This document shows positions 1 to 30,625 of a stretch of DNA of 30,625 nt, piece after piece. Numbering within the stretch: position 1 is the stretch's first letter; the number at the start of each line of letters is the position of its first letter. This DNA is from Acidithiobacillus sulfuriphilus (lineage in GTDB: Bacteria > Pseudomonadota > Gammaproteobacteria > Acidithiobacillales > Acidithiobacillaceae), in contig NZ_RIZI01000170.1 of assembly GCF_003721225.1 (NCBI RefSeq), positions 1-30,625 on the forward strand. Reading direction: 5' to 3'. Below the pieces are notes generated by a model, which did not search any database, was not told where the DNA came from, and saw only the letters and a list, made by a program, of their open reading frames with translations. Both the position numbers and the translations under genes were made by a program.

Positions 1-941
1 CCACCCGACCCGCCGGACCCGCCAGACCAACTGCTGCCGCGCGTCTGCTGGCTGAGCATCTGGCCCTTGCCATACTGCACCGAACTGCTTTCCGTCTTGG
101 CAAAATCCAGGTCGGCGCTGACGGCCACGCGCACGCCGTTGTGCCCCACCAGCGGGGCGAGGATTTCTTCAATACGACGTTGATATTGGTGTTCGATCTG
201 CCGCTGATAGGCCAACTGGGTGGGCTGCAGGCCGTTGTTCTCGGCATTGGCGTTCGTGGTGAGCAAATCGCCATGCTGGTCCACCACCGTCACACTTTTG
301 TCATCGAGGCCGGGGATGCTGGCCGCCACCAGATGGACGATGCCCGCCACCTGGGCGGGGCTCAGCACCCGCCCCGGATAGAGCTGCAGGAGCACCGAGG
401 CCGTGGGTTTCTCCTGCTCGCTGAGGAATACCGAGGGCTTGGGAATGGCCACATGCACCTTGGCGCTCTCCACCGCCGAGAGGGACTGAATGGTCCGCTC
501 CAGGGAACCTTCCAGGGCGCGCTGGTAGTTTACCTGCTCGACGAACTGACTGGTGCCCAGGGGCTCGTGCTCCAGGAGTTCAAAACCCACCCCGGCGCCC
601 TTGGGCAGGCCCGTGGCGGCCAGCTTCATCCGCGTGGTATAGACCTCGTCACCCGGCACCGCGATCACCTCGCCGCCGTCGGTGATGCGATAGGGGACAT
701 TGAGCTTTTGGAGCTGGGCGATGACCAGACCGCCATCCCGCTCCGAGAGGTTGGTGAAAAGGACTTTGTAGCTCGGCTTGCCGACCCAGAGAAAAGCCAC
801 CACCACGATGGCCAGCAACGCCGCCAGCCCGGCCAGCAGCGCAAAACGCCGGTTGGCGGGGAGTTCCTGCCAACGCGCCTGCATCTGGGCGGCAGCGGTA
901 GCTACCCCCTGCGTCGCTGTTTTTGCCGATTCCGTTGCCAC
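1..941 (-). CDS. fliF: FliF, flagellar MS-ring protein (3' end beyond window)
   Basis: FliF builds the MS ring in the inner membrane, the base on which the export gate, rotor and rod assemble. About 313 N-terminal codons are visible; the gene runs off the left edge, so the C-terminal membrane helix and FliG-binding tail are not seen. After a short polar start comes a membrane helix at about residues 32-54 (LLAGLAALLAIVVVAFLWV), then the ring-building domains, with the family stretches VLFTNLSERDGG, FELLEHEPLGTSQF and VNYQRALEGSLERTI. The GTG start at 941 is chosen because AAGGGGAG lies 9 nt upstream. It follows fliE by 50 bp and should share its sigma-54 promoter. The visible part ends in a Gly/Ser-rich loop. 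Identification is firm. Confidence 0.97.
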   Translation of the reverse strand, partial: MATESAKTATQGVATAAAQMQARWQELPANRRFALLAGLAALLAIVVVAFLWVGKPSYKVLFTNLSERDGGLVIAQLQKLNVPYRITDGGEVIAVPGDEVYTTRMKLAATGLPKGAGVGFELLEHEPLGTSQFVEQVNYQRALEGSLERTIQSLSAVESAKVHVAIPKPSVFLSEQEKPTASVLLQLYPGRVLSPAQVAGIVHLVAASIPGLDDKSVTVVDQHGDLLTTNANAENNGLQPTQLAYQRQIEHQYQRRIEEILAPLVGHNGVRVAVSADLDFAKTESSSVQYGKGQMLSQQTRGSSWSGGSGGSG

Positions 942-991
942 TATCGCCCACTCCCCTTAGCTGCATTCGGGACAAATGCGTCGATCCGATA

Positions 992-1312
992 TCAGGCCTG
1001 AATATTCATGATGTCCTGATAGGCCGAAACCAGCTTATTGCGCACCTGCAGCATGGTCTGAAAGGACAGGTCGGCCTTCTGGCTGGCCACCATCACCTGG
1101 CTGAGGCTCACCGACTTGTCGCCCGTGGAAAACTGCTGCTGCAAGGCATTGGCCGATCCTTGCCGGTCGTTCACCCCGTTCACCAGGGTCTTGAGGGTAT
1201 CGGCAAAGTCGGCGGGCGCGGCAGTGGCGCCGCGCGCGGCCGTTTGTCCCTGGGCCTGATCGGCCAAGGCGCGTAACTGTGTCAGCAAAGCATCCAGTCC
1301 ATCGACATTCAT
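992..1312 (-). CDS. fliE: FliE, MS ring-rod junction protein
   Basis: FliE is the small adaptor that joins the MS ring to the rod and is among the first proteins secreted. The protein (106 aa from the ATG at 1312) shows the family C-terminal helix: SLSQVMVASQKADLSF followed by QTMLQVRNKLVSAYQDIMNI. A GTG at 1318 in the same frame would add two residues; neither start has a strong Shine-Dalgarno sequence. The gene sits just below a good sigma-54 promoter (1353-1367) and directly upstream of fliF, the usual fliEF order. It heads an operon that continues beyond the window. Confidence 0.95.
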   Translation of the reverse strand: MNVDGLDALLTQLRALADQAQGQTAARGATAAPADFADTLKTLVNGVNDRQGSANALQQQFSTGDKSVSLSQVMVASQKADLSFQTMLQVRNKLVSAYQDIMNIQA

Positions 1313-1352
1313 GACCACACCCGCCTACGCAAAACATCCATGCATAAATTAA

Positions 1353-1367
1353 GCAAAAATCAGGCCT
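1353..1367 (-). promoter_or_regulatory. Sigma-54 promoter of fliEF
   Basis: Read on the minus strand, the site is AGGCCTGATTTTTGC followed by T. GG and GC are separated by exactly 10 nt, and the -12 half is the consensus TTGCT. It lies about 35 nt upstream of fliE and just after the flrC stop, so it makes fliE the start of a new transcript. FlrA or FlrC encoded next door would be the expected activator (inference). Confidence 0.75.
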
Positions 1368-1375
1368 GACCCCCT

Positions 1376-2716
1376 TCAGATCAGGTCCAGCCCCGCCTCG
1401 CGAAAGCGCTGCAGCTTGTGACGCAAAGTCCGCGGACTAATCCCCAGGCGCTGCGCCGCCAGCGTCCGGGAGCCGGCGCTTTGCGCCAATGCCTGGGCGA
1501 TGAGCCCGCGCTCGCTCTGCAAGCGGGCGTCCTCCAGGGCGCTCCCCGTACCGTCGTCCGTGACCGGTCCCGGCTCCGGGGAGGACGCCGTTATCCCCAG
1601 ATGGGTCACCGTGATTTCGCCGCCATTCGCCATGATAACGGCACGTTGCAGGCAATTCTCCAATTCCCGCACGTTACCCGGCCAGCGCCAGGCCAGCAAG
1701 GCGTCTTGGGCAGCCTGACTCAGGCGCGGGAGCGTGCTGATGCCCAGCAAAGGCCCCTGGCGGCGCAAAAACCGTTGGGCCAGCACTGGGATATCCGCCC
1801 GGCGCTCGCGCAAGGGGGGGATATGAATGGGAAAGACGTTCAGGCGGTAAAAGAGATCCTCGCGCAAGCGGCCGTTGCCCACGGCCTCCTGCAAGTCGCG
1901 GTTGCTGGTGGCGATGACGCGCAAATCCAGACGGATACTGCGCCGCCCCCCCACCCGCTCCAGTTCCCGCTCCTGCAAGACCCGCAACAATTTGGCCTGG
2001 AGGCCGGCGGCCATTTCCGTCACCTCGTCGAGGAGCAGGGTACCCCCTTGGGCCTGCTCGAACTTGCCGGGGCTGGCTTGGGTAGCGCCGGTAAAGGCGC
2101 CCTTTTCATGGCCGAAGAGGGTCGCCTCCAGGAGCGACTCGGGTATGGCGGCGCAATTCACGGCCACGAAAGGTCCCTGGGCCCGTTTCCCGTGTTGATG
2201 GACGTAGCGCGCCAGGACCTCCTTCCCTACTCCGCTCTCTCCCGTCAACATCACCGAGGCATCGGTGCCGGCCACGCGCCGCGCCAGATCCAGGGTGGTG
2301 ACCATGGCGGCAGACTCCGCGACCGGTTCGCCGTCATCCGAAGGACGCGGCTGCGCGTAGTGCGCCACTTTTTGCAGCAGGAGGTCAGCCGAAAAGGGCT
2401 TGACCAGGTAGTCCACTGCCCCCCCCTGCAGGGCCACCACCGCCTCCTGAACCGTACCCCAGGCCGTCATCATCAGGACCGGCGGGACGCCGCTGCGCCC
2501 TCCCAGTGCCCGTAACAGGGCATAACCATCCATGGGCGCCATCTGCACGTCGCTGATGATCATATCGAAGGGTGCCGCCGCCAGCATCGCCAGGGCCTCG
2601 CCACCATCATGGGCCCAACGCACGCCATAGCCGTTGTCCTCCAGGGCATCCTGCAAGGCCTCGGCCAGGGGCTCGTCGTCTTCCACCAAGAGCAGTCGTG
2701 GATGGTAACCGGTCAT
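1376..2716 (-). CDS. flrC: FlrC/FleR-type sigma-54-dependent response regulator
   Basis: FlrC, once phosphorylated by FlrB, opens sigma-54 promoters of hook and basal-body genes. The 446-aa protein has three parts. The receiver domain (about 1-120) has acidic residues D13/D14, phospho-acceptor D56 (MIISDVQM) and K106 (YLVKP). The AAA+ domain (about 135-375) has Walker A GESGVGKE at 159-166, the sigma-54 contact motif GAFTGA at 206-211, and Walker B LLLDE at 227-231. The C-terminal Fis-type helix-turn-helix spans about 405-440. All catalytic motifs are intact. The start codon overlaps the flrB stop (ATGA), so the pair is translationally coupled; a clear AAGGAGAGG precedes it. It could also be called fleR; I use the Vibrio name because of the neighbours. 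Confidence 0.95.
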   Translation of the reverse strand: MTGYHPRLLLVEDDEPLAEALQDALEDNGYGVRWAHDGGEALAMLAAAPFDMIISDVQMAPMDGYALLRALGGRSGVPPVLMMTAWGTVQEAVVALQGGAVDYLVKPFSADLLLQKVAHYAQPRPSDDGEPVAESAAMVTTLDLARRVAGTDASVMLTGESGVGKEVLARYVHQHGKRAQGPFVAVNCAAIPESLLEATLFGHEKGAFTGATQASPGKFEQAQGGTLLLDEVTEMAAGLQAKLLRVLQERELERVGGRRSIRLDLRVIATSNRDLQEAVGNGRLREDLFYRLNVFPIHIPPLRERRADIPVLAQRFLRRQGPLLGISTLPRLSQAAQDALLAWRWPGNVRELENCLQRAVIMANGGEITVTHLGITASSPEPGPVTDDGTGSALEDARLQSERGLIAQALAQSAGSRTLAAQRLGISPRTLRHKLQRFREAGLDLI

Positions 2717-3924
2717 TTCCTCTCCTTGTCCTCTGCCAGGGCGCCGCTAGCCAAGGCCTGTGGCGCTTTCCAGATAGGCACCTGCAACACCAGACTCGCC
2801 CCTGCGACAGCTTCCCCATCGACCCCCAGGCTGCCCCCCATGGCTACCACAAAATCGCGGGCGATGGCCAAGCCCAAGCCCGTACCGTCGCGCCGGGTGG
2901 TGTAAAAGGGCGTGAAGATGCGCTCCTGGTCTACCGTAGCAATTCCCGGGCCTTGATCGCGAACCACGATGGCAATCACGTCATCCTCGGGCCCGCGCAA
3001 ATCCGCCGTTACCGTGCTGCCCTCGGGGCTGAATTGCAGGGCGTTGTGCAGCAGGTTGGCGATCACGCTGACCCAGGCCGCTTGACTCCCGGGCAGGGCG
3101 AGTTCGTTTCCCAAGACAGGAAGGATCAAAGTGACGTTTTTTTGACGGAATAAGGAATCAAATTCTTGACGCAATTCTCCAAAAATTCTCTGCAACGTCA
3201 CCGATCCCGCTTCCTGTTCCGCGCCGCGCAAAAAACGCAGCATGGCATCGATGGTGGCATCCAGATGCTGCAAGCGCTCCATGGCGCGCCGTTGCTGCCG
3301 GGCAAAGCGTTCCGCCTCGGCGCCAAAGCGCAATTGCGATACCGAGAGCAGGGCGGCTGCCAGGGGGGTACGCAGTTGATGGGCCAGACCGGCCATGGTG
3401 GCACCCATGGCCGCTAGACGCTCGCGGCGCTGCGCCGATTCCTCCCGGGCATGGGCGGCCGTCACATCCTGGAGCAGGATGATCTGGCCGCTGTCTCCCG
3501 GCAGCGCGTTCACGGCCACCGTCAGCCGCAGTTCCACCCCGTTGGCGGCCTGCAATACCCACTCGCTCTTACCCCCCGCCAGATGGGCGGCGGAGACCTG
3601 GCGCCAGTTTTGCCCGCGCAAATCCGCGCCAAGGATACGCCAGGCTTCGGGGTTCATGTCGATGATCCGGCCCTGCCCATCCAGGACCAGAACGGCGCCG
3701 GGGAGCATTTCCAGGAGCGTGGCCAGGCGCTGGCGCATGCACTCCTTGGCGGCGAGTTCGTCCGTCAGGCGGCCATTGGCCTCCGCCAGCTCGGCGTTGA
3801 GCCGCCGCACCTCTTCCTGCAAGGCCGCATAGGCCCCGCTCAACTCCCGGGAAGCCTCGTTGAAGAGGGAAAAGGCCTCCATCAGGGCCGCGGCGTCCGG
3901 GATCCCGCCACCCTCGTCCTTCAC
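2713..3924 (-). CDS. flrB: FlrB/FleS-type flagellar sensor histidine kinase
   Basis: This soluble kinase phosphorylates FlrC. The 403-aa protein has no membrane segment. A coiled coil at about 28-70 precedes a PAS domain at about 70-155 ([18 protein letters not shown]). The phospho-acceptor His182 is in [11 protein letters not shown], the family H-box. The ATPase domain has the N box NLLHNAL at 290-296, DQGPGI at 323-328 and GTGLGLA at 347-353. It starts with GTG inside the flrA stop (GTGA) and its own stop overlaps the flrC ATG, so flrA, flrB and flrC form one tightly coupled unit. The signal sensed by FlrB/FleS proteins is probably internal, linked to basal-body completion; that is family knowledge and is not visible here. 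Confidence 0.94.
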
Positions 3925-5045
3925 CCGCCCAACCCTTCCCGGCGCCCATCACCGGCATATTTTTTGAGTTTTTCCACCAGGGTAGTGCGGCGCAAGCCGA
4001 GGCGCTGGGCGGCCCGCGCCACCACCTGATCGCTCTCGGCCATGGCCTGGGCAATCAAGGCCTGCTCGATGTCTTCGAGATGGAGCTTGAGATCAAAGGG
4101 CCCCGCCGGCAACAGCGCCAAGGGCTCGGCCCAGACCTGCGCGAGGCTGCGGCGCTCATCCTCCGGATCATCCGGATCATCCGCCACGGACGCAGCGGGA
4201 CGATAGCGGGGGGGCAGATCGGCGACGCCCACCTGCTGTCCGGGATAAAGGATCGTCAAGCGTTCGACGAGATTTTGCAACTCACGCACATTGCCCGGCC
4301 AGGGATAGGTTTGGAGGGCTTGGTGGATCTCGTCGTCCAAATAGACCCGTTCGCGCCCCTGCGCGCTGAGACTGGCGAGAAAATGCTCGGCGAGCAGCGG
4401 GACATCCTCGCAACGGGCCCGCAGGGGCGGCACCTCGATGGGAAAGACATTGAGCCGATAATAGAGATCTTCCCGAAACAGCCCATCGCCCATGCGCTGC
4501 TCCAGATCGCGATGGGTCGCCGCCACGACCCGTACATCGGCGTGGATGGTCTGGCTCCCGCCGACGCGCTCAAAGCGCCGTTCCTGCAGAATCCGCAACA
4601 GTTTGACCTGCATCTGCGCGCTCATCTCGGCGATCTCGTCGAGGAAGAGCGTACCCCCCTGGGCCAACTCAAAACGCCCCTTGCGGCTGACCACCGCACC
4701 GGTGAAGGCGCCCTTTTCGTGGCCAAAGAGCTCACTTTCCATCAGTTCGGCGGGGATGGCGCCACAGTTCAGGGCCACAAAGGGTCCCTCCCTACGGGGC
4801 GACAGGCGATGCACGCAACGCGCCACCAACTCCTTGCCCGACCCCGACTCTCCGAGAATGAGCACCGTGCTGTCCGTCCCGGCCACCCGTTCCGCCAAGC
4901 GTGCCACGGCGGCCAGGGCCGCGCTCCGGCCTTGCAGTGCGCAGCAATGGCGGGCCGAAGATTCCGCCTCTCCAGCGCGAACGGCGCGTTCCAAGGCCGC
5001 CGCATTATCCAAACCAAACCTCCGGCTGCGTTGGCCAGATCCCAT
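3921..5045 (-). CDS. flrA: FlrA/FleQ-type master flagellar regulator, short N-terminus
   Basis: This is a sigma-54-dependent activator at the top of the flagellar cascade. The AAA+ domain has Walker A GESGSGKE at 65-72, GAFTGA at 112-117 and Walker B LFLDE at 133-137. The C-terminal end ([13 protein letters not shown], then VVARAAQRL and [12 protein letters not shown]) closely matches the Fis-type domain of Pseudomonas FleQ, which settles orthology. Two features are odd. Only about 40 residues precede the AAA+ domain where FleQ has a receiver-like domain of about 120-140 residues, and the FleQ LFRS c-di-GMP contact is replaced by a sequence reading HCCALQG. An in-frame TGA lies three codons before the first ATG, so no longer start is possible in this frame. 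The ATG at 5045 has only a weak ribosome-binding site. A 9-bp tandem repeat at about 4161-4181 encodes the acidic DDPDDPED linker. Confidence 0.9.
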
Positions 5046-5153
5046 ACCGTTTCATTTTTTATCCCTATTCATCGCCCGGACTGACAGCCATGGCGGCGGA
5101 AGCGCCACGAATCGTGATCATCGCCTCTATATCTCGCATGGGCAACTCTGGTG

Positions 5154-5708
5154 CTAACCAACCGGGTCGGTTCTCTGGCGGCTACGCGCCACTTCACGGC
5201 GATGATGACGAAAGATTAGTCGATCCAGGCTTTCCTGCACATGCCTATCCAGGTGAAAGTGCAATTGACACCAGATACCCCCTTGGCCGGGGGTGCCTGC
5301 CTGCATGACTCCGGGGAGGATCAAGGGCATGGCAATACGGGGGCGCAGGAAAAGCGCCAGACAGCAGCGCTCACCGACGGCCGGGAAAGGGGCCGGATCA
5401 TTGCAGCACCAACGGATATATTGACCGCCCAGCACGCAGGGATAAACGGGCGGGGCGGGCTCCAGGCCCTTGAGCCCGGCGCTGACCAGCAAAAGGAGGA
5501 GATCCACCTTGGTCTCCAGCCCCCCCATGGCCTCCTTGCCCTCTTCCTCGCCACCGCCGGCCTTGTCATCCATCAGGAGCAGGGCGCGCAATAGCGTCCA
5601 GTTATCGGCCATCACCGCCGTCATGACCGATTCATCTTCGGGCCATGGCGCAGGGCGCAGCGGCAGATTGCCGCGCAAGACTACCGGGTTCTCATCGAAG
5701 TCGTCCAT
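5154..5708 (-). CDS. Atypical (tPilZ-like) PilZ protein, candidate c-di-GMP receptor
   Basis: The 184-aa protein is not a classical PilZ: I see no RxxxR pair before the barrel. It resembles the tetrameric PilZ type known from Xanthomonas. An N-terminal helical segment ending in GGLETKVDLLLLLVSAGL would form the oligomerisation helix, a beta-rich part follows (about 90-150), and the end RLIFRHHRREVARSRQ matches a tail I recall from such proteins. It lies between flrA and fliS, so a role in c-di-GMP control of flagella is likely but inferred. The stop is 108 bp before flrA. The ATG at 5708 follows a G-rich stretch (GGGGGGAGG) with very short spacing. Family assignment is from memory of motifs only. 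Confidence 0.6.
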   Translation of the reverse strand: MDDFDENPVVLRGNLPLRPAPWPEDESVMTAVMADNWTLLRALLLMDDKAGGGEEEGKEAMGGLETKVDLLLLLVSAGLKGLEPAPPVYPCVLGGQYIRWCCNDPAPFPAVGERCCLALFLRPRIAMPLILPGVMQAGTPGQGGIWCQLHFHLDRHVQESLDRLIFRHHRREVARSRQRTDPVG

Positions 5709-5750
5709 CCTCCCCCCTATGGGCGGGGAGGCGTTGCGCCAGACGATACG

Positions 5751-6128
5751 TCAGGCGCGGTCGAGCAAACCCTGCCAGGCGTCGCGCAAATCCTCCACCA
5801 CCGGCCGACAGGCGTCCAGTGCCTGCAGGTCATCGAAGATATTGGCTTGTGCCAGATGATTTAGCAAGAATCGATACAGACCGTCGAGATTGACGGCGAT
5901 CTCGCCGCCCTGCTCGTAATCCAGGCTGGCCAGGAGATGGGCGGCGATCTGGTAGGCCTTGTCCATGGACTGGGCCTTGGTGCTGAGATCTCCCGCCAGG
6001 ATGGCCGTGCGCGCCCGGCGCAGGTATTCCAGGATTCCCTCCAGCCCCAACAGGACGAGGCGATCCGCCGATGCCCCCTGGGCGCCCACCTGACGGTAGG
6101 CCTGCATGGCCGCTGCTGCTACGCTCAT
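5751..6128 (-). CDS. fliS: FliS, flagellin export chaperone
   Basis: FliS binds the C-terminus of flagellin in the cytoplasm, prevents early polymerisation and delivers it to the export gate. The 125-aa, all-helical protein shows family features: the AYRQV start, RLVLLGLEGILEYLRRARTAI, then helices around AYQIAAHLLASLDYEQGG and NLDGLYRFLLNHLAQANI. The ATG at 6128 is preferred to longer in-frame starts because AGGAG lies 8 nt upstream and an upstream extension would run into fliD. It is 16 bp downstream of fliD in the flaG-fliD-fliS group. FliS is also expected to compete or cooperate with FliW (encoded at 27729) for flagellin. Confidence 0.95.
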   Translation of the reverse strand: MSVAAAAMQAYRQVGAQGASADRLVLLGLEGILEYLRRARTAILAGDLSTKAQSMDKAYQIAAHLLASLDYEQGGEIAVNLDGLYRFLLNHLAQANIFDDLQALDACRPVVEDLRDAWQGLLDRA

Positions 6129-6144
6129 AAGGTTTGCTCCTGCA

Positions 6145-8073
6145 TCAACCGCTGGTGGAAGTGGATCCGGTGGAGAAGAAGGCATTGATATATTGCCCCA
6201 CCGACTGCAACTGCGAGAGCTGGCTCTGCATGGCCGCAAACTGCTGGGTCAACAGCGCCGTCTGATTTTGCGCCGAAAGCTGCAACTGGGCGATCTGGGC
6301 GTTGAGGCCGCTGATGGTCTGGTTCAGGCCATTCTGGGCGGCGGCGACAAAGCCGCTCTGGGTGTTGAGGGACTGGCTGAGGAGGCTGTTCATCTGCTGA
6401 TAGAGCCCCTGGCTGACGGTCACCGTCCCAAGATTGCCCGGCGTCTGACCGGTGATCTGCAGTTGCAGGCCCAGGGCCGATCCCGGACCGGTCACCGTCA
6501 GGTTCTGAGCTGATCCGCTGGTGCTCTGACCGTTCACCGTCCCGGCCACGTCCGTCCCGGAGGCGCTCAGGCTGCTCGTACCGATACCCGTACCGCCGCT
6601 CCCCGCCGCCACGTTGGAAAGCACGCTAAAATTCTGGGTACTGCCATAGGCCGTGGACTGCAACTCCAGGGTGCCGTTGTTGTTGATGGCCTGCAGGCCG
6701 GTGACGCTGGCCTGGGTAAGGGTGTCGTTGATGGTCGCCACGATGGCGCTGATACTGCTGCCCGAAGCGAGACTGACCGCTACCGTGCTGCTGCCGGAAG
6801 TGATGCTCAGGGTTTCGTTCTGGGCGATCCCCCCGGAGGGGACGGCACTGCTGGCCAGGATCATGGCCTGGGTGGCGGTCTGGGTCACGTTGATGGCATA
6901 GGTGCCGGCCTGGGTGGTGTTGCTGGCGCTGACATACTGGGCATTGGCATTGGTGGTGCTGCCCACTTGGCCAAAGAGCCCGGCCACGGTGGTAAAGTTG
7001 CTGTTGAGGGCGGTGTTCAAGGTGCCCGTATTGAGATTGATGGTGCCGCTGCTGGTGAGCCCCAGGCCGACACTACCCAAGGAGTTATAGGCACTACCCG
7101 ATGCCACCCCCACCCCTTGCCCGGAAATGAGATCCAGCAACTGGGTGCGCAGGTTCTGCACCGAGGCATCCCCCAGGAGCGGCCCGCCCTGCTGGGTGGA
7201 GGGATTCCAGGCGGTAAGCTGGTTGATGGTGGTCATGGTCTGGTTGAAGGCGGTGGTAAAACCCTGCACCGCGCTGACGAATGCCGAGTTGCTCGCCGTC
7301 ACCTGGATGGTGGCCGAGCCGCTGGCCTGGAGGAGGTTGAGGCTGACTCCGGGGATGGCCCCCGAGAGGGTGTTGGTACTGCTGCTGATGGCCAGTCCGT
7401 TGATGCTGGCGGCGGCGTTCTGGGCGGCCTGGCTCAGACTCATGCCCCCCGACGCCCCGCTGCTGTAGCTGAGACTGCCCAGGCTCCCCGTAGCCCCGCT
7501 GACCGCCACGGTAAAGGCGCTGCCCGACCCGGTGTTGTTCCCCGTCAGGGTCAGGCGGTAGCCGGTGCCGTCATAGACGACGGCGGCGTTGACGCCGGCG
7601 TTGGCATTGTTGATGGCGGCGGCAATCCCGTTGAGGCTGTTGTTGGTGGAGTTGATATTCACATTGGTCACCGCCCCGCTCCCCACCTGCACCTGCAGGG
7701 TCCCGGTGCCGATGGCCGTATTGACCGCACTGCTGAAATCCTGGGAATAAATGCTTTGGGATTGGGCGAGAACGATGTTGCTGAGGCTGTAGCTGCCCGC
7801 CGGGGCATTGGCCGTGACCGTGGCGTTGACCGCCGAGGTGTTGCCCACCGACACGCTGCGATTATTGGTATTGTCGAGATTCTGCAGGCCCGACAGGGAG
7901 GACTGCAGGCTGGAGAGGCTGCTCTGCAGGGTCCCCCAGGCGCTCAGGGTGGTCTGCACCGACTGGCCCTGGTTTTGCAGCAGGGTAATGGGTTGCTGAT
8001 AGGCGGCACTGAGGTTGCTGATCAACTGCTGGACATTGATGCCGCTGACCAGGCCCGACAGGGATACCGACAT
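6145..8073 (-). CDS. fliD: FliD, filament cap (hook-associated protein 2)
   Basis: FliD forms the pentameric cap that guides flagellin subunits at the growing filament tip. The 642-aa protein has the conserved N-terminus (LSGLVSGINVQQLI), a long variable centre, and a C-terminal coiled-coil region (SGLNAQIAQLQLSAQNQ and the following heptads). It is longer than many FliD proteins (about 450-500 aa), with the extra length in the Ser/Thr/Gly/Asn-rich middle. Composition is striking: I count 0 Lys, 3 Arg, 7 Asp, 2 Glu, no Cys and no His. The ATG at 8073 follows GGAGGAG. It lies 40 bp after flaG and should be co-transcribed with it. Confidence 0.96.
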   Translation of the reverse strand: MSVSLSGLVSGINVQQLISNLSAAYQQPITLLQNQGQSVQTTLSAWGTLQSSLSSLQSSLSGLQNLDNTNNRSVSVGNTSAVNATVTANAPAGSYSLSNIVLAQSQSIYSQDFSSAVNTAIGTGTLQVQVGSGAVTNVNINSTNNSLNGIAAAINNANAGVNAAVVYDGTGYRLTLTGNNTGSGSAFTVAVSGATGSLGSLSYSSGASGGMSLSQAAQNAAASINGLAISSSTNTLSGAIPGVSLNLLQASGSATIQVTASNSAFVSAVQGFTTAFNQTMTTINQLTAWNPSTQQGGPLLGDASVQNLRTQLLDLISGQGVGVASGSAYNSLGSVGLGLTSSGTINLNTGTLNTALNSNFTTVAGLFGQVGSTTNANAQYVSASNTTQAGTYAINVTQTATQAMILASSAVPSGGIAQNETLSITSGSSTVAVSLASGSSISAIVATINDTLTQASVTGLQAINNNGTLELQSTAYGSTQNFSVLSNVAAGSGGTGIGTSSLSASGTDVAGTVNGQSTSGSAQNLTVTGPGSALGLQLQITGQTPGNLGTVTVSQGLYQQMNSLLSQSLNTQSGFVAAAQNGLNQTISGLNAQIAQLQLSAQNQTALLTQQFAAMQSQLSQLQSVGQYINAFFSTGSTSTSG

Positions 8074-8113
8074 GGAAGACTCCTCCGCCCATCACGGGCA
8101 CCGATGATCAAAA

Positions 8114-8503
8114 TCAGGCCTTGCTGCTCACCACGCTCCCCGGTGGGAGCGCTGCGCCTGCGCTGCCCTGGGCGCTTTTTACTACTTGATCGGGTGGTGC
8201 GTAATATTGAAAAAATACCTGTTTGGTGACTTTATCCGATAATTTTACGAGAACCTGGCCGGGATGTCCCCCGTTGGGGTCGAGCCCTGCCTGCAGGTCG
8301 ATGGAGGATTTCTGCGCCACCTGATCCTGCAAAGTGCTAATGGCTTTCTGCAAACTTGCTGCCGATACCGCTTTCGCCTCCCCTGGTGACGCCGTAGCCG
8401 CGGATGTCACGGAGCCGGATGCCGGTGCTGCTGGCGTGGATGCAGCCCTATTGGCATTGTTGATGGATGTGGATATGGCCGATGCCAGATGATGAATATC
8501 CAT
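8114..8503 (-). CDS. flaG: FlaG-family protein
   Basis: FlaG proteins are small, usually sit between flagellin and fliD, and influence filament length; their mechanism is not well established. The 129-aa protein has a low-complexity Ala/Ser-rich N-terminal half and a C-terminal half with the family layout: a short helix (LQKAISTLQDQVAQKSS), then a beta hairpin (GQVLVKLSDKVTKQVFFQY) and the closing PPDQVV. Position (flagellin, flaG, fliD) is the strongest support, since sequence conservation in this family is weak. AGGGGG lies 7 nt before the ATG at 8503. Confidence 0.82.
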   Translation of the reverse strand: MDIHHLASAISTSINNANRAASTPAAPASGSVTSAATASPGEAKAVSAASLQKAISTLQDQVAQKSSIDLQAGLDPNGGHPGQVLVKLSDKVTKQVFFQYYAPPDQVVKSAQGSAGAALPPGSVVSSKA

Positions 8504-8524
8504 GACAGCCCCCTATGAATAGAG

Positions 8525-8550
8525 CCCCTCCCGTTGTTATCCGGGAGGGG
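8525..8550 (-). terminator. Hairpin between flagellin and flaG
   Basis: A perfect 9-bp inverted repeat, CCCCTCCCG and CGGGAGGGG, encloses an 8-nt loop, 15 bp after the flagellin stop. It should cap the flagellin mRNA. No run of T follows on the minus strand, so it may be a stabiliser or a leaky attenuator that lets some transcription reach flaG-fliD-fliS, rather than a full intrinsic terminator. Confidence 0.6.
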
Positions 8551-8565
8551 ATTTGCCGACCTGCG

Positions 8566-10158
8566 TTACGGAATGAGCTTGAGATAGCTCTGCTGCAAGG
8601 CATTGGCCTGCGCCAAGGTAGAGATACCCGCCTGTTGCAGGATCTGGTACTTGGTCAACTGCGAGGTCGCCTGGGCGATGTTTGCATCCTGTACCACCGA
8701 CTGCGCCGATTGCAGATTGGTCGCCGTCGTTTGGTCATTGGTGACTGAAGCCTGGATCCGGTTCTGGATGGCACCCAAGGCGCCATTCTGCGAGTTGAGG
8801 TTGTTGACAGCCTGATCCAGAATGGCAATGGCCTGCTGTGCGCCTTGGGCCGTGCTGACGTTGATGTTGGAAACGGCCGAACCGGAGAGCGACGCCGCCT
8901 GGGTGCTGAAGCCGATATTGCCACCGTTGCCAATGGCATAGGAACTGCTCGACTCGAACTGCACTGCACCCTGAATCAGGGCGTTGGCCGAGCCGCTGCT
9001 GATGGCCGTGCCCACATTGGCAATGGTTGTGGACCCGCTCACCGCCTGCAGACTCCCCGTTGAGCCCGAAGCCAGCCCCGAGCCGATGAGGGCTCCCGTG
9101 CTACTCACGCCTGCAGAGATATTAATGTTCTGACCATTGGACTGAGTCAGCACCAACTCCGTGGTCCCGTTGACTGTCTGGGTGTTGGCAGAGACGCCTG
9201 TGACCGCCGCCTGATTGTTGATGGCCGAAACCAGCGAACTGAGATCCACCTGGCCATTGGAACTCTGGGTAACCGTTGCCGAAACGTTGACGGCATTGGA
9301 AACGCCCGACGCGCCACTGCTGCCGTTGCTCAGGGTGAAGGTATAAGTGCCGGTAGTGGCGGTGAAGGCCACGCTGGTATACGCCTGCGCCGTCACGCCC
9401 GTCTGGGAGGAAACGGCGTTTACTGCTTGGGCCAGATTGGCCGCCGACTCCGTAGAAGAATTGACGTTCACATAGGCATTGCCCGCGGAACCCTGCACAT
9501 AGAGACCGCTGGTTCCGGTTCCAGACGTAAAATTACCCACCCCGGAGGTGCTGAGCGTAAATGCGCCGCCCGCGGCATAACCGCCCATCTGGAAAGAACC
9601 GCTGCTAGTATAGACGGCACCAGAAGTGACTGTTGTGTAATTACCAATGGCGTTGGTTTGCGCATTGTTCACCGAGACATTGATAATCTGGTTGGCATTT
9701 GCACCCACCTGAAACTGTGCGCCGGCAAAGCTGCCATCAAGCAGGTTCTGGCCGTTGAACTGGGTCTGGGTCGCGATGGTTTGCACCTGGGCCAGCAACT
9801 GCGTAACGACGTTTTGCAGGGCCGCACGGTCCTGCGTGGTGTTGGAGGCGTTGGCCGCCTGTACCGCCGTGGTGCGGATCTGCTGGAGCAGGCTGGTCTG
9901 GTTCTGGATGGCGCCGGTGGCCGTCTGCACCAGGGATACGCCCTGGTTACCATTGGATACCGCCTGATTCAGGCCGTTGATCTGCGTCTGGAAGCGCTGG
10001 GCGATGGCATAGCCGGCGGGGTTGTCGGCGGGACCGTTGATCTGCTTGCCGGTGGAAAGCTGCTGCAGATAGGTATTGAGGTTGCCCTGGGTGCTGTTGA
10101 GGGCGTTGAGGGTGTTCAACGCCGAGACGTTGGTATTGATGATTCCTGAGAGTGCCAT
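8566..10158 (-). CDS. fliC: Flagellin, the filament subunit
   Basis: Flagellin polymerises into the filament. The 530-aa protein has the conserved D0/D1 ends: N-terminal NTNVSALNTLNALN, LSTGKQINGPADNPAG and ALQNVVTQLLAQ, and C-terminal GAIQNRIQASVTN, then ANIAQATSQLTKYQILQQAG and the final QANALQQSYLKLIP. The centre (about 170-420) is Ser/Thr/Gly/Asn-rich and variable, with many possible O-glycosylation sites. I count only 3 Lys, 4 Arg, 7 Asp and 3 Glu. The second ATG (10158) is taken as the start: AAGGAG is 7 nt upstream of it but only 1 nt from the ATG at 10164. A sigma-28 promoter and a structured leader precede it, and a giant glycosyltransferase gene lies next to it. Confidence 0.97.
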   Translation of the reverse strand: MALSGIINTNVSALNTLNALNSTQGNLNTYLQQLSTGKQINGPADNPAGYAIAQRFQTQINGLNQAVSNGNQGVSLVQTATGAIQNQTSLLQQIRTTAVQAANASNTTQDRAALQNVVTQLLAQVQTIATQTQFNGQNLLDGSFAGAQFQVGANANQIINVSVNNAQTNAIGNYTTVTSGAVYTSSGSFQMGGYAAGGAFTLSTSGVGNFTSGTGTSGLYVQGSAGNAYVNVNSSTESAANLAQAVNAVSSQTGVTAQAYTSVAFTATTGTYTFTLSNGSSGASGVSNAVNVSATVTQSSNGQVDLSSLVSAINNQAAVTGVSANTQTVNGTTELVLTQSNGQNINISAGVSSTGALIGSGLASGSTGSLQAVSGSTTIANVGTAISSGSANALIQGAVQFESSSSYAIGNGGNIGFSTQAASLSGSAVSNINVSTAQGAQQAIAILDQAVNNLNSQNGALGAIQNRIQASVTNDQTTATNLQSAQSVVQDANIAQATSQLTKYQILQQAGISTLAQANALQQSYLKLIP

Positions 10159-10166
10159 GGTCATGC

Positions 10167-10198
10167 TCCTTTCTTAGGCGTTTTCGGCATCCTTGCCG
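10167..10198 (-). promoter_or_regulatory. Candidate CsrA-binding leader of flagellin mRNA
   Basis: On the minus strand CGGC-AAGGAT-GCCG (10185-10198) forms a 4-bp stem with GGA in a 6-nt loop. CAAGGATG agrees with the core of the CsrA SELEX consensus. A second GGA lies in the flagellin ribosome-binding site (AAGGAG, 10166-10171), 23 nt away, a spacing one CsrA dimer can bridge. With csrA and fliW in this window, FliW-controlled CsrA repression of flagellin translation is a reasonable inference. Confidence 0.6.
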
Positions 10199-10199
10199 T

Positions 10200-10227
10200 G
10201 GATGTGCGTCACGCTGCCCGCACATCC
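10200..10227 (-). repeat. 9-bp hairpin at the 5' end of the flagellin leader
   Basis: GGATGTGCG and CGCACATCC are perfect inverted repeats around a 10-nt loop, located immediately below the -10 box of the flagellin promoter. If transcription starts 6-8 nt below the -10 box, the first bases of the stem would be at or just before +1, so only part may fold in RNA. Such a stem at the 5' end can protect abundant mRNAs. It may equally be a protein-binding site in DNA. Confidence 0.55.
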
Positions 10228-10230
10228 CTT

Positions 10231-10257
10231 ATAACGGCACATTTTCCAAAAACTTTA
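10231..10257 (-). promoter_or_regulatory. Sigma-28 (FliA) promoter of flagellin
   Basis: On the minus strand the -35 box is TAAAGTTT (identical to the enterobacterial consensus), the spacer is 11 nt and the -10 box is GCCGTTAT (consensus GCCGATAA). It lies 73 nt upstream of the flagellin ATG. It closely matches the sites ahead of flgM and the flgN-like gene, which supports all three. Confidence 0.88.
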
Positions 10258-10295
10258 GGGTATAAAAGAAGCGAATCTGGCCAAGGGTAAATCCC

Positions 10296-10369
10296 GTAGG
10301 AGCGGCCCATGGCCGCGACTCCCATGGCCTGCGGTCCGGACGCAAGTCGCGGCCATGGGCCGCTTCTAC
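10296..10369. repeat. Inverted pair of REP-like palindromes
   Basis: Two 25-bp arms (10296-10320 and 10345-10369) match at 24 of 25 positions in opposite orientation around a 24-nt loop. Each arm holds the self-complementary core GCGGCCCATGGCCGC preceded by GTAGGA or GTAGAA. This resembles the GTAGGAGCGGC...GCCGCGA extragenic palindromes of pseudomonads and relatives, here arranged as a two-unit (BIME/REPIN-like) element. It lies between the glycosyltransferase stop and the flagellin promoter and could act as a transcription or decay barrier. No second copy was noticed in the window. Confidence 0.75.
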
Positions 10370-10386
10370 CGATGGAGGCATCGCTG

Positions 10387-13300
10387 TCAGCCCCGGGGAA
10401 GCCACGCCTGCAGCCAGACATCCAGATGGTCCTCCAGCAGCCACTGCTGGCGGACCTTTTCCCGCAGCAGGTCCCCCTGCCGGGCCAGGGCGTCGCGGTC
10501 GGACACTGCCTCGCGGATGGCCTTGATCCAGTCACGATAGCGATTGGCCACGCGCCAGACGGGGAAATCCCCCTGATAGGGCGTGAGGTCCGAGCAGACC
10601 ACGGGATAACCCAGCACCCCATACTCCAGCAGGCGCAGGTGGCTCTTGGCCTCGTTGAACGGGTTGTCCTCCAGGGGCGCGATGGCCAGGTCCAGGTCCA
10701 GGCTGGCGAGCTTGGCCGGGTATTGGGGCAGCGGCACCCCCGGATAAAATTCCTGCACATAAGCGCGCAGCGCGTCGGGACAGAGACCGAAGAACACCCA
10801 GTCCACCTCTTTGGCCAATTCCCGCACCACATCGGCAACGAGTTCCAGATCCCCAGTGTGCCCTACCCCGCCCGCCCAGCCCACCCGCGGCTTGGGCCCG
10901 CCCCGGCGCCGGGGCGCAAGTCCGTCCCAGCGTGCCCTTTCCAGATAATTGGGGACGACCCGCACCTCATCGCTGAATCCCGCATAGGCCCTGGCCAAGG
11001 GCTCCGTAGCCACCACCAGACGGTTGCACAGGCCCGCCGCCTTGCGAAAACGCTTGGCGATATCCTTATGGATGCTGGCCTTGTGCACGCTCTTGGTGGG
11101 CAGGTTGGTGATGAGATCGTCAATCTCGAAGACGCGAAAGGCCTTGCTGAAACGCCGGTGCCGCTCCAGGGCCTCGATCTGCGGCCACTCCATCTGCCTT
11201 TGCAGGACGATGCTGTCGGGCGAGAAGCGCTCCATCTCGGCGGGCTCGAAGATGCGCATGGTCTCCCAGCCCTGCAGCCGACCCGCCGTGCGCAGGGCGC
11301 GCATGGGGGCAATGATGCGATATTCGCCGCAGCCTTCCCGGTCGGCGGAGTGCACGAGAACGCGCGGCCGCGGCCGCCATGCCGGGTCCCAGCTCAGGGG
11401 CGGCTGATCTTCCAGCAGGAAATCCGTACTGACCAGGCTGAGGTGCCGGTTGTAAGCCGGATCAAAGGCGAGTTGCGGCAGCCAGCGATCGTAGAAGGCC
11501 GTCTTCTCTGCGGCGAAGCGCGCCAGCTTCTGGGCACTGGGGCGCTGCTCCACCTCCCCCTTCTGGCTGGCGGAGCCTTCGTGGAGGAGCATGGCCCAGG
11601 GCGTCCAGACGATGCGGTGACCAGCCTCGCGCACCTTGAGGCAGAGATCCACGTCATTGTAGGAAACCTGGAACCGTTCCTCATCCAGGCCCCCGACCGT
11701 CTGAAAAATCTCTTTGCGCACGAGCAGACAGGCCGCAGTCACGGCGGAATAATCCTGGGTAAGCTGGGCGCGTCCGAAATAGCCCCGGTCCTCCGGCGGC
11801 CGCCCGATGAAGGGGTGCTCGGCAGGACCTTTCATCCCGAGGATCACGCCGGCGTGCTGGATCCTGCCATCGGGGTAGAGGAGCTTTGCTCCGACGATGC
11901 CCACCCCGGGCCGCAGGGCGTGGCTCATCATTTCGTCCAGCCAGTCTTCATGGAGGGCGGCGGTGTCGTTATTGAGCAGCAGGACGTATTCACCCCGCGC
12001 CGCCCCTACGGCCTGGTTGTTCATGGCGGAAAAGTTAAAGGCGCCGGGGTAGCGGAGCACCCGCAGGCGCCCCCCCAGGCTCTCTTCCTGTTCCGCCAAA
12101 AGGTCGAGGTAACGCTGGGCCTCGGGGTCCTGGCTGTCGTTGTCCACCACCAGGATCTCGTAGGCGGGGTAACGGGTCTTTTCGATGACCGACTCGATGC
12201 AGCGCTGCAAAAAACCCAGTTGATCGCGGGTAGGGATGATGATGGATACCAGCGGGGTGGCGGACGGGGTGGCGGACGGGGTGGCGGACAGGGCATAGCG
12301 CACGCGAAAGGAGGGCGGAAAGGGGCCGGGGTGGACTTCGGCGGCAATCTCCAAGCGCTGCAGGTGCCGTTCCAGGGCTGACTGACCGGCGGCCAGGATC
12401 TCGGGAATGGATTTGCGGCAATGGCTGCTGCCCTGCAGACGATGGTAAAGCACCTCGGGAATATGGCCGATGCCAGCGTCGCCCGTCCCTGCGGCTTGCA
12501 GGTGTTCCCAGGCCCGCAGCACGAGGTCATAGTCCTCCGCCCCTTCCGCCTCCGGATCAAAACCGCCCAGGGCCGCGAAGAGGTCTTTGCGGATGAAAAG
12601 CAAGCCTCCCGTATAGGGCAAGCTGCGCAGATAGTCGAGATTGAAGTCGGGCTTGCAATGGGGATTGATGTGCTGGCCGTCCGGAGTGAGGTTATCCTCG
12701 TCGGTGTAGATCAATTGCCATTGGGGGTGCTTGCGGATGGCTTGGGCGATGCGGAAGCTGGCGTCGGGGGCCAGTTGGTCACCGGCGTCCATGAGAGCAA
12801 TCCAGTCGGCGGATGTCTCTTCCAGCGCCGCGTTGGCGACCGTCAGGAAATCATCGCCCGATGCGGAAAGGGACTGCCAATGGGAGGCCAGCCATTGCAT
12901 TTGCAGGCTCTCCGTGGTGGGCTGCAAAGAAATATTCGGGTTTTCCAAGACCGTGAAATGCAGCCGGGGCGCCTCCACCCAGGCTGCCGTCTCCTCTTGG
13001 GCCCAGGCGGCCTCAGTCGGCGACCAGCGGGCGGCGGGGAGCCAAGGGGTTAGTGGTTGAGCAGGTGCCTGGAGGCTTTCTAAAGAATCAGGGAAAAACC
13101 TATTGCTGACATCCAGGATTTCATCGGCGCTCAGAAATGTCTCGCCCTCACGCGCCTTCACCTGATTCAATAAGATCGCCAATCCATCGCGTGTGGGCGC
13201 GCATTCCATGCGCATCAACCATTCCTGCAGGAGTTTGCTGTCCAGCAAGGTAACTGTTGAGTATGTAGAAAATTTTAGAGCCACAGCAAGGGCGACCGAA

Positions 13301-14211
13301 TAAAACCGTCCGGACCACTGATCCAATGGTATATCAAAGCTCTCTATATAACGGGATCCCTTCCCAAGCAGCCAATCAATGGCAGCAAGATAATCGGCAT
13401 GGCTTGACAAGCGGGTAAAACCGGCAAGTGCCATAAACACATTCACAGGATCAGGATTCGGGGCATGAGTGGCGTACCAGTGCCGCTCTAATGGCTCCTC
13501 AATACTCGCTACTGAAGTAGCCACGTGTTCATTTGTTAACTGTCCGCTGTGCCGACGCCAGGCTCCACCCAACGTACCTGAATAGTAACCCCACCCATAA
13601 GCATCCTCCAATATTTTAAGAAGGAACTGTTCGCCAAGTTGATTGAGAGGGGAATCCGCGAGATAGTTTAAGCAGCTTAACAGGCAACGAGACCTGAATA
13701 CCGCCATGTGCAATGGCACAAAGTTAACAACAGTCAGATAAGGACCAACGCGAACCGGGCCACGGCGATGGGCGGAGAATGGGAAGGTATTATGGAATAC
13801 CGCTCTTTTTTCCTGCTCAATATAATGCTGCCAATTAAAGAACACAAAAGGTATCTCTGGATGGTTACGTAGTGCATCAAGGGCCATCTCAACGTAGGTT
13901 CTATCAAGAAAATCGTCCGCCTGTAAAGTTGCAACGAATTCTGTGGTGATGCCCTGCAAAGCCTGCAGCAGGTTGTTACGCGGGCCAATGTTGTGATCTC
14001 TGACAACGAGAGCAATCCGCGGATCCTTCAAATACGGTTTAATGACATTCAACGTGTTGTCAGTTGAACAATTATCGTAAATAATCAACCGCCATTCCGG
14101 GGAGGTCTGATTAATAACAGATTGAATAGCATCTCCTATATACTGACCATAGTTGTAACTGGTTAGCGCGATGGTAAGTGGCGCATGTGTGGGATCATGG
14201 CTGATACTCAT
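10387..14211 (-). CDS. Giant multi-domain glycosyltransferase, probable flagellin glycosyltransferase
   Basis: The 1274-aa protein joins four transferase-like units. Unit 1 (about 10-235) is a GT2 fold: IALTSYNYGQYIGDAIQSV, YDNCSTDNT and the ADD motif at 98-100. Unit 2 (about 395-635) is a second, divergent GT2-like segment with LMDAGDQL and YTDEDNL. A SATP-repeat linker (642-653) leads to unit 3 (653-885), a canonical GT2 domain: VSIIIPTRDQ, LVVDNDSQD, LLLNNDT and the YNDVDLCLK region. Unit 4 (about 905-1274) looks like a GT-B (GT4-type) domain, with GWAGGVGHTGD and LRLLEYGVLGYPVVCSDL. No signal peptide or membrane helix is seen, so it is cytoplasmic. Location next to flagellin suggests it glycosylates flagellin before export; substrate and sugar are unknown. 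The first 380 codons are clearly AT-richer than the rest. GGAG lies 7 nt before the ATG. Confidence 0.85.
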   Translation of the reverse strand: MSISHDPTHAPLTIALTSYNYGQYIGDAIQSVINQTSPEWRLIIYDNCSTDNTLNVIKPYLKDPRIALVVRDHNIGPRNNLLQALQGITTEFVATLQADDFLDRTYVEMALDALRNHPEIPFVFFNWQHYIEQEKRAVFHNTFPFSAHRRGPVRVGPYLTVVNFVPLHMAVFRSRCLLSCLNYLADSPLNQLGEQFLLKILEDAYGWGYYSGTLGGAWRRHSGQLTNEHVATSVASIEEPLERHWYATHAPNPDPVNVFMALAGFTRLSSHADYLAAIDWLLGKGSRYIESFDIPLDQWSGRFYSVALAVALKFSTYSTVTLLDSKLLQEWLMRMECAPTRDGLAILLNQVKAREGETFLSADEILDVSNRFFPDSLESLQAPAQPLTPWLPAARWSPTEAAWAQEETAAWVEAPRLHFTVLENPNISLQPTTESLQMQWLASHWQSLSASGDDFLTVANAALEETSADWIALMDAGDQLAPDASFRIAQAIRKHPQWQLIYTDEDNLTPDGQHINPHCKPDFNLDYLRSLPYTGGLLFIRKDLFAALGGFDPEAEGAEDYDLVLRAWEHLQAAGTGDAGIGHIPEVLYHRLQGSSHCRKSIPEILAAGQSALERHLQRLEIAAEVHPGPFPPSFRVRYALSATPSATPSATPLVSIIIPTRDQLGFLQRCIESVIEKTRYPAYEILVVDNDSQDPEAQRYLDLLAEQEESLGGRLRVLRYPGAFNFSAMNNQAVGAARGEYVLLLNNDTAALHEDWLDEMMSHALRPGVGIVGAKLLYPDGRIQHAGVILGMKGPAEHPFIGRPPEDRGYFGRAQLTQDYSAVTAACLLVRKEIFQTVGGLDEERFQVSYNDVDLCLKVREAGHRIVWTPWAMLLHEGSASQKGEVEQRPSAQKLARFAAEKTAFYDRWLPQLAFDPAYNRHLSLVSTDFLLEDQPPLSWDPAWRPRPRVLVHSADREGCGEYRIIAPMRALRTAGRLQGWETMRIFEPAEMERFSPDSIVLQRQMEWPQIEALERHRRFSKAFRVFEIDDLITNLPTKSVHKASIHKDIAKRFRKAAGLCNRLVVATEPLARAYAGFSDEVRVVPNYLERARWDGLAPRRRGGPKPRVGWAGGVGHTGDLELVADVVRELAKEVDWVFFGLCPDALRAYVQEFYPGVPLPQYPAKLASLDLDLAIAPLEDNPFNEAKSHLRLLEYGVLGYPVVCSDLTPYQGDFPVWRVANRYRDWIKAIREAVSDRDALARQGDLLREKVRQQWLLEDHLDVWLQAWLPRG
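12254..12289 (-). repeat. Three perfect 12-bp tandem repeats encoding a SATP linker
   Basis: The plus-strand unit GGGGTGGCGGAC occurs three times in a row without change. Read as protein on the minus strand it gives Ser-Ala-Thr-Pro repeats between the second and third glycosyltransferase units. Since 12 is a multiple of 3, gain or loss of units keeps the frame and only alters linker length. Confidence 0.9.
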
Positions 14212-14381
14212 ATTTTACTCCGCAAATACCAATATATGGGTGACGCTGATCTACCGTTTATAATTCATGCGTTTGTCAACTCCTGGATCCTGGCTGTGTT
14301 TAACGAACAACCACCCAGTCATTCCTTGGCAAGCGCTGCTTCTCCCGCGCCCGCGTTATGGCATTATTTCGATATTCATGG

Positions 14382-15668
14382 TTAAGAAATATATTGGAAC
14401 AAACTCAACCCCTGCACCTGGGCAAAGGCCTTTTGGGAGGCCTGGAGGGCGGTGAGGCTTTGTTGGTATTGGGTGATGACCTGGGGATAGCTGATGTCCG
14501 CCAGATTGCCCTGCTGGGTCTGGAATTGCAGGGTGAGGCTGCTGTTGAGGCTGGACACGCTCTGCGCCTGCTGCAGGCGGGCGCCGATGCTGGACTGGGT
14601 GCTGAGGACCTGGGTCTGGGCCTGGTTGAGGTTGGCCAGGACGTTGCTGATGGCTTGGGCACGCTGGGTGTTGGCGCCGGGACCACTGCCCGTCGAGCTG
14701 AGAGCCTGCTGAAGGTCGCTGAAGGTCTGGAAGATGCTCTGGGGCTGAGAGGCGGCAATGGTAAAACTGTCTCCCGCGACGGGCGTTCCTGCCACGGGCA
14801 CGCTGAGGAAATTCACCCCCCCGCTGGTGGCGGGGATGCCGATGCTCTGACCGGGGGTATAGCTGGCGCCAGATACCACGGTGCCGGAACTGGCATTCCA
14901 GCCTGCGGAGCCCACGGTGCCGGTGCCGCTGGTGATGCTGTAGGCAGTGCCGGAGGCGGCAAAGGTGATCTGATACTGGCTCTGCTGAACAACGAGTTGC
15001 TGGCTGGCGGCGCCAGGGTCCAGCACGCTGCCGGGCCCCATGGTGGCGGTGCCGCTGCTGCCGCTATTGGCAGCGGCAGCGCTGACCGTGAAGCTGCCAT
15101 TACCCGCCGGGACATCCATGAATACCGCGCTGCCCGCCTCGGAGACCGGCATGTTCAGGCCTGGTCCGATCATCAGCGACTTCTGCGCGGCGTCGCCCAT
15201 ATATTGCACGTTGCCGTTGGCCTGCAGTTGAAAGGGCTGGGTGCCGCTCTGGGATCCGGCAAAAACATATTGCCCGTTGGCATTCTGGGTGTTGGCGAGT
15301 TGCACCAACTGCTGCAGGTTGCCGGTCATGGCGGCGGCGGCATTCTGGCGGTCCTGGGCGCTCACCGTGGCGTTGTTCATCTGCACCGCCAATTGCTGTA
15401 CCTGGCTGATGAGGCTGTTGACGCTTTGCAGGACGCTGGAACTGAGTTGCAGGTCCTGCTGGCTGCTCTGATTGGCCTGCTGGTAGGCGCCCAGATTGGA
15501 GAGCTTGGCACTCAGATTGAGCACCTGGGCATTGGCTACGGGGTTGTCGGCGGGATTGCCAAGGGCATTGCCGGTGGAGAGCTGCTGGCTCAGGTTGTTG
15601 AGGGTGCTCTGCTGGTTCAGCATGCCGGTGAGGCTGGTGCTGTAAAACTGCTGGGTGCTGACGCGCAT
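14382..15668 (-). CDS. flgL: FlgL, hook-filament junction protein 3
   Basis: FlgL forms the outer of the two junction zones that connect hook and filament. The 428-aa protein has the flagellin-like N-terminus (VSTQQFYSTSLTGMLNQQ, LSTGNALGNPADNPVA) and a C-terminal coiled-coil end (IGARLQQAQSVSSLN). The middle is low-complexity Ser/Gly/Thr. Charged residues are few: 3 Lys, 4 Arg, 9 Asp and 1 Glu by my count. It starts at 15668 behind a perfect AAGGAGG and is 9 bp after flgK, so the two are co-expressed. The 170 bp between its stop and the glycosyltransferase start (14212-14381) are AT-rich and show no gene and no convincing promoter. Confidence 0.95.
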   Translation of the reverse strand: MRVSTQQFYSTSLTGMLNQQSTLNNLSQQLSTGNALGNPADNPVANAQVLNLSAKLSNLGAYQQANQSSQQDLQLSSSVLQSVNSLISQVQQLAVQMNNATVSAQDRQNAAAAMTGNLQQLVQLANTQNANGQYVFAGSQSGTQPFQLQANGNVQYMGDAAQKSLMIGPGLNMPVSEAGSAVFMDVPAGNGSFTVSAAAANSGSSGTATMGPGSVLDPGAASQQLVVQQSQYQITFAASGTAYSITSGTGTVGSAGWNASSGTVVSGASYTPGQSIGIPATSGGVNFLSVPVAGTPVAGDSFTIAASQPQSIFQTFSDLQQALSSTGSGPGANTQRAQAISNVLANLNQAQTQVLSTQSSIGARLQQAQSVSSLNSSLTLQFQTQQGNLADISYPQVITQYQQSLTALQASQKAFAQVQGLSLFQYIS

Positions 15669-15677
15669 AAGTCCTCC

Positions 15678-17711
15678 TTACAAGGCCTGAATCAACGACT
15701 GGAACAGGCTGTTGCCCACCTGTATGGCCTTGGCCGCCGCTTGGTAGGCTTGCTGATACTGGATGAGATTGGCCGCCTCCTGGTCGAGATTCACCCCCGA
15801 GAGGGACTGCTGCGCGGCCGTGGCCTGCTGCAAGACCGCCTGTTGGCCCGCGGCGTTGGTCTGCGCCTGTCCGGCCTGGGTGGCCACCTGCGTCACCAGT
15901 TGGGCGGCGGCGTCATTGAAGGTGGCGGTGCCGTTGGACATGGTGCCGCTGGTGGCCAAGGCGGCCATGGCGGCGGCGTTGCCGTTGTTGCCGGGGCCGG
16001 CCTGGGTGAGGGTAAAGGCATCGCCGGATGCCGCCAGCGTGCCGCTGAGATTGACCTGCCAATAGCCGCCGGGCGGATTGCTGGCATAGGGGATATCGAT
16101 GTTGGTCCCGGAGCCGCCGAGGCTAAGGGTGCCGGTGGCGATGATGCCGGAGCTGCCGGTACCGCCCGAGCTGACCTGAAAACCGACACTGGCGCTGCCG
16201 GAGCCGCCGCTGGTGAGGGTGATCTGCAGGGGCGCAAGAAAGGCCGCGCCGCTGGCCAGCACGTCGCTGCTGCCGCTGGAAGAGACATACTGCCCGGCGG
16301 AAAGAGTGAGGTTGCCGAGGTTGCTGCTGACGATGGCACCGCTGCTGAGGATGCCGGCATTGCTCACATAGGGACTGGCGGCGGCGATGCCCGAGGGGTT
16401 GCCGAGCACCGCCTGCATGGCGGTGGCCCCCAGCCGCGTCGGTTCCACCAGAAAACTGTCGCCGGAATTGGCGCCCGAGACTGAGACCTGCACCCCGGCA
16501 AATGCCAGCGTCGTTACGGAACCCGCCACCCCGCTGGTGAAGGTGCCGTTGCCCACGCTGCCGCTGGTGTAGGCCAGCGCTTGGCCCGTGCTGCGGTTGG
16601 TCACGGTCCAGGTGCCGCCATTGTCCTGCAGCAGATAATCCGAACTGGTGAGCTGATTGGCGTTGCTGATGCTGCCGCTGATGGTGGCGGTGCCGCTGTT
16701 GAACTGGCTGGCGAAGATCTGCACCGGCCCGCTGGCAAAAAGGGCCTTCCCCGCCTGGCCATTGAGATCCAGCCCCTGACTCTGCTGCGCATTCAAGGTG
16801 GCGGCCATGGCATCGGCCATCTGGCCGAGGGCGTTTTGGGCCGGATTGAGGGACTGGTTGCGGAACTGGATGAGGCCACCCAGGGTGCCGCCGGTGATGT
16901 TGGCGGTGATATCGGATCCGTTGCTGGCGTAGCCGACGTCCATGGTCTGGCCATTATAGGGGCTGGCCTGGGCCTGAAGCTGGAAGGCCTGGCTGCCGGC
17001 CACCAGCACCTGGCCATTGCTCAGGTAGACATTGGTCTGACCGTTGCTCTGCTGCAGCACATTCACCCCTACCTGCTGGTTGAGCTGGGTGATGAGCTGG
17101 TCCCGCTGGTCGAGGAGATCGTTGGGCGAGCCGTTACCCAGGCCCTGCAGACTGGCGATCTGGGTATTCACCTTGGCGATCTGCTGGGTAAGGGTATTGA
17201 TCTGGCTGACGGACTGGCCGATCTGCTGGTTGACGCCCGTGGCGATACCGGCCAGTTGCCCCCCCAGCACCTGGAAGGTCTGGGCCAGGGTCTGGGCGTT
17301 GGCGAGCATGGCCTGGCGTGCCGGAATGTCCGCGGGGCTGGCGGCCACCTGGGCCACGCCGGAAAAAAACTGGCTCACCTGAGAACTCACGCCCCCGGAA
17401 CCATTGAGCAGGCCGAGGACCTGCTGCAGGCCGCTGGACAGGCTGGCCTGGCCGCTGGCCGCCGCCGTGGCCGACCAGACCTGTCCTTGCAAAAAGCTGC
17501 TGTAGGCGCGTTGCACCGTCTCCACCTGGGTGCCATTGCCCAGGAATTGCCCGCCGAGGAAGGTCGGGCTGATGGTACTTTGCACGATGCTTTGCTGGCT
17601 GTAGCCGGGGGTGTTGACATTGGCAATATTGTCACCGGTGACCTGCAACGCATTCTGGGCCGTCAGCAGGCCCGTAAGGGCATTATTGACGACACCGCTG
17701 ATACCCGACAT
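15678..17711 (-). CDS. flgK: FlgK, hook-filament junction protein 1
   Basis: FlgK forms the first junction ring on the hook. The N-terminus (ISGVVNNALTGLLTAQNALQ, DNIANVNTPGYSQQ) is the family rod/hook signature, and the C-terminus (GVNLDQEAANLIQYQQAYQ, AAKAIQVGNSLFQSL) is the matching D0 helix. It is 677 aa from the ATG at 17711. The open frame extends further upstream, but GGGGAGGG ahead of this ATG and the MSGISGV start fix it. Its start is 1 bp after the stop of the FlgN-like gene, indicating translational coupling with its probable chaperone. The central region is Ser/Gly/Ala-rich and longer than in enterobacteria (547 aa in Salmonella as I recall). Confidence 0.95.
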   Translation of the reverse strand: MSGISGVVNNALTGLLTAQNALQVTGDNIANVNTPGYSQQSIVQSTISPTFLGGQFLGNGTQVETVQRAYSSFLQGQVWSATAAASGQASLSSGLQQVLGLLNGSGGVSSQVSQFFSGVAQVAASPADIPARQAMLANAQTLAQTFQVLGGQLAGIATGVNQQIGQSVSQINTLTQQIAKVNTQIASLQGLGNGSPNDLLDQRDQLITQLNQQVGVNVLQQSNGQTNVYLSNGQVLVAGSQAFQLQAQASPYNGQTMDVGYASNGSDITANITGGTLGGLIQFRNQSLNPAQNALGQMADAMAATLNAQQSQGLDLNGQAGKALFASGPVQIFASQFNSGTATISGSISNANQLTSSDYLLQDNGGTWTVTNRSTGQALAYTSGSVGNGTFTSGVAGSVTTLAFAGVQVSVSGANSGDSFLVEPTRLGATAMQAVLGNPSGIAAASPYVSNAGILSSGAIVSSNLGNLTLSAGQYVSSSGSSDVLASGAAFLAPLQITLTSGGSGSASVGFQVSSGGTGSSGIIATGTLSLGGSGTNIDIPYASNPPGGYWQVNLSGTLAASGDAFTLTQAGPGNNGNAAAMAALATSGTMSNGTATFNDAAAQLVTQVATQAGQAQTNAAGQQAVLQQATAAQQSLSGVNLDQEAANLIQYQQAYQAAAKAIQVGNSLFQSLIQAL

Positions 17712-17712
17712 A

Positions 17713-18072
17713 TCAAACCCTCCCCAGGGAACGGCCGGCCCCGGCGCTGCCGCCATAAATGGACGGCTTTTGCGCCTGCAGCAGGGCCAGGGCCTCCCGC
17801 AAACCGCCGCTGGCCACGCGCAGGGCATGGTCCAAGGCGAAGTATTCCTCCTGCAAGGCCAGCACCGCCTCCCGCAGTTGGGCATCGGCGGGGGCAGCCG
17901 AGCGCCCCCGGGCGTATTCCTGCAAGGCCACGATCAGGGCGTTGCGCCGTTCGGCAAAAGGGGAGGAATCGGCGAAGCTGACCCGCGCCAGCCAGTCACG
18001 CTCCTCGCGCAGCAACGCGCTGAGAGCGGTTACTATTGCACGCTCAGTGGCCTGACGCCCTGGTTGATCCAT
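17713..18072 (-). CDS. FlgN-like export chaperone next to flgK
   Basis: This 119-aa helical protein has the FlgN layout: an N-terminal helix (AIVTALSALLREERDWLARV), a long second helix (AERRNALIVALQEYAR), a third helix around LREAVLALQEEYFALDHALR, and a final LREALALLQ segment ending near PSIYG. FlgN binds the C-termini of FlgK and FlgL and brings them to the export gate. Its stop is 1 bp before flgK, which strongly supports that role. A second FlgN-type gene exists at 27053, so this one may be specialised for FlgK/FlgL. The ATG at 18072 with GGGGGTG is chosen over an upstream in-frame extension that would overlap the promoter region. Confidence 0.72.
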   Translation of the reverse strand: MDQPGRQATERAIVTALSALLREERDWLARVSFADSSPFAERRNALIVALQEYARGRSAAPADAQLREAVLALQEEYFALDHALRVASGGLREALALLQAQKPSIYGGSAGAGRSLGRV

Positions 18073-18217
18073 GTCACCCCCATTGAACGCTGCGGCAAGG
18101 AAATCCCGATGTACTCGTCGCCCTGATGCAGCCGAACCCGGGCGGCTGACTGACCCGCAGCGCCGAGTTTGCGTCAACGGGACGAAACACCCCTTGCACA
18201 AAACTTCGTTGCCTTTG

Positions 18218-18245
18218 ATAACGACACAAATGCCCAAAAACTGTA
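18218..18245 (-). promoter_or_regulatory. Sigma-28-like promoter of flgN-like/flgK/flgL
   Basis: On the minus strand TACAGTTT, a 12-nt spacer and GTCGTTAT match the flgM site (TCAAGTTT-N12-GTCGTTAT). It ends 2 bp before the flgJ stop codon. The leader to the FlgN-like ATG would be about 140 nt. The spacer is 1 nt longer than at flagellin, hence moderate confidence. The rest of 18073-18246 holds no gene. Confidence 0.6.
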
Positions 18246-18246
18246 G

Positions 18247-19215
18247 TCATCCCCCGCCCAAGGACAGGCCCGCCGTGGCCGCTTGCATCAACGGGCTCCG
18301 GGCGACGGCCACGACCTTGCTGGCATATTGGGGGTCCGTGGCGTAGCCCGCCGCTTGCAGGGCCGAGGCAAAGGCCCCGACGTTATCCCCCTGACCCAGC
18401 GCCCCCTGGTAGCGCGCATTACTGAGCAGCAAACTGGCGTAATTGTGGACGCTGGCGGCCATATTGTCGTAGGCGCGAAAGGCAGCCGTTTCTGCCTGGG
18501 AAATGCCGTTGCGCGCTTCATGGGTCAATTCCGCCAGGGATGGTCCCTGCCAGCTTCCGCCCCCCTTGATGCCAAAGAGATTATTGCCGGCCACATGGGC
18601 ACCCCAGCCGGTCTCCAGGGCCGCCTGAGCAATGATGGCCTTGGGGGAAACGCCGAGCCGCTGGGCTGCGGCCTGCACGGCCGGCAGGATGGATTCGACG
18701 AAAGTTCGCGCCTGTTGCACCAGACCTTGCGTCGGCTGTCCTGGGGCAGCGCCGACGGACACAGGAGGCGCCAACCCGGCATTGCGCTGGGGGGCGGCGA
18801 AAGCCGTGGCGGGGGGCGCTTTGCCATCCGCCCCCTTACCGCCCCATTGCAGGTGATAACGGCTGGCCATTTCCTTGGCCAGCACCTGCGCCAGGCCGAC
18901 CCCCTTGCCCTGGGCGACGCTACTGGCAATCTGCTGGTTGAACAGGGACTGGAACATGGGTCCGGCATTTTTCCCGGTCAGATCCGAGCCGAAGGAGGTC
19001 GCATCCATGGCGCTGAGCATCTGCTGCAGCAGCACGGCCTCAAACTGTTTGGCCGTGGCCAGGATGGATTGGGGATCCTGGGCCTTGGCCTCGGCCTTGA
19101 GCTGGGCGAGCCCCGCAAAGTTGAGGGCGTTGCCGGCCGTCGCGCTGGCTGCCTGGGGGGCGCTGGACTGGGCATTGCCGAGGGTGGGCGTCTGGGTACT
19201 GGCCGCAAGGTTCAT
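18247..19215 (-). CDS. flgJ: FlgJ, rod cap and peptidoglycan hydrolase
   Basis: FlgJ caps the growing rod in the periplasm and cuts peptidoglycan to let the rod pass. The 322-aa protein is the two-domain form. The rod-binding domain (about 48-120: AKQFEAVLLQQMLSAM, FQSLFNQQIASSVAQGKGVGLA) is followed by a Pro/Ala-rich linker and a glucosaminidase domain (about 165-315: AIIAQAALETGWG with likely catalytic Glu201, NNLFGIKGGGSW, FRAYDN, YATDPQYASKV). It overlaps flgI by 4 bp (ATGA), with GGAGGTG as its ribosome-binding site. The stop at 18247 is the end of the flgB-J run, and a sigma-28-like promoter starts right after it. Confidence 0.96.
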   Translation of the reverse strand: MNLAASTQTPTLGNAQSSAPQAASATAGNALNFAGLAQLKAEAKAQDPQSILATAKQFEAVLLQQMLSAMDATSFGSDLTGKNAGPMFQSLFNQQIASSVAQGKGVGLAQVLAKEMASRYHLQWGGKGADGKAPPATAFAAPQRNAGLAPPVSVGAAPGQPTQGLVQQARTFVESILPAVQAAAQRLGVSPKAIIAQAALETGWGAHVAGNNLFGIKGGGSWQGPSLAELTHEARNGISQAETAAFRAYDNMAASVHNYASLLLSNARYQGALGQGDNVGAFASALQAAGYATDPQYASKVVAVARSPLMQAATAGLSLGGG

Positions 19216-20363
19216 ATCACCTCCAGTTGCGCGTGCAGGGCGCCGGCGGCCTTCATCCCCTGGAGGATGGCGATGAGATCCGTCGGGGTGGCGCCAACGG
19301 CGTTGAGGGCGCGCACCACGGCCTCCAGGGTGACGCCGGGCTGGAACATCAGCAACTTGGCCTTGGGCTGGGTCACGTTCACGTTGGCCTGTGGCGCCAC
19401 CACGGTTTGTCCGGCCCCCAAGGGGTTCGGTTGACTGATGAGGTATTTCTGGGAAATGGTCACGGATAGATTGCCATGGGCCACGGCGCAGGGACCCAGG
19501 GTCACATTCTGTCCAAGCACCACGGTGCCGCTGCGGGCGTCGAAAATGACCTTGGCCACCGGGGTTTCCGGGGTAACCTGCAGGTTTTCCACCCGGGAGA
19601 GAAAGGCGACGCGCGCGCCCGGCGCGCTGGGTGCCTGCACCTGTACCACGCCGGCATTGAGGGCCTCGGCGGTGCCATAGCCCATCTGCTGGTTGATGGC
19701 ATCGGCAATGCGGCTGGCGGTGGTGAAACTGGGCGTATGCAGTTCCAGGCTCAGGGGACCGCCGCCCTGGTCAAAGCCGCTGGTCACGGAGCGCTCCACA
19801 TTGGCGCCGTTGGGGATGGTGCCCGCCGTCGTCACGTTCACCTGCGCCGAGGCGCCGTTGCTGCTGGCGCCAAAGCCACTCACCACCAGATTACCCTGGG
19901 CCACGGCGTAGGTCTGGCCGTCGGCGCCCTTGAGGGGGGTCATCATCAGCGTACCGCCGGCAAGGCTGGTGGCGTTGCCAACGGCGGAAACGGTGACGTT
20001 GATGGTCTGGCCGGGACGGGCGAAGGGCGGCAAATGCGCGGTGACGATGACCGCGGCCACGTCCTTGGGCTGCATGTTGCTCAGCACCGCAGGAGGTAGA
20101 TTGATGCCCAGCCGCTGAAACATATTGAGCATGGACTGGGTGGTAAAAGGCACCTGCGTAGCCTGGTCGCCGGTACCGTTGAGCCCCACCACCAGGCCAT
20201 ACCCCACCAATTGGTTGCTGCGCACCCCCCCTACCCCGGCCAGATCCCGCACCGCCTCTGCCTGGGCCATGAGCGGCATGGTGCAACAGAGCAACGCCAT
20301 GAACAGGCTCAATAGCAGTGTCCAAGCCTTCGCCCATCCCCGGAAACCGCCTTCCATGCGCAT
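19212..20363 (-). CDS. flgI: FlgI, periplasmic P-ring protein
   Basis: FlgI forms the bushing around the rod in the peptidoglycan layer. A Sec signal peptide is clear (WAKAWTLLLSLFMALLC, cut near MAQAEA), and the mature protein begins with the family sequence VRDLAGVGGVRSNQLVGYG, followed by GLNGTGDQ and ending GATPTDLIAILQGMKAAGAL. The ATG at 20363 gives 383 aa; an in-frame GTG at 20387 would overlap the flgH stop, and an ATG at 20357 is also possible. It lies 11 bp after flgH and overlaps flgJ by 4 bp. Confidence 0.96.
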   Translation of the reverse strand: MRMEGGFRGWAKAWTLLLSLFMALLCCTMPLMAQAEAVRDLAGVGGVRSNQLVGYGLVVGLNGTGDQATQVPFTTQSMLNMFQRLGINLPPAVLSNMQPKDVAAVIVTAHLPPFARPGQTINVTVSAVGNATSLAGGTLMMTPLKGADGQTYAVAQGNLVVSGFGASSNGASAQVNVTTAGTIPNGANVERSVTSGFDQGGGPLSLELHTPSFTTASRIADAINQQMGYGTAEALNAGVVQVQAPSAPGARVAFLSRVENLQVTPETPVAKVIFDARSGTVVLGQNVTLGPCAVAHGNLSVTISQKYLISQPNPLGAGQTVVAPQANVNVTQPKAKLLMFQPGVTLEAVVRALNAVGATPTDLIAILQGMKAAGALHAQLEVI

Positions 20364-20374
20364 TTCCCCAATCC

Positions 20375-21097
20375 TCAAAACGGCCACAGCGACATGAAAA
20401 AACGCGCCAGCCAGGGCATTTTGGCCGCCTCGTAGATACTGCCATTACCGCTGTATTCCACCCGCGCATCGGCAATCTGGGTGGATAATATCGTATTCTG
20501 CGAGGTCACGTCGGCAGGCCGCACCACACCGGCTACGCGGATGTATTCATGCCCGCCGTTGAGCAGCACCTCCTTGGAGCCCTCCACCACCAGATCGCCA
20601 TTGCCCATGACCCGGACCACCGTCACCTCCAGGGTGGTGCTGAAGGTATTGCTCTGGGTGGTAGCCCCGGTACCGCCAAATTTCTGGCTGCTGGTGGCAT
20701 TCATGCTGGGGCTGAAGGCATTGCCGGCCACACCGCCGAAGGCCGGGGTGATGCCGAAAAAATTGCTCAAGGCCGCCCCCAGGGTGTCGGAGCGGTTGAT
20801 GGCGGTGTTGGTATTGTTGGAAGCGCTGGCGTTTTCCTGAATGAGCACGGTGATGAGATCACCGATACGGTGCGCGCGGTTGTCCTCGAAGAGGGAGACA
20901 TTGGTCCCTGCCTGCCAGATGGCGCCATTGGCCGGATGGGCGCTCAGCGGCTCGGGCTCGGCGGGGATGGGCAGCGGTTTGAGGGGCTTCAGATCATGGT
21001 GACCGGTAAGGCTGGCACAAGCGCTCAGATCCAGCGCGAGAAAGAGCGCGAAGCCCAAGCGCGAGCAGCGCATGAGACCGCTCTGCACCCCTCCCAT
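20375..21097 (-). CDS. flgH: FlgH, outer-membrane L-ring lipoprotein
   Basis: FlgH forms the outer-membrane bushing. From the ATG at 21097 it is 240 aa with a lipoprotein signal: hydrophobic LGFALFLALDL and lipobox LSAC, lipidated Cys27. The mature part holds family stretches SLFEDNRAHRIGDLITVLI, then SLEVTVV-like strand TTLEVTVVRVMGNGDLVVEG, and VVRPADV near the end. I prefer 21097 to the ATG at 21130 because GAGGAG lies 9 nt upstream and the resulting signal peptide has a normal short n-region. It lies between flgG and flgI. Confidence 0.95.
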   Translation of the reverse strand: MGGVQSGLMRCSRLGFALFLALDLSACASLTGHHDLKPLKPLPIPAEPEPLSAHPANGAIWQAGTNVSLFEDNRAHRIGDLITVLIQENASASNNTNTAINRSDTLGAALSNFFGITPAFGGVAGNAFSPSMNATSSQKFGGTGATTQSNTFSTTLEVTVVRVMGNGDLVVEGSKEVLLNGGHEYIRVAGVVRPADVTSQNTILSTQIADARVEYSGNGSIYEAAKMPWLARFFMSLWPF

Positions 21098-21140
21098 CCT
21101 GTTCCGCTCCTCGCCCGTCCGCTCTTTCATCGCCCTATCC

Positions 21141-21926
21141 TCAGAGGTTCTGGGTCACGTACTGCAGCATGGAATCCGAGGCCGAGACTGCCTTGCTGTT
21201 GATCTCGTAGGCCCGCTGGGTGGAGATCATATCCACCAACTCCGATACCACATTGACGTTGGACGACTCCAGATAGCCCTGCTGCACCGCGCCGAGGCCA
21301 TTCAGGGTCGGCTGGCCCGTCTGCGGCGCGCCGGAAGATCCCGTCTGCAGATAGAGATTGTCGCCGATGCTTTGCAAGCCTGTGGGGTTGATGAAATTGG
21401 CGAGCTGAATGGTACCCACCTGCTGGGGCTGGGCCTGATTGGGGAGGACTACGGAAACGGTGCCATCGCTGCCGATGGTGATGCTCTGGGCGTTGGGCGG
21501 GATGGTGATGGGGGGCTGCAGGAGATAGCCGTTGGAGGTGACCACCTGACCCTGGTTGTTGAGCTGAAAGGTGCCGTCCCGGCTATAGGCGATGGTCCCA
21601 TCCGGCTGCATGATCTGGAAAAAGCCCTGGCCGTTGATGGCCACATCCAGGGAGTTGCCCGTCTGCGTCAGGTTGCCCTGGGTCATGAGCCGTTCCGTGG
21701 CTACGGGACGCACCCCGGTCCCCAACTGCAAGCCCGAGGGATACTGCGTCGTCTGGGACGACTGCGCCCCCGGTTGGCGCAGGTTCTGGTAGAGCAGGTC
21801 CTGGAAAACCGCCCGGGACTGCTTGAATCCGGTGGTGTTGACGTTGGCGAGATTGTTGGCAATCACGTCCATCTTGGTCTGCTCGGCCTCCAGGCCGGTG
21901 GCGGCAACAAACAATGATCGCATCAT
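21141..21926 (-). CDS. flgG: FlgG, distal rod protein
   Basis: FlgG builds the distal rod that passes through the P and L rings. The 261-aa length and the sequence are typical: [52 protein letters not shown] and the C-terminal [20 protein letters not shown] followed by [16 protein letters not shown]. The start has two ATGs in tandem behind AAGGAG. It is 31 bp after flgF. Confidence 0.97.
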
Positions 21927-21957
21927 GACGGGCTCCTTGCCGTGGGATTCATGCGCA

Positions 21958-22695
21958 TCAAGGCAGGATCAACAACTGGTTGGACGCCTGCTGATCCTGG
22001 CTGATGGTCTGCATGAGTTTGGTCTGGGTTTCAAATTGCCGGGTGTCTTCCAGCATCTGGATCATGGTACTGACCGGGTTGACGTTGCTCCCCTCCAAGG
22101 CCCCCACGTCGAGGGTGAGACTGCCAGCGGCGGGCGCGGGGCCCTTGCTGTCGGTAAACAGGCCATCCGCCCCCTTCTGCAAGGCGCTTTCCGGGGGGTT
22201 GACCAGCTTGATCCGGTTGAAGACCACCACCGCATTGGGCTGGCTGCCCGTGGGCACACCGGAAACGGTGCCGTCGGCGCCGATGGTCACCGACTGCAGG
22301 GACGGCAGGGAGATGGGCGCACCGCCATTGCCGATCACCGGATGGCCGGTGGCGGTCATGAGAATGCCCTGACCACTGATTTGCAGGTTGCCGTCACGGG
22401 TATAGGCCTCCTTGCCATCGGGCCCCTGCACCGTCAGCCAGCCCGGCCCTTTCACCGCCACGTCCAGGGGGCGGCCGGTGCGCACGATGGGGCCCTGGCG
22501 AAAATCCGAGCTGACCTCCTGGGTGGCCGTGTAGACGCGGGTGGGCAGGCCCTGACCAAAGACCGGCAGGGCCCGGAATTCGGCCTGGTCGGCGCGAAAG
22601 CCGGTGGTGTTGACGTTGGCCATGTTGTTGGCGGTGACCGTCTGCCGCTGCAGAATGGCGTTGGCGCCGGTCATGGCGATGTAGAGGGTATCCAT
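21958..22695 (-). CDS. flgF: FlgF, proximal rod protein
   Basis: FlgF is one of the proximal rod proteins. The 245-aa protein carries the rod/hook N-terminal motif ([35 protein letters not shown]), the middle sequence [17 protein letters not shown] and the C-terminal [20 protein letters not shown]. In place of the usual AYE near the end it has [13 protein letters not shown], which is normal for FlgF. It lies 11 bp after flgE and ahead of flgG, the standard order. Confidence 0.96.
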
Positions 22696-22706
22696 GGCTC
22701 AGATCC

Positions 22707-23945
22707 TCAGAGGCTCAAGAGGGTCTGGACGACGGTGTTCTGGGTCTTGATGGTCTGGGCATTGGCCTGATAGGCCTGCTGGGCAACGATGAGGTTGACC
22801 AGCGACTGCGACAAATCCACATTGGACTGCTCCACCGCTCCCGACTGCAGGACCCCCAGGTTGGTATTCCCCGGCGTGCCCGTCAGAGGCTGGCCCGAGG
22901 CGTAGGTTTGCACCCAATAATTGTTGCCGATGTTCTGCAAGCCGTTGTTGTCCGGAAAGCGGGTGAGCGTGATCTGTCCCAGCACCTGCGATTCGCCATT
23001 GCTATAACGGGCAAAGACATTCCCGCTGGGATCAATGGATAGACCGCTCAACTGGCCCACACCATAGCCATTGCTGTTGGCGGTAATGACGGCGTTGCCC
23101 GCATTGTAATTGGTGGAGCCGCTGAAGTTGACGCCGATGGTGCTGGCACTGGCGCCATCCGCCCAGGTGACAGGGCCAACGCTGCCGCTGCTGGTGCCGC
23201 TCACCTGCCCCGTGGAACTGAATTGCAAGGTTCCCAGGGCACCCGAGGTGATCCCGCTGGCGCCGGTGGTGCCGGTCACCGAATAGGCCGTATTCCAGGT
23301 TTCCCCCGACCCGCTGGCACCGCTGCTCAACTGGTAATACGTCGTGAGCAATTGCGGCGTGCCCAAGCTGTCATAGATGGTGCTGGTGGTGGAGTAATTA
23401 TAGGAAGCCGGATTGTTGATGTCGATGCCCCCGCTGATGGGGGTGCTGGCGGAATTGAGGTTGAGCCCCAGACTGAGACCGGAGGTAGCCTGGGGGGGCA
23501 AGGCATTTTGACTGATCTGCAATGGCCCTTGCGCGCCCGTGAGCTTGCCGTTGACCGCCTGGGTGCCCATCAACACGCCGCCGGCCCCATCCACCACGGT
23601 TCCGCTGGAATTGATCTGAAACTGGCCATTACGGCTATAGACAGTGGCCCCATTGTAATTCATCTGGAAAAAGCCGTTGCCGTTGATGGCCACATCCAGG
23701 GGATTGCCCGTGGTCTGAATGTTGCCCTGAGTAAACTGTTGGGCGACGGTTTGCACCTGCGTCCCGATGCCCACCTGTCCTGCCGTCGGCGTCGAATTGG
23801 CCATGGCCGTGGCATAGGCGTCGGCAAACTGGGCATTGGAGCTCTTGAAACCCACGGTATTGGCATTGGCGATGTTGTTGCCCAGCACCTGGAGGTCGGT
23901 GGAAGCCGCCTGCAGCCCGCTCAGTGCGGTATTGAAAGATCCCAT
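22707..23945 (-). CDS. flgE: FlgE, flagellar hook protein
   Basis: FlgE polymerises into the hook, the universal joint. The 412-aa protein starts with FNTALSGLQAASTDLQVLG and NNIANANTVGFKSSNAQF, has NPLDVAINGNGFFQM, a Ser/Thr/Gly-rich outer domain (about 150-330) and ends with AVEQSNVDLSQSLVNLIVAQ and YQANAQTIKTQNTVVQTL. Charged residues are sparse in the outer part, as in the other exported proteins here. Ribosome-binding site GGGGGGTGAG. It lies 12 bp after flgD. Confidence 0.97.
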   Translation of the reverse strand: MGSFNTALSGLQAASTDLQVLGNNIANANTVGFKSSNAQFADAYATAMANSTPTAGQVGIGTQVQTVAQQFTQGNIQTTGNPLDVAINGNGFFQMNYNGATVYSRNGQFQINSSGTVVDGAGGVLMGTQAVNGKLTGAQGPLQISQNALPPQATSGLSLGLNLNSASTPISGGIDINNPASYNYSTTSTIYDSLGTPQLLTTYYQLSSGASGSGETWNTAYSVTGTTGASGITSGALGTLQFSSTGQVSGTSSGSVGPVTWADGASASTIGVNFSGSTNYNAGNAVITANSNGYGVGQLSGLSIDPSGNVFARYSNGESQVLGQITLTRFPDNNGLQNIGNNYWVQTYASGQPLTGTPGNTNLGVLQSGAVEQSNVDLSQSLVNLIVAQQAYQANAQTIKTQNTVVQTLLSL

Positions 23946-23957
23946 GTCTCACCCCCC

Positions 23958-24662
23958 TCAAAGAATGTTCTGTACGGCGCTAAAGGGTACTGCCCCACCC
24001 TGGCCCTGCAATTGCAAGACCGGTCCTGCCGTACCCAGGGTCACGCCGTTGACCACTCCGGTCATGTAAGGCGAGGCGGTGACGCTCTGGCCGTTGCTGC
24101 CGGCGGCCTGCACGGAGAACTGATAGGTGCCGGGCGGCATGGGAGCGCCGTTGGCAGCGGTCCCGTTCCAGCTAAAGCTTTGCAAGCCGGCGGATTGGGG
24201 CCCTTGGGGCAGGACCGCCACGGTCTGTCCGGCGCTATCGTTGACCAGCACATCCACCGCGCTGGCTGCCCCGCTCAGGCTATAGGCCCCGGTGCTGCTG
24301 CCACCGCTCAAGGTGAGGCTGTTGCCCGACGTGGTCACCGTCTTGCCGATGAGGGATGCCGCCTGCAGGCCCTGGTTTTGGTTCAACTGCTGCATGAGCG
24401 AGGAGAGGGAACCCTGGATGGCCTGCACGCCGTTGGCGACGCTGAATTGCGCCAACTGCGCGGAAAGATCCTGATTGCTCAAAGGATTCAACGGATCCTG
24501 ATTGGTGAGCTGGGTCACCAGGAGATTATAGAAGGTGCTTTCGCTGGCCAGACCGCTGCTGTTGCTGCCGCTCGTAGCGCTGGTGGCGGCGCTGCTGGTC
24601 GCGTTTTGCAGACTGGCGTAAAAAGGATTGGTAGTGGATGGTGTCAATGCGTTGACGCTCAT
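23958..24662 (-). CDS. flgD: FlgD, hook cap / scaffolding protein
   Basis: FlgD caps the growing hook and is discarded when the junction proteins arrive. The 234-aa protein has the conserved N-terminal part (FYNLLVTQLTNQDPLNPLSN, then AQFSVANGVQAIQ) and a C-terminal beta-rich part containing the FLN-like FSWNGTAANGAPMPPGTYQF. It starts behind AAGGAG and lies 10 bp after flgC. Confidence 0.95.
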   Translation of the reverse strand: MSVNALTPSTTNPFYASLQNATSSAATSATSGSNSSGLASESTFYNLLVTQLTNQDPLNPLSNQDLSAQLAQFSVANGVQAIQGSLSSLMQQLNQNQGLQAASLIGKTVTTSGNSLTLSGGSSTGAYSLSGAASAVDVLVNDSAGQTVAVLPQGPQSAGLQSFSWNGTAANGAPMPPGTYQFSVQAAGSNGQSVTASPYMTGVVNGVTLGTAGPVLQLQGQGGAVPFSAVQNIL

Positions 24663-24672
24663 GGCTGCTCCT

Positions 24673-25089
24673 TCAGGCCCCCAGGGTCAGGGTCTTTTGC
24701 AAAAGGGTTTTGGTGGTATTCATCACGTTCACATTGGCCTGATAGGCCCGGGACGCGGAGATCATGTTCACCATCTCATCCACGGGGTTGACGTTGGGCA
24801 TGGCCACATAACCTTCCTGGTTGGCCAAAGGATTGCCGGGCTGGTAGACCAGCTTCATGGGTCCCGGCTTTTCCACCACCCCCGCCACCCGCACCCCATC
24901 CCCCCCCGCCGGACCTCCGGCGCTACCCAAGGGTTGGGCGGCAAAGACCACCTCGCGGGCGCGATAAGGCTGGCCGGTGGAACTCGTGGCAGAATCGGCA
25001 TTGGCCAGATTGCTCGCCACCACATTGAGGCGATAGCTTTGCGCCGACAGCGCCGAACTGGCTATATCCAGGGTTGAAAATAGGGACAT
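24673..25089 (-). CDS. flgC: FlgC, proximal rod protein
   Basis: FlgC is a proximal rod subunit. The 138-aa protein has the family start ([40 protein letters not shown]), the [20 protein letters not shown] signature and a C-terminal helix ([20 protein letters not shown]). GGAGGATGT is the ribosome-binding site. It lies 12 bp after flgB. Confidence 0.97.
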
Positions 25090-25101
25090 CGTACATCCTC
25101 C

Positions 25102-25515
25102 TTACACCGAAGTACCCGTTACCGCCGACAGCAAGATCTTGATCTTGCCCGTGATAAAGGTCAGATCCGCCTGATATTGCACGCTGTTCTGCAAGAAGCT
25201 GGCCTGCTCGCGGTTCATGTCCACGCTGTTGCCATCCAGCCCCACCTGATTGCCGCGCTGATACTCCACCGCCGCCGCCAGACCCAGATCCGCCGCCGCG
25301 CCGGGCTGTTGCCGCAGGGCATTGGTCTGCAGGGGCAGGCCGCCGCCCTTGCCGGCCTCCACCGCCTGCAGGGTCTTCGCAAAATTCAGATCCACCGCCT
25401 TGTAGTTGGGGGTGTCGGCATTGGCAATGTTGGCCGCCAGCAACTGCTGCCGATAACCTCGCACTTGCAAGGCATCGGCCAGTGGTCCCAAGCTTCGATC
25501 CAGCATCCCGGTCAT
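25102..25515 (-). CDS. flgB: FlgB, proximal rod protein
   Basis: FlgB is the first proximal rod subunit above FliE. The 137-aa protein has LGPLADALQVRGYRQQLLA, ANIANADTPNYKAVDLNF and the C-terminal DMNREQASFLQNSVQYQADL. The ATG at 25515 is chosen over an upstream in-frame start because GAGGAGGA lies at the right distance and the longer form would cover the sigma-54 promoter. It heads the flgBCDEFGHIJ operon. Confidence 0.97.
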   Translation of the reverse strand: MTGMLDRSLGPLADALQVRGYRQQLLAANIANADTPNYKAVDLNFAKTLQAVEAGKGGGLPLQTNALRQQPGAAADLGLAAAVEYQRGNQVGLDGNSVDMNREQASFLQNSVQYQADLTFITGKIKILLSAVTGTSV

Positions 25516-25542
25516 GGCAAATCCTCCTCTTGGGGATACCAA

Positions 25543-25558
25543 AGCAAGGACCATGCCC
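25543..25558 (-). promoter_or_regulatory. Sigma-54 promoter of flgB-J
   Basis: On the minus strand the site reads GGGCATGGTCCTTGCT. It matches TGGCACG-N4-TTGCW at all key positions, with GG and GC 10 nt apart. The -12 element is 28 nt before the flgB ATG, leaving a leader of about 17 nt that contains the ribosome-binding site. This is the best sigma-54 match in the window. Confidence 0.85.
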
Positions 25559-25597
25559 GAATAAAAGTCAGCAAAAAGGCCTCTTCCGCGTCAAAGT

Positions 25598-25626
25598 GGC
25601 GGCAAGAATGGCAATATTTTGCCGCC
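25598..25626. promoter_or_regulatory. Inverted repeat in the flgB/flgA divergent region
   Basis: GGCGGCAA and TTGCCGCC form perfect 8-bp arms around a 13-nt AT-rich centre. The repeat sits 5 bp upstream of the flgA -24 box and 40-68 bp upstream of the flgB -24 box, so one dimeric activator (FlrC or FlrA) could serve both sigma-54 promoters. Function is inferred from position only. The rest of 25516-25783 holds the two promoters and no gene. Confidence 0.55.
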
Positions 25627-25630
25627 GGAA

Positions 25631-25646
25631 GGGCATTGCCATTGCC
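25631..25646 (+). promoter_or_regulatory. Sigma-54 promoter of flgA
   Basis: GGGCATTGCCATTGCC has GG and GC 10 nt apart, GGCA in the -24 half and TTGC in the -12 half. It starts like the flgB site (GGGCAT). The leader to the flgA GTG would be about 127 nt. An overlapping weaker match reads in the other direction on the same bases. Confidence 0.7.
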
Positions 25647-25783
25647 TTACCGCCAACAAATCGGCGCTGCGGGGAACGTAATGGGCCGCGATTCGACGGT
25701 TGGTGAAATCTGCCTACTCATCCACATTATGGCTTAATTCTTGCTTGAGCCTTTGCCGGAAAAAGCATGGAGGAGATCACAAG

Positions 25784-26548
25784 GTGTTCATCAAGGCAAA
25801 GGGATCACCACCCGGGGCAGGGCGCAAGCCTCGCCAATGGGCTAGGCCAGGTGTGGCGGCTTCCCTGACGGCAGGCCTGGGCATCATGTTGACCATAACC
25901 TTGGCCCAAGCCGACGGCTCCTGGGAAAACCCCGAGCAGATTCGCGGGGCCGTGGCGGCCTTCGTCAAGGCCCACCTGCCGGGCAATGCGGCCCAGGCGC
26001 ATGTTGCCGTCCAGGGTCCCGCCCCGGGGTTGCGCTTTCCCGCCTGCAGGCAGATGCGCATGGGCTTTTTCGGCTACAGCAACCCTTATGGCAACCAGAC
26101 CGTGGCGGTGACCTGTACAACCCCCTCGGCATGGACTATTTATATCCCGGTGCAATTGGTCATGAATCAGGCCGTGGTGGTGGCGGCTCGGCCCCTTGGG
26201 GCGGGGACGCTCCTCGCCGCCGACGATCTCAGCATCATCCGGCGCAACGCCAGCAATCTGGCCGGCAGCGCCGTCGTCGACCCGCAGTTGGCGGTGGGGC
26301 AGGTACTGCGCTTTGGGGTAGCGGCCGGACAGCCCATCCTTGCCTCCATGCTGGATGCCCCCGAAGTCGTCCATGCCGGGCAGGAGATCACTCTCATTGC
26401 CGAAGGCGACGGGGTGCGCATCTCCACCATCGCCAAGGCCATGGAAAACGGCCGTCCGGGCCAGACGATCCTGGTGCGCAACAGCAGTTCGGGCAAGGTG
26501 ATCCGTGGCACCGTGGATCAGGCCGGTGCGGTGCTGGTGCCCTTTTGA
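25784..26548 (+). CDS. flgA: FlgA, P-ring assembly chaperone
   Basis: FlgA is a periplasmic chaperone that helps FlgI assemble. The 254-aa protein has a long, basic N-region, a signal segment (VAASLTAGLGIMLTITLAQA), a variable N-terminal domain with two Cys, and a C-terminal SAF domain: VVVAARPLGAGTLLAADDL, GQVLRFGVAAGQPI, then GQEITLIAEGDGVRIST and VRNSSSGKVIRGTV. The GTG at 25784 is chosen because GGAGGAG lies 8 nt upstream; an ATG at 25700 would add 28 residues with no family likeness. It is divergent from flgB and first in the flgA-flgM-flgN-csrA-fliW run. Confidence 0.94.
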   Translation: MFIKAKGSPPGAGRKPRQWARPGVAASLTAGLGIMLTITLAQADGSWENPEQIRGAVAAFVKAHLPGNAAQAHVAVQGPAPGLRFPACRQMRMGFFGYSNPYGNQTVAVTCTTPSAWTIYIPVQLVMNQAVVVAARPLGAGTLLAADDLSIIRRNASNLAGSAVVDPQLAVGQVLRFGVAAGQPILASMLDAPEVVHAGQEITLIAEGDGVRISTIAKAMENGRPGQTILVRNSSSGKVIRGTVDQAGAVLVPF

Positions 26549-26659
26549 AGGCCAGGTTCATGTGCCATAATTTCAAAGATGGCCGTTGGCAAGGGTGTTT
26601 CGCCGGGGGCACATGGCGGAAAGCAACCCGGTGTCTGCAAATATGTCACGCCATTCCCC

Positions 26660-26687
26660 TCAAGTTTTCGGGGAAATGTGTCGTTAT
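26660..26687 (+). promoter_or_regulatory. Sigma-28 promoter of flgM
   Basis: TCAAGTTT, a 12-nt spacer and GTCGTTAT lie 29 nt ahead of the flgM ATG. The sequence around the -10 box (AAATGTGTCGTTATTAGG) nearly repeats the flagellin promoter. It lets sigma-28 make its own inhibitor, the usual feedback loop. The remaining part of 26549-26716 shows no gene. Confidence 0.82.
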
Positions 26688-26716
26688 TAGGATATGAGCA
26701 TTTAGGGAGCCACTCC

Positions 26717-27049
26717 ATGAACCCCATCAACTCCCATACCGCCTTGACCGGCAATCACCTGCATCCGGCCGATAGCGCCAAGGTCAATGCCAAAACGGCC
26801 GGCGGCCAGCCCGCCGTTGCCGCCGGCCAACAAAATCCGCCGGTGCCCCAGGACCAGGTCACACTGTCGGCAACGGCGCGTAGCCTACTGGCGGCCCAGA
26901 CCGCGCCCACGGGTGGCGCACGGCTAGGCGAGATCAAGGCAGCGCTGGCCAATGGCAGCTACCCGATCTCTCCGCAACGCATTGCCCAGGGGATGATCCA
27001 GGACAACCGGCAGCTATTGGTCCCTGCCCCGCCGGCGGGCAAAGCCTAA
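26717..27049 (+). CDS. flgM: FlgM, anti-sigma-28 factor
   Basis: FlgM binds FliA (sigma-28) until the hook is finished, then leaves through the export channel. The 110-aa protein has a disordered, Pro/Gln/Asn-rich N-terminal half and the conserved C-terminal sigma-binding part: DQVTLSATARSL, LGEIKAALANGSYPISPQRI and AQGMI. The ATG at 26717 follows AGGGAG by 7 nt and begins the typical short FlgM N-terminus; the longer in-frame start at 26579 would cover the promoter. Co-transcription with flgA and its own sigma-28 promoter give the usual dual control. Confidence 0.95.
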   Translation: MNPINSHTALTGNHLHPADSAKVNAKTAGGQPAVAAGQQNPPVPQDQVTLSATARSLLAAQTAPTGGARLGEIKAALANGSYPISPQRIAQGMIQDNRQLLVPAPPAGKA

Positions 27050-27052
27050 ACC

Positions 27053-27469
27053 GTGTCCCCTCCCGTCGCCGCACCCGGCACCTTGCTCGCCGAGCAGATC
27101 ACCCTGCTCCGGCAACTGCTGGAGAAACTGCAGGAGGAGCGCCGCATCCTGAGTAGCGGAGCCACCCTGGATCTCCCCCCCATCACCGCCGCCAAAAGCG
27201 AACTCTATCGCGCCGTCGCGGACCTGGAGGCGCAACGGCGGGTGTGGCAAGGAAGCGGCACGGCCTTGCCCGCAGCCCCGGCGGCAGATCGTGATGAGCT
27301 CCTGCGCTGCATCCTCCGGATCAATGCGGAAAACGGCCAGATCATCGATGCCCTGGGCCGCTTCACCCAGGGGGCGTGGAAGCTGCTTTTTGCCACCGAG
27401 GACCCGATTTATACACCCAACGGCATCGCCGGCGCCCAACGCCCCAGCGGCCTCATCGGCAGCGCCTGA
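27053..27469 (+). CDS. flgN: FlgN, export chaperone for FlgK/FlgL
   Basis: FlgN escorts FlgK and FlgL. The 138-aa protein has the usual all-helical build: LLAEQITLLRQLLEKLQEER, ITAAKSELYRAVADLEAQRR, LRCILRINAENGQIIDALGR and the terminal YTPNGIAG, which matches the FlgN ending with Tyr-x-x-x-Gly. The GTG start is 3 bp after the flgM stop. The flgM-flgN order is standard. A second FlgN-like gene lies next to flgK (17713). Confidence 0.85.
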   Translation: MSPPVAAPGTLLAEQITLLRQLLEKLQEERRILSSGATLDLPPITAAKSELYRAVADLEAQRRVWQGSGTALPAAPAADRDELLRCILRINAENGQIIDALGRFTQGAWKLLFATEDPIYTPNGIAGAQRPSGLIGSA

Positions 27470-27471
27470 CG

Positions 27472-27732
27472 GTGCTCGTCCTTACCCGCCGCCGCGGTCA
27501 GGCCATTTGCATTGGTGAGCACATCCGCGTGCTCGTCACCCGCATCGGCGACGGGCAGGTGCGGCTGGGCATAGAAACCCCCCAGGGTGTCTCCGTGCTC
27601 CGTGAGGAGCTGCTGGACTCCGTGCGCAAGGCCAATCGGGCAGCCCGCGAGACCGTTCCCGACAATTTCACCCACTGGTTACAGGTCCATCGCCCGGCGC
27701 TGGACCACCCATCTCCGGAGGAAGCGCCATGA
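27472..27732 (+). CDS. csrA: CsrA, RNA-binding post-transcriptional regulator
   Basis: CsrA dimers bind GGA motifs in mRNA leaders and block or stabilise translation. From the GTG at 27472 (2 bp after flgN) the 86-aa protein begins V/MLVLTRRRGQAICIG and keeps the key residues: Leu4, Arg6/Arg7 and Arg44 in VSVLREE. It is about 25 residues longer than E. coli CsrA (61 aa), with a Trp- and Pro-containing tail (about 61-86). Longer C-termini are a feature of CsrA proteins that work with FliW. Asn55, a position I recall as important for FliW interaction in Bacillus, is present. No clear ribosome-binding site, so translation is probably coupled to flgN. It overlaps the fliW start by 4 bp. Confidence 0.93.
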   Translation: MLVLTRRRGQAICIGEHIRVLVTRIGDGQVRLGIETPQGVSVLREELLDSVRKANRAARETVPDNFTHWLQVHRPALDHPSPEEAP

Positions 27733-28250
27733 GCATGCAAGCGACCCGTTTCGGCCCCTTGGATATCGATGATGAGCAAATCTGGACCTGCGCTGCCCCC
27801 ATGCCGGGCTTTGAAGACCTGCGTCGTTTTGCGCTCCTCCATGTGGCCGATCAGGGCCCTTTTCTCTGGTTGCAGTCCCTGGAAGAGCCGCTCATTTCCT
27901 TCCTGCTCGTAGAAGGGCGGCATTTCGCCCTGGATTACACCGGCAGGCCACCCTTCCTTCGGGCCGAAGGGAGTTGCATCACCCTGGTCATGGTCATTCT
28001 CCCCCGGCAGCCTGAGGAAGGCCTGCAGGCCAACGCCCTGGCGCCCCTCTGTTTCCAGCCGGAGAGCCGCCAGTTTGGCCAATGGATTGTCGATACCCAG
28101 CAAAGCGGCACCGCAATGCCGCCCGTCCACGGGAATACCCCCCCTCTGGCCCTGGCCGGACATATCCTGCCTCTCATCGCCCACCAGCCCCTAAACCCCT
28201 CCAGCCAGGTTACCGCGGGTGCTGCGCAAGTGTTGGCGATTGCGTTGTAA
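27729..28250 (+). CDS. fliW: FliW, CsrA antagonist / flagellin homeostasis factor
   Basis: FliW binds free flagellin; when flagellin is secreted, FliW is released and removes CsrA from flagellin mRNA. The N-terminal 125 residues fit the family: TRFGPLDIDDEQIWTC, MPGFEDLRRFALL, PFLWLQSLEEPLISFLLVE and the end of the core at LAPLCFQPESRQFGQWI. About 45 extra C-terminal residues (130-173) extend beyond the usual length of about 150. ATG overlaps the csrA stop (ATGA) behind GGAGGAA. Its last 60 bp overlap ycgR on the other strand. Confidence 0.9.
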   Translation: MSMQATRFGPLDIDDEQIWTCAAPMPGFEDLRRFALLHVADQGPFLWLQSLEEPLISFLLVEGRHFALDYTGRPPFLRAEGSCITLVMVILPRQPEEGLQANALAPLCFQPESRQFGQWIVDTQQSGTAMPPVHGNTPPLALAGHILPLIAHQPLNPSSQVTAGAAQVLAIAL

Positions 28251-28955
28251 GGTGTGCTGGATGATCTGCTCGCGCACGGCCTCGGGCAACTCCAGAAAAC
28301 GCACGCCCAGCACCTGACGGGGCTCCGTTCCCGAGCGGCCCATGGCACCCATGCTGCAGACCTCTCCCGCCACCGCAAGCGCCTTGCCATTCAGGCTGAA
28401 TTGCACCGCCGCGAGTTTCTCGCCTACATAAAATGGGAAATCCCGCGGCGGGCCGATGCGCACCCGCATGCCCCCCCCGCCAATGTCCTCGCAAAGACCA
28501 TCCAGGATGCGCGCCCCACGGCGCTGCAAGGTTACGCGATTGCTCTCCCCCAGGACCGGCGCGGCGCGCAGGAATGCCCGACGCTGCAATTGGAAAACCG
28601 CCGGGGGCAAGGCCAAGCGCAGGGCGCCGTAGCGATTCCAGACGATATGCTCCTGCACCTCGCTCTGGAAGCCGGTGTACACGCCCTGCACCCGCCCCAC
28701 CAGGAGCAGCCGCATCCCGGCCAGGGTGCCCCCGGCATCCGCCTCGGGCTGCAGATCATCGATGATGGGCGCCCCATCGACCCCATCCACCGCAAGGATC
28801 ATGGACGTATGGGTCTGACTTGCATGGCGCAAAATCACCGTCACCAGATCGCGGCTCTCCACCAATTGCCGCAGCGTCCGCTCTACGGCAGACGCCGATT
28901 CGAGTTTATACTGCTCGGAAAACAACAAGTTGATCGTTTCTTGCAGATTGCCCAT
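28191..28955 (-). CDS. ycgR: YcgR-type c-di-GMP receptor (flagellar brake)
   Basis: YcgR binds c-di-GMP and slows the motor. The 254-aa protein has the YcgR N-terminal domain (about 1-120) and a C-terminal PilZ domain (about 122-235). The PilZ motif RxxxR is present at R126-R130 (RRAFLR). The second motif, usually D/N-x-S-x-x-G, reads DIGGGG (157-162), with Gly in place of Ser. Binding is therefore likely but could be weaker. It lies 46 bp downstream of the receptor gene in the same direction. Its 3' end overlaps fliW by 60 bp, tail to tail. Confidence 0.9.
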   Translation of the reverse strand: MGNLQETINLLFSEQYKLESASAVERTLRQLVESRDLVTVILRHASQTHTSMILAVDGVDGAPIIDDLQPEADAGGTLAGMRLLLVGRVQGVYTGFQSEVQEHIVWNRYGALRLALPPAVFQLQRRAFLRAAPVLGESNRVTLQRRGARILDGLCEDIGGGGMRVRIGPPRDFPFYVGEKLAAVQFSLNGKALAVAGEVCSMGAMGRSGTEPRQVLGVRFLELPEAVREQIIQHTLQRNRQHLRSTRGNLAGGV

Positions 28956-29001
28956 ACGCTTGATGACCTCGCTTTCAACCTGGATTCGGCAGTTTTAATG
29001 A

Positions 29002-30531
29002 TCAACCTTTGGCCAACTTAAAATGATTGATCAGGCCCTGCAGATGCTCGGCCGTAGCCTGCAGGGCCTGCGCCTCGCTCCGGGTCTGCGCCATCACCTC
29101 GACAATGCTCTCGGCGCCCGCCACCACATGCTCCAGATTCTCGACAATACCCACCGAAACCTGATCCTGATTCTCGGCGGCGGCCACCACGGCGGCTACC
29201 TGGCTTGCCACCTCCGTAGTGGCTGCGGTAATCCGGGTCAGGGCCAAACCCGCAGCATGGGCCTGACCGGCCCCGTGCTGCACCCGCCCCTGCCCCTCCC
29301 CCATGGCCTGCACCGCGCTCCGCGCCGCCCCTTGCAGGCTGTCGATCATGGCGCTGACATCGCGGGTGGCGGCGCTGCTGCGCTCAGCCAGCTTGCGCAC
29401 TTCATCGGCCACCACGGCAAAGCCCCGTCCCTTCTCCCCCGCCCGCGCCGCCTCGATCGCCGCATTCAACGCCAGCAGATTGGTCTGATCCGCAATCTCG
29501 CGGATCGTCGCCACAATACCGCCAATCCGCTCCGCCGACCGGGTCAACTGCTCCACGGTCACGCTGGCACCCTGCATCCCCCGCAGAATCTCCTCCATCC
29601 CCGCCAAGGTGGCGGCAATGACCCCTCCCCCATGCACTGCTTCGTCATTGGCGTGTTGCGCGGTCTGGGCAATGGTGTTGGCATAGCGCACCACCTCCGC
29701 CGCCCTGTTCGCCAGATCCGCCATGGCGCCGCGCACGGCGCTGATATCCGTGCGGCTCGCCTGCAGTTGGCTGGTCACCCGTTCGGTGGATTGGGCCAAA
29801 ATCTCGCTGCTCTCGATCAAGCCATGGGCGGTACCACCGATCTCGCCGGTAATGCCGCCCAGTTGCCGAATCAAGCTGTTCATCGCGGTAATGATCTGAT
29901 CCAGTGCCCCTGGGGAAGCCAATGGCAAAGTGATGCGCAAATCGCCCTGTTCCACCTTCTGGATGGCCTGGCGCAAGCGCTGGAAAATGCGCGCCAGGGT
30001 GGCGACGCTGCTCATTCCCACCACCAGCACCACCAGCATGGCCAGCAATCCCGTCACCACCAAAAAGCGGCGCACCCCCACGATGACGCGGTGATTCACC
30101 TCGCTGGTATGGGACAACGCCTGCTGCTGGCCGCGCAGCAAGGTATGAAAGAAGGCGGCATAGCGCTCGTTGGCAGGAGCGAAGTCCTGCCTATAGACCT
30201 GTTCAGCCGCAGCCGTTTGCCCGCTTTGTGCCAGCCAGACAATACGCCAGCCCAAGGTCTGCAACTGCGCCAAGGGCTGAGCCAACTGCCGGGCGAGGAG
30301 CGGGGAGCGCGGTGCCGCAGATCTCGCCAAAGCTCCCAAGATATCGTCAATCTTTTGACGGCCTTGGCGAAATGCCGTCACCAAGTGCGGATCCAGAGGG
30401 GCATTGTTGAGCATCACCTGCAATACGGCCACTTGCTCTTGCTGAGCGATCTCCACGTCTTTCATGTGCGCGAGATTGCCGGCTACCTGCGTATCGTCCA
30501 GGGCCGCAGCATCCGCATAATACAGGGTCAT
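29002..30531 (-). CDS. Methyl-accepting chemotaxis protein lacking the first membrane helix
   Basis: The receptor would signal to CheA/CheW at its hairpin tip. The 509-aa protein has a helical N-terminal part (about 1-155), one membrane helix (about 157-180: [17 protein letters not shown]), a HAMP-like region (about 180-230) and the signalling domain, with the tip [20 protein letters not shown] followed by [20 protein letters not shown] (about 344-383). The usual first membrane helix before the sensor is missing: the sequence upstream in the same frame is open to the window edge but not hydrophobic. The ATG at 30531 is chosen (GGAGGGG 7 nt upstream); a GTG lies one codon before it. The ligand is unknown. 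Confidence 0.9.
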
Positions 30532-30545
30532 CACGGCACCCCTCC

Positions 30546-30625
30546 ATGCGTGAAACGGCCTTTGAGCGGGAGCGTTACGAGAGCCGGGTAGACAAGGTGC
30601 TGCCGGAATTGGTGGAAAAGCTGCA
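30546..30625 (+). CDS. Start of an unrecognised gene (3' end beyond window)
   Basis: Only 26 complete codons are visible: the product begins [13 protein letters not shown] and continues [13 protein letters not shown]. The rich mix of acidic and basic residues looks like a real helical protein, not a shadow frame. No clear ribosome-binding site precedes the ATG, and it starts only 14 bp from the receptor gene on the other strand, leaving no room for two separate promoters. It could also be an internal ATG of a differently arranged gene. I do not recognise a family. Confidence 0.4.

Follow-up and report, generated by a model that had tools for sequence, protein, structure and literature searches.

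The leader of the flagellin gene described here is in all likelihood a two-site CsrA operator in a FliW-CsrA-flagellin homeostasis loop, and the start of the flagellin mRNA very probably carries a switch that stops flagellin synthesis when flagellin piles up. This reading has a sequence-level basis: a motif and its spacing, conservation, co-occurrence of the components, diagnostic residues and promoter-like boxes. The relevant features of the window (the whole stretch of 30,625 nucleotides analysed) are collected in Table 1; papers are cited by PMC number from extracts of their text.

Table 1. Features of the window relevant to the proposed flagellin switch
Feature	Position	Strand	Basis
FlrC/FleR-like sigma-54 response regulator	1376..2716	-	domains
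FlrB/FleS-like PAS histidine kinase	2713..3924	-	domains
FlrA/FleQ-like sigma-54 activator, 374 aa	3921..5045	-	domains
Flagellin, 530 aa, ATG 10158	8566..10158	-	Pfam PF00669/PF00700, translation
Shine-Dalgarno (SD) AAGGAG with GGA, presumed CsrA site 2	10166..10171	-	sequence
H2, putative CsrA site 1, CGGC-AAGGAT-GCCG, loop 10194-10189	10185..10198	-	sequence, conservation
H1, 9-bp hairpin GGATGTGCG/CGCACATCC, predicted transcript 5' end	10200..10227	-	folding
Sigma-28-like promoter of flagellin, TAAAGTTT-N11-GCCGTTAT	10231..10257	-	sequence; similar boxes in relatives
Sigma-28-like promoter upstream of flgM-flgN-csrA-fliW	26660..26687	+	sequence vs consensus
flgM, anti-sigma-28	26717..27049	+	TIGR03824, PF04316
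flgN	27053..27469	+	PF05130
csrA, GTG start, 86 aa, R44/V51/N55	27472..27732	+	PF02599, residues
fliW, start overlaps csrA stop (ATGA)	27729..28250	+	PF02623, PDB 5dmb FliW E=7.8e-6

The flagellin leader and its predicted fold

The initial annotation had described a GGA in the 6-nt loop of a CGGC/GCCG hairpin and a second GGA in the ribosome-binding site 23 nt away, and both are present: the hairpin is H2, whose C-G closed loop AAGGAT matches the CsrA site pattern A_GGA, and the loop GGA lies 23 nt from the GGA of the SD downstream. The CAAGGAUG of H2 agrees with the core of the E. coli CsrA site; the E. coli protein selects RUACARGGAUGU, mostly in six-base loops (PMC7652899), and the consensus selected by its C. 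jejuni counterpart is mAwGGAs, all ligands containing the A and the GGA (PMC6692469). An upstream ATG (10164), taken from the list of open reading frames, was rejected as the flagellin start, as the SD spacing is good only for 10158.

The initial annotation had suggested RNA folding as a check. The loop GGA of H2 is predicted to be unpaired with a probability of 1.0, and the minimum free energy fold closes one extra A-U pair to leave an AGGA tetraloop, while both G of the SD GGA are predicted to be mostly paired with the early coding sequence (unpaired 0.07 and 0.06). The H2 stem is short and the whole 123-nt leader is not unusually stable (z -1.35, with 19 of 200 shuffles folding equally well). 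Because the whole-leader fold is unexceptional, the case for H2 rests on motif and conservation. When the 78-nt leader was shuffled 20,000 times with its dinucleotides preserved, 107 shuffles gave an ANGGAN-loop hairpin of at least 4 pairs, and 41 gave one with a C-closed loop; the entire 30.6-kb window holds 5 ANGGAN-loop hairpins of at least 4 pairs on its two strands. No relevant Rfam 15 family was found for the leader, either in a scan of the window to E 1 or in a gathering-threshold scan of 18 loci.

The predicted 5' hairpin H1 and the sigma-28-like boxes, which precede both the flagellin and the flgM-flgN-csrA-fliW transcripts, are additions to the initial annotation; the boxes were named by their likeness to the sigma-28 consensus. 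Most relatives have a counterpart of H1, a hairpin at the same place with a different sequence. Tested against mononucleotide shuffles alone, the H1 region has a mean z of -2.44 over 38 distinct rows, with 31 of them under -1, and several Thiomonas-type rows have no stability excess (z near 0). In two leaders (L216 and L217) the H1 loop itself reads AGGGAT or AAGGAT. Further upstream, a REP-like palindrome (10296-10369), composed of two inverted GTAGGAGCGGCCCATGGCCGCGA copies, one with a mismatch, sits between a glycosyltransferase gene and the flagellin promoter.

FlrABC/sigma-54 control genes had been announced nearby, and FlrABC-like genes are indeed found at 1376-5045, their Flr/Fle names being given by position and domains. 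The domain search found no receiver domain in the FlrA/FleQ-like activator, which is adjoined by a tPilZ gene (5154-5708).

Conservation of the leader hairpin

The close set comprises 42 readable orthologous leaders, the window's included, from Acidithiobacillus, Igneacidithiobacillus, Thiomonas, Tibeticola and unnamed MAGs (L034 and L041 were left out, their N-terminus being missing). The initial annotation had tied its proposal to conservation of the loop GGA in close relatives, and GGC-ANGGAN-GCC is kept in 40 of the 42, at least 4 pairs being formed in 35 of those 40. The A_GGA of the loop is invariant in these 40 rows, while the N positions and the outer stem letters vary (loops AAGGAU, AAGGAC, AUGGAU, ACGGAU, ACGGAC, AGGGAA and AGGGAC in the close set), and the two GGA are 23–25 nt apart in all 39 rows measured. 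Five leaders of a single clade have a C-A mismatch and 3 pairs only; L004, L005, L007, L024 and L044 are missed by the 4-pair detector and enter the GGC-ANGGAN-GCC count alone. The loop GGA is lost in L040 (loop AGGTAC), and in L035 (T. bhubaneswarensis) both H2 and the SD GGA are gone and H1 carries an AAGGAC loop.

Covariation had also been proposed earlier as a check. The fourth pair is C-G in 13, U-A in 7 and unpaired in 1 of 21 distinct rows, and the three inner pairs are invariant in the close set, where shuffles reach most pair measures and whole-helix shuffles are not decisive. In a wider set (alignment A3, 23 distinct rows) each of the seven pairs varies in both of its strands, but because the detector (at least 4 pairs) picked most of these rows, the inner four pairs are biased and the outer pairs alone are fair evidence.

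Within the GTDB family of the window, GGC-ANGGAN-GCC is present in 20 of 20 main-flagellin leaders, with at least 4 pairs in 16, while L203, L206, L209 and L221 have the 3-pair form (L218 and L224, which lack the N-terminus, are outside this count). The hairpin is absent from all 8 leaders of second flagellins (L222, L223, L225, L227, L226, L228, L229 and L230), which come from 7 genomes; in four family genomes (L226, L228, L229 and L230) the second flagellin gene is longer and lies upstream of the main one. The window's GTDB genus is represented by two genomes in the sample and the family by four genera. The window flagellin is 84% identical to its best named matches (Acidithiobacillus) and 76% to that of A. 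caldus, on which ground A. caldus was rejected as the source of the window. Flagellins of the Betaproteobacteria Thiomonas and Tibeticola are 62–71% identical to it (L016, L020, L028, L029, L030 and L033), with the same leader hairpin and with fliW present, a possible case of transfer.

The csrA and fliW genes and their products

The genome has a single csrA and a single fliW match, adjoining each other 17 kb from the flagellin leader; the initial annotation had assigned a long-tailed csrA and a fliW to this locus, at this distance. The csrA start follows the flgN stop by two bases. CsrA scores 63.7 against the PF02599 cut-off of 27 and has R44, but stays under the NCBIfam cut-off (59.9 vs 73); FliW, with 63 bits against the PF02623 cut-off of 25, likewise stays under the NCBIfam equivalog cut-offs (best 73.5 vs 165). 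The 86 aa of this CsrA compare with 59–75 aa in 28 CsrAs whose genes are unlinked to fliW. Numbered from the GTG, it has V51 and N55; the latter is present in 36 of 36 distinct fliW-linked CsrAs and in 1 of the 28 unlinked ones. In C. jejuni CsrA, FliW binding is 6-fold weaker with V51A and 10-fold weaker with N55A, and N55 is identical across all species compared in that study (PMC7829508). The fliW SD (CGGAGGA) falls within the last csrA codons (27710-27732) and could be a further CsrA site.

With a threshold of 1e-30, a UvrY match was found neither in the window's genome (G000) nor in 6 family members. At this threshold 8 of 17 FliW-positive and 11 of 13 FliW-negative genomes, the latter gammaproteobacterial, have a match; at 50% identity or more, the counts are 1 of 17 and 7 of 13.

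Co-occurrence of FliW and the hairpin

FliW was found in 39 of 40 genomes carrying the orthologous flagellin loci and in 40 of 45 over all genomes searched; a Desulfobacterales genome (L052) has both FliW and the hairpin. Among the 29 genomes of the GTDB family, FliW is present in 21 of the 22 that have the main flagellin (in G390 and G392 as fragments) and in 0 of the 7 that lack it (Fisher 5e-6); in G404, which is 98% complete, the hairpin is present and FliW was not found. In the window's clade, FliW, the N55-type CsrA and the leader hairpin go together.

A second sample covered the GTDB class Gammaproteobacteria and the phylum of a Desulfobacterales genome, with a detector of upstream hairpins that needs 4 pairs. 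Acidithiobacilli are placed inside Gammaproteobacteria in GTDB and in a class of their own elsewhere. Of 274 class genomes, 10 have FliW, the window's own included; the other 9 and 47 FliW-negative ones were searched for flagellin, 30 were positive, and one leader per genome was read (7 FliW-positive, 23 FliW-negative), many of these genomes having further flagellins. The class sample and the close set are not disjoint (L137 and L040 come from one genome; G071 and G217 belong to the window's order). From the Desulfobacterales phylum, 53 of 59 genomes were searched, 38 were positive and 30 leaders were read, again one per genome (25 of 27 FliW-positive, 5 of 11 FliW-negative).

Altogether, a hairpin upstream of the SD is present in 18 of 32 FliW-positive and 2 of 28 FliW-negative leaders (Fisher 7e-5; because the genomes are related, the Fisher values serve as no more than guides). 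By the per-group counts, the Desulfobacterales phylum has a strong link, and the class beyond the window's clade a weak one: 17 of 25 FliW-positive leaders in the former (0.36 expected) against 1 of 7 in the latter. Among FliW-negative leaders, the counts are 2 of 5 in the phylum (0.08 expected) and 0 of 23 in the class, all gammaproteobacterial (0.22 expected). In four hairpin-less FliW-positive class genomes (G161, G277, G263 and G294) csrA and fliW are a megabase apart or on different contigs, and their CsrA, in the set compared, is short and canonical, with N55 absent; G071 and G193 (the latter the genome of L040) have csrA beside fliW, yet no hairpin.

The probable leader element in Desulfobacterota is likewise an addition to the initial annotation. 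Of the 25 FliW-positive leaders from the Desulfobacterales phylum, 13 have the SD inside an ANGGAN hairpin (0.69 expected), and a weak version of this arrangement occurs in some acidithiobacilli (L205, L211, L215, L216 and L220). A flagellin leader from Schekmanbacteria (L079, 5001 region) has two ANGGAN hairpins, one upstream and one that contains the SD.

Proposed switch and alternative explanations

From these data we infer CsrA binding, repression, FliW-CsrA binding, FliW-flagellin binding and sigma-28 use. A CsrA dimer would bind the ANGGAN hexaloop of H2 with high affinity, bridge the 23 nt to the SD GGA and block the ribosome. FliW, encoded beside csrA and overlapping it, would bind CsrA at V51/N55 and free the leader, while cytoplasmic flagellin would bind FliW, so that unsecreted flagellin would free CsrA and shut off its own translation. 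Sigma-28, freed on FlgM export, would transcribe flagellin, FlgM, CsrA and FliW together; through this shared transcription the translational brake would thus be set when the late genes are switched on.

The direction of control is suggested by analogy, the leader anatomy resembling that of repressing two-site leaders with FliW release. On the flhDC mRNA of E. coli, CsrA protects the 5' end from decay and raises output. That CsrA binds the flagellin leader in the same sense, shielding the mRNA 5' end from decay and increasing flagellin output, appears very unlikely: a conserved hairpin does lie at the predicted transcript 5' end, but it is the SD that supplies the second GGA, at a constant distance of 23–25 nt, as in repressing leaders. 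The main doubt on repression is that csrA overexpression in A. caldus leads to longer flagella (PMC13029372), which is opposite to plain repression and would fit 5'-end protection; however, CsrA in that species also represses rpoS and has other flagellar genes among its targets, so that an indirect effect can explain the phenotype. An rpoF mutant of A. caldus has csrA, fliC and fliW all down (PMC6543871).

In another alternative, the main role of the abundant flagellin leader would be that of a sponge, titrating CsrA away from other mRNAs and hardly affecting flagellin itself, for which C. jejuni flaA provides a precedent (PMC4894983). The UvrY search gave no sign of CsrB-type control (no match at 1e-30), and the A. 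caldus authors, in the extracts, report no Csr-family sRNA (PMC13029372). We nevertheless regard a predominant sponge role as unlikely, since the SD overlap implies direct repression, although both roles are compatible. A reading without CsrA, in which H2 is a plain stem in the RNA or serves to fold the SD, is highly improbable. The short stem, a leader that folds no better than shuffles (z -1.35) and the lack of the hairpin in most FliW-positive class genomes would all agree with it, but a plain stem does not account for a loop whose A_GGA is constant in 40 rows while N and the outer stem letters change, nor for a hairpin that in the window's clade tracks FliW and the N55 CsrA.

The two-site operator may also be one member of a wider group. 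It is conceivable, though we would stop short of calling it probable, that the leader is one case of a cis-acting RNA family so far unlisted, the RNA partner of FliW-CsrA in several phyla, defined by an ANGGAN hexaloop before a GGA-containing SD and gained or lost together with the N55-type CsrA. With the SD often in a second ANGGAN hairpin in the Desulfobacterales phylum and H1 as a third in some acidithiobacilli, one leader may therefore hold more than one CsrA dimer, which, if true, may tune the flagellin set point.

Comparison with known systems

The proposed mechanism is a known one; judged by the literature searched, this is a new member of it, in a class where FliW is rare. In the titles and abstract openings of the open-licence literature searched, no flagellin leader of Acidithiobacillus, Thiomonas or Desulfobacterota is reported to hold a CsrA site. 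The initial annotation had called a FliW-CsrA-flagellin loop unusual in this setting, which holds for the rarity of FliW in the class (10 of 274 genomes), but A. caldus csrA and fliW have already been published among flagellar genes (PMC6543871), and Campylobacter also combines FliW-CsrA with sigma-54 flagellin control.

A. caldus, like the source of the window, is an Acidithiobacillus with csrA in the flagellar cluster, and its csrA, fliW and fliC are rpoF-dependent (PMC6543871). Its CsrA binds a GGA of the rpoS leader, and the same report sets Acidithiobacillus CsrA apart from the FliW group (PMC13029372); flagellin or fliC has 0 occurrences in its main text, and the extracts and primer list name other flagellar leaders. 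If the operator reading is correct, acidithiobacilli belong on the FliW side and possess the complete RNA target, flagellin is the next CsrA target to test after the A. caldus work, and culturable bioleaching bacteria gain a testable flagellin switch.

The E. coli CsrA system (BarA-UvrY, CsrB/C) shares with the window the CsrA core with R44 and the GGA loops, whereas the window's CsrA has a longer C-terminal part with N55, FliW is present and UvrY has no match at 1e-30. The B. subtilis hag leader, compared by arrangement, also has two CsrA sites, one of them on the SD, and FliW is the antagonist in a three-part FliW-CsrA-Hag homeostasis like that proposed here (PMC7652899, PMC6529632). It differs from the window's system, which has the extra 5' hairpin H1 and the gene order csrA-fliW, with flgM-flgN behind a sigma-28-like box, instead of fliW-csrA. 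C. jejuni flaA resembles the window in its A_GGA leader sites, FliW, CsrA V51/N55 and a sigma-54 plus sigma-28 hierarchy (PMC4894983, PMC7829508, PMC6692469, PMC9481697). Both flaA sites lie in stem-loops, whereas in the window site 1 alone lies in an ANGGAN hairpin; the SD-bearing ANGGAN hairpin of the Desulfobacterales phylum is comparable with the second flaA stem-loop.
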